Of a stretch of 64,000 nucleotides of DNA, positions 1-64,000 are shown piece after piece. The notes below the pieces were generated by a model that was not told the origin of the DNA, made no database searches, and was given only the letters and a program-made list of their open reading frames with translations. The position numbers were made by a program, and so were the translations under genes. Every line of letters starts with the position of its first letter. Positions within the stretch are counted from its first letter, which is position 1. The stretch is from Acidaminococcus fermentans DSM 20731 (GTDB lineage Bacteria > Bacillota > Negativicutes > Acidaminococcales > Acidaminococcaceae): assembly GCF_000025305.1 (NCBI RefSeq), contig NC_013740.1, positions 1,550,001-1,614,000 of the forward strand. Direction: 5' to 3'.

Positions 1-394
1 GGATACCGGAAACGTTGGCCGGCTGATGCAGGGGAGCCATATCGCTCAGATCTTCGATCTGTTTCAGCACTTCGTCGGTAATCACAACGGATTCGTTGAA
101 GATTTCACCGCCGTGCACCACACGGTGGCCCACTGCATCGATTTCATCCATGGATTTGATGACACCGTGGTTGGGGTCAACCAGAGCAGCCAGGACTTTC
201 TTGATGCCGTCCACATGGTCGGGGATGGCGCTTTCCAGTCTTACTTTGTCCTTGCCGGCGGGGGTGTGGGTCAGAACGGAACCTTCGATGCCGATACGTT
301 CTACCAGACCTTTTGCGATGACAGATTCATCCTTCATATCAATCAGCTGATATTTGATGGAAGAGCTGCCGCAGTTTACAACAAAAATCTTCAT
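1..394 (-). CDS. ackA: acetate kinase, N-terminal part (cut by window edge)
   Basis: Acetate kinase makes ATP and acetate from acetyl phosphate in the cytoplasm, the last step of the Pta-AckA fermentation route. The visible 131 residues start MKIFVVNCGSSSIKYQL, the family's phosphate-binding N-terminus with the conserved N and GSSS, and continue to a VGHRVVHGG segment that is also characteristic. The ATG at 394 follows an ATCAGGAGG ribosome binding site. The gene runs off the left edge, so about two thirds of a usual 400-residue protein is missing from view. It is divergent from tmcAL across an AT-rich spacer of about 115 bp, which must hold both promoters. The identification is firm. Confidence 0.97.
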   Translation of the reverse strand, partial: MKIFVVNCGSSSIKYQLIDMKDESVIAKGLVERIGIEGSVLTHTPAGKDKVRLESAIPDHVDGIKKVLAALVDPNHGVIKSMDEIDAVGHRVVHGGEIFNESVVITDEVLKQIEDLSDMAPLHQPANVSGI

Positions 395-509
395 TACATT
401 GCCTCCTGATCGACTACTGATTTTAAACCAGTATTATGCTTATGCTATAATACTAATATATGTTAGCAAAGATTTTGGAATTTGTAAAATAAAAATTTGG
501 AGATTTGCC

Positions 510-1733
510 ATGGAACATCCTTCTGTCGTCGGCCTGGTGGCCGAATACAATCCCTTTCACCGGGGCCACGGCCATCAGCTGGAGGCAGTGCGGAGCCTGT
601 TGGGACCTGCCCTCCCGGTCATCGCCGTCATGAGCGGCAGCCTCACCCAGCGGGGAGAACTGCCCCTGTGGGACAAGTGGCGGCGGACCCGTCTGGCCCT
701 TCTGGGAGGCGCGGACCTGGTGCTGGAACTGCCGGTGACAGGCAGCCTGCAAAGCGCCCAGGGGTTCGCCTTTTTCGGGGTGGAGCTGCTGGCTGCCACC
801 GGCCTTGTGACCCATCTTTCCTTCGGCTGCGAAGCCAGGGACCCGGAGGCCCTGGTCCGGCTTTCCCGGGAGGAATTCACCCCGGAGGAATGGCGGCAGG
901 CCCTGGGGGACGGGCTCTCCTACGGAGCCGCCGCGGCCCGGCTGGCCAGTGAGCGGGATCCGGCCTACGGGGACCTGTTCACCGGTTCCAACAACCTGCT
1001 GGCCCTGGAATACCTCCGGGCCCTCCGGCCCCATCCGGAGATCCGTCCCCTGCCTATCCGCCGGGAAGGCACCCTCTACGGCAGCCGCACCCTCGATGAA
1101 AACGGCTGGCCCAGTGCTTCCGCTCTCCGCCAGGAGCTGCAGTGCCACGGGTTCACGGAAGCAGCGGCAGGCGCCCTGCCCCCGGCCCTCCGGCCCCTGT
1201 GCAGAGCCTGGTGGGAGGACGGGCTCCCTCTGCCGGACCGGGAACGGGCCCTGGACACCCTGCTGGCCTATGCCCTGGAAACCGGTTCCCCGGAAGGCAT
1301 GGCGGCCTGCACCCAGGTGTCCGAAGGGCTGGAAGACCGGATCTGGAAGCTGCGGCACTCCGGCGGTTTCGCCGCCCTGGTGGAACAGGTGAGCACCCGG
1401 CGGTACTCCCCCTCCCGGATCCGGCGGCTCCTGTGGCAGTACCTTCTCTCCGGTCCGGACTGCCGGTTCCGGGATGCCGCCCAGGCCGGTCCCCGGTACC
1501 TGCGGGTGCTGGGGATGACCCAGACCGGCCGGCAGCTGCTCCGGGCCATGAAAAAGACGGCCCGTCTGCCCCTTTTGACCGGCATCCAAAAGAACACCCT
1601 GGGCAAGGCCCCGGATCCCGGCTTCCGGCAGCAGCTCCAGCTGGATATCCGGGCCCAGGACCTGTTCCAGCTGGTGACGGAGGGCCGGGTGACGGACCGG
1701 GATTACAAAGAAAAGCCTGTTGTGCTCTTTTGA
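510..1733 (+). CDS. tmcAL: tRNA(Met) cytidine acetate ligase (TmcAL, YlbM family)
   Basis: TmcAL activates acetate with ATP and forms N4-acetylcytidine at the wobble base of elongator tRNA-Met. The product is 407 residues, the normal family size. It begins with VGLVAEYNPFHRGHGHQL (about residues 5-22), in which the HRGH tetrad is the nucleotidyltransferase HxGH motif, followed by the conserved MSGSLTQRGE stretch. The frame is open further upstream, but the ATG at 510 is preceded by a TTGGAGA site and aligns with the family start. Neighbouring coaD and rsmD match the usual Firmicute ylbM context, although here they are convergent. The use of acetate next to acetate kinase is suggestive but probably incidental. 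Confidence 0.93.
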   Translation: MEHPSVVGLVAEYNPFHRGHGHQLEAVRSLLGPALPVIAVMSGSLTQRGELPLWDKWRRTRLALLGGADLVLELPVTGSLQSAQGFAFFGVELLAATGLVTHLSFGCEARDPEALVRLSREEFTPEEWRQALGDGLSYGAAAARLASERDPAYGDLFTGSNNLLALEYLRALRPHPEIRPLPIRREGTLYGSRTLDENGWPSASALRQELQCHGFTEAAAGALPPALRPLCRAWWEDGLPLPDRERALDTLLAYALETGSPEGMAACTQVSEGLEDRIWKLRHSGGFAALVEQVSTRRYSPSRIRRLLWQYLLSGPDCRFRDAAQAGPRYLRVLGMTQTGRQLLRAMKKTARLPLLTGIQKNTLGKAPDPGFRQQLQLDIRAQDLFQLVTEGRVTDRDYKEKPVVLF

Positions 1734-1748
1734 CAGCACAACAGGCTT
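1713..1748. terminator. bidirectional rho-independent terminator
   Basis: A perfect 14-bp stem (AAGCCTGTTGTGCT and its complement) with an 8-nt loop overlaps the tmcAL stop codon. It is followed by a T-rich run on the plus strand and preceded by A-rich sequence, so it can serve both tmcAL and the convergent coiled-coil gene that ends at 1765. Confidence 0.85.
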
Positions 1749-1764
1749 CTTTCTTTCTGACCGA

Positions 1765-2331
1765 TTATTTCTCTTCTCCCCCGTTGTTCCCGGCATTCAG
1801 CTGGTGATCGGCGTCATAGCTGGATTTCAGGGCATTCCCGTTGTCCCGTACGGCACTGAGGGTCTTGGTGAGGTTTTCTTCCAGATAGTTGAACACATCC
1901 ATGGCATACTGCATGGATTCGCTGTGGAGTTTTTCCGCATAGGCATCGGCAGCCGCCCGCATGTCCTTGTCGTACTGCTGGGTGGTGGCGATGATGCCGT
2001 TGGCCTTTTCTTCGGCGGCCTTCACCACTTCTTCCTGGCGCACCAGACGGTCTGCTTCCGCTTTGGCCAGATCCACGATCCGTCCCCCTTCCGCATGGGC
2101 CTGTTCCACAATGTGGTCGGCTTCCGCCCGGGACTTGTCGATGATGTTCTTCTGTTCTTCCAGCAGGTCATGGGCCCGTTTCACTTCCAGAGGCACAGCG
2201 GCTCTCAGTTTGTCCATCACCATGGTGATCTCGTTTTCGTCGATCATTACCTTGTTGACAAGAGGGATCCTCCAGCCATCTGACAGAATGCTTTCCATTT
2301 CGTCCAAGATTTTATCCAATTCCATGACCAT
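1765..2331 (-). CDS. coiled-coil protein of unknown function (188 aa)
   Basis: I do not assign a function. The protein is highly charged and predicted to be almost entirely alpha-helical: residues about 45-160 are rich in Ala, Glu, Lys and Arg with heptad-like spacing, typical of a long coiled coil and reminiscent of V/F-type ATPase stalk subunits or DivIVA-like scaffolds. There is no signal peptide or membrane segment. Proteins of this type sit next to coaD and rsmD in other Negativicutes and are often loosely labelled ATPase-like. It lies 26 bp downstream of coaD and is probably in one operon rsmD-coaD-this gene. The first ATG has an AAGGA site 7 nt upstream; a second ATG at 2325 is possible. 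Confidence 0.75.
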   Translation of the reverse strand: MVMELDKILDEMESILSDGWRIPLVNKVMIDENEITMVMDKLRAAVPLEVKRAHDLLEEQKNIIDKSRAEADHIVEQAHAEGGRIVDLAKAEADRLVRQEEVVKAAEEKANGIIATTQQYDKDMRAAADAYAEKLHSESMQYAMDVFNYLEENLTKTLSAVRDNGNALKSSYDADHQLNAGNNGGEEK

Positions 2332-2357
2332 CTTTCCTTCCTTTTTTGTATTCGATC

Positions 2358-2852
2358 CTACCGTTTGAGAGATTGTTTCCCCCGGGCCATGACTTCCGCC
2401 CGGATGCAGTCCGGTACAAAACCGGAAATATCGCCGCCGAAATAGACCATTTCCCGCACTCCGGAAGAGCTGAGATAGGAATATTTGGCGTTGGTCATGA
2501 TGAACACCGTTTCCAGCTGTTCATCGATTTCCTTCATGAGCAGCGCCCGCTGGAATTCGTATTCGAAATCCGTAAACGCCCGCAGACCCCGGACAATGAA
2601 CCGGGCCCCTTCCTTCTCGCAGAATTCGTTGAGCAGACCGGAAAAACTGGTCACCCGCACATTGGGGATGTGGGCCGTTGCCTGACGGATCATGGCAACC
2701 CGTTCTTCCATGGAGAACATGGCCTTGTCCTTAGCCGGGTTCACGAAAACGCTGATGATCAGCTCATCGAACATTTTGCTGGCCCGTTCAAAAATATCCA
2801 GATGTCCCATGGTCACCGGGTCGAAACTGCCCGGACATACCGCTTTACGCAC
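2358..2852 (-). CDS. coaD: phosphopantetheine adenylyltransferase
   Basis: CoaD adenylylates 4'-phosphopantetheine to dephospho-CoA, the penultimate step of coenzyme A synthesis; coaBC of the same pathway lies at 18.9-20.1 kb. The 164-residue product has the N-terminal CPGSFDPVTMGHLDI motif (HxGH class, here TMGH) and the YSYLSSSGVRE signature near residue 125-135 that contacts ATP. The start codon is GTG at 2852, placed by a GGAGG site 6 nt upstream. It sits between rsmD and the coiled-coil gene, the common Firmicute rsmD-coaD pairing. Confidence 0.96.
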   Translation of the reverse strand: MRKAVCPGSFDPVTMGHLDIFERASKMFDELIISVFVNPAKDKAMFSMEERVAMIRQATAHIPNVRVTSFSGLLNEFCEKEGARFIVRGLRAFTDFEYEFQRALLMKEIDEQLETVFIMTNAKYSYLSSSGVREMVYFGGDISGFVPDCIRAEVMARGKQSLKR

Positions 2853-2905
2853 GTTGAACCTCCAAGAGAAGCAGATTTGCTACGTACCATTATAACAAAA
2901 ACGAT

Positions 2906-3460
2906 TCAGCTTTTCCACACTATTAGGGAGATTTTCGTATCCCCGTACTTTTCCTGCCGAAATTCCGTGCCCTGGGGCAGATAGTCCCCCGGGTCCTCTT
3001 CCAGGGAATGTTCCAGCACCAGCAGGCCGCCAGGCTTCAGCACCGGCCATTTCTCCAGGGCCTCCACCACCTTCCGGTTCAGCCCCTTGTTGTAGGGCGG
3101 GTCCGAAAAGATCAGATCGAAGGTCTTTCCCTGCTGGGCCATCATGGCAAGGCCGTTCACCGCGTCGGTGTGGATCATGTTTACCTGCTCCCCGGCCCGG
3201 GCCTTTTCCACATTGGCCTTCACCAGCTTCAGGCTTTCCCGGCTTTTGTCGAAATACACCACCTGTTCCGCCCCCCGGCTCCAGGCTTCCAGGCCCAGGT
3301 TCCCGGTGCCCGCAAAGGCGTCCAGCACGGTGCTGCCGGGGATCCGGCTCTGGATGATGTTGAACAGAGCTTCCTTCACCCGGTCCGCCGTGGGCCGCAC
3401 CAGGTAATTCTTCGGGGTCACCAGTTTCAGTCCCCTGGCCTTTCCCGTTATGATTCGCAT
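2906..3460 (-). CDS. rsmD: 16S rRNA (guanine(966)-N2)-methyltransferase RsmD
   Basis: RsmD methylates N2 of G966 in the P-site region of 16S rRNA in the assembled small subunit, using S-adenosylmethionine. The 184-residue protein starts MRIITGKARG, has the SAM-binding VLDAFAGTGNLGLEA loop (about residues 44-58) and the catalytic DPPYNK motif near residue 122. The ATG at 3460 is chosen because a GAGG site lies 8 nt upstream; an in-frame TTG two codons earlier is less well placed. It is the first gene of a leftward rsmD-coaD operon, divergent from the DUF4127 gene. Confidence 0.95.
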   Translation of the reverse strand: MRIITGKARGLKLVTPKNYLVRPTADRVKEALFNIIQSRIPGSTVLDAFAGTGNLGLEAWSRGAEQVVYFDKSRESLKLVKANVEKARAGEQVNMIHTDAVNGLAMMAQQGKTFDLIFSDPPYNKGLNRKVVEALEKWPVLKPGGLLVLEHSLEEDPGDYLPQGTEFRQEKYGDTKISLIVWKS

Positions 3461-3520
3461 ACACAAAACCTCTTCCGTACGTTATAATAGATAAATATCC
3501 TATAAAAGGAGGGTCCTCCC

Positions 3521-5176
3521 GTGAAGTGGAAGAACGTTCTCCTGCCGGCCGTCACGGTCTTTGCGGCCGCAGGTGTATTGTACCATACTCTGGCGCCCAA
3601 AGGGGCTGTTTTTTCCCCGGGACCGGTGCCGGCGGCAGAAAACTGGGCCCTGCTGCCCCTGGACAACCGTCCCCCCTGCCGGGATTTCACCGAAGAGCTG
3701 GGGGCCCTGGGAGGCATCCATTTCACGGCTCCGCCCAGTGAGATCATGGACTGGTACGACGAACCGGCCCATATCCCGGCCCTGAAGACCTGGCTGGCCG
3801 GTACCCTGCCCCGGCAGCAGGGGGCCCTCCTTTCCACAGACCTGATGATCTTCGGAGGCCTGCTCCATTCCCGGATGGAACCCCTGACGGACCGGAAGGC
3901 CGGGGACTTTTTCACCTGGCTGGAAGAACTGAAAGATGACAATCCGGACAAACAGTTCTATCTGTACTCCATCATCCCCCGGCTGCTGATCAGCGACCAT
4001 GTGCTGCCGGACCGGTGGTACCAGTGGCATCTCATGACCTGGACCATCAACATGGACAAGAAGATCCGGGGGCTGCCCTACGACAGGGAAAACTACGAAG
4101 AAGTCAAGGCCCTGATCCCCATGGACCTGAAGTGGAAGTACATCACCCTGTACCGGGACAACGACCGGTTCAACGAGGAACTGGTCCAGTTCGTCACCGA
4201 GGAGAACCTGACGGACCTGGTGATCGGCCAGGACGATGCCCATCCCTACGGACTGCCCAACTACAACCGGCTGAACGCAGGGGCCTATCCCCAGGCCTAC
4301 GACCTGCACCCGCCCATCTACACCTCCCAGGGAGCCGACGAACTGGGGGCCCTGGCCGCCGCCCGGATCTACAGCCGGCGCACCGGCTACCGGCCCAGGA
4401 TCCGGGTGCTGTACGGGGATCCGGCCATGAAGGACTATACACTCCATTTCGTGCCCCTGACTTTGGGCCAGATCGCCGAGGAAAAGATCCGGCTGGCCAA
4501 CGGCACTGAAACCGGTTCCCTGGAGGATGCGGATTTCGTCCTGTACATCCACTGCGGCGGAGAAAAAGCGGAAGACAGCACCCGGATCGCCCGGGACATC
4601 AAAGAGTTGATGGAAAAGAAGCCCGTGGCCCTGGTGGACCTTTCCACCCGTTTTGCCGCCGGGGACTGCATCCTGCCCCATCTCATGGCCAACGGAACGC
4701 CGCTGCCCCGGCTGCTGGCCTATTCCGGCTGGAACACCGCTTCCAACGCCATCGGCACCGCCTTGGCCCAGGGGACCATCGTATCCGGCCAGGCCCAAAA
4801 ACTGCCCAGGGACCAGCTGCCCGCTCTGTACAGCGCCAATTTCCAGTTCAACTACGCCCGGTTCCTGGACGACTGGGCCTACCAGAAGCTGATCCGTCCC
4901 CACATGGCCGAACTCCAGGACCTGAACGGGGTAGCCCCGGAAAAAGGCGGGGATTACCCCAACGCCGCCACCTGCTACCTGTCCCGGGAACTGGGAATCT
5001 ACCACCAGGTACTGCTGTGGTACTGCCGCCAGTTCCCCTACTACAAGGACGGGGAGAACCGGTACTGGTTCCGGGATGCCCAGTTTGCCGTGAACCTGCC
5101 CTGGGAGCGGCCTTTTGAGATCCGCCTGAAAATTTTTCCGGAATTTGGCAAAGAACAGTTGACAAAAGGCCAATAA
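3521..5176 (+). CDS. exported DUF4127 family protein
   Basis: The 551-residue protein has a basic N-terminus and a hydrophobic segment (about residues 6-24) that looks like a signal peptide or anchor. It then carries the LLPLDNRPPCRDF motif at about residues 44-57 that marks DUF4127, a family common in Firmicutes. Acidic and glycine-rich motifs such as DDAHPYG and AAGDCILPHLMANG are regularly spaced, but no catalytic mechanism is established, so I propose none. The start is GTG at 3521 with an AAAGGAGG site 7 nt upstream; a TATAAT sits at 3483-3488. The GGAGG is followed closely by CCTCC, so a weak hairpin could limit translation. The tRNA-Pro promoter overlaps the end of this gene. Confidence 0.85.
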   Translation: MKWKNVLLPAVTVFAAAGVLYHTLAPKGAVFSPGPVPAAENWALLPLDNRPPCRDFTEELGALGGIHFTAPPSEIMDWYDEPAHIPALKTWLAGTLPRQQGALLSTDLMIFGGLLHSRMEPLTDRKAGDFFTWLEELKDDNPDKQFYLYSIIPRLLISDHVLPDRWYQWHLMTWTINMDKKIRGLPYDRENYEEVKALIPMDLKWKYITLYRDNDRFNEELVQFVTEENLTDLVIGQDDAHPYGLPNYNRLNAGAYPQAYDLHPPIYTSQGADELGALAAARIYSRRTGYRPRIRVLYGDPAMKDYTLHFVPLTLGQIAEEKIRLANGTETGSLEDADFVLYIHCGGEKAEDSTRIARDIKELMEKKPVALVDLSTRFAAGDCILPHLMANGTPLPRLLAYSGWNTASNAIGTALAQGTIVSGQAQKLPRDQLPALYSANFQFNYARFLDDWAYQKLIRPHMAELQDLNGVAPEKGGDYPNAATCYLSRELGIYHQVLLWYCRQFPYYKDGENRYWFRDAQFAVNLPWERPFEIRLKIFPEFGKEQLTKGQ

Positions 5177-5187
5177 CCCTCTATAAT
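5159..5187 (+). promoter_or_regulatory. promoter of tRNA-Pro, overlapping the upstream gene's end
   Basis: TTGACA (5159-5164) and TATAAT (5182-5187) are separated by exactly 17 bp, a full consensus vegetative promoter. The -35 box and half the spacer lie inside the last codons of the DUF4127 gene. The expected start point is a few bases before the mature tRNA. Confidence 0.9.
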
Positions 5188-5200
5188 CTATTTGTGTTGT

Positions 5201-5277
5201 CGGGGCGTAGCGCAGTTTGGTAGCGCGCTTGGTTCGGGACTAAGAGGCCGCAGGTTCGAATCCTGTCGCCCCGACCA
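5201..5277 (+). tRNA. tRNA-Pro (anticodon CGG)
   Basis: The 77-nt cloverleaf has a 7-bp acceptor stem (CGGGGCG with CGCCCCG), a D arm with GGTAGCGC, an anticodon stem CTTGG/CTAAG around loop TTCGGGA giving anticodon CGG, a GGTTCGAATCC T arm, and an encoded 3' CCA. It reads CCG codons, which are abundant in this GC-rich genome. Confidence 0.96.
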
Positions 5278-5291
5278 ACTTGAAAAAGGAC

Positions 5292-5320
5292 AGCCGTCAC
5301 CTTCGGGTGGCGGCTTTTTT
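5292..5320 (+). terminator. terminator of tRNA-Pro
   Basis: A 10-bp stem AGCCGTCACC with a TTCG tetraloop, followed by a run of T residues, 14 nt after the tRNA CCA end. Confidence 0.92.
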
Positions 5321-5600
5321 GGATTTTGTCGTTTGTCGTTGAGGAAGCCAGATGCCGGGCATCTGGCTTTGAACGTATTGGCCCCCTGGGCGGCCGGGCC
5401 TGCGCCCCCTACGGTACCCCAATAGATCATTAGATTTCCGCCGTTCACAGGGCCGTGTCTAACTTCTTACCATCCCCCCAAAATCCCATTCATGCCGGTA
5501 AAATGCCCGATAATGACCTTCTTTTTCCAGTTGGGAAGGATTTTTTCTGTTCCATTCAGAAGAAGTTGTTAAGGCCGGACTATAATTGACCTAAAGGGGG
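5321..5600. other. gene-free spacer with a hairpin and one REP-like repeat
   Basis: No supported gene lies here. It contains a small hairpin (GCCAGATGCC/GGCATCTGGC, 5347-5367), a copy of the interspersed GC-rich repeat (5372-5425) and a short palindrome AATTGACC...GGTCAAATT (5584-5606) at the decayed end of the neighbouring pseudogene. Confidence 0.6.
5372..5425 (+). repeat. REP-like interspersed repeat
   Basis: This copy shares the leading AACGTATTGGCCCCCTGGGCGG block with the copy at 7158-7201 and the trailing CCCCCTACGGTACC block with the copy at 7276-7320. It belongs to the dispersed family described in the findings. Confidence 0.75.
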
Positions 5601-6514
5601 TCAAATTGAACCCGGGCTTGACAGGATCTTTTCATCACTGCCTTCCTGCCAGCCTTTCCGTGCGGCCAGTTCATGGATGACCCGGTTCCCCACTTTTGCT
5701 CAGTTCGTTCACCAGTTCCTGCTTTTCCTGGACTTTCCCCTTGTCAAAGATGGTCGCCAGTTTCTGGAGGCTGTTTTTCGTGTCCCGGTTCAGCTGTTTT
5801 ACCGGCTGGACCTGTTTTTCTCTCTCCCGGATGATGATACTTCCGACAGAGATACCGGCTTTTGTGGTGCTTTCTGCCCGTCCTTTGACAGTGCTCACCA
5901 CTTCAGGATAGAGTCCCCGTTCATTGAGTTTTTGCCGGTCTTCCTGTCCGGTCCGGGTGGTGGCAGAAAAAGCCACACCCTGTCCATCCGCTTTGTACGC
6001 CGCTTTGTTTTCCACATCTTCCCAGCTGAGGGTTCCCGTTTCCAGACAGTTCCTTTCTGCTGGCGCATCGCTGTCGATCACGGCTCCCTTCAAATGGGTA
6101 TTTCCCCTTGTCTGGATCCGGAACCCCTGGTCTCCTGCATAGATCCCCGCCTGTTCCGTCACGCTTTCGTAATCGGAACGGAGTGTCTGTTTCTGGGCGC
6201 TGCCCCTTCCGGAAACATGGCCTCCTCCGGCAGAGACGGAAATTCCCCCTCCTGTATTCCGGCTGTCATAGGTCTCCCGATCCTGGAGGCTTTCCAGGCG
6301 CAGATTTCCTCCAGTTTCCGCCTGTACCTGCCGGCCTTCCATCCGGCTGCCGTTCTCCCGGGTTTTCCAGCCTCTCCATCCGCTTTCTCTGTTCCTGTCT
6401 GGCCTGCTGCAGCTGTTCCTGCTGCAAAAATGGATTGGGCGCAGCAAAAACAGGGCATGCCGTCCCCCACAGCACACCCACTGCCCCTATAATCCCGGTC
6501 CATTGTCTCCCCAT
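5601..6514 (-). pseudogene. remnant of a two-partner secretion locus (hemagglutinin-repeat exoprotein)
   Basis: The minus strand carries three consecutive segments in different frames. The first (from ATG 6514 to about 6350) encodes a clear signal peptide, MGRQWTGIIGAVGVLWG and a VFA cleavage region, followed by a Gln/Arg-rich stretch like the mature N-terminus of FhaC/ShlB-type outer-membrane transporters. The second (about 6345 to 5671) has classic filamentous hemagglutinin C-terminal features: ETGGNLRLESLQD, SVTEQAGIYAGDQGF, GNTHLKGAVIDSD and TGTLSWEDVENKA. The third (about 5690 to 5601) continues in another frame with VIHELAARKGWQEGSDEKI, which normally follows in that family. At least two frame breaks and a large internal deletion make it non-functional. 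A good promoter lies upstream. A secreted adhesin or contact-dependent toxin was probably once encoded here. Confidence 0.8.
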
Positions 6515-6554
6515 GATCCACAATCCCCGTTGTTTGTTGATACTTTCTGGGTTC

Positions 6555-6583
6555 AGTATACCGTAAGGGTCTTTTTATGACAA
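6555..6583 (-). promoter_or_regulatory. promoter upstream of the secretion pseudogene
   Basis: On the minus strand TTGTCA (complement of 6578-6583) and TATACT (complement of 6555-6560) are separated by 17 bp, about 40 bp ahead of the signal-peptide ATG. The promoter looks intact although the gene is broken. Confidence 0.75.
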
Positions 6584-6651
6584 GATTTTCATTTTTTCAC
6601 AAAAATATTCATAAGGTGGTCAATCTCAGGGACCTGTGATACAATGAAAAA

Positions 6652-6733
6652 GAAGCTGTCCATTTGGTCAGCCCCGTTGGATTTTGGTTTAAGAAAACCC
6701 GCCTATCGTTTGTGACCGACGGCGGGTTTCCTT
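6652..6733 (+). ncRNA. candidate small RNA, unit 1 (possible orphan antitoxin)
   Basis: A promoter-like pair, TGGTCA (6617-6622) and TACAAT (6640-6645) with 17-bp spacing, is followed by about 80 nt without a credible ORF. The unit ends in a hairpin, AAACCCGCC (6695-6703) pairing with GGCGGGTTT (6721-6729). It is a paralogue of the next unit: both hold GCTGTC, GGTCAGCCCC, GAAA(n)CCGCCTA and GGCGG(G/A)TTTC(C/T)TTATGC in the same order. No hydrophobic ORF remains downstream on the opposite strand. The 5' end is inferred. Confidence 0.5.
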
Positions 6734-6789
6734 ATGCCCCCCTTATATACCTCTCTTGCAATCCCCTGTAACTGTGTTATAATGAAAAT

Positions 6790-6878
6790 ACAAATGGTGC
6801 TGTCTGGTGACGGTCAGCCCCATAGCAGTATATGGAAAGAAATCCGCCTACTGTTGGAAGCTGGAGGCGGATTTCTTT
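6790..6878 (+). ncRNA. candidate antisense small RNA, unit 2 (type I antitoxin-like)
   Basis: TTGCAA (6756-6761) and TATAAT (6778-6783), spaced by 16 bp, precede a unit of about 90 nt ending in a strong hairpin GAAATCCGCCT (6839-6849)/AGGCGGATTTC (6865-6875) with T-rich flanks on both sides. The unit runs towards, and ends on, the stop codon of the 22-residue hydrophobic ORF on the other strand. The shared hairpin would make the two RNAs overlap at their 3' ends. Its GCCCCAU could pair with AUGGGGU just upstream of that ORF's start. This layout matches fst/RNAII and txpA/RatA loci. It is prediction only. Confidence 0.5.
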
Positions 6879-6945
6879 ATGCACGAATTGCAACGATGAT
6901 TACGAAGAGGATTACCAAAAAGGTAAAAAAATCGTATTTCGTCAT
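6877..6945 (-). CDS. candidate 22-aa hydrophobic type I toxin peptide
   Basis: The ORF encodes a polar tip of about five residues (MTKYD), one hydrophobic helix (about residues 6-20, rich in Phe, Val, Ile and Leu), and a short tail with Arg21. Size and profile resemble Fst, TxpA or holin-like type I toxins, but I cannot tie it to a named family. The ATG at 6945 has GGGGTGGTG about 4-10 nt upstream, and that segment can pair with an upstream CCCCA (stem around GAGA), which would hide the ribosome site. The same frame is open upstream to 7068, but that extension lacks a ribosome site. The convergent small RNA at 6790-6878 ends on its stop codon. Confidence 0.45.
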   Translation of the reverse strand: MTKYDFFTFLVILFVIIVAIRA

Positions 6946-7007
6946 AGGGCACCACCCCATCTCTGGGGCAAGATTTGACCGCCTGCCGTATAGACAACAC
7001 CGTGTAC

Positions 7008-7016
7008 AGTATAACA
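7008..7016 (-). promoter_or_regulatory. extended -10 promoter for the hydrophobic peptide
   Basis: The minus strand reads TGTTATACT here, a TATACT box with the TGn extension, about 65 nt upstream of the peptide ATG. No good -35 box is visible. Confidence 0.4.
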
Positions 7017-7033
7017 TACATTGAAACAAGAAG

Positions 7034-7157
7034 GGGGTGTGAAAAAATGCTTTTTCACACCCCGTCACTAGTCACTAGTCTCTAGTCACTAGCCGATGGA
7101 AGCCAGCTGACGCAAGCGAAATAAAGGCGCTGTGGATGATTTTTTCACAGCGCCTTT
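7034..7157. repeat. composite hairpin-heptad-hairpin element, copy A
   Basis: A 13-bp hairpin (7034-7063, GGGGTGTGAAAAA arm) is followed by four heptads of GTCACTA/GTCTCTA type (7064-7091), the CCGATGGAAGCCAGC block, and a second 12-bp hairpin (7123-7157, AAAGGCGCTGTG arm). The element at 18610-18831 has the same parts in inverted order with 18 heptads, so this is a dispersed composite repeat. Both hairpins have T-rich loops or flanks and may also terminate transcription. Confidence 0.75.
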
Positions 7158-7320
7158 AAACGTATTGGCCCCCTGGGCGGCCGGGATGGGTTCCCCTGCG
7201 GATTTCCATCAAACAATCGACTCGAATCCGTAGAGGCGGCTCAAAACTTCCGCGAAGCAAAATGTCGTCAGAACCGGTCTTGGCGGACCGCCCGGCATGC
7301 GCCCCCTACGGTACCGCAAT
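7158..7320 (+). repeat. two REP-like interspersed repeat copies
   Basis: Copies at 7158-7201 (AACGTATTGGCCCCCTGGGC block) and 7276-7320 (GGACCGC-CCGGCAT-GCGCCCC followed by CTACGGTACCGCAAT). Between them and the gene end at 7381 only short direct repeats of the CTCTGCACT type are seen, so 7158-7380 holds no gene. Confidence 0.7.
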
Positions 7321-7380
7321 GAATCGTTGGTTTCCCGCCGTCCAGCTCTTCACTCTGCACTCTTCCCTCTGCACTTGCCC

Positions 7381-8814
7381 TCAACCTTTCAGCAGCCTGT
7401 TCATTCCCTCACAGAACGCCGTCAGTTCTTTATCCGGACCGATGGTCAGGAATTTCCGGTTCCCGGGCTGCAGGGTGATTTTCCCGTTCCACATGCTGGT
7501 GGAAGGTTCCATCCGGCCGATTTCTTTGAGGGGAAACACTCCCTTTTCCGAGGAAATAAGCGCATCCCAGGTCAGGAGGAAGCCGTCCCGGGCGGTTCCC
7601 CTTACGGTTTTGTCGCAAAGGACAAGGATATCCTTCGGGTCCAGCCCATAGCTTTGGGCATAGCTGGACAGGGCATTGGCCATCTTCTTGGGCGGGATAT
7701 CAGGGGCGCAGTACAGATAGGTATTGGTTTTATTGACCAGGGGAGCCAGCTGCTGCACAAAGGCAAGGAGGGCTTCCCGGCCGGGTCCGTCAGAGGGCGC
7801 TTCTTTTGCGGCGGCCAGAGGTGCCCCGCATTGGGTACAGAACCGTGCCCCCGGTTTGGCCGGTGCGCCGCAGTGGGAACAAAAGCCTGCCGTTCCGCTG
7901 ACAGAACTGGCACCAGAAGCCAGGGGAGCCTCCTGCACAGAAGGCTGTGTTTCGGCAGCTGCCGGATGTCCGGATGGTTCCGTTTCCTCTTCTTCCTCAT
8001 CCTCATCCTCAAAGATGCCGTGCGCTTCGGCAAGATCGTATTCTTCCTTAGACAGGATCACTTCTTCTGACAGCCAGGAGGCAAAATTGGCATCCAGACT
8101 GCTGCAGTCACTTTCTTCAAAGGTACAAAGGACAAAACCCGTGTCACTCTGGAGCACACGATCCTGGTTCAGGAAGACCCGGCAGAAATCATCCACAAAG
8201 GCTTTTTCCCCTTGTGAGGTAAAAATATCCCCTTCGTCTGTCAGAAGGAACCCTTTCTTTCCCTTTCCCCAGAGCAGGGCGTTGGTGGCATCACAGAGCA
8301 GCAGAACTTCAGAGCGGTCCACACCCAGCCGGCTGCCGTAGGCCTTCATGGCGTTTTCCAGAAGGTCTCCAGGGATATTGTCCCCCAGATAGTAATGGCT
8401 GCCTTCAAGCTGAGCCCCATGCTTGCTTTCCAGATAGGCCAGAAGGTCCGGATATTCACCGGCAGCCTTCAGGCAGATCCGGGCCGTTTTCGTTTCCTCT
8501 GTTTCCGGCTGGAGGCTGGCCGCCCGTTCATACCAGGTCATGGCCTTCCCATAATCGTAACAGTCTTCCAGATCCTGGTTGCCCCGGATAGCCGCAGCCT
8601 TCACTATGGCTTCGGCATTTTCACCTTCCGCTGCCTCTTCGTAACAGCCCAGGGCCTCCTCAAAGCGTCCTGCCGCCTGGAATGCGTCTCCCAGGGCCAG
8701 GTCCACCTGCTCCAGGGGTTCCCGGGCCTCATCCAGACCACCTTCCCGTGCTCTGCCCAGCAGTTCCCGGGCTTTTTCCAGATCCTTTGCGCAGCCTTCC
8801 CCCCTTCCCGGCAC
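7381..8814 (-). CDS. 3' part of a frameshifted zinc-ribbon/Sel1-repeat protein
   Basis: This frame continues the upstream gene's Sel1/TPR repeats after a frame break in a run of six C at 8799-8804 (six G on the coding strand). It opens with CAKDLEKARELLGRAREGG, a textbook Sel1 unit. After the repeats come a first globular domain (IPGDLLENAMKAYGSRLG through LLLCDATNALLWGKGKKGFLLTD), an acidic stretch, a second double zinc ribbon (FCSHCGAPAKPGARFCTQCG), and a second copy of the globular domain (IPPKKMANALSSYAQSYG through LVLCDKTVRGTARDGFLLTW). The apparent start at 8814 is an artefact of the open frame. Function is unknown; the architecture suggests a scaffold or stress-signalling protein. Confidence 0.75.
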   Translation of the reverse strand: MPGRGEGCAKDLEKARELLGRAREGGLDEAREPLEQVDLALGDAFQAAGRFEEALGCYEEAAEGENAEAIVKAAAIRGNQDLEDCYDYGKAMTWYERAASLQPETEETKTARICLKAAGEYPDLLAYLESKHGAQLEGSHYYLGDNIPGDLLENAMKAYGSRLGVDRSEVLLLCDATNALLWGKGKKGFLLTDEGDIFTSQGEKAFVDDFCRVFLNQDRVLQSDTGFVLCTFEESDCSSLDANFASWLSEEVILSKEEYDLAEAHGIFEDEDEEEEETEPSGHPAAAETQPSVQEAPLASGASSVSGTAGFCSHCGAPAKPGARFCTQCGAPLAAAKEAPSDGPGREALLAFVQQLAPLVNKTNTYLYCAPDIPPKKMANALSSYAQSYGLDPKDILVLCDKTVRGTARDGFLLTWDALISSEKGVFPLKEIGRMEPSTSMWNGKITLQPGNRKFLTIGPDKELTAFCEGMNRLLKG

Positions 8815-11201
8815 AGACCGGCCTGGAGGCAGGCCTGGGGATCGTTGGCAGCGGCCCCTTTCTGGTACCAGGCAAAGGCTGCTTCTCCATGGCCGGCCCG
8901 GGCTTCCTCCAGTCCCATCCGGGTACAGGCCGGTCCAAAGCCTTTCTCAGCGGCCCGGCGGATCAAGCCGTCCGCCCCTTCCTGATCCACGGCAGTCCCT
9001 TTTCCGCTTTCTTTCAAAAGAGCCAGTTCCCAGCAGCCTTCCGGACTGCCGCAGTCCACCGACTCTTCATACAGGGTGCGGACTTCTGCCCAGTCCGTTG
9101 CTTCCTCCTGCCGGAGTCTGGCCGCCTCTTTCAGGTCCCAAATCCCCAGGACCCTCCGCGCCTCCTCATAGCCCAGTCCGGCACTGCGGCGGAGATAGTC
9201 AAGGGCCCGTTCTTCGTCACAGTCTCTGTATTTCTGATAGTTGCGGAACAGCGTCTCCTGGAATTCAGGGGTATGGAGGGCCTTCCGGGTCCGTTCCAGG
9301 GCTTCTGCCGCCCCGGCGATCCCCAGGACAGCTGCCTGCTCATAATATTTTGCCGCCTTGTCAAAATCCTTTCCATCTTCCATTTCCGTTCCGGTTTCAT
9401 AGAGTTCGCCCAGCTGCATGCTGGCTTCTCCCTGGCCGCCTTTGGCTGCCGCGAACAGGTAATCGGATTCCGGGGATCCATCCTGGACACTCTGCCGGTA
9501 GAATTCCCAGGCCGCATCGGGGTCTCCCAGTTCTGCCGCCGTCTGGAGCCATTTGGACGCTTCTTCCGGTTCTCCCAGATTCCGACAGACCAGCCCCAGC
9601 CGGTACATGGCTTCCCGGTCGCCCATATCCGCTGCCGCCTGGTAAGAAGCCGCCGCCTGCTGCTGTTCTCCCTGGTCCAGGGCCTTTTGGGCGTCCTGTT
9701 TGAACGTTTCCACCTGGGCTGCCGCCACTTCCCCATAAGGCGGGGCGAACCGGATCTCATAGAAACGGATTTTCTTGGCTGCAAAGTCGATGGGTTCCGT
9801 CCCTTTGTAAGCAAAATGGAGCTGGTCGCCGAACCCGTAATAGGAAACCTCTTCCAGATCCGGGTAAAAAGGAAGGGTCACGCCGCTGGCATCGACCAGG
9901 ACAATCCGGAGTCCCTCATACCCCTCCGGATACTCCCGCATCAGGTACCGCAGCACGGCCATTTCCTCCGGTGTCCGGACGGCATACCCTCTTTCGACGC
10001 CCAGGCAGTCCACCCACCGGGGAAACGCAATGTCGCCTTTCTGATGGAGGTCCTGCCACAGGCTTCCGGCCAGGGAAAGACCTTCCCCTTCCGTATCCGC
10101 CACGTCCAGGATATCCGGAATGGCATCCGGCGCCAGCTTGGCCATGGCAAGATAAACGGAAAAAGTGGCTCCGGTCTGGGTCAGGCATTCACAAAGGGTC
10201 TCCATGGCCTTCTCATTGCTGTACCGGCCATTTTCCAGCATCACCTGGAGGTTGTCCATCCGGCTTTTGACTTCTTTGGTCCGGAAGTGGAAGGGGGGCA
10301 GCTTGTGGCTGTCTTCCAGGACATGGACCAGTTCGTTGACCAGCCAGACGGAAATGATGTTGTCTGCAAGGCTGGCTCCCATCCCTGCATAGTTGTGGCT
10401 GTCCAGACGCTGCCGGATGAACCGCTGGGCCCGGCCGGAATAGGTATTGCCGGTAACGGCCCGTCCCAGGGCGCTCAGTCCGTCGGAAGCCATGTTCAGC
10501 ATGCCGGCTTTCACCGCTCCGGTGATGGCCCCGGTGATGCCAAAGCCGCCTCCCTGCCAGTGGGCCTTGTTCATCTCTTTTTCCTCTCCCAGCTGCTCCA
10601 GATAGCGGGAAATCGCCGCCTGGTCTTCGGCCAGCTCCCGGACCAGGTCGGTTTCCTTGTACTGCTCAAAGAGTTTGTCCAGCAGATCTTTTTTACTGAC
10701 AAAATCGATGCCGTGATCCATCAGGGCTTCCACCGCCGCATCCATGGCAGGCTCGCAGGCATCGAAGATAATCCGGGTCAGGAATTCCACCAGGGCGGCC
10801 GGGTCCGTATAGTCCTCCACATGGAGGTGTTCCCGGATATACTTCCCCACCAGCCGTCTCTGCCGGGCCCCTTCCCGGTTGAAGGGAGCCCACAGCTGCC
10901 GCCGCAGGGCCAGCGGCCGGGGAAAATCAATGGGATATCTGCCAAGGATGAGGGCATGGCTGCCCGGCACCTCCGGCAGGGTTTCCTTTTTGGGTGCAGG
11001 GACGGGCTCTCCCCCGGTCTGTCCGGCCCCGGCGGAGGCGGCCGGAACGGCGTTCTGGACGACCGGTGCCGCATCTCCCTTTTCCGCTGCCGGCGCCTGT
11101 TCCGGTGCATCGTCCGTTGCCAGATCAGGCACCCTGGCCCCGCAGTTGAAACAGAATTTTGCCCCATCGGGCAATTTCGTACCACAATTTATGCAAAACA
11201 T
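8604..11201 (-). CDS. 5' part of a frameshifted zinc-ribbon/Sel1-repeat protein
   Basis: The N-terminus is a double zinc ribbon, CINCG and CFNCG (residues 3-24), followed by a low-complexity Ala/Glu/Pro linker. Then come an alpha-helical region with a Gly-rich hydrophobic stretch (GGGFGITGAITGAVKAG, about residue 215) and an uncharacterised domain to about residue 500. Sel1/TPR-like repeats of the A-x-W/Y-y-x-x-AA-x-x-G-x-x-x-A kind run to about residue 800. The reading frame then loses homology: the last 65 or so residues of this frame are shadow, and the repeats resume one frame over in the adjacent ORF. The intact protein would be about 1,270 residues. The ATG at 11201 has a GAGGAGGA site. 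No partner gene is nearby. Confidence 0.78.
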   Translation of the reverse strand: MFCINCGTKLPDGAKFCFNCGARVPDLATDDAPEQAPAAEKGDAAPVVQNAVPAASAGAGQTGGEPVPAPKKETLPEVPGSHALILGRYPIDFPRPLALRRQLWAPFNREGARQRRLVGKYIREHLHVEDYTDPAALVEFLTRIIFDACEPAMDAAVEALMDHGIDFVSKKDLLDKLFEQYKETDLVRELAEDQAAISRYLEQLGEEKEMNKAHWQGGGFGITGAITGAVKAGMLNMASDGLSALGRAVTGNTYSGRAQRFIRQRLDSHNYAGMGASLADNIISVWLVNELVHVLEDSHKLPPFHFRTKEVKSRMDNLQVMLENGRYSNEKAMETLCECLTQTGATFSVYLAMAKLAPDAIPDILDVADTEGEGLSLAGSLWQDLHQKGDIAFPRWVDCLGVERGYAVRTPEEMAVLRYLMREYPEGYEGLRIVLVDASGVTLPFYPDLEEVSYYGFGDQLHFAYKGTEPIDFAAKKIRFYEIRFAPPYGEVAAAQVETFKQDAQKALDQGEQQQAAASYQAAADMGDREAMYRLGLVCRNLGEPEEASKWLQTAAELGDPDAAWEFYRQSVQDGSPESDYLFAAAKGGQGEASMQLGELYETGTEMEDGKDFDKAAKYYEQAAVLGIAGAAEALERTRKALHTPEFQETLFRNYQKYRDCDEERALDYLRRSAGLGYEEARRVLGIWDLKEAARLRQEEATDWAEVRTLYEESVDCGSPEGCWELALLKESGKGTAVDQEGADGLIRRAAEKGFGPACTRMGLEEARAGHGEAAFAWYQKGAAANDPQACLQAGLCREGGKAAQRIWKKPGNCWAEHGKVVWMRPGNPWSRWTWPWETHSRRQDALRRPWAVTKRQRKVKMPKP

Positions 11202-11515
11202 TTGTTGTCCTCCTCTGGATAGAGCGTTTTCCGGGTCCTCTGGCCCATTGCAATCCTCTGTCCCTACTCTACCATAACCGGGCGAAGAAAAAAAGTATCC
11301 TCTGGCGGGCCGCCCGGCATGCGGCCCCTACGGGGTTGGGATCAGGAGCCAGATTCGTCCTTTGGCGGGGCGCCCGGCGTGCGGCCCCTACGGGTTCGCA
11401 AGGAATCTGACGTTTTCCTTCTTTCCTCTTCCTTTACGGATAATCGTTCTTTATGTTATAAATTTCCCATTCTTGCATTGTTTTATGATTTTCGTGAATC
11501 TGAAAGGAGACCTGT
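11202..11515. other. intergenic region with two REP-like repeats
   Basis: The 313-bp gap between divergent genes carries tandem REP-like copies at 11301-11340 (GGGCCGC-CCGGCAT-GCGGCCC) and 11361-11400 (GGGGCGC-CCGGCGT-GCGGCCC). It ends in AT-rich sequence (11430-11500) likely to hold the promoter of the WG-repeat gene. No gene is seen. Confidence 0.7.
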
Positions 11516-12979
11516 ATGCACCGATCTTCCCTGAAATCCTCTTTGCTGGCCGCTGTCCTGGCGGCTTCCTGGGCTCTGCCCCTTTCTGCTTCGGCGGAAA
11601 AGCCGGCGGAGATCTATTCCCATGAACACCGGGAATCCCACACCACCACCCGGACGGAATCTTCCACTCGCACCTCGTCTTCCACCACTTCCACCCACAC
11701 CAGCAGCAGCGTCAATGTGGACAAGGCCGGCACCGCGGAGATCCTGGGCGGGCTCCTGGTCCCCAACCCCAACCGGAAGGTGCCGGGGTTGGTCCGTGCG
11801 GCCCGGGAAAGCCTCCTGGCCCCGGTGTTTGCCGGACGGGACAGCAAGGGCCTGTGGGGGCTCTGGGACGCCCGGGGACGGGAAATCCTGGCACCCCGGT
11901 ACAACTCCCTGGAAGCGGCTTCCCAGGGCCTCCTGGCGGCCCGGGAGGGCAAGAAGGACCTGCTGTACTTCACCCGGGAAGGCCGGCCGGCCCAGGCTCC
12001 TGCGGCGCCGGATGCCCTCATCCCCTCCAAGGAAAAGGGCCGCTGGGGCTTCCGGGATGCCAATCAGCGGACGGTGCTGGCTCCGGTGTACCGGGAAGTA
12101 CGGGGGGATTTCAGCGAAGGAATCGCCTTTGTGGTCAATGCCCAGGGCAAATCCGTGGCCATCGATACCCAGGGCCGGGAGCTGTTTGCCGCCCCCTATG
12201 ACCAGGTGTTCCCCTTCCAGGATGGCCTGGCGGAAACCCGGCGCACGGTCCGTTCCTTCAACTGGGCCACTCTGGCCAGCGCAACCCTGGGAGCGGCTTT
12301 CTGGGACCACAGTGTGTATATGCCGGACCAGCCCCTGAGCCTGACCTGGGACGGGGTGAAGCGGGGCTACATCGACCGGACGGGCCAGGTGATCGTGGAT
12401 GACCGGAATGACGCCGTGTTCCCCATGACCCTCTGGGGGACCTTTGTGAAGGACAAGGGAGAAATGTGGTTTGTGGACCGCCAAGGCCGGGTGCTGTTCG
12501 GGCCGGGGAAATACGACATCGACGGCGGCGGTCTGGACGAACAGGAAGGACTGGCGGCGGTCCTGGACAAAGGGACCCGGAAATACGGGATCGTGGACGT
12601 AAGCGACGGCTCCCTGCGCCTGCCCTTTGCCTGGGACGGGGTCCAGTTCCTGGGACGGCAGCGGATGCTGGTGAAGGAAGGGTCCATATCCCGGCTGGTT
12701 TCTGAAACCACCGGACAGGTGCTCCGTACCTGGCAGCAGCCGGTGACCCTGACCCCCTTTGGCAGCCAGGCGGAAACCACCTGGATCCGGGAAGGAAAGA
12801 CCTGGAAGCTGATGGACCGGGATGGGGAGATCCTCCCTGCCCGGGTCCCGGACGGAGTGACCCAGACCGGTTCCTTCCAGGGACAGGCGGCCCCGGCCAA
12901 AGGAAAACAGGGCTGGGGGCTCATGGATGGCCAGGGCCGCTGGCTGGTCCAGGGGCTGAAGGAGATCCACAGCCTGTAA
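11516..12979 (+). CDS. exported WG-repeat protein
   Basis: The 487-residue protein begins with a signal peptide (MHRSSLKSSLLAAVLAASW, cleavage near ASA-EKPA). Next comes a Ser/Thr/His-rich low-complexity linker (about residues 33-65) and then repeated beta-hairpin units ending in W-G or Y-G, such as GLWGLWDARGREILAPRYN, GRWGFRDANQRTVLAPVYRE and KQGWGLMDGQGRWLV. These are WG (KWG) repeats, found in many bacterial surface or periplasmic proteins of unknown role. The ATG at 11516 has AAAGGAG about 8 nt upstream. It is a single-gene unit between two repeat-filled gaps, divergent from the Sel1-repeat gene. A binding or envelope role is inference. Confidence 0.82.
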   Translation: MHRSSLKSSLLAAVLAASWALPLSASAEKPAEIYSHEHRESHTTTRTESSTRTSSSTTSTHTSSSVNVDKAGTAEILGGLLVPNPNRKVPGLVRAARESLLAPVFAGRDSKGLWGLWDARGREILAPRYNSLEAASQGLLAAREGKKDLLYFTREGRPAQAPAAPDALIPSKEKGRWGFRDANQRTVLAPVYREVRGDFSEGIAFVVNAQGKSVAIDTQGRELFAAPYDQVFPFQDGLAETRRTVRSFNWATLASATLGAAFWDHSVYMPDQPLSLTWDGVKRGYIDRTGQVIVDDRNDAVFPMTLWGTFVKDKGEMWFVDRQGRVLFGPGKYDIDGGGLDEQEGLAAVLDKGTRKYGIVDVSDGSLRLPFAWDGVQFLGRQRMLVKEGSISRLVSETTGQVLRTWQQPVTLTPFGSQAETTWIREGKTWKLMDRDGEILPARVPDGVTQTGSFQGQAAPAKGKQGWGLMDGQGRWLVQGLKEIHSL

Positions 12980-13030
12980 GGGAGCTGGGAGAAGGCATCA
13001 GCCTGTTGGCCATAAGAAGAACGATCCAGG

Positions 13031-13075
13031 TGCCAGGCGGGCCGCCGGTTGTGCGGCCCCTGCGGATTCGCAATG
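13031..13075 (+). repeat. REP-like interspersed repeat
   Basis: GGGCCGC-CGGTTGT-GCGGCCC followed by CTGCGGATTCGCAATGGATC, a diverged copy of the dispersed hairpin family, 50 bp after the WG-repeat gene's stop. Confidence 0.75.
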
Positions 13076-13193
13076 GATCTTTCAATTTCGTTGTCCTGCC
13101 AACAGATTTTTTCTGTCCCTGGGGCTATACTGGAACCATCAAAGGGACCGGGGAACAATGAACCGGGACCCGGAAAAAGGGGAGTGTTCCATT

Positions 13194-13388
13194 ATGAAAT
13201 TCAAAGTCAATCAGGATACCTGTATCGGATGCGGGCTGTGCGAAGGCACCTGCCCGGCAGTATTCCACATGACGGATGCCGGGGTGGCGGAAGCCATTCC
13301 CGATGATGTTCCGGCTGGCGAAGAAGCCAACGCCCAGGCAGCCCTGGAAGGGTGCCCGGTGGGAGCCATTGAAAAGGTGGAAGGATAA
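13194..13388 (+). CDS. small ferredoxin, [4Fe-4S]
   Basis: A 64-residue electron carrier. MKFKVNQDTCIGCGLCEGTCP gives a CxxCxxC ligand set with a further CxxxCP, and a distal CPVGAI supplies the fourth ligand, the pattern of single-cluster clostridial or Thermotoga-type ferredoxins rather than the 2x[4Fe-4S] type. The C-terminal half is acidic as usual. The ATG at 13194 is preceded by AAGGGGAG; an in-frame ATG at 13158 has no ribosome site. It stands alone and ends in a strong terminator. Likely partners are ferredoxin-dependent oxidoreductases or the [FeFe]-hydrogenase implied by hydE, which is inference. Confidence 0.92.
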   Translation: MKFKVNQDTCIGCGLCEGTCPAVFHMTDAGVAEAIPDDVPAGEEANAQAALEGCPVGAIEKVEG

Positions 13389-13390
13389 AG

Positions 13391-13420
13391 AAAAAGACCG
13401 GCGGCCTGCCGGTCTTTTTT
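13391..13420. terminator. bidirectional terminator after the ferredoxin
   Basis: AAAAAGACCGGC pairs with GCCGGTCTTTTT around a GGCCT loop, giving U-runs in both directions. It can serve the ferredoxin and the convergent amidohydrolase gene. A second GC hairpin (GGGCTGCTG/CAGCAGCCC, 13453-13478) and short GTCAACGGTCAGC repeats fill the rest of the gap. Confidence 0.9.
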
Positions 13421-13482
13421 TGTCAGCTGTCAACGGTCAGCGGCCGTTGACAGGGCTGCTGCCCATGCAGCAGCCCCTTTTT

Positions 13483-14916
13483 TTACAACTTCGGCAGCTT
13501 TTCCACTCCCGCCACCGGGCAGTCGTACTGGCCATTGTTCTTGGCCTGGAACTCTTTTTGGGCGGCGGCCAGACGGTCCGGGTCTTCCAGGAGCTTCACC
13601 GCGGTCAGGGCGATCACCTTGCCGGCGGTGAGCATCCCCTTCTGGCCGATGGAGGAATTCACCTGGCCGGTTTTGTACCAGGAGTGGCCGGGGGTGCCCA
13701 TGGCTTCGGTGGCCACGTTGAAATAATAGGTGGGCGCGATGAAGCCCACGTCCCCCACATCCGTGGAGCCGAAATCCAGTTCTTCCCGGTCCGGGTCGAA
13801 ATCCTTGATATCCGTATCCAGGGGTTGGGCCAGCTTTTCTTCCAGCCGGTCCCGGCCGTACCGTTTCAGGATGGTCTGCTTTTCCTTCTCCTTCATGCTG
13901 TCGCTGAAGGAATCGGTAAAGGCTTTGGCCAGGGCAAAGTCCCGGTCATCCCATTTTGGCACCCCGATGGCGTGGAAGGCCTCGGTGGCCGCCTGGGCCA
14001 GCACCTGGTTGTTGATGTATTCGGAATAGCCGGATTCCCGTTCCACCGTGACCTGGGTGCCGCAGATAAGGGCTGCTCCCCGGGCCACATCGTCCAGCCG
14101 GGGAACGATCTCCTTCACCTGCCGGTAGTAGGGAGCCCGGACCACATAGCGCACCGCGGCATGGTCCTGGACCACGTTGGGTGCCCGGCCTCCCACATCC
14201 AGATAAGCGTAGTGGATCCGGGCTTCCATGATCACGTGCTCCCGGAGGTAGTTGGCCCCCACCCCCATGATCTCGCAGGAATCCAGGGCGCTGCGGCCCA
14301 GTTCCGGAGCGCCCCCGGCGTGGGAAGTGATGCCCTTGAATTTGTAGGTCCGGCACACGTTGGCGTTCAGATGGGGCGTGGCGGTACGGTTTTCCGGAGC
14401 GGGATGCCAGGTAAGGAAGAAGTCCACCCCGTCAAAGGCGCCGTCCCGGGCCATAAAGGCCTTGCCGCTGAGGTTTTCTTCCGCCGGGGTACCGAAATAC
14501 ACCACGGTGCCCGGCTGCCCCGTTGCTTCCAGATAATCCTTCAGGGCCAGGGCGCCGGCCAGGGCCCCGGTGCCCAGCAGGTTGTGGCCGCAGCCATGGC
14601 CGGCACATCCTTCATGTTCCGGTTTCTTCACCGGGCAGCCGGCTTCCTGGCTGAGGCCGGGCAGGGCGTCGTATTCTCCCAGGATCCCCACCACCGGTTT
14701 CCCCTGGCCCCAGACTCCCTTGAATGCCGTGGGGATGTTCACCAGATTCCGGGTGACGGTGAAGCCGTGGCGCTCCAGAGCCTGGCACAGGGTTTCTGCG
14801 GACTGTTTCTCCTCATAGCCCACTTCCGCCAGTTCCCAGATCTGCCGGCTCAGGTCCACCAGTTCGTCCCGGTACCGGCCGTCCACCGCCTGTTCAATGA
14901 TTTTCTGTGCATCCAT
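13483..14916 (-). CDS. M20 family amidohydrolase, AbgB-like
   Basis: A 477-residue zinc-dependent amidohydrolase of the M20 peptidase family. Visible metal-site motifs are GHGCGHNLLGTGALAGAL (about residues 105-125, with the H-x-C-G-H core), YFGTPAEE (about 140) and the dimerisation-domain FKGITSHAGGAPELGRSA. Length and motifs best match p-aminobenzoyl-glutamate hydrolase subunit B, which releases glutamate from folate breakdown products; aminoacylase-like substrates are also possible. The start at 14916 (MDAQKII) is chosen because family similarity begins there; a GGGAG lies 12 nt upstream. The open frame extends about 96 bp further without homology. Glutamate release would suit the glutamate transporter gene gltS in this window, which is inference. 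Confidence 0.85.
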   Translation of the reverse strand: MDAQKIIEQAVDGRYRDELVDLSRQIWELAEVGYEEKQSAETLCQALERHGFTVTRNLVNIPTAFKGVWGQGKPVVGILGEYDALPGLSQEAGCPVKKPEHEGCAGHGCGHNLLGTGALAGALALKDYLEATGQPGTVVYFGTPAEENLSGKAFMARDGAFDGVDFFLTWHPAPENRTATPHLNANVCRTYKFKGITSHAGGAPELGRSALDSCEIMGVGANYLREHVIMEARIHYAYLDVGGRAPNVVQDHAAVRYVVRAPYYRQVKEIVPRLDDVARGAALICGTQVTVERESGYSEYINNQVLAQAATEAFHAIGVPKWDDRDFALAKAFTDSFSDSMKEKEKQTILKRYGRDRLEEKLAQPLDTDIKDFDPDREELDFGSTDVGDVGFIAPTYYFNVATEAMGTPGHSWYKTGQVNSSIGQKGMLTAGKVIALTAVKLLEDPDRLAAAQKEFQAKNNGQYDCPVAGVEKLPKL

Positions 14917-14967
14917 ACCATGGTCACGCTCCCTTTGTTGCGAAGATGGTTTTATTATAGCACAAAA

Positions 14968-14998
14968 GAGGGTGCCGCACATTGTGTGCGGTACCCTC
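14968..14998 (-). terminator. terminator hairpin after the hemerythrin gene
   Basis: A 13-bp stem (GAGGGTGCCGCAC with GTGCGGTACCCTC, one G-U pair) followed on the minus strand by TTTTGT, 17 bp after the hemerythrin stop codon. A TATAAT just beyond it (minus strand) may start the amidohydrolase transcript. Confidence 0.8.
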
Positions 14999-15015
14999 TC
15001 TGTCAGCAGCACCTT

Positions 15016-15576
15016 TTACAAATACTTCTTCTCCAGCCGTTCCAGCAGGTCCAGGTAATGGTCCTGGACGCCTTTGGCCTGTTCTTCTTCTTCGAACTTC
15101 CGGCTCCTGGCATCCACGTTGCCCAGGTCTTCCGGGCTCAGCTGCCGTTCCGCGAAGGTGTACACCACATTGTTTTCCTTTTCCACGTGGCGTTTCAGCA
15201 GCCGGGCATAGCCCATGGCTTCCGTCAGGATATCCAGTTTGTATTCGGTCTTGGGATTCTTTTCGTATTCCTCCAGGGCCGTGACCAGGCTCATCACATG
15301 GTCCCGTCCCAGATCGTGTTCCACCAGCATCCCGTGGGTCACCAGGTTGTCCGCCACCCGGCCCAGCTTCTGCACCATCACCGGGAACAGGAACTTCTCT
15401 TCCTTCCCGTGGTGGTGCTTATCCGCATAGTTCCGGATGAAATCCACCATCTCCCGGAAGTCGGCCAGGTCCACCGGCTTCCCTTCCAGGATACCGATGG
15501 AGGCATGGCGGATCACTTCCAGCATCCGGCTGATGTTGGCGTGTTCCCGGACCATCAGATCAATGGCATAGGTCAT
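15016..15576 (-). CDS. hemerythrin domain protein
   Basis: A 186-residue four-helix HHE cation-binding protein. Expected metal ligands are visible: His in MVREHANISRML (residue 12), the HHHGKEE cluster with HxxxE spacing (about residues 54-60), His in NLVTHGMLVEHDLGRDH and His in RHVEKENNVVY. Such proteins bind a di-iron centre and sense or scavenge O2 or NO, or repair iron in iron-sulfur proteins. The ATG has a consensus AAAGGAGG site. It is the last gene of a leftward operon with an unknown 202-residue protein and a DUF1858 protein, a set that points to oxidative or nitrosative stress handling in an anaerobe. Confidence 0.92.
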   Translation of the reverse strand: MTYAIDLMVREHANISRMLEVIRHASIGILEGKPVDLADFREMVDFIRNYADKHHHGKEEKFLFPVMVQKLGRVADNLVTHGMLVEHDLGRDHVMSLVTALEEYEKNPKTEYKLDILTEAMGYARLLKRHVEKENNVVYTFAERQLSPEDLGNVDARSRKFEEEEQAKGVQDHYLDLLERLEKKYL

Positions 15577-15588
15577 GGCACGCCTCCT

Positions 15589-16197
15589 TTACGCCGCTTT
15601 GGGGCGCAGCACATAATGGGTGTGGTCTTCCTGTTCCAGGGTGTAGCCGGTGTTTTCCAGCATCCCTGCCATCATGGCGTCCCGAAGAGCGTAATACACC
15701 GCCGGATTCACATCCGCTTCCTGCCAGTAGCCCCCGTGGAGGTCTTCCGTCTGGTCCCAGGTGAAGGCGTCCGGATTCTGGTCCGTCACATTGTTCACCC
15801 GGTCGCAGGGCATCCCGTTCAGGAAAGCGTCTTCAAAGGCCCGGTAGATGGCGGAAGCATCGGCATCCGCCCCCAGCGCCCGGTCCCGGCCCACTTCCCG
15901 GGCCAGGTCTTCCAGCCGGGGCAGCAGTCCTTCATTGTTGTGGAGCAGGGCGGAAACCAGCTGGGCATAGCGGCCTTCCGCATCGTGGATCCGGCCCTGG
16001 AGCCAGCCGTGGATGTTCATGGTATCGATCAGTTCGTCCAGAGGACGGGTTTCTTCTTTCACATAGTCCGCTGCCGGTTTGTCCCCGGTGCTCCAGCCCT
16101 GGACTTCCGCTTCTGCGGCGATCCGGGCGATGATGGCTTCCTGGAGCTGGATCTTGCCGTACAGCCAGTGATGGATGGGTCCCAGAAATGCACTCAT
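15589..16197 (-). CDS. conserved protein of unknown function (202 aa)
   Basis: I do not recognise a named family. The protein is helical with no signal peptide; it begins MSAFLGPIHHWLYGKIQLQE, and several His/Trp/Tyr-rich positions such as IHHWLYGK, NIHGWLQGRIHDAE and GYWQEADVNP could bind metal or haem. Position supports function with its neighbours: it lies 12 bp upstream of the hemerythrin gene and 14 bp downstream of the DUF1858 gene, so the three are surely co-transcribed. The ATG at 16197 has a GGGAGGGGAG site; the frame is open further upstream but that part runs over the DUF1858 gene in another frame. Confidence 0.8.
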   Translation of the reverse strand: MSAFLGPIHHWLYGKIQLQEAIIARIAAEAEVQGWSTGDKPAADYVKEETRPLDELIDTMNIHGWLQGRIHDAEGRYAQLVSALLHNNEGLLPRLEDLAREVGRDRALGADADASAIYRAFEDAFLNGMPCDRVNNVTDQNPDAFTWDQTEDLHGGYWQEADVNPAVYYALRDAMMAGMLENTGYTLEQEDHTHYVLRPKAA

Positions 16198-16211
16198 GGT
16201 CTCCCCTCCCC

Positions 16212-16421
16212 TCAGTCTGCCAGGGCGGCGTTGACGGCAGCCACCACTTTTTCCGGATCCAGCCCATGGACGAAGGCCGCATCCTTCAGGGATTCCATCT
16301 GGGAAGAGGGGCATCCCAGGCAGTGCATCCCCACAGCCTGGAGAGCGGGAACCGCTTCCGGATGTTCTGCACAGATCTGTCCAACCAGCATATCGCCCGT
16401 GATTTTCTTGGTATTTTCCAT
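16212..16421 (-). CDS. DUF1858 small redox-disulfide protein
   Basis: A 69-residue protein of the DUF1858 / hybrid-cluster-associated redox-disulfide family. It has the diagnostic VGMHCLGCPSSQMESLKDA motif with a CxxC pair in the middle of the chain. Family members accompany hydroxylamine reductase (hybrid cluster protein) and nitric-oxide stress genes in anaerobes, and the CxxC is thought to be redox-active. The start MENTKK at 16421 is preferred because the GGAGG ribosome site falls inside codons of a longer open frame beginning at 16436. It is first in the operon with the 202-residue and hemerythrin genes. Confidence 0.88.
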   Translation of the reverse strand: MENTKKITGDMLVGQICAEHPEAVPALQAVGMHCLGCPSSQMESLKDAAFVHGLDPEKVVAAVNAALAD

Positions 16422-16511
16422 TTTCGTTTCCTCCATTGTATGATGATTTTATTCTTTCCAATTTTGTTTGTTGTTTCCTTACAGTTGTTAGTATACTGGA
16501 GGAACGAAAAA

Positions 16512-16539
16512 AGATATGTTGTTAAAACAACATATCTTG
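16512..16539. terminator. 28-bp AT-rich palindrome: hydE terminator and possible operator
   Basis: AAGATATGTTGTT and AACAACATATCTT form an almost uninterrupted palindrome with A-runs on one side and T-runs on the other, so it works as a terminator for hydE. It also sits about 25 bp upstream of a TATACT (16495-16500 region) that likely drives the DUF1858 operon. The TTGTTAAAACAA core resembles sites of CRP/FNR-family regulators, so a double role is possible but unproven. Confidence 0.65.
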
Positions 16540-16548
16540 ATTTTTTTC

Positions 16549-17658
16549 TTATTCAGTTCCGGGAGTTTCCCCCTCTTCCGGTTTGGGCTCTTCCAGGGCT
16601 GCCGGCTGGGGATCCTCCACCCGGTGGGGATACAGCAGGGAATCCCCCCGGCCCGGGATCAAAGCATAGCCGCAGTTCTTCAGGTACCGGTACATGACTT
16701 CCACCGTATGGAGCATTTTTTTCCGGGCGTCCTGGTTCAGGTCTTCAGGCCCGGCCGGAGGCGCCATGGGCATCCGCAACACATTGGCCCCGCTCTGGAC
16801 GCTGAGGATCTGGCCGTGGGCATGGATCCGCCGGATGGACCAGGGAGCCACGATGTTGGCCCGGGGAAACAGGATCCGCAGCACCGCCGTCAGCCGCAGG
16901 TATTCTTCCAGGGCCATCCGGTCCTGCTGGTAAAAAGGCGTCCCCTCTTCCGGAAGGAACGGGATCAGGGTGATGGAATGGGGAGCCAGTTCCTGGAGCA
17001 GGGTCAGATCCCGGACCAGGTATTCCACCTGTTCGTAGGGCGCCCCCACCAGGAACCCGGTATCCGTTTCATATCCCAGGTCCTTCAGGTCGTTGAAACA
17101 GGCGATTTTGGTGGACAGGGCATGGGTGGGCGGATGGAGCCGGGAAAAATGCAGGGGATCCGCGGTCTGGAAGCTGAGGAAGTACCTCTGGGCCCCGGCC
17201 TGGTGGAGCCGGTGGTAGGACTGGCGGCTCCGTTCCCCGATGGACAGGCCCAGAGCACAGTCCGGGAACTGCTGCTGCAGGTTCCGGAGCAGGTTGCACA
17301 TGATCATGTCCGTATAGTAATGGTCTTCCCCGCCCTGGAGCAGGAAGGAACGGATGCCCATCCGGTAGCCCAGTTCGCAGGCCCCCCGGATCTGCTCCCA
17401 GTTGAGCCGGAACCGGGGCAGATCGTTGTTTTCCTCCCGGCGACGGCAGAACAGGCAGTTCCGGGGACAGTGGTTGGTGAATTCCAGGACCCCCTGGAAA
17501 TGGACCTTCCGGTGAAACACGAAGTTCATGGCCTCCTGGGCCCCCCGGAACAGCTTGGCCCGGAGCAGAGGGTCTTCCGTCAGCAGGAGCTCTTTATATT
17601 CCTCATCCGTGAGCACGGAATATTCCTTCAGCTTATCCACCAGGTCCACAATGTCCAC
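16549..17658 (-). CDS. hydE: [FeFe]-hydrogenase maturation radical SAM protein HydE
   Basis: HydE is a radical SAM enzyme that, with HydF and HydG, builds the 2Fe subcluster of [FeFe]-hydrogenase. The 369-residue chain carries CPRNCLFC at residues 64-71, the CX3CX2C [4Fe-4S] motif, then the LQGGED SAM-binding segment and the barrel signatures GLSIGERS and DTGFLVGAPYE expected for HydE. The last 30 residues are Glu/Pro-rich. The start appears to be GTG at 17658 with AAAGGG close upstream; a second GTG at codon 4 is possible. hydF, hydG and the hydrogenase are not in this window. A short gene remnant lies immediately upstream. Confidence 0.93.
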   Translation of the reverse strand: MDIVDLVDKLKEYSVLTDEEYKELLLTEDPLLRAKLFRGAQEAMNFVFHRKVHFQGVLEFTNHCPRNCLFCRRREENNDLPRFRLNWEQIRGACELGYRMGIRSFLLQGGEDHYYTDMIMCNLLRNLQQQFPDCALGLSIGERSRQSYHRLHQAGAQRYFLSFQTADPLHFSRLHPPTHALSTKIACFNDLKDLGYETDTGFLVGAPYEQVEYLVRDLTLLQELAPHSITLIPFLPEEGTPFYQQDRMALEEYLRLTAVLRILFPRANIVAPWSIRRIHAHGQILSVQSGANVLRMPMAPPAGPEDLNQDARKKMLHTVEVMYRYLKNCGYALIPGRGDSLLYPHRVEDPQPAALEEPKPEEGETPGTE

Positions 17659-17688
17659 CCGCCCTTTCGTTTTTTCACAGTACTTCTA

Positions 17689-17825
17689 TTATAAAGCCTG
17701 GAGGGGGCTCTTGTCCACCAGGGGCAGGGAGACGGCATGGACCGGAGAGCCCCGGTCCCGGAAGAATTCCACCTGGTGCCGTTCATCGATGAGCAGCCTG
17801 AAGGGGGCACGGAACCGGGGTGAGC
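17689..17825 (-). pseudogene. unidentified 3' gene remnant
   Basis: About 43 codons on the minus strand (FRLLIDERHQVEFFRDRG and onward, ending KSPLQAL then TAA) show exactly the codon choice of real genes here (GAA, CGG, CAG, GTG, TTC, GGC). There is no start codon with a ribosome site. Upstream the frame runs into a short GTCAGCCGTCAGCGG repeat and a terminator hairpin. It looks like the C-terminal stub of a deleted gene; I cannot name the family. Confidence 0.4.
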
Positions 17826-17863
17826 CGGAAATTGCAGGCCCGGCCGCTGACGGCTGACAAAAG

Positions 17864-17903
17864 GGGGCCGTGAAAAAATGATTTCTCATCTTTTCACGGC
17901 CCC
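17864..17903 (-). terminator. terminator of tRNA-Ser(UGA)
   Basis: A 13-bp stem GGGGCCGTGAAAA/TTTTCACGGCCCC with a T-run on the minus strand, 7 bp after the tRNA CCA end. It belongs to the shared GTGAAAAAATG hairpin family. Confidence 0.85.
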
Positions 17904-17910
17904 TCATATA

Positions 17911-17999
17911 TGGCGGAAGGGGTGGGATTCGAACCCACGGTCCCTTGCAGGATCGCCAGTTTTCAAGACTGGTGCCTTAAACCGCTCGGCCACCCTTCC
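17911..17999 (-). tRNA. tRNA-Ser (anticodon UGA)
   Basis: A class II tRNA with acceptor stem GGAAGGG/CCCTTCC, anticodon stem CCAGT/ACTGG around CTTGAAA (anticodon TGA), a long variable arm, the GGTTCGAATCC T arm and an encoded CCA. Confidence 0.95.
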
Positions 18000-18016
18000 A
18001 TGTACAGAACAGATTA

Positions 18017-18046
18017 AGTATAGCGTAGAAAAGGAAGGGTTGTCAA
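18017..18046 (-). promoter_or_regulatory. promoter of tRNA-Ser(UGA)
   Basis: On the minus strand TTGACA (complement of 18041-18046) and TATACT (complement of 18017-18022) with 18-bp spacing, about 18 bp before the tRNA. Confidence 0.85.
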
Positions 18047-18065
18047 GGGCGGGGCGGGGTTCTCT

Positions 18066-18096
18066 TCTGGCGGGCCGCCCGGCGTGCGGCCCCTAC
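18066..18096 (+). repeat. REP-like interspersed repeat at a gene end
   Basis: GGGCCGC-CCGGCGT-GCGGCCC followed by CTAC. Its last bases form the TAG stop codon of the convergent LURP-one-like gene, so the repeat directly abuts that gene. Confidence 0.8.
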
Positions 18097-18569
18097 TTCT
18101 CCTCCCGGCTGCATTTTTCCGCATCCATGGCCAAGGCGAACATGAGCACGTGGAGGGCGTCGCTGGGGTCCCGGATCTCCATCACATAGGTATCGGAGAG
18201 GTGGAACAGTTCCTTGCCGATGGTGGCCACCCAGTTTCCCCGGGCGTCCCGGATGGTGTAGTCCCATTCCAGGAAGTTTCCCTCCACCTGCCAGCCGTTG
18301 AAGTCGATGGAAAATTTCGGGGAGAACAGGCTCAGTTTCTTGCTGATCCGGCCGATATGCCGGCCTCCTTCATACAGTTCGAACTTGGGCAGAAAGGTGA
18401 TGACTTTTTCTTTCACCAGGCCCAGTTCATGGCCCTGGGGATCGCAGATCTTCAAACAGTGGCCCCAGGCCAGCTGGCCTTTCACCACAAAGACGGTATT
18501 GCCGTTTTCGTCATAGATGTCATAGCTGTCGAACCAGGAAAAGATTCGTTGGCGGAACAAAAGTTTCAT
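18093..18569 (-). CDS. LURP-one-related (YxjI-type) family protein
   Basis: A 158-residue protein with the repetitive beta-strand pattern of the LURP-one-related/YxjI fold: F-x-I-YDENGNTVFVVKGQ, HELGLVKEKVITFLPKFELYEGG, RISKKLSLFSPKFSIDFNGW and VATIGKELFHLSDTYVMEI. The family adopts a tubby-like barrel and its bacterial members have no defined role. No signal peptide. The ATG at 18569 has an AGAAGGAGG site. It is a single-gene unit whose stop codon lies inside a REP-like repeat and whose upstream flank is the minisatellite element. Confidence 0.85.
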   Translation of the reverse strand: MKLLFRQRIFSWFDSYDIYDENGNTVFVVKGQLAWGHCLKICDPQGHELGLVKEKVITFLPKFELYEGGRHIGRISKKLSLFSPKFSIDFNGWQVEGNFLEWDYTIRDARGNWVATIGKELFHLSDTYVMEIRDPSDALHVLMFALAMDAEKCSREEK

Positions 18570-18609
18570 GGCCGCACCTCCTTCTGGGTATTATGGTACC
18601 ATAAAAAAG

Positions 18610-18831
18610 AAGGCGCTGTGAAAAAATCATTCACAGCGCCTTAAATTTGCCAGCGTAAGCTGGCTTCCATCGGCTAGAGACTAGTGACTAGAGACTAGTG
18701 ACTAGAGACTAGTGACTAGAGACTAGTGACTAGAGACTAGTGACTAGAGACTAGTGACTAGAGACTAGTGACTAGAGACTAGTGACTAGAGACTAGTGAC
18801 GGGGATGTGAAAATCATTTTTTCACATCCCC
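18610..18831. repeat. composite hairpin-minisatellite-hairpin element, copy B
   Basis: A 12-bp hairpin (18610-18642, AAGGCGCTGTGA arm), the GCTGGCTTCCATCGG block, exactly nine copies of the 14-mer TAGAGACTAGTGAC (18675-18800), and a 13-bp hairpin (18801-18831, GGGGATGTGAAAA arm). It mirrors, in inverted orientation, the shorter element at 7034-7157. The remaining gap between the LURP-one gene and coaBC (18570-18886) holds only this element and short GTCAACGGTCAGC repeats. Confidence 0.9.
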
Positions 18832-18886
18832 GTCTTTTTTGTCAGCTGTCAACGGTCAACGGTCAGCTGACCGTTGACAGCCTTTT

Positions 18887-20092
18887 TTATACTTTCCTTT
18901 TCACCGCATCCCTCACGATATCCAGGATGTGGTTCCCTACGGCCTCTTTGCTCATGAGCTCCAGGCTGCGGATTTCACCGCTGGGGAACAGCAGCTTCAC
19001 CACATTGGTATCGGTGCTGAAACCGGCGCCTTTCATGGTCACGTCGTTGGCCACGATCATGTCCAGGTTCTTTTTCTTCACCTTGGCGGCGGCGTTTTCC
19101 AGCAGGTGCTGGGTTTCAGCGGCAAAGCCCACCAGGAACTGGTGCTCTTTCTGCTGCCCCAGCTGCTTCAGGATATCCGGATTCTTGTCCAGGGACAGGG
19201 TCAGGGTATCGTCGTTCTTTTTGATCTTCTGTTCTTCCGCATGGTGGGGCCGGTAATCAGCCACGGCAGCGGCCATGATCACCACATCCACCTTCGGATA
19301 GGCGGCCAGCACCGCATCCATCATCTCCCGGGTGGTCTCCACGCTCTGGAACTTCACGTTCCGGGGCGCGGGCAGGGCCGTGGGCCCGGATACCAGCAGC
19401 ACTTCCGCACCCCGGCGGGCGGCGTCCCGGGCAATGGCATAGCCCATTTTTCCGCTGGACCGGTTGCCGATGAACCGGACCGGGTCGATGGCTTCCCGGG
19501 TGCCTCCGGCAGTGACCAGCACCCGCAGGCCCCGCAGGTCCCCTTCCCGGCTGGCCAGGAAACCGTCGATGAAGGCTTTGATGTCTTCCGGTTCCGGAAG
19601 CCGTCCGGATCCGTTGATCCCGCAGGCCAGGTGGCCGGCGGCGCTGGGCATGATGGTGATCCCATCCTGGCGCAGGGTGGCCAGGTTCCGGACCACTGCC
19701 GGATTTTCCAGCATGTTGGTGTTCATGGCCGGACACACGATCTTGGGCCGGTCACAGGCCATCAGGGTGGTGGACAGCAGGTCGTCGGCAATGCCGTTGG
19801 CCATTTTTCCGATCATGTCGGCGGTGGCCGGAGCCACCACCATCACATCGCACCAGCGGCCGATGGCCACATGCTCCACGTTGAATTCCGCGTTCCCGGC
19901 CCACAGGTCCGTGGCCACCGGGTTGCCGCTGATTTCCTTGAACAGCAGGGGAGAAACCAGGTGGGTGGCCGCGTCGGTCATGATCACCCGCACCTGGGCC
20001 CCGGCCTGGACCAGCCGGCTCACCAGGGTCACAGCCTTGTAGGCCGCAATGCCCCCGGTGACTCCCAATGCAATCTTTTTGCCTTCCAGCAC
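18887..20092 (-). CDS. coaBC: bifunctional phosphopantothenoylcysteine decarboxylase / phosphopantothenate-cysteine ligase
   Basis: CoaBC joins cysteine to phosphopantothenate (CoaB, C-terminal half) and decarboxylates the product with FMN (CoaC, N-terminal half) in coenzyme A synthesis. In the 401-residue chain I see the flavoprotein start GVTGGIAAYKAV, the CoaC PAMNTNMLENPAV motif (about residue 117), the substrate-recognition GINGSGRLPEPEDI, and the CoaB segment NRSSGKMGYAIA followed by KIKKNDDTLTLSLDKNPDIL. The start is GTG at 20092 with a GGAGAAAACCA leader. It is the last gene of the operon yicC-remA-gmk-rpoZ-coaBC, a standard Firmicute order. Confidence 0.96.
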   Translation of the reverse strand: MLEGKKIALGVTGGIAAYKAVTLVSRLVQAGAQVRVIMTDAATHLVSPLLFKEISGNPVATDLWAGNAEFNVEHVAIGRWCDVMVVAPATADMIGKMANGIADDLLSTTLMACDRPKIVCPAMNTNMLENPAVVRNLATLRQDGITIMPSAAGHLACGINGSGRLPEPEDIKAFIDGFLASREGDLRGLRVLVTAGGTREAIDPVRFIGNRSSGKMGYAIARDAARRGAEVLLVSGPTALPAPRNVKFQSVETTREMMDAVLAAYPKVDVVIMAAAVADYRPHHAEEQKIKKNDDTLTLSLDKNPDILKQLGQQKEHQFLVGFAAETQHLLENAAAKVKKKNLDMIVANDVTMKGAGFSTDTNVVKLLFPSGEIRSLELMSKEAVGNHILDIVRDAVKRKV

Positions 20093-20105
20093 TGGTTTTC
20101 TCCTT

Positions 20106-20327
20106 TTATTTCTTCATTTCCTTCAGGTCTTCTTTGGTGGCAATGGTCACCAGGCCTTCGCCGATTTCGTGCAGGGCGATGGATACCGGTTTGTTGGAAT
20201 CGCATTTCACCAGGGCCGGTGCATGGTCCACCAGCTGCCGGGCCCGTTTGGAAGCCATAATCACCAGAGCGTATTTGCTCCCTACTTTGTCAGCCAGAAC
20301 ATCAATGGAAGGATCAATCATGGTCAT
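20106..20327 (-). CDS. rpoZ: DNA-directed RNA polymerase omega subunit
   Basis: The 73-residue omega subunit helps fold and assemble the RNA polymerase beta' subunit. The chain has the family core YALVIMASKRARQL (about residues 19-32) and the KPVSIALHEIGEGLVTI segment. It lies between gmk and coaBC, its normal position. The ATG at 20327 has GGAGAG upstream; a second ATG two codons later is possible. Confidence 0.94.
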   Translation of the reverse strand: MTMIDPSIDVLADKVGSKYALVIMASKRARQLVDHAPALVKCDSNKPVSIALHEIGEGLVTIATKEDLKEMKK

Positions 20328-20342
20328 AATGCATACTCTCCT

Positions 20343-20987
20343 TTACTTCTTCTGCGGTTCGCCGCAGTCACAGGTGCCGTTGTGGCAGATTTCATCAACA
20401 ATATAGTAGGTGCGACCCACCCGCAGGTGTTCCACATCGATGATCTTGCTTACCTTGTCGGTAGCTTTTTCCACTTCGTCGTTGACCACGATGTAGTCAT
20501 ACTTGGACGCATAGGCCAGTTCGCTGGTGGCAGCGCTGAGCCGGCGTTTGATCACGTCCACCGCGTCGGTGCCCCGTTTGTAGATTCGTTTGGACAGTTC
20601 ATCCAGGGAAGGAGGCACGATAAACACGAACACCCCGTCGGGATAGCTTTTCTTCACCTGGAGGGCCCCCTGGGGGTCGATTTCCAGGATCACGTCCAGC
20701 CCTTCCGCCAGTTTGTCCAGCACATACTGCCGGGGGGTGCCGTAATAGTTCCCGTATACGGAAGCGTGTTCCAGCAGGCCTCCGTTTTTGATCATTTCTT
20801 CGAACTCATCCCGGGTCTTGAAGAAATAGTTCACCCCGTCCACTTCCCCGTTCCGGGGCTGGCGGGTGGTGCAGGACACCGAGTAGGCCATGTGGTCCCG
20901 TTTTTCCCGGAGCCGGGCGCAGATGGTGCCTTTGCCGGCACCGCTGGGGCCGCTGAGCACCAGCAAGATTCCCTGAGGTTTATTCAT
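20343..20987 (-). CDS. gmk: guanylate kinase
   Basis: Guanylate kinase phosphorylates GMP to GDP with ATP. The 214-residue protein has the P-loop [12 protein letters not shown] (about residues 11-22), the GMP-binding [21 protein letters not shown] segment and the lid R residues ([18 protein letters not shown]). The ATG at 20987 is set by an AAGGAGGAACCCA site and overlaps the end of remA by 8 nt, showing translational coupling. An open frame extends upstream but lies over remA. Confidence 0.96.
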
Positions 20988-21270
20988 TGGGTTCCTCCTT
21001 TTCTTCTGCAGCCGTATCCTCATCGTCTTCCGGAGTGGCAAACCGGTTGGCGATGGTTTCCGGCTGGAGGGCGGACAGGACGATATGGCCGCTGTCCATA
21101 ATCAATACGGCTCTGGTCCGCCGTCCGTAGGTGGCGTCGATGACCACGCCCTTGTCACGGCCGTCCTGGACGATCCGCTTGATGGGGGCGCTGTCCGGTC
21201 CGATGATGGTGATGACACGCTGACCGGAGACCATGTTGCCAAAGCCGATGTTGATCATTTTGATGTCCAT
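20980..21270 (-). CDS. remA: RemA family regulatory protein (DUF370)
   Basis: RemA is a small DNA-binding protein that controls matrix and osmoprotection genes in Bacillus; homologues occur across Firmicutes between yicC and gmk, as here. The 96-residue chain shows the conserved [27 protein letters not shown] start and the [29 protein letters not shown] core. The C-terminal 20 residues are an acidic tail. It overlaps gmk by 8 nt. The targets in this organism are unknown. Confidence 0.93.
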
Positions 21271-21290
21271 AGATGATTTCTCTCCTACTC

Positions 21291-22187
21291 TTATTGTATA
21301 TTCTGGATCTGTTCTCTTACCTTCTCGATTTCACTTTTCATATCCACAATGGTCTGGATGATCCGGGCATCCCCGGCCTTGGAGGCAATGGTATTGGCTT
21401 CCCGGTTCATCTCCTGGACCAGGAAATCCATCCGCCGTCCCACAGGTTTCTCTTCCCGGAGCAGCTGCCGGAACTGGGCTAGATGGCTGTGGAGCCGGAC
21501 GGTTTCTTCCGTCACGTTCACCCGGTCCGCATAAAGGGCCGCTTCCTGGATCACCCGGCCCTCGTCCAGGGGCCCGGCCCCCGCTTCCTGGAGCAGGTCC
21601 CGGAGCTGGGATGTAATCCGTTCCCGGTACTCCTTCACCGTTTCCGGAGCCCGGGCTTCGATGATGCCCAGCTGCCCTTCAATGGTGCCGATCCGCCGTT
21701 CCAGATCCGCCTCCAGCTGGGCCCCTTCCGTCTGGCGCATGGCCAGGAGATGGTCCAGGGCCGTATCCACAGCCTGTTCCATGGCCGGCCAGAACCGGTC
21801 CAGATCAAGGGCGGCATCTTCCGGCACCAGGACCCCTTCACAGCCGGCAATGAAAAACAGGTCCTGCCGGGCCCCCTCTTCCGAAGGTCCCAGCAGGCAG
21901 GCAAGTTCTTTCAAACTATCATGATAAGCTTTTGCCAGACCTTTGTCAACTTTTACCTGACGGCCTTCCGTCCCGGTATATTCCGCCGTAATGAACACAT
22001 CGGCGTGGCCCCGGCTGATCCGGTCCAGGATTTGCTTCCGGATGCGGTTTTCCACCGGGTTCAGGAACCGGGGCAGCCGCAGGGCCAGCTCCGCATACCG
22101 GTGGTTCACGGTCTTGATCTCGATCTGGAAGGAAAAATCTTCCAGATCACAGGTGCCCCGGCCGTAGCCGGTCATGCTCTGGATCAT
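21291..22187 (-). CDS. YicC family endoribonuclease
   Basis: YicC proteins (YloC in Bacillus) are endoribonucleases of the YicC/RmuC-like stress group, implicated in RNA decay. The 298-residue protein starts [11 protein letters not shown], the universal N-terminal signature. It contains [18 protein letters not shown] and ends in [42 protein letters not shown], the most conserved C-terminal block. The ATG at 22187 follows GGAGGGAGGAG. Its operon mates are remA, gmk, rpoZ and coaBC downstream and an exported protein upstream. Confidence 0.94.
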
Positions 22188-22200
22188 GGCTCCTCCCTCC

Positions 22201-22824
22201 TCAGTTCATGGCCGGCAGCTTCAGGACGAATTCCCGGGTGCCCGCGTATTCATCGGTGGCCGCCAGCACCATGGTCCGCTGGGGATCCAGTTTGGACAGG
22301 TCGAAATAGACGAAGTACTGGAGATCCCACACATTGTTGTCCTCCAGCTCCCCGCTGTTCTTGTTGAGGATCTGCATATCCCGCTGGGAAGCGCTGTTCA
22401 GGTTGCAGGCATAGGGTTCCAGCACGTTCCGGCCCTGGTACATCCGCAGCTTCAGGTTCCGGGGCTCCAGCTTCACACTGGTGCTCAGGTTCAGGCCCAG
22501 GGCCAGCACCCCGTCGTACTGTTTGGCCACCTTCATTCCCTGGGGCACGCTGGGGGTGCCTCCGTCGGCGGCGGTCTGCCGGGCGTCCACGGCGGCGGTC
22601 AGGAAGGGGGTATAGACCACCGCCCGTTCCCGGAGCCCGTAAGGGTTCCGCTGCTTCCGGTCGTAGACGGTCCAGGGTGCCAGCAGTTCGCCCAGGGAGG
22701 CCCCTTTCCGTTCCGTCCCGTAGACCTGGGCCGCCTGGATGGTGGCGGGGGTCAGGGGCAGCATGGCGAAGGCGGGCTGGGCAAACAGCAACAGGGCTGC
22801 CGTAAGGTAACCGGTTTTTTTCAT
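22201..22824 (-). CDS. exported protein of unknown function (207 aa)
   Basis: The protein opens with a signal peptide, MKKTGYLTAALLLFAQPAFA, cleaved before MLPLTP. The mature part is about 185 residues and beta-rich (strands around VLALGLNLSTSVKLEPRNLKLRM and NVWDLQYFVYFDLSKLDPQRTMVLAATDEYAGTREFVLKLP), with one Cys (ACNLN). I recognise no domain. It starts the leftward yicC operon with a 13-bp gap to yicC, divergent from rqcH across a short promoter region. An envelope role is likely from the signal peptide only. Confidence 0.75.
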   Translation of the reverse strand: MKKTGYLTAALLLFAQPAFAMLPLTPATIQAAQVYGTERKGASLGELLAPWTVYDRKQRNPYGLRERAVVYTPFLTAAVDARQTAADGGTPSVPQGMKVAKQYDGVLALGLNLSTSVKLEPRNLKLRMYQGRNVLEPYACNLNSASQRDMQILNKNSGELEDNNVWDLQYFVYFDLSKLDPQRTMVLAATDEYAGTREFVLKLPAMN

Positions 22825-22844
22825 GGTATCCTCTCCTCTATGGT

Positions 22845-22874
22845 TTGACCGAAAAGTCCTGTACGGTTTATACT
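22845..22874 (+). promoter_or_regulatory. promoter of rqcH
   Basis: TTGACC (22845-22850) and TATACT (22869-22874) with 18-bp spacing, about 45 bp upstream of the rqcH ribosome site. The same AT-rich stretch (22880-22900) must also serve the divergent operon. Confidence 0.7.
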
Positions 22875-22927
22875 AATCAATATATTATAACGAATTTAAC
22901 GAAACCGTGCAAATTTTGGAGGAAACC

Positions 22928-24667
22928 ATGAATCTGGAAGGCATTACCCTGCAGCTCCTGACCCGGGAACTGACCGCTGCCTTAAGCGGCGGCAAAATAT
23001 ACAAGATCTTCATGCCCAGCCGTTCTTCCCTGCTGCTGCAGGTGAACCGGCAGAGCCGTACCGTGAATCTTTTCATCGACATGAACGGGGCCTCCCCCCT
23101 GATCACCCTGCCGGAGACCCTGCCGGAGCGGCCGGACCTGCCCCCCAGCTTCTGCATGCTGCTGCGGAAGCACCTGGAGGAAGGCCGGATTGCCAAGGTG
23201 ACCCAGGCCGGCCTGGACCGGGTGCTGACCCTGGATGTGGATCTCATCGGGGCGGAGCGGAAGATCATCACCAAAAAGCTGATCCTGGAGCTTACCGGGA
23301 AAAACAGCAACATCATCTTCACCGACGAAAAGGGCATCATCCTGGATGCCCTCCGACACATCGGCAAGGCCCAGAGCCGGGTCCGGCAGATCCTGCCCAA
23401 CCTGCCCTACCAGCTGCCCCCCGCCCAGGAAGGGCTGGATTTCCTCACCGCCGACCCCCACGCCATCCGGAAAGCCGCCCTGGCCCAGGGGGATGTGTCC
23501 CTGGTCCAGGGGCTGATCGCCGCTACCCAGGGCATCGGCAAATACACCGCCCAGGAAGTGGAGCTGCGCAGCGGCTTTACGGGTCGGATGAACCTGATGG
23601 ACCTGACCGCCGCCCGGAAGGTGGAAGAAGCCATCGGGGGCATCCAGCAGGAGATCCGCCAGCGGCTGGAAGGCATGGACCCCACGGTGACGGCCCAGAT
23701 CGACAGCCGGAACCGGATGAAGAACCTGGTGCCCTACGCCCCCCTGGCCCATCCGGAATGGACCCGGAAGGTGTTCCCCTCCCTTTTGGCGGCCCAGGCC
23801 TACAGTGCGTCCCTGATCCCGGTCCAGATCCCGGAAAAGGACCTGCTCACCAAAGTGGTGGCCAGCCAGGAAGCCAAAACGGAAAAGAAGCTGAAATACC
23901 TGGCCCAGGACCTGGCCAAAGCGGAGAATGCCGAGGGCCAGAAGATCATGGCGGACACCCTGATGGCCTACGGATGGTCCCTGAAAAAGGGTCTCACTTC
24001 CTGCGAACTGGACAGCCTGTACGACGGGAAAAAACTGAAGATTGCCCTGGCCCCGGAACTGACCCCCATGGAAAATGCCCAGGCCTACTACAAACGGTAC
24101 AACAAGTACAAACGGGCGGTGGGCGAGATCCGGCAGCAGCAGCAGGAAGCCCGGGACCTCCTGGACTATCTCCAGAGCCTGGAGGTATCCCTGGAGACCG
24201 CCTCCACCAAGGGGGAAATCGCCGAAATCAAGCAGGAGATCATCTCCCTTGGTCTCCTGCCCCAGCCCCGGAAGAAACAGCCTTCCCAAAATCGTTCCAC
24301 CCCTCTCAGGGTCCAGCTCACCCCGGACACCTTCCTTTATATTGGAAAGAACAACCGGCAGAACGATTACGTGACCTTCAAGCTGGGACGGGGCAGTGAC
24401 CTGTGGTTCCACGCCAGGAACATCCCCGGTTCCCATGTGATCCTGAAGACCACCCTGCCCCAGCCCCGGGAAGATGACATCCTGTCCGCCGCCCGGCTGG
24501 CCGCCGGATACAGCAAGGGCCGGAACGCCGACCGGGTGCCGGTGGATTATGTGGAGAAACGGATGGTGAAAAAGCCTTCCGGAGCCAAGCCCGGGTTCGT
24601 GATCTACACCGGCCAGACCACCCTTTTTGTTAAACCCTGTACAACTGTCCACGTTGGAAACGACTGA
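22928..24667 (+). CDS. rqcH: ribosome quality control protein RqcH (NFACT/FbpA family)
   Basis: RqcH binds stalled 50S subunits with peptidyl-tRNA and recruits tRNA-Ala to add C-terminal alanine tails that mark the nascent chain for proteolysis. The 579-residue chain has the NFACT-N domain start NLEGITLQLLTREL, the Asp97-Arg98 pair (AGLDRVL) known to be needed for tailing, the middle coiled-coil region (about 370-450), and the NFACT-R domain (IGKNNRQNDYVTFKLGR, DLWFHARNIPGSHVIL). The ATG at 22928 is fixed by GGAGG 6 nt upstream. It has its own promoter. Older annotation calls the family fibronectin-binding protein. Confidence 0.95.
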   Translation: MNLEGITLQLLTRELTAALSGGKIYKIFMPSRSSLLLQVNRQSRTVNLFIDMNGASPLITLPETLPERPDLPPSFCMLLRKHLEEGRIAKVTQAGLDRVLTLDVDLIGAERKIITKKLILELTGKNSNIIFTDEKGIILDALRHIGKAQSRVRQILPNLPYQLPPAQEGLDFLTADPHAIRKAALAQGDVSLVQGLIAATQGIGKYTAQEVELRSGFTGRMNLMDLTAARKVEEAIGGIQQEIRQRLEGMDPTVTAQIDSRNRMKNLVPYAPLAHPEWTRKVFPSLLAAQAYSASLIPVQIPEKDLLTKVVASQEAKTEKKLKYLAQDLAKAENAEGQKIMADTLMAYGWSLKKGLTSCELDSLYDGKKLKIALAPELTPMENAQAYYKRYNKYKRAVGEIRQQQQEARDLLDYLQSLEVSLETASTKGEIAEIKQEIISLGLLPQPRKKQPSQNRSTPLRVQLTPDTFLYIGKNNRQNDYVTFKLGRGSDLWFHARNIPGSHVILKTTLPQPREDDILSAARLAAGYSKGRNADRVPVDYVEKRMVKKPSGAKPGFVIYTGQTTLFVKPCTTVHVGND

Positions 24668-24679
24668 TTTCCGTTTTTG

Positions 24680-24708
24680 TTGACACTCCCCTGCTCCCGT
24701 GTTACAGT
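24680..24708 (+). promoter_or_regulatory. promoter of ilvD
   Basis: TTGACA (24680-24685) and TACAGT (24703-24708) with 17-bp spacing. The leader to the ilvD ATG is only about 45 nt, too short for a T-box or an attenuator. Confidence 0.8.
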
Positions 24709-24760
24709 ATTGGTTATATTACGGCGACAATGCCAGTATATGAGGGAAAAGAGGAATACT

Positions 24761-26428
24761 ATGAAAAGCACAACTGTGAAAAAAGGTTCCACCAGGGCAG
24801 CCCACCGCTCCCTGTTCTATGCCATGGGTTATACGGAAGAGGAGCTGAAGAAGCCCCTGATCGGCATCTGCAATGCCCAGAATGAAATCATTCCCGGCCA
24901 TATGGATCTGGACCGGATCGCCAAGGCCGTGAAATACGGCGTGCTGGAAAACGGCGGCACCCCCATTGAATTCCCGGCCATCGGCATCTGCGACGGCATC
25001 GCCATGGGCCATGACGGGATGAAATATCCTCTGGCCAGCCGGGAACTGGTGGCGGACAGCATCGAAGCGGTGGCCAACGGCCATGCCTTTGACGCCCTGG
25101 TGCTGATCCCCAACTGCGACAAGATCGTCCCCGGGATGCTCATGGCGGCAGCTCGTCTGAACATCCCCACCGTGGTGGTCAGCGGCGGCCCCATGCTGCC
25201 AGGCCGGTACCAGGGCCGGGACATCAGTGTCAGCACCGTGTTCGAAGCCGCCGGCCGTTTTGAAGCCGGGGCCATCAGCAAGCAGGAACTGTCCGCCATC
25301 GAACACTGTGCCTGCCCGGGCTGCGGCTCCTGCGCCGGCCTCTTCACCGCCAACACCATGAACTCCCTGACGGAAGTGCTGGGCATGGGCCTGCCGGGCA
25401 ACGGCACCATCCCCGCCGCCTACCAGGGGGCCCGGATTGCCCTGGCCAAACAGGCCGGGAAACAGGTGATGGAAATGCTGGAAAAGAACATCCGGCCCCG
25501 GGACATCATGACCGCCAAAGCCTTCAAGAACGCCATCACCGTGGATATGGCCATGGGCGGTTCCACCAACACCTGCCTCCATCTGCCGGCCATCGCCCAT
25601 GAAGCGGGAGTGGACCTGACCCTGGAAGAATTCGATGAAATCAGCAAGAAGACCCCCTACCTGACCAAGCTGAGCCCCGGGGGCACCTTCCACATGGTGG
25701 ATGTGGAGGAAGCCGGCGGCATCCGCGCGGTGATGAACGAACTGGCCAAGCACGGACTCATTGAAAAGGACTGCCTCACCGTCACCGGCAAGACCGTGGG
25801 CCAGAACATCAAGGGAGCCAAGATTCTCCGTCCGAAAGTGATCCACACGGTGAAGGACCCCATCCGGAAAACCGGGGGCATCGCCGTGCTGAAAGGCAAC
25901 CTGGCCCAGGACTGCTCCGTGGTGAAGGAAAGCGCCGTGGCTCCGGAAATGCTGAAACATTCCGGTCCGGCCCGGGTGTTCAACTCCGAAGACGAAGCCA
26001 TCGAAGCCATCGTGGGCAAGAAGATCAACCCGGGTGACGTGGTGGTAATCCGCTACGAAGGGCCCAAGGGCGGCCCGGGTATGCGGGAAATGCTGAACCC
26101 CACCGCCGTGATCACCGGCATGGGCCTGGGCAAATCCGTGGCCCTGCTCACCGACGGCCGGTTCTCCGGAGCCACCCAGGGGGCCTGCATCGGCCACATC
26201 TCCCCGGAAGCCCGGGAAGGGGGCAACATCGCCCTGGTGGAAGAAGGGGACATCATCGATATCGATATCCCCAACCGGACCCTGAACGTCCGGGTCAGCG
26301 ACGAAGAGCTGGCCAAACGGAAGGAAAACTGGGTCTGCCCGCCCCCCAAGGTGAAGAAGGGCTACCTGGCCCGGTACGCTTCCCTGGTGTCCTCCGCGGC
26401 ACAGGGTGCGGTGCTGAAGTACAATTGA
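24761..26428 (+). CDS. ilvD: dihydroxy-acid dehydratase
   Basis: IlvD dehydrates 2,3-dihydroxy-isovalerate and -methylvalerate to the keto acid precursors of valine and isoleucine, using an Fe-S cluster and Mg2+. The 555-residue protein carries [20 protein letters not shown] (cluster Cys about residue 119), the [19 protein letters not shown] signature (about 183-201), and [20 protein letters not shown] near the C-terminus. The ATG at 24761 has a GAGGAA site; upstream in-frame ATGs overlap the promoter. It is a single-gene unit with its own terminator; ilvA, in the isoleucine pathway, is at 52.3-53.5 kb. Confidence 0.97.
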
Positions 26429-26431
26429 TAA

Positions 26432-26466
26432 AAAAAAGACTGGCGCCTGGGCGCCAGTCTTTTTTT
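26432..26466 (+). terminator. terminator of ilvD
   Basis: GACTGGCGCC/GGCGCCAGTC with a TG loop, flanked by A7 and T7, immediately after the ilvD stop. It may also stop the convergent MATE gene. A further GGCTGCAG/GCTGCAGCC hairpin follows at 26473-26496. Confidence 0.93.
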
Positions 26467-26488
26467 GTCAGTGGTCAGCGGCTGCAGC

Positions 26489-27847
26489 CTATGCTGCAGC
26501 CCCTTTCTTCGCTCTCCTTTCCAGATCTCGCATCACCCACTGCCAGGCGCACCAGCCGAAGATGCCGGCGGCCAGCCAGGCCATGGGGTCGCAGGCGGCG
26601 GAGATGGCGTAGCTGTGGGTCTTCATGCCCACCAGGGCGGTGAGGCCCCGGGCGGCCAGTTCGATCACCCCGCACAGGGTGGGCGCCAGGGCGTACCCCA
26701 CCCCCTGCATGGCGTTCCGGTAGATGAAGATCATGCTGAGGGGCAGGTAGAACCACATGGCAATGTCCCCGTAGGTCCGGGCCCAAGGCAGCAGGGCCGC
26801 GGCATCCACGTCCCCGGAGAAGAAGAAGCCGGTCAGGAAGGGCAGCAGGTAGTGGAGCACCACCGCCGCCAGCAGGGAATACAGGGCCATCATCCGGAGG
26901 CCCTTTTTCACTCCTTCCCGGATCCGCCCCAGGTCCCCTTTCCCGAAGTTCTGGCCCGCATAGGTGGCCATGGTCTGGCCCATGGACAGGCACCCCTGGG
27001 TCAGCAGCATGGACACCTTGGAGGCCGCCGTATAGGCCGCTGCCGCCGTGGAACCGAACAGGTTGATGGCCGCCTGGGCGATCATGATCCCGGAGGCGGT
27101 GATGGAAAACTGGAGGGCCATGGGCACCCCCATCCGCAGCTGTTCCCGGGTCTCATGGGCGTAGAGCTTCCAGTCTTCCCGCCAGGGCACCAGCACCGGC
27201 ACCTTCTGCACAATGTAGAGAATGCACAGGAGCACGGAGATTCCCTGGCTCACCACCGTGGCCAGGGCCGCCCCGGCCACCCCCATGTGAAACTGGATGA
27301 TGCAGAGAAGATCCAGCCCCACATTGAGGCAGGCGGAGAACACCAGGAAAAACAGCGGTGCCTTGCTGTTCCCCACGGACCGGAGGAACACGGAGGCCAT
27401 GTTGTAGAACACATTGGTGAACAGCCCCTGGAAGATGATGGTGATGTAGGCCCGGGCGTCCTCCATGATATCCGCCGGGGTGTTCAGGAGATCCAGGAGC
27501 CAGGGCACGGCGGCGGTGCTCAAAAGTGTCATGGCAGCAGAGAGCAGCAGGGCCAGCAGGGTGCCGTTGGCCACGCTCCGCCTGACCCCCGCTTCGTCTT
27601 TGGCCCCGAACCGCTGGGAGGTCAGGATGCCGAAGCCGGCGGTGATCCCCAGGGCAAAGCCCAGCACCAGGAACATCAGGGTGCCGGTGGAACCCACCGC
27701 CGCCAGGGCCCCGGCCCCCACATACCGGCCCACGATGATCATGTCCGCCATGTTGTACAGCTGCTGGAACACATTGCCCACGAACATGGGGAACAAAAAA
27801 TGGAGGATGATGGGGACGATGGGTCCCCGGGTCATGTCTTTTTGCAT
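26489..27847 (-). CDS. MATE family efflux transporter
   Basis: A 452-residue inner-membrane exporter with about twelve hydrophobic helices. The MATE pattern is clear: LHFLFPMFVGNVFQQLYNMADMIIVGRYVG at the start and the equivalent second-half segment RMGVPMALQFSITASGIMIAQAAINLFG, each followed by conserved Gly/Asn positions. MATE proteins exchange Na+ or H+ for cationic drugs or metabolites; the substrate here cannot be read from sequence. The ribosome site is weak (AGAGG about 11 nt from the first ATG), and MTRGP at codon 5 is an alternative start. It stands alone, with a stem-loop (27879-27912) just upstream. Confidence 0.93.
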   Translation of the reverse strand: MQKDMTRGPIVPIILHFLFPMFVGNVFQQLYNMADMIIVGRYVGAGALAAVGSTGTLMFLVLGFALGITAGFGILTSQRFGAKDEAGVRRSVANGTLLALLLSAAMTLLSTAAVPWLLDLLNTPADIMEDARAYITIIFQGLFTNVFYNMASVFLRSVGNSKAPLFFLVFSACLNVGLDLLCIIQFHMGVAGAALATVVSQGISVLLCILYIVQKVPVLVPWREDWKLYAHETREQLRMGVPMALQFSITASGIMIAQAAINLFGSTAAAAYTAASKVSMLLTQGCLSMGQTMATYAGQNFGKGDLGRIREGVKKGLRMMALYSLLAAVVLHYLLPFLTGFFFSGDVDAAALLPWARTYGDIAMWFYLPLSMIFIYRNAMQGVGYALAPTLCGVIELAARGLTALVGMKTHSYAISAACDPMAWLAAGIFGWCAWQWVMRDLERRAKKGAAA

Positions 27848-27878
27848 AATGATTCAGTACCTCTGTCAATGGCCGAAG

Positions 27879-27912
27879 GAAAGGACCCGTCTTTATGAGA
27901 GACGGGTCCTTA
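27879..27912. terminator. hairpin between lysS and the MATE gene
   Basis: AAGGACCCGTCT pairs with AGACGGGTCCTT around TTATGAG. It lies about 30 bp upstream of the MATE ATG and could terminate read-through or act in its leader. Confidence 0.6.
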
Positions 27913-27932
27913 GTGATTGATGGGATGGCAGA

Positions 27933-28017
27933 ACCGTAGGGGCCGCAGGCCCGGCGGCCCGTTATGCACAACAGCCGGCCGTTGGGCGGGCTGCCCGGCG
28001 TGCAGCCCCTACGGTGC
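27933..28017. repeat. head-to-head pair of REP-like repeats
   Basis: One copy on the minus strand (27933-27960, ACCGTAGGGGCCGC... ) faces one on the plus strand (27983-28017, GGGCTGC-CCGGCGT-GCAGCCC then CTACGGTGCC). The inner stem bases differ from other copies but remain paired. Confidence 0.8.
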
Positions 28018-28075
28018 CGATTTCCCATGCAAAAAATTTGCCTGCAAATTTCTCCTGCGGCAATTGACCGCTGAC

Positions 28076-28102
28076 AAAGGATACGGCTATGCCGCATCCT
28101 TT
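28076..28102 (-). terminator. terminator of the greA-lysS operon
   Basis: AAAGGATACGGC/GCCGCATCCTTT with a 3-nt loop overlaps the lysS stop codon; TTTGTC follows on the minus strand. Confidence 0.7.
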
Positions 28103-30095
28103 AGCACAATTTCGCGCCGGCGGGGATATGGGGATCCAGCATCAGGAGATGGAGTTTCCGTTCTTCCCCTTCCATATGTTCCGCGCTGAGCAGCATCCCG
28201 CAGGATTCGATGCCCATCATCTTCCGGGGCGGCAGGTTGACAATGGCCACGCAAGTCTTGCCGATCAGCTCTTCCGGTTCGTAGTAGGCCTTGATTCCGC
28301 TGAGGATGGTCCGGTCGGTGCCGGTACCGTCGTCCAGGGTGAACTGGAGCAGCTTCTTGCTCTTGGGCACGGCGAAGCAGTCCTTCACCTTCACCACCCG
28401 GAAATCGCAGTCCGCAAACTTGTCGAAGTCCACATAGTCGGTGAAGAGGGGTTCGATGGTTACGTTGGAGAAGTCGATCTTCTCGGGAGCCACCGTTGTG
28501 AATGCCGGTGCAGCGGCAGTTTCCCCGGCTGCAGCAGCAGGAGCGGCGGCAGGAGCCTTGGGAGCTTCGTTCTTCCCGCCGTCCAGGGGCTTCATGGTGG
28601 GGAACAGCAGCACGTCACGGATGGAGACGGCCCCGGTGAGGAACATCACCAGACGGTCGATGCCGATGCCCAGGCCCCCTGTGGGAGGCAGGCCGTGCAT
28701 CAGGGCGTTGATGAAGTCTTCGTCCATCATGCCCGCTTCGTCATCCCCCGCGTTCCGTTCTTCCACCTGCTTTTCGAACCGTTCCTTCTGGTCCAGGGGA
28801 TCGTTCAGTTCGGTAAAGCCGTTGCACAGTTCCCGGCCGAAGATGTACCCTTCGAAACGGTCGGTGATTTCCGGATCCGCCGCGCTGCTCTTGGCCAGCG
28901 GGGAGATTTCCTTGGGATGGCCGGTGATGAAAATGGGCTGGATCAGGTTCTTTTCCACGAATTCATCGAAGAAAGCGTTGATGATCTTACCCACACCCCA
29001 GGCGGGTTCCACTGCCACGCCGGCCTCCCTGGCCAGCTGCCGGGCCGTTTCCACGTCCTTCACCCCGGTGAAGTCCTTGCCGCTGTATTTCTTCACAGCG
29101 TCGATCATGGTCATCCGGGGCCAGGGACCGGTCAGGTCGATTTCCGTGCCTTCATACTGGATTTTCAGGGTCCCCAGGACCTTTTCCGCACAGGTGGTGA
29201 CGATCTTTTCCGTCAGGTCCATCATGGTGTTGAAATCCCCGAAGGCTTCATAGCATTCCAGGGTGGTGAATTCCGGGTTGTGTTTGATGTCCATCCCTTC
29301 GTTCCGGAACACCCGGCCCAGTTCGTACACCCGTTCCAGACCCCCTACCACCAGACGCTTCAGGTTCAGTTCCGTGGCGATCCGCAGGTACAGATCGATG
29401 TCCAGGGCATTGTGATGGGTAATGAAGGGCCGTGCGGTGGCGCCCCCGGAAATGGTGTTCAGCACAGGAGTCTCCACTTCCAGGTAGCCCTGGTCGTCCA
29501 GCACCTGCCGGATGCATTTGATGATCTGGGTCCGTTTCACGAACACGTCCCGGACTTCCGGGTTCACGATCAGATCCACATACCGCTGACGGTAGCGGAT
29601 TTCCTTATCCTTCAGCCCATGCCATTTTTCCGGCAGGGGTTTCAGGGCCTTGGAGAGGAATTCCAGTTTCTGGACCCGGATGGAGGGTTCTCCCATGTGG
29701 GTCTTGAAGACAGGGCCTTCCACCCCCACGATGTCCCCGATATCCAGCAGTTTCACCACGCTGTAGGCATCTTCGCCCATTTCGTCCTTCCGGACGTACA
29801 GCTGGATCTTGCCTGTCTTGTCCTGGAGATCCATGAAACAGGTCTTGCCATGGCCCCGGATGGCCAGGAGACGGCCGGCCACTTTCACCACGGTGCCTGC
29901 GGCTTCCATGGCTTCCACCTGGTCGTGGACCTCTTTGGTGTGGTGGGTCCACTGGTAGGCATGGCCGAAAGGCCGGATGCCCTTTTCTTCCAATTTATGC
30001 ATTTTGTCCAGACGGACCTGCATCTGCTCGCTGACGTCTTCGTCCGCCAGGGCTTCCTTCTCTACGTCCGGTTGGTTCTTCTTTTCGTCGGACAT
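28101..30095 (-). CDS. lysS: lysyl-tRNA synthetase with C-terminal tRNA-binding domain
   Basis: Class II lysyl-tRNA synthetase charges tRNA-Lys. Residues 1-500 hold the OB-fold anticodon domain and catalytic core with motif 2 (FRNEGMDIKHNPEFTTLE) and motif 3 (GLGIGIDRLVMFLTG). Unusually, an Ala/Pro-rich linker (about 510-540) connects it to a C-terminal domain of about 115 residues (DCDFRVVKVKDCFAVPKSKKLL ... MMGIESCGMLLSAEH). That is the EMAPII/Trbp111 tRNA-binding OB fold seen at the end of MetRS, including the metG product in this window. Total length 664 against about 500 for standard LysRS. It is 31 bp downstream of greA, a usual pairing. Confidence 0.95.
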   Translation of the reverse strand: MSDEKKNQPDVEKEALADEDVSEQMQVRLDKMHKLEEKGIRPFGHAYQWTHHTKEVHDQVEAMEAAGTVVKVAGRLLAIRGHGKTCFMDLQDKTGKIQLYVRKDEMGEDAYSVVKLLDIGDIVGVEGPVFKTHMGEPSIRVQKLEFLSKALKPLPEKWHGLKDKEIRYRQRYVDLIVNPEVRDVFVKRTQIIKCIRQVLDDQGYLEVETPVLNTISGGATARPFITHHNALDIDLYLRIATELNLKRLVVGGLERVYELGRVFRNEGMDIKHNPEFTTLECYEAFGDFNTMMDLTEKIVTTCAEKVLGTLKIQYEGTEIDLTGPWPRMTMIDAVKKYSGKDFTGVKDVETARQLAREAGVAVEPAWGVGKIINAFFDEFVEKNLIQPIFITGHPKEISPLAKSSAADPEITDRFEGYIFGRELCNGFTELNDPLDQKERFEKQVEERNAGDDEAGMMDEDFINALMHGLPPTGGLGIGIDRLVMFLTGAVSIRDVLLFPTMKPLDGGKNEAPKAPAAAPAAAAGETAAAPAFTTVAPEKIDFSNVTIEPLFTDYVDFDKFADCDFRVVKVKDCFAVPKSKKLLQFTLDDGTGTDRTILSGIKAYYEPEELIGKTCVAIVNLPPRKMMGIESCGMLLSAEHMEGEERKLHLLMLDPHIPAGAKLC

Positions 30096-30126
30096 GAAAT
30101 TCCTCCTGCTCTCTCTGTATTCGAAA

Positions 30127-30645
30127 TTATTTGGCGGCCTTGTCGGCGGCTTTCTTCTTGCTGCCGGGACGGCTTACCGCCACGATCTTGTAATCCAGTT
30201 CGCCGATGGGGGTGGTGACCTTCACCACAGCGCCCACTTTCTGGCCCAGGATGGCTTTGCCCACCGGGGATTCGTTGGAGATCCGGGGCGGTTCGGCCAT
30301 GGGGTCGGCTTCGGTGGTCCCCACTACGGTATATTCTTCCTGGTCATGGGTTTCCATGTCTTCGATCTTCACTTTGCAGCCCAGGGATACCACGTTTTTG
30401 GTAATGTCCGTATCCTTGATGATCTGGGCGTTCCGAATCATGTTTTCCAGGGTCAGGATCCGACCTTCCACAAAGGCCTGTTCGTTTTTGGCATCGTCAT
30501 ATTCGGAGTTTTCGCTGATGTCCCCGTAGGAAATGGCGACTTTCAGCCGTTCGGCAACCTGCTGCCGTTTCTCGGACCGGAGGTAATCCAGTTCGTCTTC
30601 TAATTTTTTGAGACCCTCTTCGGTCAAAATTGTTTGTTCAGCCAT
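30127..30645 (-). CDS. greA: transcription elongation factor GreA
   Basis: GreA enters the RNA polymerase secondary channel and stimulates cleavage of backtracked RNA. The chain shows the N-terminal coiled coil with the catalytic acidic tip SYGDISENSEYDDAKNEQ (about residues 39-56) and the C-terminal FKBP-like domain with SPVGKAILGQKVGAVVKV. It is 172 residues, slightly longer than usual because of a Lys/Ala tail. It heads the greA-lysS operon behind a full consensus promoter. Confidence 0.96.
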   Translation of the reverse strand: MAEQTILTEEGLKKLEDELDYLRSEKRQQVAERLKVAISYGDISENSEYDDAKNEQAFVEGRILTLENMIRNAQIIKDTDITKNVVSLGCKVKIEDMETHDQEEYTVVGTTEADPMAEPPRISNESPVGKAILGQKVGAVVKVTTPIGELDYKIVAVSRPGSKKKAADKAAK

Positions 30646-30693
30646 GTTTCACGACTCCTTTATAGGCTTTTTGGCTACTACCATATCTTGTAA

Positions 30694-30722
30694 ATTATAG
30701 AGTTTTTCCCGGGGGTTGTCAA
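30694..30722 (-). promoter_or_regulatory. promoter of greA-lysS
   Basis: TTGACA (complement of 30717-30722), 17-bp spacer, TATAAT (complement of 30694-30699): a full consensus vegetative promoter, about 45 bp before the greA start. Confidence 0.9.
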
Positions 30723-30883
30723 TGGGAAAGGGCCGCTGCAGGGGCAGCCGGCCTGTCAACGGTCAGCGGTCGACGGCCGATGGAAGCCAAACACGGCTGG
30801 CGTTTGGCCCGGAACAGAAACGCAGCCCGGATTCCTTCCTCCACCCATTGACCTCCCTCCGGTGACCGGTGACAAGGTTTCCC

Positions 30884-31999
30884 TCACCCCGCCATCCCGG
30901 CCAGGACCGCCAGGAAGGCCAGGTTGGCCAGGGTGAAGATTTTCAGATAGTAGCCCTGGAGCCAGGGGTAACGGCGGACGTAGAAGCCGTAGGAGATCAG
31001 ACTGGCCATGGAGGCGATCAGGGTGCCCAGGCCCCCGATGTCCGTGCCCAGCACCAGGGCTTTCCCGTTGTCCGTGAACCCGGACAGCAGCACCGCCGCC
31101 GGCACATTGCTGATTACCTGGCTGGCCAGGAGGGCGGTGAGGAATTCCCGCCCCTCCAGGAACCCGATCAGCAGCTGCCGGAAGGCCGGCACCTGGCCCA
31201 GGTTCCCGATCAGCACGAAGAAGGCCACAAAGGTGGCCAGCAGGGGAAGATCCACCCACCGGAACCACCGGGGCCGGTACAGCAGGATGGTCAAAGTCAC
31301 CACCCCCAGGGTGAGCCTCCAGTCCATGATCCGGGCCACGGTGAGAAGGCACAGGAGGAACAGGCCCCCCAGGACCCGTTCCTCTCTCACCGGCCGCCGG
31401 TTCCCCTTCTGTCCGGCTTCTCCCCTCCCCCCTTTCTCCAGGGGGCGGCGGGGGATCCAAAAGACCACCCCCAGCGCCAGCAGGACCAGGGAGGCCAGGG
31501 TGTAGGGCAGCAGCAGGGTGAGGAATTCTCCCAGGTCCATCTGATACCGGAAGTACAGGTACAGGTTCTGGGGATTCCCCACCGGGGTCACCATGCTCCC
31601 CAGGTTGGCGGCCAGGGTCTGGAGCACGATGACCCGGGCCGCCTGTTTTTCCGTCCCCTGCCCTTCCAGGGACAGCAGGGCAAAGGGGACGAAGGTGAGC
31701 AGGGCCACGTCGTTGGTGACCCACATGCTCCCGAAGAAGCAGGCGAACACCAGCACCGCCCCCAGCTGCCGGGTATCCTGGAGACGGCCCAGGAGATGGT
31801 CCAGGAGACGGTCGAAGAAACCCGTTTCCCGCAGGCCCCCGATCACCGCCATCAGGCAGAACAGGATGGCCAGCACCGGCACATTGAGGACCTCCAGCAG
31901 GGCCCCGGAAGGAGGCACCACCCAAAAAGACAGCAAAGCCCCAGCCGAGGCCAGGAAAAGGACGGGGTTGGAGCGGAGGAAATGGAACAGGGATGGCAT
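30884..31999 (-). CDS. SLC13/ArsB-type anion permease
   Basis: A 371-residue integral membrane protein with about ten hydrophobic helices. The ion-transporter superfamily signatures are ACFFGSMWVTNDVALLTFVPFALL (about residue 90) and QTLAANLGSMVTPVGNPQNLYLY (about 128-150), with the second-half counterpart SQVISNVPAAVLLSGFTDN near 290; such paired Asn/Pro hairpins define the DASS/ArsB substrate sites. The substrate is probably an anion (dicarboxylate, sulfate or arsenite), but sequence does not decide. It is shorter than typical members (430-480). The ATG at 31999 has AAGGAG. It is monocistronic between two repeat-containing gaps. Confidence 0.87.
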   Translation of the reverse strand: MPSLFHFLRSNPVLFLASAGALLSFWVVPPSGALLEVLNVPVLAILFCLMAVIGGLRETGFFDRLLDHLLGRLQDTRQLGAVLVFACFFGSMWVTNDVALLTFVPFALLSLEGQGTEKQAARVIVLQTLAANLGSMVTPVGNPQNLYLYFRYQMDLGEFLTLLLPYTLASLVLLALGVVFWIPRRPLEKGGRGEAGQKGNRRPVREERVLGGLFLLCLLTVARIMDWRLTLGVVTLTILLYRPRWFRWVDLPLLATFVAFFVLIGNLGQVPAFRQLLIGFLEGREFLTALLASQVISNVPAAVLLSGFTDNGKALVLGTDIGGLGTLIASMASLISYGFYVRRYPWLQGYYLKIFTLANLAFLAVLAGMAG

Positions 32000-32021
32000 G
32001 GGAAACTCCTTTTTTCACAAA

Positions 32022-32054
32022 AAAGAACCCGCCCCCAAAAAAGGCGGGTTCTTT
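32022..32054. terminator. bidirectional terminator between tpx and the permease gene
   Basis: AAAGAACCCGCC/GGCGGGTTCTTT around CCCAAAAAA, downstream of tpx on the minus strand. A smaller GGATGCTGCC/GGCAGCATCC hairpin lies between it and tpx. Confidence 0.8.
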
Positions 32055-32110
32055 CCTTTGGCAGTTGACAGCTGACCGGATGCTGCCCCGGCAGCATCCC
32101 CTTTATATCC

Positions 32111-32620
32111 TTACAGCAGCCCTTTCACCGCGGCCAGCACGCCGTCGAAGTTGATGGCGTGGGTCACTTCGGGGACGTATTCCACGTAGGTCACCTTGTC
32201 GTTTTTGTCCACAACCACCACGCCCCGGGCTTCCAGCCGCAGGCCGTCCATCAGGAAGCCATAGTTCTTCCCGAAATCAGCGTCCCGGTGATCGGACAAA
32301 GTCACCACATTTTCCACCCCGGCGGCACCGCACCACCGGGCCTGGGCAAAGGGCAGGTCCATGGAAACGGTGAGCACCACCACATCAGGGGACAGGCCGG
32401 TCACATCCTGGTTGAACCAGCGGGTCTGGGCATCGCACACCCCGGTATCCAGGGAGGGCACCACGGAGATCACCTTGATCTTCCCTGCGTAATCCTTCAG
32501 GGTCTTTTCTCCCAGTTTGTTGTCCAGCAGTTTGAAATCCGGAGCCTGCTGGCCCACTTTCACTTCCGGCCCCACCAGGGCCACAGGGTTGCCGGCAAAA
32601 TTCACAGTCCGTTTTTCCAT
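32111..32620 (-). CDS. tpx: thiol peroxidase
   Basis: Tpx is an atypical two-Cys peroxiredoxin that reduces peroxides with thioredoxin. The 169-residue chain has the peroxidatic Cys62 in VVPSLDTGVCDAQT and the resolving Cys97 in FAQARWCGAAG, both in the normal spacing, plus the N-terminal VALVGPEVKVGQQAPDF motif. The ATG at 32620 follows a GAGGAGG site. A TATACT on the minus strand (near 32672) probably belongs to its promoter. It would complement the hemerythrin operon in oxidative defence of an anaerobe. Confidence 0.96.
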   Translation of the reverse strand: MEKRTVNFAGNPVALVGPEVKVGQQAPDFKLLDNKLGEKTLKDYAGKIKVISVVPSLDTGVCDAQTRWFNQDVTGLSPDVVVLTVSMDLPFAQARWCGAAGVENVVTLSDHRDADFGKNYGFLMDGLRLEARGVVVVDKNDKVTYVEYVPEVTHAINFDGVLAAVKGLL

Positions 32621-32711
32621 AGTATATTCCTCCTCTGTTCGTACAGATCAAATCTTGTTGATGGATATAGTATAGCATTTTAAGAATGATTCGTAAATAG
32701 GATTTCTGTGC

Positions 32712-32755
32712 AAAAAAGGGGTTGCTGCACATTCCGTACAGCAACCCCTTTTTTT
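32712..32755. terminator. terminator of groESL
   Basis: A 16-bp stem AAAAAAGGGGTTGCTG/CAGCAACCCCTTTTTT with an 11-nt loop, 20 bp after the groEL stop; A/T runs on both sides make it bidirectional, though its leftward side only faces tpx. Confidence 0.92.
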
Positions 32756-32774
32756 ACCGCCTGACGGCTTCTTC

Positions 32775-34451
<1,677 letters not shown>

Positions 34452-34479
34452 CTACCAGAAACGGGACGGAGGAAAGCGT

Positions 34480-34770
34480 TCAGTCTTCCACAACCGCCAG
34501 GATATCGCTGTCTCTCAGGATGATGTAATCTTTCCCGTCCAGGGTTACATCACTGCCGGAGTATTTGGCGAATACCACCACATCCCCTGCCTTCACTTCG
34601 GAAGGAACCCGGGTGCCGTTTTCCATGAGACGGCCGGTGCCTACGGCAACCACTTTGCCGGTCTGGGGTTTGTCCTTGTGGGCAGTATCCGGCAGATAAA
34701 TGCCGCTGCTGGTTTTTTCTTCTTGTACAATGGGTTCAACTACAACATGATCATCCAAAGGTTTTAACAT
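34480..34770 (-). CDS. groES: co-chaperonin GroES (10 kDa)
   Basis: GroES caps GroEL. The 96-residue chain has the start [14 protein letters not shown], the mobile loop [14 protein letters not shown] (residues about 17-31) that docks on GroEL, and [25 protein letters not shown] at the end. It is the first gene of the groESL operon. Confidence 0.97.
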
Positions 34771-34820
34771 CTTACGTATCCCCTTTCATTCTATGAGCAA
34801 TGGGTTGTTTGTGATTTTTA

Positions 34821-34847
34821 TTAGCACTCATTTCGCTGGAGTGCTAA
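34821..34847. promoter_or_regulatory. CIRCE operator (HrcA site) of groESL
   Basis: TTAGCACTC-N9-GAGTGCTAA, a perfect match to the CIRCE inverted repeat, 50 bp upstream of the groES start. It predicts HrcA repression of groESL; hrcA itself is not in this window. Confidence 0.97.
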
Positions 34848-34858
34848 CTACAGTATCT

Positions 34859-34886
34859 ATAATAGCATGTTTCCAAAAAAAATCAA
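34859..34886 (-). promoter_or_regulatory. probable groESL promoter
   Basis: TTGATT (complement of 34881-34886) and TATTAT (complement of 34859-34864) with 16-bp spacing, directly upstream of the CIRCE element, so the operator would cover the start point. Confidence 0.65.
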
Positions 34887-34895
34887 GCCCTTTGA

Positions 34896-35156
34896 CTATT
34901 TTTTGTCAAAAGGCCTGAAAACTTTTTTCTGCAAGGTCCGGATCACCTGGTCATACCGGTCCGGATCGTGGGGCAGCAGGCAGCCGCTGCAGTCCTTGGC
35001 GCCCCCGGAGAGACGGGTGAACTCCCCGCCGCAGTCCGGCACCAGGTACAGGGGACAGAAGCAGAACAGGCAGTTGAACCGTTCCGGATCCGCTCCCTGG
35101 TGGCAGGGAAAGAATTCGCACTGCCGGTGGGCAAAGAACTTGTACCGGCTGCTCAT
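34896..35156 (-). CDS. cysteine-rich small domain protein
   Basis: An 86-residue protein of the cysteine-rich small domain family (PF04071 type). It has nine Cys, most in C-x2-C-like metal-binding groups: RQCEFFPCHQG, RFNCLFCFCPLYLVPDCGG and KDCSGCLLPHD. The family is assumed to bind zinc or iron and is often found in anaerobes beside cobalamin genes or ksgA, but has no proven function. Its ATG overlaps the rsmA stop by 4 nt, so it is translationally coupled, the last gene of the metG-rsmA cluster. Its 3' end lies just before the groESL promoter, convergent with nothing. Confidence 0.88.
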   Translation of the reverse strand: MSSRYKFFAHRQCEFFPCHQGADPERFNCLFCFCPLYLVPDCGGEFTRLSGGAKDCSGCLLPHDPDRYDQVIRTLQKKVFRPFDKK

Positions 35157-36007
35157 GGTTCCGCCTGGTTCCGGTAGGCCCGGGCCAGGTTTCCGAATTC
35201 CTCCATGGTCAGGGATTCTCCCCGGCGCTTCCCGTCGATGCCGGCTTCCGCCAGCAGCTGCTGCACCTGGTCACCGGAAAGCCCCAGGTTCTTCAGGCAG
35301 TTGCTGAGCATCTTCCGCCGCTGGGAAAAGGCCGCCTTCACTACCCGGAAAAACACTTTGGCGGGCACGTCCACCGCCGGATGTTCCCGTTTCTCGCAGA
35401 CCACCACCATGGAATCCACCCTGGGGGCGGGCATGAAGTCCCGGGCGGGCACCGGGATGGCCAGTCTGGGCCGGGAATAATACTGGAGGGCCAGGGACAG
35501 GGGGCCGTAGTCCTTCCCTCCCGGAGAAGCGATCATCCGCTCCGCCACTTCCTTCTGGACCATCACCACCAGTCTTTGGAGGGGAAGATCCTCTTCCAGC
35601 AGGGCGAAGATGATGGGGGTGGTGATGTAATAGGGCAGGTTGGCGGCCACCGTAAAGGGCCGGTGCTTCGTCACTGCTCCCAGGTCCACCTTCAGCACGT
35701 CCCCGGGGACGATCTCCACATTGTCATACCCTTCCAGGGTTTTGGCCAGCACCGGCAGCAGGGTCCGGTCGATCTCCACGCTTTTCACCTGAGCCCCGGT
35801 TTCCGCCAGGGCCTGGGTCAGGGTGCCGATCCCCGGTCCGATTTCCAGCACCAGGTCCCCGGGGCCCACCTGGGCTTCCCGGGCGATGCCCCGGACCACC
35901 TGCTCATTGATCAGGAAATTCTGGCCGAATTTCTTCTTGGCCCGGAGGCCGAATGTATCGAGGATGTACCGGGTCACGTCCCGGCTGGCGATCACTGGAT
36001 GCAGCAT
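35153..36007 (-). CDS. rsmA: 16S rRNA (adenine(1518)-N6/adenine(1519)-N6)-dimethyltransferase
   Basis: RsmA (KsgA) dimethylates two adjacent adenosines in helix 45 of 16S rRNA late in small-subunit assembly. The 284-residue chain has KKKFGQNFLINEQVV (about residues 24-38), the SAM loop VLEIGPGIGTLTQAL, and the catalytic NLPYYITTPIIF (NLPY motif, about 122). The RNA-binding C-terminal helices include AFSQRRKMLSNCLK. It is 3 bp downstream of rnmV, the classical order. Confidence 0.97.
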   Translation of the reverse strand: MLHPVIASRDVTRYILDTFGLRAKKKFGQNFLINEQVVRGIAREAQVGPGDLVLEIGPGIGTLTQALAETGAQVKSVEIDRTLLPVLAKTLEGYDNVEIVPGDVLKVDLGAVTKHRPFTVAANLPYYITTPIIFALLEEDLPLQRLVVMVQKEVAERMIASPGGKDYGPLSLALQYYSRPRLAIPVPARDFMPAPRVDSMVVVCEKREHPAVDVPAKVFFRVVKAAFSQRRKMLSNCLKNLGLSGDQVQQLLAEAGIDGKRRGESLTMEEFGNLARAYRNQAEP

Positions 36008-36010
36008 ACC

Positions 36011-36556
36011 TTATTTCCCTTCCCCTTCGATTTCTGCCAGGGCGGCCTGGAATTCCTCCCGGGTCACCCCGTAATTGTTCAGCCGGTTCACCATCTGTTT
36101 GGCATTGCCGTAGCCAATGCCCAGGATGGCCCCCAGTCTGTCCCGCCGGGCCACTGCCTCCGGCGACCCGGACAGCCCGGAAACAAACAAGTCCCGAGAG
36201 GAAAATTCCTTTCGGGGCTTCATTTCCTGGAAACGGACCCTGGACAGGGCTTTGCGGATGGCTTCGGGCCGGGCCTGTTCGATGCCCACGTCATGGTGGG
36301 CCAGGGCCTCCGCCTTGGGCACAAAAGCCTGTCCGGCCTGGGGAAAGCGCTCCGTCAAAAACTTGCGGATCCTCTCCCCCGCGCCGTCGGGATCAGTCAT
36401 GATGATGATCCCCCGTTTCCTGTAGGCTGCTTCGATCCGGGCCAGCGTATAGGGAGCCAGGGTGAACCCGCCGGTCTCGATGGTTTCGGCATCCACTGCC
36501 TTCTTCACCGCCACGGTATCCATCTTGCCTTCTACTACCAGCACTTCTTTCAGCAC
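36011..36556 (-). CDS. rnmV: ribonuclease M5
   Basis: RNase M5 carries out the last cleavages that make mature 5S rRNA in low-GC Firmicutes. The 181-residue protein is a Toprim enzyme: EVLVVEGKMDTVAVKKA gives the conserved Glu, and IIIMTDPDGAGERIRK gives the DxD. The C-terminal segment GIGYGNAKQMVNRLNNYGVTREEF matches the DUF4093 tail. The start is GTG at 36556 with AGGAG 6 nt upstream. It lies between the yabE-like gene and rsmA as in Bacillus. Confidence 0.96.
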   Translation of the reverse strand: MLKEVLVVEGKMDTVAVKKAVDAETIETGGFTLAPYTLARIEAAYRKRGIIIMTDPDGAGERIRKFLTERFPQAGQAFVPKAEALAHHDVGIEQARPEAIRKALSRVRFQEMKPRKEFSSRDLFVSGLSGSPEAVARRDRLGAILGIGYGNAKQMVNRLNNYGVTREEFQAALAEIEGEGK

Positions 36557-36572
36557 GATTTTCTCCTGTCTG

Positions 36573-37559
36573 TCATTCCAAGAAATATACGGTCACGTCC
36601 CGCCGGCCCCAGGAAATGGCATCGCCATAATCTTCCATGAACAGGTCGATGGTGTTCCCGTTGATGGCGCCGCCGCAGTCCGCCGCCACAGCAAAGCCGT
36701 AGCCGGGGATGTACATGCGGGTGCCGTAGGGGATCACGTCCGGATCCACGGCCACTACCCCATGATAGGGGACCACGCCGGTGGAGGTGAGTCCTGTGCC
36801 GCTGCCTTCCGCCAGGGTGTAGGCCGAAGCCTCCACCGTCCGGGCGGAGCGGTAACGGACGAAACCACGGGAGGTTTCGATCATATTCAGGTTGTTCCCC
36901 GTACCCACTTCCACGATTTCTGAAACAGGTTCCGCAACGACCTCCCTGTGGAGTTCCTGTCTCACCGTTTCACTGCCCACCCTGATTTCCCGGTAGGTGA
37001 CTTTTTCCACCCCGTTCTGGCCGGCAGAGATCACGTTCTGTCTGCCACGGGGCAGGTTGTCATTGTTCCGCATCTCCACTTCATAGGGGATTTCCCGGGT
37101 TTCGGTGGCCAGTTTGTTGGTGGGAGAAATGATGTGGATGGTCATGTCCGGGGTCACTTCCGTGTCCAGTCCCGGGTAGACCTGGAATCCACTGTAGTCC
37201 ACTCCCACAGCATTCAATACATCTCGCACAGTTTTGCGTCCAATGGTATATTCGGTGGTTCTTCCCGCTTTCCATACTTTTACAGGCATGGCCCGTACCA
37301 CTTCGATGGTGGCTCCGTCGCTGATTTTTTCATCGCCGACCAGTTCATATCCGTCGGCTTTCTGAAGAACGACACCGGCTTCTTCCAGGGCACCCTGAAC
37401 CGTCAGGGCTCTGGTCTTCAGATTGATGGTCTGTCCGTCCACTTTAATGCTTACGGTCTTGGGCTGGGCCGCGAAGCCCAGGAAGTTCACGCTGGCAGCC
37501 AGCATCAGACAAACGACAATCCACTTGTAGGGACGCTTAAAAGGTTGTGATTTTCGCAA
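36573..37559 (-). CDS. YabE-like exported protein with DUF348, G5 and 3D domains
   Basis: A 328-residue envelope protein. A basic N-terminus and hydrophobic segment (about residues 13-31) form a signal anchor. Next come two DUF348 ubiquitin-like repeats (TVSIKVDGQTINLKTRA and MPVKVWKAGRTTEYTIG), a G5 domain (about 165-225) and a C-terminal 3D domain (VEASAYTLAEGSGTGLTSTG ... VAVDPDVIPYGTRMYIPGYG ... ADCGGAIN ... IDLFM). The 3D domain has the three Asp-containing motifs of MltA-type lytic transglycosylases. It probably remodels peptidoglycan. The start is TTG at 37559 with GGAGG 7 nt upstream, a weak start that may limit its amount. Confidence 0.92.
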   Translation of the reverse strand: MRKSQPFKRPYKWIVVCLMLAASVNFLGFAAQPKTVSIKVDGQTINLKTRALTVQGALEEAGVVLQKADGYELVGDEKISDGATIEVVRAMPVKVWKAGRTTEYTIGRKTVRDVLNAVGVDYSGFQVYPGLDTEVTPDMTIHIISPTNKLATETREIPYEVEMRNNDNLPRGRQNVISAGQNGVEKVTYREIRVGSETVRQELHREVVAEPVSEIVEVGTGNNLNMIETSRGFVRYRSARTVEASAYTLAEGSGTGLTSTGVVPYHGVVAVDPDVIPYGTRMYIPGYGFAVAADCGGAINGNTIDLFMEDYGDAISWGRRDVTVYFLE

Positions 37560-37584
37560 AGTTTCGCCTCCTTAAAGTGCCTGC

Positions 37585-37614
37585 ATCATACCATAAGAAG
37601 GCGATTCCTGTCAA
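37585..37614 (-). promoter_or_regulatory. promoter of the yabE-rnmV-rsmA genes
   Basis: TTGACA (complement of 37609-37614) and TATGAT (complement of 37585-37590) with 18-bp spacing, 25 bp before the TTG start. It gives this group its own transcript downstream of metG-tatD. Confidence 0.82.
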
Positions 37615-37694
37615 AAATAAATTAGTACCTGGTGATAATTCTGTACGTTTTGGCTGATCTAATTTGTGACGAATCTGTAGACTTTACACGTGTA

Positions 37695-38480
37695 TTACCG
37701 GGTTTTCAGCCGGAAAAACAGCTTTTTTGCATTATTTGTTGAACTTTCCATGATTTTTTCCGGTGTGGTGCCCCGGAGTTCCGCCGCCCGTTCCGCCACG
37801 ATGGCGGTGTAGAGGGGGTTGTTCCGCTTCCCCCGGTGGGGCACCGGCGCCATGTAGGGGGAATCGGTCTCGAAGAGGATCCTCTCTTCTGGCACCCGGG
37901 CCAGGATGGCCCGCACCCCCCGGTCGTTCTTGAAGGTGCTGGTGCCCCCGAACCCCAGGTACCAGCCCAGGGCAAGGGCCTCTTCCGCCATGGCCCAGTC
38001 CCCGGAAAAGCAGTGGAGCACCCCCCGGACGTCCTTCCCCTCTTCCCGGATGATCCGGAGCACGTCCTCATGGGATTCCCGGTCGTGGATGATCACCGGC
38101 AGGCCGGTTTTCCGGGCCAGGTCCAGCTGGCGGATCAGGAATTCCTGCTGCAGGCCATGGGGCGAGTGCTCGTCATTGTAATAATCCAGGCCGATCTCCC
38201 CGATGGCCACCACCCGGGGATCCGCGCACCATGCTTCGATCTGGTCCAGGTCCTCCAGGGAGCTGTGGCCGATCTCTTCCGGATGGATTCCCACCGCCGC
38301 CCACACAAAGGGGTACTGGTGGGCCAGGCGGAGGGCCATTTTGGAGCTGGGAATGTCACAGCCGGGATCAATGATCCCGGCCATGGTCTCTCCGATTGCC
38401 CGGAGCAGCTCTTCCCTGTCAGCGTCGAAATCCTCCACGTCCACATGGGCATGGGTATCGAACAAAGGAAGTTTTTTCAT
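37695..38480 (-). CDS. tatD: TatD family metal-dependent DNase
   Basis: TatD proteins are cytoplasmic metal-dependent nucleases with a TIM barrel fold. The 261-residue chain shows the metal ligands FDTHAHVDVEDFD (HxH, residues about 8-12), AIGEIGLDYYND (Glu, about 92), VIIHDRES and LHCFSGD (His), and ETDSPYMAPVPHRGKRN (Asp, about 206). Its ATG follows the metG stop with a 1-bp gap and an AAGGTG site, so it is coupled to metG, as in Bacillus yabD. Confidence 0.95.
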   Translation of the reverse strand: MKKLPLFDTHAHVDVEDFDADREELLRAIGETMAGIIDPGCDIPSSKMALRLAHQYPFVWAAVGIHPEEIGHSSLEDLDQIEAWCADPRVVAIGEIGLDYYNDEHSPHGLQQEFLIRQLDLARKTGLPVIIHDRESHEDVLRIIREEGKDVRGVLHCFSGDWAMAEEALALGWYLGFGGTSTFKNDRGVRAILARVPEERILFETDSPYMAPVPHRGKRNNPLYTAIVAERAAELRGTTPEKIMESSTNNAKKLFFRLKTR

Positions 38481-38481
38481 A

Positions 38482-40434
38482 TTATTTCACCTTGCTGCCG
38501 GAGGCGATCCCCGGCACTTCCGCCAGTTTCAGGTTCCCCTGCCCGTCTGAAGCGGCCAGGAGCATCCCTCTGGATTCCACACCCCGGAGCTTGGCGGGCT
38601 TCAGGTTGGCAATGACGATCACGTTTTTGCCGGTGAGCTCCTCTTCCTTATAGTAGGGAGCGATGCCGGATACGATGGTGCGGGTTTCGTCCCCCACCTG
38701 CACCTGGATCTTCAGCAGCTTGTCCGCGTTGGGCATCTTTTCCGCGCTGAGGATGGTGCCCACCCGCAGGTCCAGCTTGCCGAAATCTTCGATGGTGCAC
38801 TGGTCCGGGGTCACCACGCCGGCGTTTCTTTTGTCGGCTTTCTTTTCCTTTTTGGCCGGTTTGGCTTCCTTCTTGGCTTCTGCCGGCTTGTCTTCCTCTT
38901 CTTCCTCGATCCGGGGGAAGATGGGCTGGCCCTTGGCCACTTTGGTGCCGTCGGGGAAATTGCCCCAGGCCACGTCGTTCAGATTGAACTGTTCCGGTAC
39001 GGTGAGACCCAGCTGCTCGAAGATCTTGGGCGCGGTGAAGGGCATCATGGAGGAAATCAGGATGGCGATGTTCCGGACCGCATCGGCCAGGTTGTACATC
39101 ACCGCTTCCAGCCGTTTGGCCTGGGCCGGATCCTTGGCCAGGATCCAGGGCGTGGTTTCGTCGATGTACTTGTTGGCGGCCCCCACATAGGCCCAGATGG
39201 CCTTGATCCCGTCGTTCAGGGCGTATTTGTCCATAGCGGCCCGGTAGTTCTGCAGGGTTTCGGCGGCCAGGCTGCGGAACTTCTCATCGGTTTCGCTTTC
39301 CACCACGGTCTTGTGGACGATGCCCCCGTGGTATTTGTCGATCATGGAAACGGTCCGGTACTGGAGGTTCCCCAGGTCGTTGGCCAGATCGGAGTTGAAC
39401 CGCTTGATCAGGCCCTTCCGGGAATAGTTCCCGTCGCTGCCCAGGTTGATTTCCCGGAGCAGGAAATAGCGGACGGCATCAGCCCCGAATTCCTGGATGG
39501 GCTGCACCGGATCCACCACATTGCCCTTGGATTTGGACATTTTGTCCCCGTCCACCACCAGCCAGCCGTGGCCGTACACTTCCTTGGGCAGGTCGAAGCC
39601 CATGGCCATCAGCATGGCCGGCCAGATGATGGTATGGAACCGGACGATTTCCTTCCCCACCAGGTGGAGGTCCGCCGGCCAGAACCGGTTGAACTTGTCC
39701 ATATCCCGGCCGAAGCCGATGCCGGTGAAGTAGGCCAGCAGGGCATCGAACCACACGTACACCACGTGTTTGGGATCGAAGGGCACCTGGATGCCCCAGT
39801 CGAAGCTGCTCCGGCTGATGCACAGGTCTTCCAGCCCCTGTTTGATGAAGTTGATCATTTCGTTCCGGCGGGATACGGGCTGGATGAAATCCGGATGGGT
39901 CTCAATGTATTCCAAGATCCGGTCCGCATATTTGGACATCCGGAAGAAATAGCTGCTTTCCCGCATCTTTTCCACAGGACGGCCGCAGTCCGGGCACACG
40001 CCCCCGGCTTCCTCCACCTGGTGTTCGGTCCAGAAGGATTCGCAGGGCACGCAGTACAGGCCTTCATAGTCCTTTTTGTAGATGTCCCCCTGTTCCCAGA
40101 CTTTCTGGAGCAGGGTCTGGACGGTCTTTTCGTGTTCCGGGCTGGAAGTGCGGACGAAGGAGGTGTAGCTGACCCCCAGCATCTCCCACAGCTTCTTGAA
40201 GTCCGCCACGATCTTGTCGGTGTATTCGATGGGCTTCACCCCGAAGGATTCCGCTTTCCGCTGGATCTTCAGGCCGTGTTCGTCGCTGCCGGTGATGAAC
40301 TGGACATCAAAGCCGTTGGCCCGTTTGTACCGGGCGATGGTATCGGCAATGGTGGTGCAGTAGGCGTGTCCGATGTGCAGGTCGGCGCTGGGATAGTAAA
40401 TGGGCGTCGTAATATAAAAAGCAGGTTTCGTCAT
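38482..40434 (-). CDS. metG: methionyl-tRNA synthetase
   Basis: A class I synthetase that charges initiator and elongator tRNA-Met. The 650-residue chain has the HIGH motif (ADLHIGHAY, about residue 20), zinc-knuckle cysteines (CVPCESFW ... CPDCGRPV), KMSKSKGN (about 300) and, after a Lys/Ala/Glu linker, the C-terminal EMAPII-like tRNA-binding domain (DLRVGTILSAEKMPNADKLL). The start at 40434 is chosen because GGGG lies 7 nt upstream; an ATG two codons earlier is too close to it. The same C-terminal domain is fused to LysRS in this window. Confidence 0.97.
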   Translation of the reverse strand: MTKPAFYITTPIYYPSADLHIGHAYCTTIADTIARYKRANGFDVQFITGSDEHGLKIQRKAESFGVKPIEYTDKIVADFKKLWEMLGVSYTSFVRTSSPEHEKTVQTLLQKVWEQGDIYKKDYEGLYCVPCESFWTEHQVEEAGGVCPDCGRPVEKMRESSYFFRMSKYADRILEYIETHPDFIQPVSRRNEMINFIKQGLEDLCISRSSFDWGIQVPFDPKHVVYVWFDALLAYFTGIGFGRDMDKFNRFWPADLHLVGKEIVRFHTIIWPAMLMAMGFDLPKEVYGHGWLVVDGDKMSKSKGNVVDPVQPIQEFGADAVRYFLLREINLGSDGNYSRKGLIKRFNSDLANDLGNLQYRTVSMIDKYHGGIVHKTVVESETDEKFRSLAAETLQNYRAAMDKYALNDGIKAIWAYVGAANKYIDETTPWILAKDPAQAKRLEAVMYNLADAVRNIAILISSMMPFTAPKIFEQLGLTVPEQFNLNDVAWGNFPDGTKVAKGQPIFPRIEEEEEDKPAEAKKEAKPAKKEKKADKRNAGVVTPDQCTIEDFGKLDLRVGTILSAEKMPNADKLLKIQVQVGDETRTIVSGIAPYYKEEELTGKNVIVIANLKPAKLRGVESRGMLLAASDGQGNLKLAEVPGIASGSKVK

Positions 40435-40587
40435 GGTCATTCCCCTTTGTCAAATAAAAATAACACTCTGATATATTATCATATCACAAATGGACGGGAG
40501 ATGCACGGGAAAAGGGGGCTGCTGCTCATGCAACAGTCCCCCGTCAGCGGTCAGCGTTCAGCGGCTGATGGAAGCCAAACGCAGCCC

Positions 40588-42396
40588 TTACCCCCTCATC
40601 TCCCGGAGCAGCTCCCGGATGTTCTTCTGCTGGTTCTCTTCGGTTACGGTTTCGGCGAAGGGGATCACGTTGGCGGCAGGGAGGATGCTGGTGCCCGGGA
40701 GCCGGCAGTTGTAGAAGCTTTCCAGTTCCTGCTCCCCATTTGTGAGCCCGTAGAGGATCTCCAGGCCCCGGACCGCCGGCTCCACCTTCTTCCCCTCTTC
40801 CTCGTAGGGCACCGGGCTGAGGGACAGCAGGTACTTGTAGCTCATTTCCGGCATCAGTTCCTGGAGTACCTTTTTCCGGTAGCTGTACTTGGCGTCCAGG
40901 ATCAGGTAGGTTTCCCGGTTCCCGGATTTCCACTTCAGCAGATAGTCCGGGGTGTAGTAATGGCCCTCTTCCAGGGCCTTGAAGGCGTAGGTGGTGTTCC
41001 GGTACAGGTGGATGCCGCTGGCCCCCTCTTCCGGGTGGTCGGTGATCACCGGCTGGAAGTACAGGGTCAGCTCTTCCCCGCCCTGGCGCAGCCGGTACAC
41101 GTTCTGGTATCCGCTGGTGTCGTACAGGTGCCGGTTCCCCAGGCTGTACTCCTGGTGCCGGCCCTCTTCCAGCACGAACCCCTCCTGCCGGAACAGGTGG
41201 AGCAGCCGGGCCAGGCAGTAGATCTCGAACACAAAGGTGTTTTCGTACAGGTTCAGGAGCATCCGCTCCCGGGGGAAGTGCCGGCAGCCGGTCTGGTACC
41301 ACCGGTGGATGCACAGATAGATCCGGTAATACTGGGGCACCCGGAAAAAGGGCTCCGTGGGCCTTGGCAGATGGGAGGCGTCCAGAAGGGTCACCGGCAG
41401 GATCTGCCGGTAGCTGACAAACATTTCCTGGAGCCGCTCCTCCACTTCCTCACACCGTTCCAGGAAGCTCCGGAGCATATGGGCGGCATTTTCGTACAGC
41501 ACCTGGGAGGACAGCCGGTACCCTTCCCGGTCCTGGTCCGGCAGATCCATTTCCCGGAGCAGGGTCCGGATCTCCTTCCCCTCCTCCCCGATGTCGTAGA
41601 GCATCCGCTGGAGGAAGCTGACCACCACCTGGTTTTCGTACACGTCCCGGCTCATTTTGTCCTGGGTACTCAGGAGTTTTTCCGGCAGCACCGTCCGGTT
41701 CCCCACCGGGATCCCGAAGGGGGCTTCCTTCAGATGTTCCGGATGCCGGACCAGGTACTGGAGGGTGTGGGGGCTTACGGTCTGGACCCGTTCCGTCCAG
41801 TCCACCACTTCCGCGCTCTCCAGGGTGTGCCGGCAGTTGGCCTTGAAATACCCGTAGTTTTCTTCATACACCTGGAGGGTCTCCTCCGCCAGGGTCAGCT
41901 GGGAGAGGAAATCCTGGAACCCGTCCCGGTCCGGACCGGCAGTCCCCGGCCCTTTTTCCCGGAGCAGAGGCCCCTGGTGGGCGTAGATGAATTCCACCAT
42001 GGCCTTCAGGTTTTCCTGCTGGGGGGAGGGCTGGATCAGTACCGGCAGCAGGTCCGTGTACCACATCTGCTGGCTGCCGTCCTCCAGCCGGAGGGTGAGT
42101 TCCAGCTCCACCAGCCCCATGTGATAGGCAAAGATATTGTAGGGAAACAGAACCATGTGACGGCGGCTGTCGAACAGGCTGTTCAGCGGCTTCCCGTTCA
42201 GGGCGGCCGCCGCCTCCTGGATGCCGGTCCACTGGGCGGGCAGTTCCAGGTCGTAATGGAGATTTTCCCGTACCCCCTGGCGGCCGGCTGCGGCCAGCAC
42301 CCGTTCCGCCGAATAGGGACGGGCCTCCCGGGTCACCGGCAGGGTCAGGGTTTCTCCGTTCTGTTCCCGGAGACGGATGGTCGGTTCCATATCCAT
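40588..42396 (-). CDS. McrC-like / DUF2357-type PD-(D/E)XK nuclease protein
   Basis: A 602-residue protein that forms a pair with the AAA+ gene upstream. The N-terminal 250 residues are mixed alpha/beta with no named domain (PYNIFAYHMGLVELELTLRLEDG). The middle has a long helical region (about 270-390). The C-terminal third contains a nuclease core: YTPDYLLKW (Asp484) and YLILDAKYSYRKK (Asp501 and Lys503), spaced as in PD-(D/E)XK enzymes of the McrC and DUF2357 groups. The catalytic residues appear intact. Its ATG follows the ATPase stop codon with 1 nt between, so the two are coupled. A defence or DNA-processing nuclease driven by the ATPase is inferred. Confidence 0.78.
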   Translation of the reverse strand: MDMEPTIRLREQNGETLTLPVTREARPYSAERVLAAAGRQGVRENLHYDLELPAQWTGIQEAAAALNGKPLNSLFDSRRHMVLFPYNIFAYHMGLVELELTLRLEDGSQQMWYTDLLPVLIQPSPQQENLKAMVEFIYAHQGPLLREKGPGTAGPDRDGFQDFLSQLTLAEETLQVYEENYGYFKANCRHTLESAEVVDWTERVQTVSPHTLQYLVRHPEHLKEAPFGIPVGNRTVLPEKLLSTQDKMSRDVYENQVVVSFLQRMLYDIGEEGKEIRTLLREMDLPDQDREGYRLSSQVLYENAAHMLRSFLERCEEVEERLQEMFVSYRQILPVTLLDASHLPRPTEPFFRVPQYYRIYLCIHRWYQTGCRHFPRERMLLNLYENTFVFEIYCLARLLHLFRQEGFVLEEGRHQEYSLGNRHLYDTSGYQNVYRLRQGGEELTLYFQPVITDHPEEGASGIHLYRNTTYAFKALEEGHYYTPDYLLKWKSGNRETYLILDAKYSYRKKVLQELMPEMSYKYLLSLSPVPYEEEGKKVEPAVRGLEILYGLTNGEQELESFYNCRLPGTSILPAANVIPFAETVTEENQQKNIRELLREMRG

Positions 42397-42397
42397 C

Positions 42398-45300
42398 TTA
42401 ATGGAAGAACTGGAAGAACTTCATCCGGCGGTTCCCCCACTGGAGGATCTGGTCCAGGAGAGCCGCACTCTGGACCATCCGGTTGCCTGCACAGTCGTCC
42501 CGGAACTGGATCAGCCATTTTTCGTATTCCGCCCCGTTGCCGCTGAGTTTCGGCAGGATCTTCTGGGCCACCGCCCAGTCCAGGGCGATGATCCCGGGCC
42601 GGATGTGGTCTTCCGATTCCATGAGCCGGGAAGCCACCTTCCAGTACCGGCGGATGGCCAGTTCGATCCGCATGCTCAGGTAGATGTTCTGTTCCGCCAG
42701 ACGGGCCCGGATCCGGTCGTATACATTCTGTTCCACCCCCGTCAGCTGGCAGCTTTCCCGGTGGGCCACGTCAAAGAGGCTCTTCAGCTGGCTCCAGGAC
42801 AGCAGCTGGATCTCGCCCTGGCTGAGCCCCGGCTGGATCTCCGGCACCACATCGCTGTGGGGCAGGGTGACGATCCAGGCCCGGTCGATGAGCCGGGGAG
42901 ACAGGGTCTCGGTGGTGTGGTCGTTGTTGATGGTGGCCAGGAAATGGAGGGTCTCCGGCAGCTGGAACCGGTGGTTGTGGCCCAGGCTCAGGGTGTGCTC
43001 CCCATCCCAGTCATCGCACACGTTCATGAAGTCCGCCCAGTAGTATTCCATGGGGGACAGATTGGCTTCGTCCAGCAGGATGTAATAGGGATACTGGCGG
43101 ACGCCGTGGGTCTTTTCCCAGTCCAGCAGCCGCAGCCCGTCATACACCTCCCGGTTGCTTTCCTCGAAGGTCCGGGTAAGGGGGTTGTAGTACCCGATCA
43201 GGTCCCGTTTGGAGGTCCAGCCCCGTTCCACGGACACGGGCACATACCGGTTGGCGGTGCTCATAATGTCCTGGGGGCCGGTTTTCCGGTCGAACTGGGT
43301 CAGCCCCAGCACCTTCCCCAGCAGGTTGCAGAAAGAGGTCTTGCCGCTGCCCGGGGCCCCGGAGAATACCGTCAGGAACCCCTGGTGAGTGCAGATCAGC
43401 AGGTTCAGGATCAGGTTCCGGCTGTACTGGGGCCGTTCCTTCTGGATGGCGGTGACCAGGTAGTCCAGGGCCTTCCGGCTGCTGGTGCCGGAAGCGGGCA
43501 GGCCGTTGATCCGTTCCCCCAGTTCTTCCAGGGACCGGGGCTGGGCCTGCCGGATCTTCCGCTGCTCCGCCTGGGCCAGGGCCTTCCGGGTGCGGGAAGG
43601 CAGCCCTTTGGCACTGCCCAGTTCCTGCCAGATATCCGGATACCGTTCCAGCAGCCGGGTGATGAAATCCTGGCTCCACCGTTTGTCCCCATTGTCCAGC
43701 AGCTGCCGGTAAAGGAAAGCGCTTACCTGGGCATAGTCTTCCCGGGCAGCCTCATCCCCTTCCAGGATGGCTTCCAGCCGTTCCAGCCGTCCTTTCCGGA
43801 TTCCCGAGGGCAGGTCGGTGAACAGCCGGGTCTTTTCCCGTTCCAGGAAGCTTTTCAGCACCGCCGGCTTCACCAGGTCCCCTTCCTCCACCTGGACGCT
43901 TTTCACCAGGCTCCGGACCAGCACTTCGTCGGGCACCCGGTCCACCAGCTGGGAAGGAGACCCGGGTACCCGGTGCCAGAACACCCATTCCGTCTTTTCC
44001 TGCCGGCTGGCCCAGGTTCCTTCCGCCGGGAAGAAGGTCACTTTCTGCCAGGCTTCCGGGGGGCAGGCGGTGAGCAGGTACTGGTTTTCCGGCACATCGC
44101 TCTGGATGAAGCAGCCGAAGCGGATGTTCTTCTGGACCTCATAGGGCCCGGCGATCCAGCCATCCCGGAGCTGGAGCAGCAGCTGTTTCCCGGCAAAGAG
44201 CCCCGGTTCCTGGAGCCGCAGCACCGTATCCATAGAAAGGGGATCCAAGAGACGGCTTTCCGGCACCAGTTCGTAGATCCCCTCCTCATAGGGGAACCGG
44301 AGACGGCCGTTTTTCAGGGCATCGATGCAGAACACCCGGTAGGCGGTGGACCGGAGATTCCCCTGGCTGTCCTTGTTTTCCGCCAGGGAATGGGGTCCCA
44401 GGTCCAGGAACACAATGTCGTTTTCGTGGAAATGTTCCTCCATGTATTTCTGGTCGCTGTGGAGACTGTACCACAGGTTGATGTTCTTGTACTGTTCCGC
44501 CCGGGGGATCAGGCCGTCGATCTCTTCCGGGGTCAGGGCCCGGTAGGTCCCCTGTTCCCACACCCCCATGGGGGTGAAGTTGTAGAAGCTGTCCACAATG
44601 TTGATCCGGCCCACATAGGTGGTGAGAGGTTCCTCTTCCGGTTCTTCCGGAGCCGGTTCCCCCGGGGCGGCTTCCCGGGTTTCCGGTTTCTCCGGTACCG
44701 GCCGGGCCGGTGCTTCCGGAGCAGGGGCCGGTGCAGCAGGCTCCGCAGGTGCTTCCGGGGCCGGGGGTTCCGCCTCTTTCGGGGCTTTGGGCGTTTCCGC
44801 CTCCTTCAGGGCTTCCGGCTGCGCTTCTTCTTCCGGAGCCGGTTCCGGGGCGGCGTTCTTCTTTCCCCGTCCGTTCCGGTTCCGGGCCCCCTTGTCCCGG
44901 TTTCGGCCGTTCCGGGCTTTCCGGGGCTGTTCCGCCGGGGCCTCTTCCCGGCTCTCTTCCGGTTCTCCCCCGGATTCTTTGTCCTCTTTGGGTTCTTTGG
45001 TGTTTTGGGCTTCCCGGGCTTCCTTTTCCTTTTTCTTCAGCAGGGATTCCGCCTGGTGCTGCTTTCCTTCCGGATAGGGCATTTCCATCACTTCCAGTAC
45101 CATCCACAGGGCATTGGGCCGGAAGGGCTGCTTTTTCTTCAGGCAGATCCGTTCATATTTCAGCAGCAGGTCCGCCATGGCTTCCGGAGTATATTTGCAG
45201 ACCTTTTTGATGGCTTCCATGTCCTTCCCCACAAGCTGCTCCAGCACCTTGCAGACCTGGCCCAGGAAGGCCTGGTAGGTAAAGAGGGCAATGTCCCGGT

Positions 45301-45568
45301 AGATTTTATCCCCTTCCTTGTACAGTTCCACGGCAAAGGGAACGATTTTCTCCCGGACCCGGGGAGACCGCTTGTCCAGTTTCCCCAGCTGGATGATGTA
45401 TTTCCGGTATTTCCGGCTGTTCCCCTTCATGGGTTTCAGCAGCACTTCCACCGGGGTGGTGTCATAGATCATCTGCAGGTACCGGTCGCTGATCTGGGTC
45501 AGCCTTTTTTCAGAAATGGGCAGGGAGGATGCAGAAATATGGGATTTCTGGTTTTTCGGTGATTTCAT
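42398..45568 (-). CDS. McrB-like AAA+ ATPase with long acidic linker
   Basis: A 1,056-residue protein. Residues 1-175 are helical and basic (KRLTQISDRYLQMIYDTTP). Residues about 178-313 are a low-complexity Glu/Pro/Ala/Lys linker. Residues 315-600 are beta-rich and unassigned. The C-terminal third is an AAA+ domain: Walker A GAPGSGKTS (737-745), Walker B YILLDEAN (829-836), sensor segment ATINNDHTTETLSPRLIDRAW (878-898) split over the usual sensor-1 Asn and arginine-finger positions. It resembles the McrB order, but the GTP-selective MNTAD is replaced by INNDH. The ATG at 45568 has GGAGG 6 nt upstream; a longer frame upstream is unlikely. It is coupled to the nuclease gene downstream. Confidence 0.8.
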   Translation of the reverse strand: MKSPKNQKSHISASSLPISEKRLTQISDRYLQMIYDTTPVEVLLKPMKGNSRKYRKYIIQLGKLDKRSPRVREKIVPFAVELYKEGDKIYRDIALFTYQAFLGQVCKVLEQLVGKDMEAIKKVCKYTPEAMADLLLKYERICLKKKQPFRPNALWMVLEVMEMPYPEGKQHQAESLLKKKEKEAREAQNTKEPKEDKESGGEPEESREEAPAEQPRKARNGRNRDKGARNRNGRGKKNAAPEPAPEEEAQPEALKEAETPKAPKEAEPPAPEAPAEPAAPAPAPEAPARPVPEKPETREAAPGEPAPEEPEEEPLTTYVGRINIVDSFYNFTPMGVWEQGTYRALTPEEIDGLIPRAEQYKNINLWYSLHSDQKYMEEHFHENDIVFLDLGPHSLAENKDSQGNLRSTAYRVFCIDALKNGRLRFPYEEGIYELVPESRLLDPLSMDTVLRLQEPGLFAGKQLLLQLRDGWIAGPYEVQKNIRFGCFIQSDVPENQYLLTACPPEAWQKVTFFPAEGTWASRQEKTEWVFWHRVPGSPSQLVDRVPDEVLVRSLVKSVQVEEGDLVKPAVLKSFLEREKTRLFTDLPSGIRKGRLERLEAILEGDEAAREDYAQVSAFLYRQLLDNGDKRWSQDFITRLLERYPDIWQELGSAKGLPSRTRKALAQAEQRKIRQAQPRSLEELGERINGLPASGTSSRKALDYLVTAIQKERPQYSRNLILNLLICTHQGFLTVFSGAPGSGKTSFCNLLGKVLGLTQFDRKTGPQDIMSTANRYVPVSVERGWTSKRDLIGYYNPLTRTFEESNREVYDGLRLLDWEKTHGVRQYPYYILLDEANLSPMEYYWADFMNVCDDWDGEHTLSLGHNHRFQLPETLHFLATINNDHTTETLSPRLIDRAWIVTLPHSDVVPEIQPGLSQGEIQLLSWSQLKSLFDVAHRESCQLTGVEQNVYDRIRARLAEQNIYLSMRIELAIRRYWKVASRLMESEDHIRPGIIALDWAVAQKILPKLSGNGAEYEKWLIQFRDDCAGNRMVQSAALLDQILQWGNRRMKFFQFFH

Positions 45569-45583
45569 GATGGCCTCCAAATA

Positions 45584-45611
45584 AAAATAAGATATAAGAG
45601 TACTTTGACAA
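45584..45611 (-). promoter_or_regulatory. possible promoter of the ATPase-nuclease module
   Basis: TTGTCA (complement of 45606-45611) and TATTTT (complement of 45584-45589) with 16-bp spacing in a strikingly AT-rich stretch, about 16 bp before the ATG. The -10 box is poor. Confidence 0.45.
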
Positions 45612-45719
45612 ATAAAGAAAAATAAAAAGAAAAGCCAACGCCTCTCCAAGCGCGGCTTTTCTTATTATACCCGTGAATATGGGGCGGGGTCAATGGATTT
45701 GCGCCGGACAATTGCCGCA

Positions 45720-45763
45720 GGGGCGGGCTCCCCGGCGTGGAGCCCCTACGGTGTCGCAATGGA
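45720..45763 (+). repeat. REP-like interspersed repeat
   Basis: GGGCTCC-CCGGCGT-GGAGCCC followed by CTACGGTGTCGCAATGGATC, between the ATPase gene and the end of the GGDEF gene. The rest of this 220-bp gap has an AT-rich imperfect hairpin (45629-45660). Confidence 0.85.
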
Positions 45764-45789
45764 TCAGCCGACCCACGCCGTCCCGCTCT

Positions 45790-47181
45790 TCATTCTGCAC
45801 TCTGTGCTGCGTCCTGCCCGTGTCTTCTCCGGTCGTGTTTCCGGTAATAGGCGGCTTTGTCCTGGTACATGGCCTGGTCCACTTCCCGGAGGGCCTGGTG
45901 GATGGTGGCGGAATCCTCCAGCCACAGGATCCCCAGGGCCATGGAAAGATCCGTCCGGTTGTCCAGGTTCCGGCGGAGCCGGTCCACCTGCCGGGCAAAA
46001 TCCTCCTGCCCCATGCCCTGGGCCAGCACCAGGAATTCGTCCCCGCCTTCCCGGTAAATCCACTTCCGGGAAAAACTGTCCTCCAGGGCCCCCACCGCCC
46101 GGCGGATCAGGTCGTCTCCGGCCCAGTGGCCGTACCGGTCGTTGGTGGCCTTCAGACCGTTCACATCCCCGTAGACGATACCCACGGAAATGCGTTTTTT
46201 CTCCAGGCAGGCGGTCTTCCGTTCCAGGGCGTTCCGGTTCCACACCCCGGTGAGGGAATCGAACCGGCTCAGCCGGTACAGTTCTTCCATCAGCTGGTGA
46301 TTGGTCACCTTGGCCCCCAGGAAATAGGAGAGAGTCTCCATGATTTCCCGGGTGTTCAGCAGGTCATTGACCTCATAATTGTCCGCTCCCAGGTAGCCCA
46401 CCAGCTGGCCTTCGTGGTAGAAAGGCGCCGCCAGCAGCCGGTGGATTCCCTGGCGTTTCAGGTTTTCGTAGTCGATGGGGTCGTCCGCTTTCAGCATCTC
46501 GATGTCTTCGATCAGCACGCAGGAAGATTTTTCCAGGAATTTTTCCCAGCCCCCGATGTAATCCTGGTAGTCCAGGTGCTGGAGGGTCTCCAGCTCCGGT
46601 TTGATCCCCGGAGCGCACCATTCAAAGGAGTTGGTCACGGTCTTCCGGTCCGTTTCCAGGATGTACAGCCGGTCCGGATGGATCACTTCACTGAGGGCTT
46701 CCAGGGCATGGTCCAGGGATTCCGCGTAGTCCTCCCCGTTGTTCAGGATCTTGGAGATTTGCAGAATCACGTCATCGGTGTCCCGGCCCCGGCGGATGGC
46801 TTCCTTTTCTGCCCGGTCCCGGTCTGCGACCATGAACACAAAGGCCACCCAGTCCGGATGGGCCAGGGGTTTCACGGCAAAATCCAGCCAGTGGCCGATG
46901 GCTTCCTCAAAGTACCGGTTCCGGATTTCCACCCGTTCCGTCACCGCTTTGTGGCAGCAGTCCATCCACAGGGCGTTCCCCTGGGGGTAGACTTCATAGA
47001 ACAGCCGGCCCAGCAGCTCTTCCGGCTCCTTCCCCGCCACCTGGCAGTACCGCTGGTTCACAAACACATACCGGGCATTCTGGGCGCTGTCCCCCGATTC
47101 TCCCGGGATCACCTGGAACACCGCATAAGCGGCCGGTATATCCCGGTAGAAGTCCAGCGCCTTCCGTCCCGTATCGTCCAT
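45790..47181 (-). CDS. PAS-GAF-GGDEF diguanylate cyclase
   Basis: A 463-residue soluble signalling protein. Residues about 10-125 look like a PAS domain (YVFVNQRYCQVAGKEPEELLG), 145-295 like a GAF domain (HPDRLYILETD ... GQLVGYLGADNYE), and 305-450 are a GGDEF domain: DSLTGVWNRNAL, the metal-binding VYGDVNGLKATND and the active-site REGGDEFLVL. The catalytic signature is intact; the residues five positions earlier (SRKW) do not form an RxxD inhibitory site. It should make cyclic di-GMP. The last codons lie in a CTCTGCACT-type short repeat. An inverted repeat sits in its leader. Confidence 0.92.
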   Translation of the reverse strand: MDDTGRKALDFYRDIPAAYAVFQVIPGESGDSAQNARYVFVNQRYCQVAGKEPEELLGRLFYEVYPQGNALWMDCCHKAVTERVEIRNRYFEEAIGHWLDFAVKPLAHPDWVAFVFMVADRDRAEKEAIRRGRDTDDVILQISKILNNGEDYAESLDHALEALSEVIHPDRLYILETDRKTVTNSFEWCAPGIKPELETLQHLDYQDYIGGWEKFLEKSSCVLIEDIEMLKADDPIDYENLKRQGIHRLLAAPFYHEGQLVGYLGADNYEVNDLLNTREIMETLSYFLGAKVTNHQLMEELYRLSRFDSLTGVWNRNALERKTACLEKKRISVGIVYGDVNGLKATNDRYGHWAGDDLIRRAVGALEDSFSRKWIYREGGDEFLVLAQGMGQEDFARQVDRLRRNLDNRTDLSMALGILWLEDSATIHQALREVDQAMYQDKAAYYRKHDRRRHGQDAAQSAE

Positions 47182-47201
47182 AACTAACCTTCCCTTCTGA
47201 A

Positions 47202-47229
47202 CTGTCTATCTGACAAGTCAAATAGACAG
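47202..47229. promoter_or_regulatory. inverted repeat in the diguanylate cyclase leader
   Basis: CTGTCTATCTGAC and GTCAAATAGACAG form a near-perfect 28-bp palindrome, 20 bp upstream of the ATG and downstream of a TATAAT (complement of 47256-47261). It suits a dimeric repressor site or an mRNA hairpin. Confidence 0.55.
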
Positions 47230-47266
47230 TCAGCTTCTCTGATAAATATATTTTCATTATACCATA

Positions 47267-47305
47267 AAAAAGGTTTGCTGCACATGCGGTACAGCAAACC
47301 TTTTT
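47267..47305. terminator. terminator of the nitroreductase gene
   Basis: AAAAAGGTTTGCTG/CAGCAAACCTTTTT around CACATGCGGTA, 3 bp after the nitroreductase stop; U-run on the minus strand. Confidence 0.88.
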
Positions 47306-47307
47306 CT

Positions 47308-47910
47308 TTACTTCCTCACCCACACCCGTTCCTGCACAGGCAGTTTCTCGATGGGTTTGGGATCAGCGGTGGGTTCCCCGAAGGGCATCTGGGCCACCAG
47401 AGTCCAGCTTTCCGGCACCTCAAAGGCCTCCTTGATGGCGGCGTCGATGATGGGGTTGTAGTGCTGGATATTCACCCCCAGCCCCAGGTCCGTGAGAGCC
47501 GTCCAAAGGGCGAACTGGAGCATGCCGTTGCCCTGGCTGGCCCATACCGGGAAGTTGGCCGCATAGCCCGGGAACTGTTCCTGGAGCTTTTTCACCGTGT
47601 CCGTTTCCTCAAAATACAGCAGGGTGCCATAGGCGGCGGCGAACCCCTTCACCTTGGCTTCCGTGGGGGCAAATTTGTCTGCCGGCACGATTTTCCGCAG
47701 GGTGTCCATGACGATCTCCCACACCTTGTCATGGTACTGTCCCAGAGCCACGATCACCCGTCCGCTCTGCATGTTGAAGGCGGAAGGCACTTCCCGGGTC
47801 ACCTTTTCCACCGTGTCGATGATGGTCTCTTCCGTCACCGGGATGTTCCGTCCCAGGGCATAATTGGTCCGCCGGTGGGCCACTGCTTCATAAAAATTCC
47901 GTTCCGTCAT
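47308..47910 (-). CDS. nitroreductase family oxidoreductase
   Basis: A 200-residue FMN-dependent oxidoreductase of the nitroreductase superfamily. MTERNFYEAVAHRRTNYALGRN carries the FMN-phosphate Arg pair, PSAFNMQSGRVIVALG the SxxNxQ flavin motif, and GLGVNIQHYNP the C-terminal flavin contact; the small size fits the HBN1/YdgI-like subgroup. The physiological substrate is unknown. The start at 47910 is chosen because an AAGGAG lies 9 nt upstream; an ATG three codons earlier abuts the ribosome site. A TGAAAT-AC-ATTTCA palindrome follows its -10 box. Confidence 0.9.
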   Translation of the reverse strand: MTERNFYEAVAHRRTNYALGRNIPVTEETIIDTVEKVTREVPSAFNMQSGRVIVALGQYHDKVWEIVMDTLRKIVPADKFAPTEAKVKGFAAAYGTLLYFEETDTVKKLQEQFPGYAANFPVWASQGNGMLQFALWTALTDLGLGVNIQHYNPIIDAAIKEAFEVPESWTLVAQMPFGEPTADPKPIEKLPVQERVWVRK

Positions 47911-47938
47911 GATGGTCATCTCCTTAACTGTTATTTTG

Positions 47939-47965
47939 TGAAATACATTTCATGAAGATAGTATA
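47939..47965 (-). promoter_or_regulatory. nitroreductase promoter with operator-like palindrome
   Basis: TATACT (complement of 47960-47965) is followed on the minus strand by the perfect palindrome TGAAATACATTTCA (47939-47952), where a repressor would block the start point. The regulator is unknown. Confidence 0.45.
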
Positions 47966-47993
47966 CCATATGGGTGGGAAAAAGGGAAGAGGA

Positions 47994-48136
47994 TGCAGGC
48001 CTGGCGGCCCGTTCCACCTGTGAACAAACGGCGAGCTGGCGGGCTCCCCGGCGTGGAGCCCCTACGGTGCCGCAATAGTCATAGGGGGCGTTCCACCCGA
48101 TGGAAAAACCGTAGGGGCCGCAGGCCCGGCGGCCCT
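47994..48136. repeat. cluster of three REP-like repeats
   Basis: A partial minus-strand copy (47994-48012), a full plus-strand copy (48037-48075, GGGCTCC-CCGGCGT-GGAGCCC then CTACGGTGCCGCAAT) and a minus-strand copy (48106-48136) that ends on the galU stop codon. Confidence 0.82.
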
Positions 48137-49014
48137 TATTCCTTCCCTGCCAGTTCCTTCAGATATTCCCGGAACGCCGGGCCCAGGTCATCCCGCCGGA
48201 GGGCAAATTCCACCGTGGCTTTCAGGTAGCCCAGCTTGTCCCCGGTGTCGTACCGTTTCCCTTCGAAATTGTAGGCGTAGACGTTTTCGTTGTGGGCCAT
48301 CACCCGCAGGGCATCGGTGAGCTGGATCTCCCCGCCTTTGCCGGGCCGGGTCTGTTCCAGCACGTCGAACACATCCGGGGTGATCACGTACCGTCCCAGG
48401 GCGGCGAACCGGCTGGGGGCCTCTTCCACGCTGGGTTTTTCCACCATATCCTTCACCTTCAGCAGGTTGTGGTCATCGGTTTCCTCCCCGTCGATGATTC
48501 CGTAGGCGGACACCTGTTCCGGCTTCACCACCTGGCATCCGATCACCGTGCCCCCGGTTTTGTCATACTGGTCCATGAGCTGCTTCAGGGCCGGTTCTCC
48601 CTGGCCGTTGTACACCACATCGTCCCCCAGGATCACCCCGAAAGGTTCCCCGTCGATGAAGTCCTTGGCGCAGAGGATGGCGTCCCCCAGGCCCCGCTGG
48701 TATTTCTGGCGCACATAATGGATTTTGATGCTGGAAATGGCCCGCACCTGCTTCAGCAGCTCCATCTTGCCGCTTTCGTACAGATGCTCTTCCAGTTCCG
48801 GGGAGCTGTCGAAATGGTCCTCGATGGCCCGTTTGGCATGGCCGGAGATGATCAGGATCTGTTCGATGCCGCTCTGGAGGATTTCTTCCACAATGTACTG
48901 GATGGTGGGTTTGTCCACAATGGGCAGCATTTCCTTGGGCATGGCTTTGGTTTCCGGCAGGAACCGGGTACCGAACCCGGCGGCCGGGATCACGGCTTTA
49001 CGGACTTTCATCAT
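48136..49014 (-). CDS. galU: UTP-glucose-1-phosphate uridylyltransferase
   Basis: GalU makes UDP-glucose from UTP and glucose-1-phosphate for cell-envelope polysaccharides. The 292-residue chain has KAVIPAAGFGTRFLPETKAMPKEMLP (nucleotide-binding, split over residues 5-30), VDKPTIQYIVEE, the ILGDDVVYNG metal site and VEKPSVEEAPS. The first of two adjacent ATGs overlaps the pth stop (ATGA), so it is translated with pth. Its stop codon touches a REP-like repeat. Confidence 0.97.
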   Translation of the reverse strand: MMKVRKAVIPAAGFGTRFLPETKAMPKEMLPIVDKPTIQYIVEEILQSGIEQILIISGHAKRAIEDHFDSSPELEEHLYESGKMELLKQVRAISSIKIHYVRQKYQRGLGDAILCAKDFIDGEPFGVILGDDVVYNGQGEPALKQLMDQYDKTGGTVIGCQVVKPEQVSAYGIIDGEETDDHNLLKVKDMVEKPSVEEAPSRFAALGRYVITPDVFDVLEQTRPGKGGEIQLTDALRVMAHNENVYAYNFEGKRYDTGDKLGYLKATVEFALRRDDLGPAFREYLKELAGKE

Positions 49015-49640
49015 TGGGCATTCTCCTTTGCTTCTTCACTGGGAACTTTTTCCGTTTTGGGCTTTTTGGGGGCTTTTTTGTTGAACTGCTGCATCAGTTC
49101 TCCCACCGCCGCCCCTTTCATCCAGGCTTCCACCGCATCGGCGGCCTGGTCCAGGGCTTCCTGGACCTTTTCCTTATCCTCCCGCTGGAAGGGATGGAGC
49201 ACATGGCTGATCACCGCCTGTTCCTGGTGCACCGGGTGGCCGATGCCCACCTTGATCCGGGGATAGGCCTGGCTGCCCAGGGCCCGCTCAATGGATTTCA
49301 GGCCGTTGTGGCCGCCGGAAGACCCTTTCCGGCGGATCCGCAGGGTCCCCACCGGCAGGTCCATGTCGTCCTGGATCACCAGCACGTCTTCCGGAGGGAT
49401 GTGATAGAAGTTGGCGAAATCCGCCACCGCCACTCCGCTGTTGTTCATATAGGTGGTGGGTTTGATCACCCAGCATTTTTCCGGCATGCGCTTTTCCAGG
49501 TAGAAGGCGTTGTCCGCCTTCCGCCAGGCCTCCGTGTCCCCCCAGCGCTCTGCCAGAAGGTCCGCGGTCATAAAGCCGATATTGTGCCGGGTGCCGGCAT
49601 ATTCCCGCCCGATGTTTCCCAGGGCAACCACTAGTTTCAT
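49011..49640 (-). CDS. pth: peptidyl-tRNA hydrolase
   Basis: Pth frees tRNA from peptidyl-tRNA released by abortive translation. The 209-residue chain shows LVVALGNIGREYAGTRHNIGFM with Asn and catalytic His (about residue 19), KPTTYMNNSG, DDMDLPVGTLRIR and GSSGGHNGLKSI. The C-terminal 20 residues form an unusual Lys/Glu/Pro tail beyond the normal end. prs-pth is the standard order; here a terminator hairpin separates them. Confidence 0.96.
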   Translation of the reverse strand: MKLVVALGNIGREYAGTRHNIGFMTADLLAERWGDTEAWRKADNAFYLEKRMPEKCWVIKPTTYMNNSGVAVADFANFYHIPPEDVLVIQDDMDLPVGTLRIRRKGSSGGHNGLKSIERALGSQAYPRIKVGIGHPVHQEQAVISHVLHPFQREDKEKVQEALDQAADAVEAWMKGAAVGELMQQFNKKAPKKPKTEKVPSEEAKENAQ

Positions 49641-49664
49641 TGTTTATTCTCTCCTATAAATGGA

Positions 49665-49700
49665 AAAGGGGGTGTTGCACACAAAGTGCAGCACCCTCTT
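49665..49700 (-). terminator. terminator between prs and pth
   Basis: AGGGGGTGTTGCAC pairs with GTGCAGCACCCTCT around ACAAA, 9 bp after the prs stop. T-richness on the minus strand is modest, so some read-through into pth is likely. Confidence 0.7.
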
Positions 49701-49708
49701 TCCCTCCC

Positions 49709-50674
49709 TCAGATCTGGAACAGCTGGCTGATGGACAGCTGGTTGTAAATCCGCAGGATGGTCTCTGCCAGGATCGGAGCCACAGAAAGCTGGGTAATCT
49801 TCGGATGCTTTTTGTTGGGCGGCAGAGGAATCGTGTTGGTCACGATCAGTTCCTTGATTTCGGACTGGGCAATGCGGCTCAGTGCCGGATCCGTCAGGAT
49901 GGGATGGGTTACGCAGGCGTAGATGTCCTTGGCGCCGAATTTCTTCAGAGCCTTGGCCCCTTCGCACAGGGAACCGGCGGTATCCACAATGTCATCCACC
50001 ATGATGCAGATCTTGCCTTCCACGTTGCCGATCAGGTTCATGACTTCCGCCACACCCGGTTCAGGCCGTCTCTTGTCGATGATGGCCAGGCCGCATTCCA
50101 GACGGTTGGCAATGTTCCGGGCACGGCTGACCCCGCCCAGATCCGGAGAAATGACCACCATGTCTTCCGGAGCGAAGCCTTTTTCCTTCACATAGTCGGC
50201 CAGGATCGGGCCGCCGGGCATATGGTCCACCGGGATATCAAAGAAGCCCTGGATCTGGGCAGCGTGGAGATCCACGGTCACCAGACGGGTAATCCCGGAT
50301 ACGGTCATCAGGTCCGCCATCAGTTTGGCAGTGATGGGTTCCCGGCCCCGGGCCTTTCTGTCCTGACGGGCATAGCCATAGAAAGGAACCACTGCGGTAA
50401 TATGCCGTGCGCTGGCTCTCTTGAAGGCATCGCACATGATCAGCAGTTCCATCACGTTGTCGTTGACAGCCGGTCCGCAGGTGGGCTGTACCACAAATAC
50501 ATCCTTGCCCCGGACACTTTCATTGATCATGACCTGGACTTCTCCGTTGTTGAACCGGTTGATCACCGCATCCCCCACCGTCGTCCCCAGATAGGCCGCA
50601 ATTTCACGAGCCAGATCAGGGTTGGCATTGCCGGAGAAAATCGCCATGTCTTCGCCTGTTTTATCACCCAACAT
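49709..50674 (-). CDS. prs: ribose-phosphate pyrophosphokinase
   Basis: Prs makes PRPP from ribose-5-phosphate and ATP for nucleotide, His and Trp synthesis. The 321-residue chain shows the N-terminal FSGNANPDLAREIAAYLG, the flexible loop PFYGYARQDRKARGREPI, VDLHAAQIQGFFDIPVDH and the PRPP loop CIMVDDIVDTAGSLCEGA (about residues 215-232). PRPP is the ligand of the PurR repressor encoded upstream in the same cluster. The ATG has a GGGGG site about 11 nt upstream. Confidence 0.97.
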   Translation of the reverse strand: MLGDKTGEDMAIFSGNANPDLAREIAAYLGTTVGDAVINRFNNGEVQVMINESVRGKDVFVVQPTCGPAVNDNVMELLIMCDAFKRASARHITAVVPFYGYARQDRKARGREPITAKLMADLMTVSGITRLVTVDLHAAQIQGFFDIPVDHMPGGPILADYVKEKGFAPEDMVVISPDLGGVSRARNIANRLECGLAIIDKRRPEPGVAEVMNLIGNVEGKICIMVDDIVDTAGSLCEGAKALKKFGAKDIYACVTHPILTDPALSRIAQSEIKELIVTNTIPLPPNKKHPKITQLSVAPILAETILRIYNQLSISQLFQI

Positions 50675-50759
50675 ACAATTAATACCCCCACTGCTTTATA
50701 ATGTAATTCTATTAAAAAGTATACAACTCATTGGGGATTGTGGCAAGGGGTTAAAAAAG

Positions 50760-50897
50760 GGGGGTGAAAAATTCACCCCCGTTGCGGGCCCCGGGTCACG
50801 GGTCGCGAGCCTGGACGTTTAAACCGTTTTGCAAAAATTGATTTCCATTGACCATTGACAGCCAAATAAAAAAGGGGCCTTTGGCTCCTTTTTTATT
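50760..50897. terminator. two hairpins between glmU and prs with a GGTCGCG repeat
   Basis: AAAAAAGGGGCC-TTT-GGCTCCTTTTTT (about 50868-50897), beside the glmU stop, and GGGGGTGAA-AAA-TTCACCCCC (50760-50780) can both terminate. Between them is an element GGGTCACGGGTCGCG with GACGTTTAAACCGTTTT (50793-50830) that recurs inverted at 57211-57242. Confidence 0.75.
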
Positions 50898-52266
50898 TCC
50901 TGTTCCTGTACTTCTCCGCCCAGCCAGGGATGTTCACCTGTTTTCCCCGGGCCACGCCCAAGGCGTTTTCCGGCACGTCCTTGGTGATGGTGGATCCGGC
51001 GGCGATGTAGCTGCCCTTTCCGATGGTCACCGGCGCCACCAGGTTGCTGTTGCAGCCCACGAAGGCGTCGTCCTCGATCACCGTCCGGTGCTTCACCTTC
51101 CCGTCGTAGTTCACGGTGATGGTGCCGCAGCCCATGTTCACCCCGCTGCCGATGTCGCTGTCCCCGATGTACTGGAGATGGGGCAGCTTGGTGCCCACCC
51201 CCACACTGGAGTTCTTCACTTCCACGAAGTTCCCCATCTTCACCTTGTCCCCGATCACCGTGTTGGGCCGCAGATGGTCATAGGGCCCCATGTGGACCCC
51301 GCTGCCCACCTGGCAGTCATGGGCATAGGCGAACTGGATGTGGGTGTCATTGCCTACCTTCACATTGGTGAACCGGACCTGGGGACCCACTTCGCAGTCT
51401 TCCCCGATTTCCGTTTCCCCTTCCAGCCAGGTGAAGGGATACAGCACCGTATCCCGGCCCACCTTCACGCCTTTTTCCACAAAGGTGCTGGCCGGATCCA
51501 TCACGGTGATCCCTTCGTCCATGAGTTTCCCCACGATCCGGGCGTTCATCACCTGCTGGGCCACCGCCAGCTGCCGGCGGGAGTTGATCCCCATTACCAT
51601 GTCAAAATCCCCGGTCTTGATGCCGGCCACGGTCCGGCCCCGTTTCAGGCATTCCGCCAGGATGTCCGTCAGGTAGTATTCTCCCTGGGCATTGTCGTTC
51701 TTCAGGTTCACCAGCAGGTCGAACAGCAATGGCAGTTCCACGCAGTAGATGCCCGTGTTGATTTCCCGGATCTCCCGCTGCAGCGGGGTGGCGTCCTTTT
51801 CCTCCACGATCCCGGTCACCTGGCCGGCATCATCCCGGAGGATCCGGCCGTAGCCGAAGGGATCCGGTGCTTCCGCGGTGAGCACGCTGACCCCGGCGCC
51901 GCTCTTTACATGGGTTTCGTAGAACTTCTTCAGTTCCGCCCCTTCCAGGAGAGGGGTATCCCCGCAAAGGATCAGGGCCGTGCCCTTTTCATCCCCCAGA
52001 AGGTCCCGGGCCTGGAGCACCGCATGGCCGGTGCCCAGCTGTTCTTCCTGCACCGCTACCCGGGCCCGGGTGCCCAGGAATTCCGTCACCTGTTCGGACC
52101 CGAAGCCCACGATCACGATCTTGTCATCGGCCCCGGCTTCGTCCGCCGCGTCCAGCACATGTTCCAACATGGGTTTCCCGCTCAGTTTGTGCAGCACCTT
52201 GGGGAGTTTGGATTTCATCCGGGTCCCCTTCCCTGCTGCCAGGATAATTGCCGCCAAATCAGACAT
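50893..52266 (-). CDS. glmU: bifunctional N-acetylglucosamine-1-phosphate uridylyltransferase / glucosamine-1-phosphate acetyltransferase
   Basis: GlmU acetylates glucosamine-1-P and couples it to UTP, giving UDP-GlcNAc for peptidoglycan and lipopolysaccharide. The 457-residue chain has the uridylyltransferase start AIILAAGKGTRMKSKLPKVLH, QLGTGHAV and NTGIYC, then the left-handed beta-helix acetyltransferase with hexapeptide repeats and GCGTITVNYDGKVKHRTVIEDDAFVGCNSNLVAPV split over the active site. It is followed by two hairpins before prs. Confidence 0.97.
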   Translation of the reverse strand: MSDLAAIILAAGKGTRMKSKLPKVLHKLSGKPMLEHVLDAADEAGADDKIVIVGFGSEQVTEFLGTRARVAVQEEQLGTGHAVLQARDLLGDEKGTALILCGDTPLLEGAELKKFYETHVKSGAGVSVLTAEAPDPFGYGRILRDDAGQVTGIVEEKDATPLQREIREINTGIYCVELPLLFDLLVNLKNDNAQGEYYLTDILAECLKRGRTVAGIKTGDFDMVMGINSRRQLAVAQQVMNARIVGKLMDEGITVMDPASTFVEKGVKVGRDTVLYPFTWLEGETEIGEDCEVGPQVRFTNVKVGNDTHIQFAYAHDCQVGSGVHMGPYDHLRPNTVIGDKVKMGNFVEVKNSSVGVGTKLPHLQYIGDSDIGSGVNMGCGTITVNYDGKVKHRTVIEDDAFVGCNSNLVAPVTIGKGSYIAAGSTITKDVPENALGVARGKQVNIPGWAEKYRNRK

Positions 52267-52287
52267 TCTTCCTTGCCTCCTAAAAAA

Positions 52288-53499
52288 TTACCGCATTTCG
52301 ATTTTATAGCCCGCCTTGCGCAGGGTATCCGCCACTTCCTTGGCGTGCTGCGCGTTCCGGGTCTCCACATCCAGTTCCACCCGGGTCACCCCCAGGGGTA
52401 CGGACCGGTCCGCCCGGTCGTGGTTGATGTAGAGGATGTTGATCTTCATTTCCTCCAGATAGCTGACGAACTTCAGCAGTTCCCCGGGCCGGTCCACCAT
52501 CCAGGTCACCATCTTCACCCGGCGTCCCGTGCGCACCAGCCCCCGTTCGATGATCTGGGAGATGGTGTTCACGTCGATGTTCCCGCCGCTGATCACCGCC
52601 GCCGCCCGGTCACTGCCCGGCACGATGTGGTGGAGCAGGGCGGCCAGAGGAGCAGCCCCGGCCCCTTCCACCACCATCTTGCCCCGTTCCAGCATCAGCA
52701 GCATGGCGGCGCAGATATCTTCCTCATTCACCAGCAGCATATCGTCCACATACTGGTTGATCAGCTTCCAGGTGAGCTTCCCGGGGATCCCCACGGCGAT
52801 CCCGTCCGCAATGGTCTTGCCCACCCCGTGGGTCACCCATTTGTTTTCCTTCTTGCTCAGGTACATGGCCGGCGCCTGTTCCGTCTGGACCCCATACACC
52901 TTCACCTTGGGGTTCACCTGCTTCACCGCCGCCGCGATCCCTGCCAGGAGGCCGCCGCCCCCCACCGGCACCACGATGCTTTCGATGTAGGGATTCTGTT
53001 CCAGGATCTCCAGACCGATGGTCCCCTGGCCGGCGATCACCGCCGGGTCGTCATAGGGATGGACAAAATAGGCCCCGGTTTCCTTCTGGATCTCCTGGGC
53101 CTTGGCCAGGGATTCGTCGAAGGTCTTCCCGTACAGCACCACTTCCGCCCCGTAGCCCTTAGTGGCTTCTGCCTTGGCCAGGGGGGCCCCTTCCGGCATC
53201 ACCACCGTGGATTTGCAGTGGGCCATCCGGCTGCCCAGGGCCACCCCCTGGGCATGGTTCCCGGCGGAGGCGGCGATGATCCCCTTTGCCTTCTGTTCCT
53301 CGCTGAGGGTCATAATGCAGTTGGAAGCCCCCCGTACCTTGAAGGACCCGGTGCGCTGGAGATTTTCCAGCTTCAGGTACACCTCCCGCTCGCTGATGGT
53401 GCTGAAGGTGTGGTTCCGTTCCAGAGGGGTCTTGTGGACCAGTTTTTCCAGCCGCTCCTGGGCGGCCCGGATGGTCTCCAAAGGGATCATTTCAGTCAT
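52288..53499 (-). CDS. ilvA: threonine ammonia-lyase with ACT domain
   Basis: A PLP enzyme that deaminates threonine to 2-oxobutyrate, for isoleucine synthesis or threonine fermentation. The 403-residue chain has LENLQRTGSFKVRGA with the PLP lysine (about residue 54), the AASAGNHAQGVAL loop, VPVGGGGLLAGIAAA for phosphate binding, and a C-terminal ACT domain (VTWMVDRPGELLKFVSYLEE). Length and single ACT domain fit the short biosynthetic/catabolic type also called tdcB. It is inserted between purR and glmU, in the same direction, 37 bp after purR. Confidence 0.93.
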   Translation of the reverse strand: MTEMIPLETIRAAQERLEKLVHKTPLERNHTFSTISEREVYLKLENLQRTGSFKVRGASNCIMTLSEEQKAKGIIAASAGNHAQGVALGSRMAHCKSTVVMPEGAPLAKAEATKGYGAEVVLYGKTFDESLAKAQEIQKETGAYFVHPYDDPAVIAGQGTIGLEILEQNPYIESIVVPVGGGGLLAGIAAAVKQVNPKVKVYGVQTEQAPAMYLSKKENKWVTHGVGKTIADGIAVGIPGKLTWKLINQYVDDMLLVNEEDICAAMLLMLERGKMVVEGAGAAPLAALLHHIVPGSDRAAAVISGGNIDVNTISQIIERGLVRTGRRVKMVTWMVDRPGELLKFVSYLEEMKINILYINHDRADRSVPLGVTRVELDVETRNAQHAKEVADTLRKAGYKIEMR

Positions 53500-53536
53500 T
53501 GGGTCATCTCTCCTTCTATTTGTCTGGTTTGTGGGA

Positions 53537-54349
53537 TTACAGCATTTCCGGCACGATGCTGATGGCCTTTGTTTCCGCGTCCACCCCCTGGAGGGTCATC
53601 AGGGACGCATATTCGTTGATGATCTTCTTTTCCGGTTCCCTGCTGGCGATGAACAGGTAGGTGCCCACCACTTCGGCCCCCACTTCCTCCGCCAGTTCCT
53701 GCATGCCCCGGGCGGTGCCCCCGGCCCGCATGAAATCGTCCACCACCAGTACCTTGCTCTTGGGAGGCAGGGCCTTCCGGGGCAGGCTCATGGTCTGGAT
53801 CTTTTTGCTGGAGCCGCTTACATAGCTGATGGAAACCGCCGGGCCTTCGGTGATCCGTGCTTCCTTCCGGGCCATCACCATGGGGATGTTGAAGGCACGG
53901 GCGGTGGCCAGGGCCAGGGAGATCCCCTTGGCTTCCACGGTCATGATGTAGTCCGGCTGGAGTTCCAGGGTCCGCTGCATGATGATCTCGCCCAGACGGA
54001 AAGAGATCTGGGGATCGAACAGCAGGTCGTTCATGTAGATCATCCCCCCGGGCAGCAGCCGGGACGGGTCGTTCAGCTTCTTGGCCAGGGTCCAGAGGAA
54101 TTCATTGTCCGCTTCCGGAGAATGGTAGGGAATGAACCGGACTCCGCCGCTGGCCCCCGCCACCGTCTCGATGATCCCCAGGTCGTAGGTGGACAGCCCG
54201 TTCCGCACGGTCTGGACATCTTCACTGAGAGTGCTTTTGGCCACGGTGAATTTTTCACAGAAATAGCTGAAAGGGAACAGCTGGAAAGGATGGTCGTTCA
54301 GTTCCTTGGTCAGCGCCACAATGCGTTCCAGTCTCTTGATTCTCGCCAT
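53537..54349 (-). CDS. purR: pur operon repressor PurR
   Basis: The Firmicute-type PurR binds PurBox DNA and is released by PRPP. The 270-residue chain has an N-terminal winged-helix domain (MARIKRLERIVALTKELND ... FCEKFTVAKSTLSEDV) and a phosphoribosyltransferase-like domain with the PRPP motif VLVVDDFMRAGGTARGMQE (about residues 200-218). Its ATG overlaps the stop of the GntR gene. Its presence between ispE and glmU is the standard Firmicute context; prs, the source of its ligand, is three genes away. Confidence 0.96.
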   Translation of the reverse strand: MARIKRLERIVALTKELNDHPFQLFPFSYFCEKFTVAKSTLSEDVQTVRNGLSTYDLGIIETVAGASGGVRFIPYHSPEADNEFLWTLAKKLNDPSRLLPGGMIYMNDLLFDPQISFRLGEIIMQRTLELQPDYIMTVEAKGISLALATARAFNIPMVMARKEARITEGPAVSISYVSGSSKKIQTMSLPRKALPPKSKVLVVDDFMRAGGTARGMQELAEEVGAEVVGTYLFIASREPEKKIINEYASLMTLQGVDAETKAISIVPEML

Positions 54350-55065
54350 TATGCATTCCCCTCTTTCTTTTCAGCCGCTTCCTTCTCCTTCTCCTGGGCT
54401 TCGATCACCTTCAGGAGGGTCCGTTCCGCGTTTTCCATATGGGTCCGTACCGCCTTCTGGGCCTTGTCCACACTGCGCTGGGCAATGGCGTCATAGATGG
54501 CCTGGTGCTCCCGGATCATGTCGTCCAGACGGCCCGGATAGGGCATGGACCGTCCCCGGATGGCGGTGATCTGTTCCCGCAGGTTGCTGATGATGTTCAT
54601 GCACCGGCGGTTCCGGCTGGCCTTGTAGATGATGTCATGGAAGGCGGTATCGTTTTCGATGATCCGGGGATAGTCCTTGGCCGCCACCAGCGGCTTGTCC
54701 GCATCCAGCAGAGTCTTCATTTCCCTGATTTCGTCATCCCCGATCCGTTCCGCCGCCAGGCCGGCTGCCAGCACATCCAGGGCCGTCCGGATCTCATACA
54801 CTTCGTTGATGTCCTTGATGGAAATGTCCGCCACATAAGCGCCCCGCCGGGGGATCATCACCACCAGCCCTTCCAGTTCCATTTTCCGGATGGCTTCCCG
54901 GACGGGAGTCCGGCTGACCCCCATCTCCTCCGCCAGCTGGAGTTCCATCAGCCGCATGCCCGCCGGGAACTGGCCGCTGATGATGGCCTGACGGATATTG
55001 TCCACCACCACATCCCGCAAAGGTCTGTAACTGTCCAAAGGGATCTGTTTCAAATGCTGCACCAT
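54349..55065 (-). CDS. GntR family regulator, FadR/FCD subfamily
   Basis: A 238-residue transcription factor. The N-terminal winged helix contains the GntR signature GQFPAGMRLMELQLAEEMGVSRTPVREAIRKME (about residues 32-65), and the C-terminal helical FCD domain has metal-ligand-type positions (ENDTAFHDIIYKAS, DDMIREHQAIYDAI, VRTHMENAERTLL). FCD regulators bind carboxylic acids; the effector here is unknown. The start at 55065 has GGAGGAG inside the end of ispE, so the two are coupled. Placed beside ilvA and purR, it may control neighbouring metabolism. Confidence 0.9.
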   Translation of the reverse strand: MVQHLKQIPLDSYRPLRDVVVDNIRQAIISGQFPAGMRLMELQLAEEMGVSRTPVREAIRKMELEGLVVMIPRRGAYVADISIKDINEVYEIRTALDVLAAGLAAERIGDDEIREMKTLLDADKPLVAAKDYPRIIENDTAFHDIIYKASRNRRCMNIISNLREQITAIRGRSMPYPGRLDDMIREHQAIYDAIAQRSVDKAQKAVRTHMENAERTLLKVIEAQEKEKEAAEKKEGNA

Positions 55066-55072
55066 GATTCGT

Positions 55073-55930
55073 CTACTCCTCCTGCACCGTATGTGCCACT
55101 TCGATCTCAATATCCACTTCTTGCTTCCCCAGGGCCTCCGCCGCCTGTTCCGCCCCTTCCCGGCCGGGGAAGATGCCGAACACCGTGGGGCCGCTGCCGC
55201 TCATCAGGGTCTTTTCCGCCCCCAGGGCCTCCAGTTCTTCTTTCAGCTTCCGGAGCACCGGATACCGGGCCACCGTCACTTTTTCCAGGTCGTTGCCCAT
55301 CCGGTCCAGGATCCCCTGCCGGTCCCCCCGGCGGATGGCCGTTTCCAGCCCCCGGATATCCAGAGGCTCCCGGCCCGGGATCCGGTCGATTTCCCTGTAG
55401 ACCCAGGCGGTGGACACCCCCAGATCCCGGGGTTTTGCCAGCACCAGGTCCAGCCGGGGTACCGGAGGCAGCACCGTCATCTGTTCCCCCCGTCCCCGGG
55501 CCCGCTGGGTGCCTCCGTAGAGACAGAAGGGAACATCGCTGCCGATGGCGGCCGCCAGTTCTTCCAGGGCCGGACGGTCCAGAGGCTGCCCGGAAAGGTC
55601 ATTGAGCCCCCGGAGCACCGCCGCCGCGTCCGTGCTGCCCCCGGCCAGACCCGCCGCCAGGAAGATCCGCTTGGCGCAGGTCAGCTGCCAGTCCGCCGAT
55701 TTTCCCGTCTTTTGGGCAAAAGCCAGGGCCGCCTTCACCATCAGGTTGGTGCCGTCGCAGGGAAGGTCCGGATTGTCCGTCACCAGCTCCAGCCGGTCCG
55801 CCGGGGCAAAGGTGATGGTGTCCCCCAGGGAAATGGACTGCATGATCATATCCACCTGATGATAGCCGTCAGGACGGCGGCCCAGCACACTGAGCCCCAG
55901 ATTGATTTTACTGTATGCCTTCCGCTCCAT
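55073..55930 (-). CDS. ispE: 4-diphosphocytidyl-2-C-methyl-D-erythritol kinase
   Basis: IspE phosphorylates CDP-methylerythritol in the MEP route to isoprenoids. It is a GHMP kinase of 285 residues: AYSKINLGLSVLGRRPDGYH (catalytic Lys and substrate loop), the ATP loop IFLAAGLAGGSTDAAAVLRGL (about residues 88-108) and the SGSGPTVFGIF C-terminal motif. It starts the leftward group ispE-gntR-purR-ilvA-glmU. Start ATG with GAAGGGAG. Confidence 0.96.
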   Translation of the reverse strand: MERKAYSKINLGLSVLGRRPDGYHQVDMIMQSISLGDTITFAPADRLELVTDNPDLPCDGTNLMVKAALAFAQKTGKSADWQLTCAKRIFLAAGLAGGSTDAAAVLRGLNDLSGQPLDRPALEELAAAIGSDVPFCLYGGTQRARGRGEQMTVLPPVPRLDLVLAKPRDLGVSTAWVYREIDRIPGREPLDIRGLETAIRRGDRQGILDRMGNDLEKVTVARYPVLRKLKEELEALGAEKTLMSGSGPTVFGIFPGREGAEQAAEALGKQEVDIEIEVAHTVQEE

Positions 55931-56209
55931 GGTCCGCTCCCTTCGCCGGCCAAAGCCGGTCTGCTGAAAGATTTTCCCCTCAAAATAAAAAAAGCAATTA
56001 TGTATTCTGTATCCATGTTATTGTACCGTGAAACGGCCCCGTCCGCAATAGGAGGAAGGGGTTTTTATGAACATTTTTTCAAAAATTTTTCGCGAACGTT
56101 CTTTATTTATAATTTTCTGTGAAAAAACCAGGGGAGATGATACAATGGGAAGGAGCGGCTGCCCCTGCGGCCGGCCCCTGCCAAATCATTCCCCGAGGAG
56201 GTCCTGCCA

Positions 56210-57082
56210 TTGAAAAAACAATGCATCCGTTACTTTATGACGGCCCTGGGATGCCTTTTGATGGCCCTTGCCATCAACGCCTTCTTTGTCCAGCACCATT
56301 TCCTCTCCGGAGGCATCTCCGGGGTAGCCATCATCCTCTACTACCTTACCGGCTGGCCCCCGGGCATCACCAGCCTGGTGTTCAACATTCCCCTGTTCTG
56401 GATCGCCTGGAAATACATGAGCCGGCAGTTCTTCATCAACAGCGTCATCGGCACCGTGCTCTTCTCCCTGGCCCTGGACGGCACCGCCTTTGTCCAAGCT
56501 TACGTGGCCATCCCGGACAAGCTGCTGTGCTCCATTGCCGGGGGCGCCCTGGGCGGTCTGGGCAGCGCCCTGGTGTACCGGTCCGAAGCCTCCACCGGAG
56601 GCGTGGATATCCTGGGCTTTCTCACCCGGAAGTACTACCACATTTCCGTGAGCACCACCAACTTCCTGTTCGACACCTGCGTCATGGCCGCCGCCGTGGT
56701 GTTTCTGGGGCTCACCCCGGTGCTCTACAGTATGGTGCTGTTCTTCATCACCCTGAAAGCCACCAACCTGTTCATGGTGGGCTTCGACTACAAGAAGCAG
56801 GTGCTCATCATCTCCACCCACGCCGAAGAGATCAGCCGGCGGATCATGGACGAGGTGAACCGGGGCGTCACCCTGCTGGACGGCCAGGGAGGCTACACCC
56901 GCCGGCCCCAGAAAGTGATCCTGGTGGTGGTGAAGCTCACCCAGCTGGCCCACCTGGAAACCATCATCAAAGAAGTGGACCCGGTGGCCTTCGTAACCAT
57001 CCAGGACGCCAACAACGTGTTCGGCCGGGGCTTCACCCAGCCCAACCTGGATCTGGAAGAGGAGAAGAGGATGAGGAAATAG
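56210..57082 (+). CDS. YitT family membrane protein (DUF161/DUF2179)
   Basis: A 290-residue inner-membrane protein with five or six hydrophobic helices in the first 200 residues (LGCLLMALAINAFFVQHHFLSGGISGVAIILYYLTGWPPG is the YitT start, seen over residues 13-52, with the diagnostic GGISGVA). It ends in a cytoplasmic DUF2179 ferredoxin-like domain (GVTLLDGQGGYTRRPQKVILVVV). The function is not settled for the family. The start is TTG at 56210, fixed by GAGGAGG 7 nt upstream; there is no better ATG. It stands alone, divergent from ispE. Confidence 0.92.
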   Translation: MKKQCIRYFMTALGCLLMALAINAFFVQHHFLSGGISGVAIILYYLTGWPPGITSLVFNIPLFWIAWKYMSRQFFINSVIGTVLFSLALDGTAFVQAYVAIPDKLLCSIAGGALGGLGSALVYRSEASTGGVDILGFLTRKYYHISVSTTNFLFDTCVMAAAVVFLGLTPVLYSMVLFFITLKATNLFMVGFDYKKQVLIISTHAEEISRRIMDEVNRGVTLLDGQGGYTRRPQKVILVVVKLTQLAHLETIIKEVDPVAFVTIQDANNVFGRGFTQPNLDLEEEKRMRK

Positions 57083-57084
57083 GT

Positions 57085-57278
57085 GGTGTTGCATGAGCAA
57101 CACCATCTGTCGCGGGTCTCGGGTCATGGGTCGCGGGCTTGTTGGTGCAGACCTAATGTCCCATTTGGCAGAATACATCCGATTTAACCTTACCCATCCG
57201 ATAGAAAAAGGTCAAACGGTTTAGCCGTCCAAGCCCGCGACCAAAAAAAGGCTGTTGCTCACGCAACAGCCTTTTTTC
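57085..57278. repeat. intergenic element: inverted repeat with flanking hairpins
   Basis: GGTGTTGC/GCAACACC (57086-57107) follows the yitT-like gene. A 13-bp inverted repeat GGTCGCGGGCTTG (57129-57141) and CAAGCCCGCGACC (57230-57242) encloses about 90 bp. The right end, AAAAAAGGCTGTTGC-TCAC-GCAACAGCCTTTTTT (57243-57278), is a strong bidirectional terminator for gltS. No gene is present. Confidence 0.75.
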
Positions 57279-57287
57279 TTCCCTATC

Positions 57288-58487
57288 TTATTTAAACATA
57301 TTGATGAACACCATCAGGATACCGGAGTTGCAGAAGTCCACAAACATGGCCCCTACCAGCGGTACCGCGAAGAATGCCCGGGGAGCCGGACCATAGTTGG
57401 CGGTGATGGCACTCATGTTGGCCATGGCGTTGGGGGTTGCGCCCATACCGAAGCCGCACACGGCGGAAACTTCAACAGCCGCATCGTAGTCCTTGCCCAT
57501 GGCGTTGAATACCACGAAGGTGGTGTACAGAGCCATGAATACAACCTGTACCACAGCGATGATGGCCAGAGGGCCGGCGATGTCGAACAGTTCCCAGATC
57601 CGCAGGCTCATCATGGCCAGGGACAGGAAGATGTTCAGGCCAACATCCCCAACGGTGCCGATTTCCTGCATGGGAACAGGCAGCCCTTCTGCGTGGTCAG
57701 AGATGTTCCGGATCACAGCTGCCACGATCATGGAGCCGATGTATCCAGGGAAAGTCAGACCAACGCTGGTGAAGAACTTGCTGACGATGGTACCGATACC
57801 CATGGCAACCAGGATTTCACCGGTAGCCAGCATGAAGTTTTCCGGAGTCATGGTCAGAGTGGCATTTTCTTCCATGCTCTGGGCTTTTTCATTGGCCCCT
57901 TCCATATCTTCCTTGGTGCTGTGCAGATGATATTTTTCCAGCAGACGGTGAGCCACAGGGCCGCCCATCAGGGATCCGGAAATCAGACCGAAGGTAGCCA
58001 TGGCGATGGCCACGGTGGTGGCCCGTTCAACCCCGATGCCTTCCAGCATGGGACCGAAAGCCCCGGAAGTCCCATGGCCGCCAACCAGAGGAATGGAGCC
58101 GGCGCACAGGCCCAGCAGCGGATGCAGGCCGGTAACCTTGGCCAGAGACACGCCGATGATATCCTGGAAGGTGATCAGGATGGCGCAGATGATGGTCAGG
58201 ATGAATACGTCACGGCCGCCTTTTTTCAGCAGGGCATAGCTGGCGCTGAACCCTACGCTGGTGAAGAACATGTTCATGAAGAAACTTTGCTGCACCGTGT
58301 CCAGTTTGATGGCGCCAGTGCCAGCTTCAAACAGAGCCAGGTTCAGCAGGGCGAACAGCACGCCGCCGATAACCGGGTTCGGGATACAATAGGTTTGGAG
58401 AAATTTAATCTTCTGCTTTAGCAGTTTTCCCAGATAGTACAGTAAAATACCTACAGCAAGAGTCTGATAAGAATTCAGGGCAAACAT
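57288..58487 (-). CDS. gltS: sodium/glutamate symporter
   Basis: GltS imports glutamate with Na+. The 399-residue protein has about ten membrane segments in two inverted halves, with the family's re-entrant motifs: YCIPNPVIGGVLFALL, GLCAGSIPLVGGHGTSGAFGPML split near residue 145-167, and SAVCGFGMGATPNAMANMSAITANYGPAP (about 330-358). In a glutamate-fermenting Negativicute it would feed the main energy pathway, which is inference. It follows holA by only 22 bp with an AAGGAGG site and no visible terminator between, so it may be read from the com-holA transcript as well as its own promoter. Confidence 0.96.
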   Translation of the reverse strand: MFALNSYQTLAVGILLYYLGKLLKQKIKFLQTYCIPNPVIGGVLFALLNLALFEAGTGAIKLDTVQQSFFMNMFFTSVGFSASYALLKKGGRDVFILTIICAILITFQDIIGVSLAKVTGLHPLLGLCAGSIPLVGGHGTSGAFGPMLEGIGVERATTVAIAMATFGLISGSLMGGPVAHRLLEKYHLHSTKEDMEGANEKAQSMEENATLTMTPENFMLATGEILVAMGIGTIVSKFFTSVGLTFPGYIGSMIVAAVIRNISDHAEGLPVPMQEIGTVGDVGLNIFLSLAMMSLRIWELFDIAGPLAIIAVVQVVFMALYTTFVVFNAMGKDYDAAVEVSAVCGFGMGATPNAMANMSAITANYGPAPRAFFAVPLVGAMFVDFCNSGILMVFINMFK

Positions 58488-58509
58488 TTACACATTTCCT
58501 CCTTCAAAT

Positions 58510-59571
58510 TCAACTTCTTCCTACAAGGGTAACCAACACTTCCTCAAGCCGCGACCAGGTCCGTCCTCCCTGGCGGGAGTCCGCCGTCAGCCGTGCCAGC
58601 TGGACCATGCCATTTTGTAAGGATTCCTCAGAAAAATAATTGCTGTGCTGCATGGCCAGCTTCACCGCATAGGGGTGCATTTTCAGCGTGGATGCAATCG
58701 CGTCCTGGCGAGCACCTTGTTTCACCATTTCCTTCACCTGGAGCAGACGCCGGAGCGAAGCAAAGAGCCGCATGGCCAGTCCGGTGATCCCGTCACTGCC
58801 GCTGTTCTTCCGCTCCTCTTTCAGAAGGAGCAGGACCTTGTCCAGCTTCCTCTCCTCCACCGCGTTCCCCAGGGCAAAACCGGAAATCTCCGGCAGCTGG
58901 GAAAACATCTGCGCCACATCCTCAGCCTGCCACAGCTTCCGTTCCCCCGCATACAGGGCGATCTTGGCGATTTCCTGCTGAAGGAACAGCAGGGGAACCG
59001 TATCCGCCGCCGATGCGTATTCCTGGATCAGATTCAGGGCATCCGGGGTGAACCGGGCGCCGTACTGATCCGCCTGGCTCCGGAGCCAGGGCTGCAGCTG
59101 GTAGGACCGAAGGGTGGGACATTCCACCACCACAGCCTTCCGGCTCATGGCTTTGTAGAACCCCTGTCTCTTGTCCAGCTTGGTGCACAGACAGAAAACA
59201 TAGGCATAATCCGGCACGTCACTGAGCAGTTCCGTGAACTGTTCCAGAGGCGTTACCTTCTTTCCCTTCCCTTTGGTGCCCGTTTTCCGGGCCGGTGCCT
59301 TTTCCGTGAGCACCCGGGGATCTTCGATGACCACCCAGTTGCCCCCGCCGAAAAAAGGCATGGTGTTGATGGCTTCTCCCAAAGCCTCCATCTGGAAATC
59401 CTTCTGGAAGCTCCATTCAGTGGGCTCTTCCCCAGGGGCGAACGCCCGCTGCCGGAAGGCCCTGCCCACGGCTTTCCTGAAATACTCCTCCTCCCCCCAG
59501 GCCACGACAACATGGGGACACGCTGGATTTTTCCGCAGACTTTCCAGAAATACATCCGCCGTTGTGTTCAC
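58510..59571 (-). CDS. holA: DNA polymerase III delta subunit
   Basis: The delta subunit opens the beta sliding clamp in the clamp loader. The 353-residue protein has VVVAWGEEEYFRKAVGRAF, a degenerate P-loop-free nucleotide domain, DYAYVFCLCTKLDKRQGFYKA, and the C-terminal collar with FASLRRLLQVKEMVKQGARQDAIAS and HPYAVKLAM, all typical of Firmicute YqeN. The start is taken as GTG at 59571 (VNTTADVFLESL) because TAGGAG lies 10 nt upstream and the longer open frame overlaps comEC. comEC-holA adjacency is standard. Confidence 0.92.
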   Translation of the reverse strand: MNTTADVFLESLRKNPACPHVVVAWGEEEYFRKAVGRAFRQRAFAPGEEPTEWSFQKDFQMEALGEAINTMPFFGGGNWVVIEDPRVLTEKAPARKTGTKGKGKKVTPLEQFTELLSDVPDYAYVFCLCTKLDKRQGFYKAMSRKAVVVECPTLRSYQLQPWLRSQADQYGARFTPDALNLIQEYASAADTVPLLFLQQEIAKIALYAGERKLWQAEDVAQMFSQLPEISGFALGNAVEERKLDKVLLLLKEERKNSGSDGITGLAMRLFASLRRLLQVKEMVKQGARQDAIASTLKMHPYAVKLAMQHSNYFSEESLQNGMVQLARLTADSRQGGRTWSRLEEVLVTLVGRS

Positions 59572-59584
59572 AATCGATCCACTC

Positions 59585-61942
59585 CTAGAAAAAATCTCGT
59601 TGCCAGCGATAATTATACCATACAGGACCGGACCCATCAAAAACCACTTTGATGGCTCCTCCCCGGTCCGTCCGGGCACAGGGGATGTGGAACCGTTCCA
59701 GCCTTTCCAGGATCTCCGGATGAGGATGACCGAACCGGTTCTCCCGGCCGGAAGAAATCACCGCCAACCGTGGTGAAACCGCCGCCAGGAACCCTTCAGA
59801 CGAGGAAGTACGGGAACCGTGATGAGAAACCTTCAGCACATCGCTCCCGATGGGCCAGCGGGCCGCCGCCAGTTCCCCTTCCGCCGGTGCATCACCGGTA
59901 AAAAGGACACTGCCCGCCCCGCAGCTCACACGGACAATGGCAGAGTTTTCGTTCTTTTCTCCTCCCTTCTTTTGAATTGTCGGTGCTTCTACAATTTGTA
60001 TTATACTCCCTTTTTTGCATATTTTCTGGTTTGTTTGCATTTTGTATACAATTTTATTCAATTGTCCAAACTGTTTCACTTGTTGCATAATTGCTACTTC
60101 TTTGGTGGGAATTTCCTCTTCCACCGCCAGGTCCGGCGCAGAAGGCCACAGATCCGGGGGGAGGGCGACGGAATAAATAGGGAACCAGCGGGAAAGAGCG
60201 GCGGCCCCTCCGGCATGATCAAGATGGCCATGGCTCAGGATAAGAAGATCCACCCTATCAGCTCCCAGCCACCGGAGAAAGGGCACCAGGATCCGTTCAC
60301 CCGTGTCATATCTGCCGGGAAGACCTCCCGTATCCACCACGATGATTTCCCGTTCCGGAGTTATGACCACGGCACAGTCCCCCTGTCCCACATCCAAAAA
60401 ATAAACCGTAAAAGCCTGGGGGCAGAACTGGCAAAAAGCTACCAGCGCCCCCAGGCCGAAACCGGCTGCCAGGATGGTTCCCCTGCGCAGTCTGGGACGG
60501 AAGGGTTGGAACCAGCCTTTTTCCAGAACAGCTCCTATTAATAGGAAGTACAATGGCCACCCCCACAGAGGCACTTGGCCTGTCACCAGGTGGGTACCGG
60601 GAAGTTGGGCCAATTTCTCCCCACCCCATAGAGCAAATCCCATCAATTGCGAAACTACAGCCAAAACTGGCCGGCCCGGTAAAATCAATCCCAGAGATCC
60701 CAATATGGCCCCTATGGCACTGCCCGTTACACACAGGGATAAAACAGGTACCAACAGCACATTAGCCAAAAGAGAAACCAGGGATAAAGTATGGAAATGT
60801 ATCACCAAAAAAGGCAGGCTCAGCAGCTGGGCGCTGATGGGAACGGACAGTCCTCCTGCCACCGGCCGCGGCAGAAAAACATCCAGTTTCTCGCTTACCG
60901 GTTTCCGCAGTGTCATGAGTCCCAGGGCTGCTGTAAAAGACAGTTGAAAACCCGGATCCCGACACCACCAGGGATTCCAGGAAAGAAGCAAAATGGCAGC
61001 CAGCCCCAAGAAAGCTGTTCCCTTTGCCCGGCGCCGTCCGGCTTTTCCCAACAGTACCCCTGCGCCAAGGATCACTGCCCGGCAGACCGACGCCCGAAGA
61101 CCGCATAGTACCGCATATCCAGACAGCAGCAGAACGCCAAAAGGAACTACAGCCTTCCGGGGAATCCGGAAATACTGTACCGCCCCAGTAAAAAGGCCCA
61201 TAAGGAGAGCCACATGACTTCCGGATACGGACAGGAGATGGCTCAGGCCGCAGCGCTGGAACATCTGAAGAGTTTCAGGTTCAATCTGTGAGCTGCCGCC
61301 CAGCATCATTCCTTCCAGAAGGGCACTGTCTCCGTTCCCCATGGAACAGCGCAGCTGCCTCCGAAGCTTGTTTCCCACGGTCTGTATTTGATCCATCCAG
61401 GATGGATCTCGGGACAGGAAACGGCAACATTTCCCCACCGTCTGGATCCTTCCACCCTCTTTCCGTATGGCAGCTCCCACTTCCGGGTCCTGCATGCCAG
61501 GGTTAAAAAAGCCATCCACCGGTTTCAGGACGCCTGTCACTTGGACAATACCAGCTCCTGGCCGGAATCGTCCGCTTTTCTGAACGAAAACACGAATACG
61601 GCCCTTTTGTTCTTCCAATAAAAAGGAACTGTTCCCATGCCGGCCCTCCCGTATTGAGCCAGGAACCACCCGGCCGGTAAACCGTCCGGTCCGGCCCAAC
61701 TGCTGCGCCATCCGTTGGGCTGCTGTTTTTTCCACGGTTCCCCGGCTGGTTCCGGCGCAGAATATACACACCAGAAAAAGCCCCATATAAAAATCGCGGC
61801 TCCATTCCTTTTTCCATGCTGCAAAGGTCAGGATAGCTCCCAATCCCAAAGCACCAATCCAGACCTGGACCGGCAAAAAATGTTCCAGCCCCGTACGGAT
61901 GCCCAGTGCATAGGCCAGGCTTCCTGCCAATACCGGATCCAT
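59585..61942 (-). CDS. comEC: DNA internalization competence protein ComEC/Rec2
   Basis: ComEC forms the inner-membrane channel for transforming DNA. The 785-residue chain has N-terminal membrane helices and a DUF4131 part, the competence domain (LSHLLSVSGSHVALLMGLFTGAV ... CRAVILGAGVLLGK; about residues 215-480) and a C-terminal metallo-beta-lactamase domain (FLDVGQGDCAVV, ILSHGHLDHAGG, VSHHGSRTSSS; about 505-760). A Lys/Gln/Asn-rich insert of about 50 residues near 635-685 is encoded by AT-rich DNA unlike the rest. It starts 1-2 bp after comEA and precedes holA. Confidence 0.95.
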   Translation of the reverse strand: MDPVLAGSLAYALGIRTGLEHFLPVQVWIGALGLGAILTFAAWKKEWSRDFYMGLFLVCIFCAGTSRGTVEKTAAQRMAQQLGRTGRFTGRVVPGSIREGRHGNSSFLLEEQKGRIRVFVQKSGRFRPGAGIVQVTGVLKPVDGFFNPGMQDPEVGAAIRKEGGRIQTVGKCCRFLSRDPSWMDQIQTVGNKLRRQLRCSMGNGDSALLEGMMLGGSSQIEPETLQMFQRCGLSHLLSVSGSHVALLMGLFTGAVQYFRIPRKAVVPFGVLLLSGYAVLCGLRASVCRAVILGAGVLLGKAGRRRAKGTAFLGLAAILLLSWNPWWCRDPGFQLSFTAALGLMTLRKPVSEKLDVFLPRPVAGGLSVPISAQLLSLPFLVIHFHTLSLVSLLANVLLVPVLSLCVTGSAIGAILGSLGLILPGRPVLAVVSQLMGFALWGGEKLAQLPGTHLVTGQVPLWGWPLYFLLIGAVLEKGWFQPFRPRLRRGTILAAGFGLGALVAFCQFCPQAFTVYFLDVGQGDCAVVITPEREIIVVDTGGLPGRYDTGERILVPFLRWLGADRVDLLILSHGHLDHAGGAAALSRWFPIYSVALPPDLWPSAPDLAVEEEIPTKEVAIMQQVKQFGQLNKIVYKMQTNQKICKKGSIIQIVEAPTIQKKGGEKNENSAIVRVSCGAGSVLFTGDAPAEGELAAARWPIGSDVLKVSHHGSRTSSSEGFLAAVSPRLAVISSGRENRFGHPHPEILERLERFHIPCARTDRGGAIKVVFDGSGPVWYNYRWQRDFF

Positions 61943-61943
61943 T

Positions 61944-62591
61944 TCACACCTCCACCAACGGTTTCAGCCGCTGGAACTTTGATGGACCTATGCCGGATAC
62001 CTGCTGCAGGTCTTCTACCCTGCGAAAGGGAGCCTGCTGGCGGTATTCCACGATTCTCCTGGCCAGAGCCGGCCCGATTCCCGGAAGCCGGGTCAGTTCT
62101 TCTTCCCCTGCCCGGTTTAAATTGATCCGGCGATTGTCTTTTTCCGTCCCTCTGCCATTTTGGGCAGTTTCTCCGGCCCCGCCCTTTGCATCCTGTCCCG
62201 GTTCTCGTTGGTCTGCCGAAGCTCTGCCGGTACTCCTTTTCCGGATGCTGGTCTTCAGGTACGGAACATTCACCTGACTGCCGTCTTTGCATTTTTTGGC
62301 CAGATTCACCCGGGTGAGATCTGCTTCTTTCGTAGCCCCGCCCGCCTCTTCCAGCGCTTCCTGATAGCGGATATCCGGTTTCACCTGGTAGAGTCCTGGT
62401 TCCTGGACGGCTCCGCTGATATATACCGTTATTTTGGCTATTTTTTCCCGTTTTTCCGGCACCCCCGCCTCTGTCGCCTGTACGACAGATTTTTCCGGAA
62501 CGTTTTCCCTGCTCTGCCACCAGCTGCCAGTCACACAGAGCAGTACCAGAGCCACTACTGCCAACCACTTTTTCTTTTCCCACGGATCCAT
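61944..62591 (-). CDS. comEA: competence protein ComEA, DNA receptor
   Basis: ComEA is the membrane-anchored receptor that binds incoming double-stranded DNA. The 215-residue chain has an N-terminal anchor (KKWLAVVALVLLCVTGSWW), an SLBB domain (ITVYISGAVQEPGLYQVKPD), a Lys/Gly/Gln-rich linker, and a helix-hairpin-helix DNA-binding domain (INLNRAGEEELTRLPGIGPALARRIVEYR and VSGIGPSKFQRLKPL). The start at 62591 (MDPWEKK) has GGAGG 7 nt upstream; a longer frame upstream lacks a site. It leads the operon comEA-comEC-holA(-gltS). Confidence 0.95.
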   Translation of the reverse strand: MDPWEKKKWLAVVALVLLCVTGSWWQSRENVPEKSVVQATEAGVPEKREKIAKITVYISGAVQEPGLYQVKPDIRYQEALEEAGGATKEADLTRVNLAKKCKDGSQVNVPYLKTSIRKRSTGRASADQREPGQDAKGGAGETAQNGRGTEKDNRRINLNRAGEEELTRLPGIGPALARRIVEYRQQAPFRRVEDLQQVSGIGPSKFQRLKPLVEV

Positions 62592-62758
62592 CTTTTTTTC
62601 CTCCTTTTCCAGGGTATTTCTCCTGCTTTTCTGTAACGGAAGAAAAAATTCCTTCTTCATTGGAAAAATTGGGGTATTAACGGGAAAAAAGAGGCAATGA
62701 ATGGAAAAACCACCAACTAAATTTTACCGAATTTTAACAGGAACTTTGCAAAGGGTGC

Positions 62759-62787
62759 TTGTATTTTTCTTCCTGTGGGGGGATACT
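62759..62787 (+). promoter_or_regulatory. possible promoter of the HAD phosphatase gene
   Basis: TTGTAT (62759-62764), 17-bp spacer, GATACT (62782-62787), followed by the leader with GGGAGG. Moderate match only. Confidence 0.5.
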
Positions 62788-62825
62788 ATAACAAAAAACA
62801 TTTTCCAGAAAAAGGGAGGATTTCT

Positions 62826-63614
62826 ATGCGGGACTTGAACATCATTCGGGAAAAGAAAGGCTTCATCAGTGATATGGACGGTGTGATCTACCATGGCAGC
62901 ACCCTGCTGCCCGGGGTGAAGGAATTTGTGGCCTGGCTCCAGAAAGAAAAGAAACAGTTCCTGTTCCTGACCAACTCCAGCGAACGGTCTCCCCTGGAAC
63001 TGCGGAAGAAACTCCAGGCCATGGGGCTGGACATCGAGGAAAGCCATTTCTACACCAGCGCCCTGGCCACGGCCCATTTCCTGAAGACCCAGGCCCCCGG
63101 CTGTTCCGCCTACATCATCGGGGCCCACGGGCTCATGAACGCCCTGTATGATGCCGGGATCACCTACAATGATGTGAACCCGGAATATGTGGTGGTGGGC
63201 GAAACCACCGGCTACAATTATGAAATGATCATCAAGGCCACAGAACTGATTCACAAAGGGGCCAAGCTCATCGGCACCAACAGCGACATGACCGGCCCCA
63301 GCGACCGGGGCATCATCCCCGCCTGCCGGGCCCTCATCGCCCCTATTGAACTGGCCACCGGGAAAAAGGCCTACTTCATCGGCAAGCCCAATCCCCTGAT
63401 GATGCGCACCGGCCTGAAACGGCTGGGAGTCCATTCCGAAGACGCGGTGATGATCGGGGACCGGATGGATACGGACGTGATCGGTGGCGTGGAATCGGGC
63501 ATGGAAACGGTGCTGGTGCTCACCGGCGTTTCCAGCCGGGAAAACATCAAGCGGTTCTCCTACCAGCCCCATTATATCCTGAACGGGATCGGGGATCTGG
63601 TGCCGAAGAAATAG
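62826..63614 (+). CDS. HAD-IIA family (NagD-like) phosphatase
   Basis: A 262-residue cytoplasmic phosphatase of the haloacid dehalogenase superfamily, class IIA. Motif I is FISDMDGVIYHG (catalytic Asp pair DxD, about residues 14-19), motif II LFLTNSSERSP, the type IIA cap domain follows (YVVVGETTGYNYEMI), motif III Lys is in YFIGKPNPLMM, and motif IV is MIGDRMDTDVIGGVESGM. Substrates of NagD/AraL-like enzymes are nucleotides or sugar phosphates; the specific one is unknown. The ATG at 62826 has GGGAGG; an earlier in-frame start overlaps the promoter. It is monocistronic. Confidence 0.93.
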   Translation: MRDLNIIREKKGFISDMDGVIYHGSTLLPGVKEFVAWLQKEKKQFLFLTNSSERSPLELRKKLQAMGLDIEESHFYTSALATAHFLKTQAPGCSAYIIGAHGLMNALYDAGITYNDVNPEYVVVGETTGYNYEMIIKATELIHKGAKLIGTNSDMTGPSDRGIIPACRALIAPIELATGKKAYFIGKPNPLMMRTGLKRLGVHSEDAVMIGDRMDTDVIGGVESGMETVLVLTGVSSRENIKRFSYQPHYILNGIGDLVPKK

Positions 63615-63736
63615 TTGGAAAACGTCCAGGCGTTTTCCTTCCAAAAGAAACGCCGGCGGAACCTCCGCCGGCCCTGTCACTGGTCAATGGTCACTGGCCA
63701 ATGGAAAGGACCAAAAAACCAACTGTTTTCCCGCAC

Positions 63737-63766
63737 AAAAAAACCTGCCCTCAGGCAGGTTTTGTT
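63737..63766. terminator. bidirectional terminator between the HAD gene and tRNA-Ser(GCU)
   Basis: AAAACCTGCC-CTCA-GGCAGGTTTT with A/T runs on both sides, 6 bp after the tRNA end. A GCCGGCGGA/TCCGCCGGC hairpin (about 63653-63674) and CACTGGTCAATGGTCACTGG repeats fill the region nearer the HAD gene. Confidence 0.88.
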
Positions 63767-63772
63767 TTTGAA

Positions 63773-63863
63773 TGGCGGAGTGGGAGAGATTCGAACTCTC
63801 GCGGGGTTTAACCCCCCTAACGATTTAGCAAACCGTCCTCTTCAGCCACTTGAGTACCACTCC
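63773..63863 (-). tRNA. tRNA-Ser (anticodon GCU)
   Basis: A class II tRNA: acceptor stem GGAGTGG/CCACTCC, anticodon stem ACGGT/ATCGT around TTGCTAA (anticodon GCT), long variable arm, AGTTCGAATCT T arm and encoded CCA. It reads AGC/AGU codons. Confidence 0.95.
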
Positions 63864-63885
63864 GTTTGAATCAGCTGACTTGTTT

Positions 63886-63914
63886 ATAATACACGATTTA
63901 TGGATTTCTGTCAA
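63886..63914 (-). promoter_or_regulatory. promoter of tRNA-Ser(GCU)
   Basis: TTGACA (complement of 63909-63914), 17-bp spacer, TATTAT (complement of 63886-63891), about 22 bp before the tRNA. Confidence 0.88.
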
Positions 63915-63958
63915 CAGTTTTTTGAAAAAAGGCTGTCAGCGGCCAGCTGGCAAAAAAA

Positions 63959-63990
63959 CGGGCTCCCCGGCGTGGAGCCCCTACGGTTTT
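63959..63990 (+). repeat. REP-like interspersed repeat
   Basis: GGGCTCC-CCGGCGT-GGAGCCC followed by CTACGGTTTTCG at the right edge of the window; the stem sequence is identical to the copies at 45720 and 48037. Confidence 0.82.
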
Positions 63991-64000
63991 CGTTATCCGT

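Follow-up and report, generated by a model that had tools for sequence, protein, structure and literature searches.

A one-base shortfall in a run of six G, probably private and not programmed, divides a zinc-ribbon/Sel1-solenoid gene in the deposited sequence of Acidaminococcus fermentans DSM 20731

The window examined here is a stretch of 64,000 nucleotides from Acidaminococcus fermentans VR4 (DSM 20731), corresponding to positions 1550001–1614000 of a genome that consists of a single contig of 2,329,769 bases. A gene on the minus strand, running from 11201 to 7381, switches reading frame at a tract of six C located at exactly 8799–8804 of the plus strand (six G on the coding strand). As the original prediction had described, the open reading frames on either side, 8604–11201 and 7381–8814, lie in different frames. 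The features of the gene are as follows.

8604–11201, minus strand: upstream frame, 865 aa; codons 1–799 homologous to relatives, codons 800–865 an out-of-frame tail
11133–11198, minus strand: N-terminal zinc ribbon (PF13240), upstream residues 2–23; 34.3 bits (cut-off 25)
8805–9734, minus strand: Sel1/TPR-like helical solenoid before the break; PF08238 at residues 592–624; modelled at residues 490–798 with pLDDT 65–94, most above 80
8799–8804, minus strand: run of six G on the coding strand where the frame breaks, one base short compared with the spacing in six clearly aligned relatives
7381–8814, minus strand: downstream frame, 477 aa when counted from the earliest possible start; shifted by -1 against the upstream frame and homologous with the C-terminal region of this protein in its relatives
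8407–8805, minus strand: helical solenoid continued after the break; modelled at residues 4–136, pLDDT 85–97 from residue 11, with TPR-type matches below cut-off
8062–8394, minus strand: predicted C-terminal alpha/beta domain, first copy (model; profile match to the second copy)
7816–7884, minus strand: second zinc ribbon (PF13240), downstream residues 311–333; 35.6 bits (cut-off 25)
7387–7779, minus strand: C-terminal domain, second copy, whose start matches BnzA profile positions 19–82 of 544

Profile searches agreed with the Sel1/zinc-ribbon make-up initially proposed, both PF13240 and PF08238 scoring above cut-off; the Sel1 profile PF08238 reached 31.6 bits against a curated cut-off of 30.7, which places the product among Sel1-repeat proteins, and solved Sel1-repeat proteins also match it by sequence. 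It resembles in these respects the known Sel1-repeat proteins with zinc ribbons, but differs from them in having a long middle region with no reported Pfam match and a duplicated C-terminal domain. The two copies of that domain match each other over 83 columns with 28% identity (profile comparison, E 1.7e-13), and the second zinc ribbon is missing from the aligned pieces L025, L026 and L027. The structural model of the downstream piece proceeds from the solenoid (to residue 136) through the alpha/beta domain, an acidic stretch of low confidence and the zinc ribbon to the second domain copy; that of the upstream piece is of low quality ahead of residue 490, with a mean pLDDT of 59.4. Judged from these models, the break appears to fall inside the solenoid. 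The best 50 fold matches per search with the downstream model were mostly helical-repeat (TPR/Sel1-like) proteins aligned within residues 1–278, a range that barely tests the C-terminal domains. No full-length match to a protein family was obtained in Pfam, NCBIfam or PADLOC, and nothing on the gene was found among the titles and abstract openings of the papers listed. From its domains, the whole protein is predicted to be a cytoplasmic binding scaffold.

The last domain matches positions 19–82 (64 positions) of the 544-position profile of BnzA, which together with BnzB makes up the Bunzi anti-phage system, with an E value of 6e-12, and the match was present in all six alignment members. Searching the whole genome with BnzA gave a match at positions 18–86, the sole one in the genome. 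A member of Bunzi would be expected to match along the whole of BnzA, whereas the best stretch here covers only about 64 of the 544 positions, and none of the seven nearby ORFs scanned (part of the neighbours) matches a defence family. We take the match to indicate a shared domain rather than Bunzi membership. The BnzA-start-like domain at 7387–7779 (minus strand) represents a possible link of the family to anti-phage proteins.

A GC-rich element of 37 bases, REP-like in appearance, occurs three times around the gene (7276–7312, 11298–11334 and 11358–11394), with copies 78–100% identical to the reference copy. The minus-strand ORF at 5671–6477 carries haemagglutinin repeats (PF13332), is only 268 aa long and is possibly a remnant. 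The flanks were also compared with those in G007, the closest relative, no closer genome having been found. Considering aligned pieces longer than 400 bases, the alignment skips 5398–7385 here against 11234–12063 in the joined G007 stretch. On the other side, 11217–13483 spans about 2.3 kb here against about 12 kb in G007 between aligned neighbours, marking this flank as a place of gain or loss.

The homology of the gene to its relatives ends at about codon 799 in one frame and is picked up again in the -1 frame. By BLASTP, upstream residues 1–810 match residues 1–810 of the G007 protein (L004) with 75% identity, and downstream residues 4–477 match its residues 800–1276 with 83% identity over 480 positions; the G007 protein has 1,277 aa, in good agreement with the full length of about 1,270 residues originally estimated. 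With each piece read in its own frame, third-position changes relative to G007 exceeded those at first plus second positions both upstream (250 vs 212) and downstream (101 vs 68). The out-of-frame tail matches shifted frames of G007 (46%) and G001 (45%), the latter containing stops, as is expected of related DNA.

Screening the 63 genomes of the order with a profile of the downstream piece (E 1e-10) identified the gene in nine, the present genome included, belonging to two genera. All eight other carriers possess a single open frame without stops of 1,187–1,361 codons, while the corresponding frame of the window's genome has 521, making it the only split gene among the nine. Full-length orthologues are expected of a frameshifted gene, whether a young pseudogene or an assembly error; the original prediction had named, as one half of a refuting outcome, relatives lacking any full-length protein, and the opposite was found in every carrier. 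The uninterrupted frames in all eight, together with the excess of third-position changes on both sides, confirm that the frame break is more than chance. Three of the nine same-genus genomes gave no match at E 1e-10 (one of the three is 85% complete), so loss of the gene is tolerated and the gene is dispensable in the genus.

The site of the break could be aligned clearly in six relatives. Preceding a shared GGC codon are GAA AAG GGA ACA in G007, GAA ACA GGG GAG in G001, CAA ACG GGC AGC in G002, GAA AAA GGA CAG in G077, and GCG GAA GGG ACC in both G020 and G080. All six relatives have nine bases separating the first of these codons from GGC; the window has eight, six of them G, which bears out the one-base shortfall that had been proposed. 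None of the six has a six-G run at this site. For G003 and G005 (L008 and L009), where alignment among the repeats is uncertain, the places first shown proved to be a neighbouring repeat and the codons adjoining the start of the downstream match were used instead; these contain no six-G run. G003 does have such a run about 44 codons further on, within its open frame. As far as the site is alignable, the G run at the break therefore appears private to the window. The record of A. fermentans WCA-389-WT-5B, which carries a protein identical to that of G007, is too distant, at 75–83% protein identity, to reveal tract variation within a strain or a close species. Further copies were sought among virus contigs (flank pattern with a variable gap, 0 matches) and plasmids (undivided 4 kb stretch as query, no match).

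Selection on either side of the break was assessed from dN/dS ratios. Relative to G007, the ratio was 0.285 over the 799 upstream codons and 0.264 over the 469 downstream ones; the corresponding values were 0.243 and 0.238 relative to G001, and 0.273 and 0.230 relative to G020. G002, the farthest of the four relatives compared, runs counter to this, with a higher value downstream (0.195) than upstream (0.145), at a saturated dS near 2. With L024 of G001 as outgroup, the upstream part has 46 private changes in the window and 49 in G007, and the downstream part 17 and 27, respectively. Had the downstream part been dead for long, the window should have gathered the larger share of changes, which it has not; there is no sign of decay relative to its closest relative. 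Hence the lesion is either very recent or does not exist in the organism itself.

The window contains 34 G/C runs of exactly six bases and none longer, which raised the suspicion of systematic undercalling of G/C runs. Genome-wide there are 764 runs of exactly six, 55 of exactly seven and 8 of eight or more, and the ratio of sevens to sixes (55/764, 7.2%) is ordinary, lying within the 2.6–9.8% range of nine other genomes (7/160, 5/109, 48/575, 21/214, 27/448, 5/189, 29/655 and 15/461 in G001–G008, and 8/116 in G020); systematic undercalling was accordingly rejected. Alignment with G007 was possible for 26 of the window's 34 runs and shows gaps at two of them, 8799 and 49538; at 49538 the gaps come after a run of six bases in both genomes.

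Other frame breaks were sought by comparing the window with 80 kb of G007, in which 10 of 54 ORFs were flagged in the window and 10 of 46 in G007. The flagged break at 1943–2984, followed base by base, was judged to be an antisense frame crossing a T run that separates two minus-strand genes, Pfam giving no match in the frames scanned; the remaining flagged ORFs, bar the six-G gene, were assessed by their coordinates only. A more stringent test requiring a third-position excess left 8 candidates among 256 coding-like ORFs in 244 kb of this genome, against 2 among 255 in 260 kb of G007. The six-G gene is the only long mid-gene break among the eight; of the other seven, three affect only the opening 16, 19 and 54 codons of stop-to-stop frames, possibly ahead of the start codon, one was flagged in both directions and three are short ORFs. 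One of these seven, a 172-codon ORF lying outside the window at 1638267–1638783 of the genome, shows a second possible frame break relative to G007, which could be real. This sample (244 kb here, 260 kb of G007) fails to separate error from mutation. Counts of gaps in the DNA alignment with G007 (366, of which 340 were not multiples of three) proved useless, most of those within the gene being close, mutually cancelling pairs.

Taken together, the results make it highly probable that the deposited VR4 sequence contains one chromosomal gene, encoding a zinc-ribbon/Sel1-solenoid protein of about 1,275 residues, whose frame is broken by a private and non-programmed shift of one base at a short run of G. 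The missing base would have dropped out of the homopolymer, whether in the assembly, as a 454 undercall that survived polishing, or in the strain, through a recent slippage mutation. We consider the two about equally likely, with a slight lean towards the assembly. Single-lesion frameshifted genes in finished genomes of the 454 era are either residual homopolymer errors or young pseudogenes. The present case is like others of this class in its one-base homopolymer break, intact relatives and well-kept sequence on both sides, and differs in nothing but the particular gene.

That the gene is intact in the living strain and was miscalled in a 454-based assembly has close to an even chance of being correct. 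The break sits at a G run and both of its sides are well kept. The genome report states that 454 and Sanger reads were assembled with Newbler and phrap, the 454/Newbler assembly being entered as pseudo-reads (PMC3035267). The error rate given there, below 1 in 100,000, corresponds to at most about 23 bases in the genome. Against a miscall, the same report describes polishing with Illumina data (PMC3035267), and seven-base runs are not scarce across the genome when set beside the nine others.

A recent slippage mutation that truly exists in the type strain, and would make the gene a young pseudogene, falls only a little short of an even chance. The Illumina polishing counts in its favour, as do the same-genus genomes that gave no match to the gene and the 75 pseudogenes reported for this genome (PMC3035267). 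However, the 469 codons past the break contain no second lesion and show no relaxed selection relative to G007. If the break is real, the product would end 66 codons beyond it, midway through the solenoid, and would have neither the second zinc ribbon nor either copy of the C-terminal domain.

Phase variation, in which the run would gain or lose bases and so toggle production of the full-length protein, is very improbable. Phase-variable contingency loci with poly-G tracts are of a known kind, and the break here likewise falls in a mononucleotide G run. Such a locus would be expected to have an unusually long tract conserved among relatives, but the run is six bases long and is missing from all six that align clearly; runs of this length are ordinary in both the window and the genome, and the domains look cytoplasmic. 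Of the three causes originally offered, recent knock-out and sequencing error both stand, whereas a tract that is private, short and commonplace lends phase variation no support. We give similarly little weight to a G run newly arisen in the VR4 lineage as a translational or slippage switch, through which a truncated solenoid and the whole protein would both be made, although this would account for the constraint beyond the break. Programmed -1 ribosomal frameshifting on the run, again yielding a short and a full-length product, is the least probable explanation: the shift needed is -1, GGG GGG permits partial re-pairing of tRNA and constraint persists downstream, but the codons GGG GGG AAG presumably match no standard slippery heptamer, the predicted folding of the 109 nt that follow is no better than that of shuffled sequences (z +0.79, 154 of 200 shuffles folding at least as well, in a test covering pseudoknot-free structures), and the split frame and slippery site expected to be common to relatives are absent, all eight reading in a single frame and the six clearly aligned ones lacking the site.

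For annotation, the two frames in the reference type strain are pieces of a single gene that is kept whole in its relatives. The case also cautions against inferring phase variation from a short run in one 454-era assembly. The family itself, which combines zinc ribbons, a long Sel1/TPR solenoid and a duplicated C-terminal domain that includes a BnzA-like part, is patchily distributed in the order, occurring in 9 of 63 genomes.

Follow-up and report, generated by a model that had tools for sequence, protein, structure and literature searches.

A compact McrBC-type gene pair of the NxD branch in Acidaminococcus fermentans

The gene pair and its leader region

The window analysed here is a stretch of 64,000 nucleotides from the genome of Acidaminococcus fermentans DSM 20731 (G000:C1:1550001-1614000; genome length, 2,329,769 bases in a single contig). 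On its minus strand, a gene for a McrB-like AAA+ ATPase (42398..45568; 1,056 aa) is followed in tandem by a gene for a McrC-like nuclease (40588..42396; 602 aa) with a spacer of 1 nt (42397), and these CDS coordinates bear out the arrangement of the two proteins proposed in the initial annotation. The chromosomal neighbours of the pair in the window are housekeeping genes; judging by their sequences, we take a GGDEF gene to lie upstream of the pair, and metG and tatD to lie downstream. The GC content of the pair is 61.6% (58.8% for the window), and its base composition is near that of the host. Both genes are judged to be real on the basis of the recurrence of the pair in other Acidaminococcus genomes, with protein identities of 67–84%, and of the dN/dS values, which are 0.24–0.33 over the whole genes and 0.13–0.20 in the motor and the β-rich domain of the ATPase. 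The N-terminal domain of the ATPase evolves faster than these two domains (dN/dS, 0.34–0.57) and, as judged from this ratio, is translated and under purifying selection.

The leader of the pair (45600..45693, minus strand) contains a promoter-like site (TTGACC-18-TATAAT, 11/12; 45664..45693), directly after the –10 box of which lies a terminator-like hairpin with a T-run (45615..45663), a candidate attenuator; a weaker promoter-like site (9/12; 45584..45611) is located beyond the hairpin. The –10 box and the hairpin are conserved in four species, and in all four carriers (the window, L061, L062, and L022) TATAAT is followed by the terminator-like hairpin and T-run within ~10 nt, each hairpin folding better than its shuffled sequences (z, –3.5 to –4.3). 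Although the genes upstream of the leader differ between the two sites, the leader is kept, which indicates that it belongs to the module. The promoter-hairpin combination was found in 3 of 62 cases in the wider family (one of them from Acidaminococcus), compared with 7 of the 504 upstream regions that served as controls, and is therefore specific to Acidaminococcus. Judging from its sequence, the hairpin may attenuate expression of the pair.

Domain architecture of the ATPase and the nuclease

The C-terminal part of the ATPase (residues 691–1056; 42401..43498, minus strand) is a McrB-like AAA+ motor containing a Walker A motif (GAPGSGKT, residues 737–744; 43337..43360), a Walker B motif (YILLDE, residues 829–834; 43067..43084), and a sensor segment, ATINNDHTTETLSPRLIDRA (residues 878–897), all of which were confirmed at the positions where the initial annotation had placed them. 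The last of these holds the McrB signature in a shortened form, NxD (N881-N882-D883; 42920..42928), so that the Nx(x)(x)D motif after Walker B, by which the McrBC superfamily is recognised, is present as N881-x-D883. Walker A, Walker B, the NxD sensor, and the conserved arginines are all intact, and the catalytic positions show little or no variation among 67 nuclease and 75 ATPase relatives; for the NxD signature, Asp883 is found in 75 of 75 and Asn881 in 73 of 75 ATPases. The spacing between Walker B and NxD is 48 residues, compared with up to 68 in other sampled NxD motors, showing that the helical insert of Type I-A is absent. The NxD form also occurs in a wider Bacillota set (GTVNMDETTH...), and belongs to a large branch of McrB, comprising CoCoNuTs and their relatives, that was defined by Bell et al. 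2024 (PMC11090510) and of which, according to that survey, no member had been characterised. The suggestion that INNDH is an odd motif pointing to an unusual nucleotide choice was discarded: it is a known NxD variant, in which both the sensor-1 Asn and the Asp are retained, and as a standard motif gives no ground for expecting a new nucleotide. In another Acidaminococcus genome, a second McrB-like gene with NxD was observed (L019; G004:C18); it is distant and belongs to the GTVNMDETT type.

The whole ATPase matched no Pfam family, and a search of its profile against the PDB returned mostly coiled coils and generic AAA+ proteins; a viral structure library likewise gave generic AAA+ matches. When the profile of 75 ATPase relatives was aligned directly with E. 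coli McrB, hhalign gave an E-value of 6.3e-9, and the modelled motor superposes on McrB (6ut6_A; Z-score, 14.1; 184 aligned residues; root-mean-squared deviation, 3.2), tied with AAA+ domains of RavA and dynein. This profile comparison identifies the ATPase as a remote homologue of McrB. The PADLOC candidate PDC-M26A also matches the ATPase (E, 6e-20; best stretch, residues 697–855), the likeness being confined to the motor part.

The part of the ATPase ahead of the motor (minus strand throughout) consists of a helical, basic domain (residues 1–190; 44999..45568) modelled with low confidence, a disordered linker of ~125 residues rich in Glu, Pro, Ala, and Lys (residues 191–315; 44624..44998), a β-rich domain (residues 316–545; 43934..44623), and a shortened middle region (residues 546–690; 43499..43933). 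The helical domain is confined to the Acidaminococcus lineage and one near relative (L065), in which a comparison of 26 sequences detected a homologue of residues 1–190 (E, 3.6e-10). In many other relatives, extensions that look unrelated occupy the same position, and it thus seems from the sequences that this N-terminal position is often swapped. The β-rich domain is family-wide and confidently modelled; it has no sequence match in Pfam or the PDB, and in the fold searches with the ATPase model the AAA+ domain takes up the lists of matches. Comparison with three approximate CSD queries gave no sequence support for a CSD identity, a negative result that carries little weight given these queries and fold lists. 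Neither the full-length ATPase nor its N-terminal part matched the DUF3578/ADAM methylcytosine reader in Pfam. The initial annotation had raised the possibility of a new target-recognition domain, which is partly upheld: the β-rich domain has no sequence match in Pfam or the PDB, although the survey by Bell et al. of the nearest class describes domains of this kind as CSD-like and YTH-like, and the N-terminal domain is specific to this lineage and L065.

In most relatives, a long coiled coil lies between the β-rich domain and the motor, and the family profile matches the coiled coils of ClpB and SMC proteins at this place. The middle region comprises 145 residues in the Acidaminococcus ATPases, as opposed to ~240–285 in most relatives; our home-made heuristic, backed by alignment length and by the model, in which a single helix of 39 residues is seen, detected no coiled coil in the Acidaminococcus ATPases. 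Since the nearest relatives (L064, L065, and L068) retain the coil, it has probably been lost in the Acidaminococcus lineage. In several extended relatives (L065, L100, L113, L122, and others), a Met preceded by a Shine-Dalgarno-like stretch is located where the β-rich domain begins; a stretch with at least five matching bases precedes 7 of 16 such junction Met codons and 63 of 1,264 internal ones, two of the loci being near-copies. The sequences of these relatives hint at a short isoform like McrB-S. The window ATPase has no junction Met preceded by such a stretch.

The nuclease (minus strand) is composed of an Ig-like β sandwich (residues 1–122; 42031..42396), a DUF2357 region forming the McrC stalk and helical bundle (residues 124–400; 41197..42027), and a PD-(D/E)xK core (residues 401–600; 40597..41196) with Asp484, Asp501, and Lys503, and with Glu391 just ahead of it. 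DUF2357, the N-terminal domain of McrC, scored above the curated Pfam cut-off. An AlphaFold2 model built from 67 relatives (mean pLDDT, 86.8) gave McrC chains from Thermococcus gammatolerans and E. coli as the top matches among solved structures (Z-score, ~11). It aligns with 6ut5_G over 140 residues (Z-score, 11.2; root-mean-squared deviation, 5.2) and with 6ut6_G over 282 residues (Z-score, 11.1; root-mean-squared deviation, 14.0), the large deviation in the latter meaning that the domains are placed differently; the best Foldseek match is likewise McrC (6hz4_M; E, 4.4e-7). The β sandwich has RhoGDI chains among its fold matches (Z-score, ~6), which tie with other Ig-like folds. Around the DAKY motif, the nuclease profile aligns with E. 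coli McrC with an E-value of 2.3e-4 and a probability of only 44.5; a profile search against the PDB gave no significant match, none was found among PADLOC models, and a TnsA-family search of the genome returned no match anywhere, controls included. The nuclease core assigned in the initial annotation stands, with Pro483-Asp484 and the DAK motif (501–503) in place; Glu391, Pro483, Asp484, Asp501, and Lys503 are identical in all 67 relatives.

Altogether, the layout of the McrBC superfamily is present, namely a gene for the motor and, directly after it, one for a nuclease with DUF2357 and a PD-(D/E)xK core. EcoKMcrBC from E. coli K-12 shares with the pair its gene order, an AAA+ motor, and a DUF2357/PD-(D/E)xK partner, McrC being a top fold match; it differs from the present pair in having NxxD in place of NxD and a DUF3578 methylcytosine reader, which is missing here, whereas the proteins of the pair are larger, with extra domains in both subunits. 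The Type I-C CoCoNuTs have in common with the pair the restriction to two genes and, together with Type I-B, an NxD motor lacking the insert of Type I-A, a β-rich domain ahead of the motor, and a nuclease with an Ig/RhoGDI-like N-terminal domain, DUF2357, and PD-(D/E)xK. According to Bell et al. 2024 (PMC11090510), the nucleases of Types I-B and I-C carry a RhoGDI-like N-terminal domain, and Type I has a CSD-like OB fold ahead of the motor, often accompanied by a YTH-like domain. The Acidaminococcus copies differ from Type I in lacking the coiled coil and in having the helical N-terminal domain on a disordered linker. In sequence features, the architecture is closest to Type I-C, a placement made by architecture. 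In Type I CoCoNuTs, a long coiled coil is either part of the motor protein or supplied by a separate CnuA protein. Here, no coil was detected by the heuristic, and no CnuA-like gene adjoins the pair; since the defining coiled coil was looked for and not found, we refrain from calling the pair a CoCoNuT in the strict sense. It is an NxD McrBC system, probably derived from Type I-like ancestors. The branch is already known from genomes; in the present version of it, the coiled coil is missing and a front end has been added.

Distribution, linkage, and transfer

A scan of the genome collection yielded 80 loci, mostly in Clostridia, many of them from gut or rumen samples, and also in Sutterellaceae, some Bacteroidota, and Gammaproteobacteria. 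The nuclease gene directly follows the ATPase gene in nearly all of them, and the 61 pairs measured are without exception adjacent (gap, –73 to +67 nt). Sequence distances among the ATPases and those among the nucleases are strongly correlated (Mantel r, 0.956), a value matched by none of 2,000 permutations; the ATPase and the nuclease co-evolve and stay linked. The identification of a diverged McrBC system in the initial annotation is hence supported by fold, profile, and co-evolution evidence alike.

Within Acidaminococcus, the pair occurs in four of nine genomes (one per species), and it was found in none of the 54 other genomes of the order. It occupies at least two sites: a common one beside metG in G000 and G004, and a location elsewhere, adjoining a lipoprotein gene, in G003 and G008; in the latter two genomes, as in G001 and G005, which are without the pair, metG neighbours rsmI. 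Similarity of the window to other Acidaminococcus rsmI-metG regions ends ~80 bases upstream of metG (~40517–40590), and homologues of rsmI and tmk were found nowhere in the window. The boundary at metG may represent an insertion or, because rsmI is absent from the window, a larger rearrangement, and perhaps not a simple insertion.

In the AAA+ tree, the Acidaminococcus sequences stand apart from those of other Negativicutes and fall within Lachnospiraceae (support, 100/94 with Pseudobutyrivibrio and 100/98 with two more), from which it follows that the pair arrived by horizontal transfer; this acquisition probably predates the divergence of the carrier species. The earlier statement that the pair was not recently acquired thus holds as far as its host-like GC content is concerned, but the tree points to transfer from Lachnospiraceae-like donors. 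More distant relatives are found on plasmids. In Acinetobacter baumannii, an enzyme of the MvaI/BcnI type is encoded nearby, together with a cytosine methyltransferase and Vsr; in Klebsiella, an integrase and a TIR gene adjoin the relative, and in Citrobacter an integrase lies near it. Relatives also occur on eight IMG/VR contigs. The A. baumannii plasmid pA52-1 (L141) and one IMG/VR contig (L180), both with a family member, are each exactly 110,713 bases long; this agreement suggests that a phage-plasmid bears the pair next to a cluster of restriction genes.

To look for the defence islands raised in the initial annotation, the neighbours of relatives were tallied with PADLOC and Pfam. They are mixed, with restriction, AIPR/AbiU, YhcG, and recombinase genes scattered among them; the tallies had no control set, and enrichment is not claimed. 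No repeated defence partner was found in either tally. In 12 loci, nearly all labelled Ruminococcus (L092, L094, L096, L097, L101, L102, L103, L106, L108, L111, L114, and L116), the same three genes come after the pair, encoding a small membrane protein that looks rhomboid-like by eye, a YceG_bac protein, and TelA, and homologues of ispD and ispF lie upstream in several of them.

Possible function of the pair

The patchy presence of the pair, its differing sites, its horizontal transfer, and the occurrence of relatives on mobile elements fit a defence system and not a housekeeping function. We favour, with a probability of about 0.72, the reading that the two genes encode a defence system of the McrBC type (Type IV restriction-like) that belongs to the NxD branch and is nearest in architecture to Type I CoCoNuTs. 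Counting against this reading are the housekeeping genes around the pair in the window, the mixed neighbours of its relatives, and the fixed chromosomal context in the 12 Ruminococcus loci. Its family membership and intact active sites are established at the level of sequence and predicted structure, and from there we infer the role in defence. The initial annotation had named a single housekeeping position together with near-universal presence and no defence association, or else loss of the catalytic site, as evidence against such a role; what we found is a patchy distribution, differing sites, and an intact core.

If the pair works like the McrBC complexes of solved structure, the ATPase would form a hexamer, the DUF2357 stalk of the nuclease would engage the ring and stimulate NTP hydrolysis via the NxD aspartate, and hydrolysis would power translocation on nucleic acid up to the point of cleavage by the nuclease. 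In what is the most tentative step of this scheme, the β-rich domain (residues 316–545), aided by the helical N-terminal domain on its flexible linker, would read an invader-derived signal; this might be modified or foreign nucleic acid, possibly RNA, with the domain replacing the 5-methylcytosine reader of E. coli McrB. An attenuator in the leader probably keeps expression low. As a speculative and rather improbable extension of the defence reading, this NxD McrBC lineage of CoCoNuT-like ancestry could have discarded its coil and come to use the often-swapped, tethered N-terminal domain for sensing or recruitment, with the promoter-proximal terminator gating expression until infection, perhaps, relieves it.

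RNA targeting has been predicted for CoCoNuTs (Bell et al. 2024; PMC11090510), and it is possible, if doubtful, that the pair follows that description, sensing RNA or a translation component via CSD-like and YTH-like domains, with abortive infection as the outcome and RNA, not invader DNA, as the main target. The NxD branch, the RhoGDI-like nuclease domain, and the pre-motor β-rich domain fit Type I as described, but sequence comparison lends the β-rich domain no CSD support. Furthermore, neither HEPN nor any other RNase gene lies beside the pair, and the PD-(D/E)xK site is intact in all 67 nucleases; for these two reasons, cleavage of DNA appears likelier than cleavage of RNA.

A stress-response or housekeeping complex, as proposed for the Pseudo-Type I-B CoCoNuTs of Bacillus, would accord with the housekeeping neighbours in the window and with the fixed rhomboid, YceG_bac, and TelA context of the 12 Ruminococcus loci, but is improbable for a pair that five of the nine members of the genus lack, as do the 54 remaining genomes of the order, and that has differing sites, a history of horizontal transfer, and relatives on mobile elements. 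That the pair is a decaying, non-working remnant, to which the loss of the coiled coil and a dN/dS exceeding that of metG might point, is very improbable, given that the reading frames are open in all four Acidaminococcus carriers, every catalytic residue is kept, and dN/dS stays low in the motor and the β-rich domain. The pair is a compact two-gene version from a gut anaerobe, with an intact nuclease and neither accessory genes nor a coiled coil, and as such provides a minimal test case suited to the question of DNA versus RNA as the target and to the role of the swapped N-terminal modules. Its architecture further suggests that at least one lineage can do without the coiled coil.
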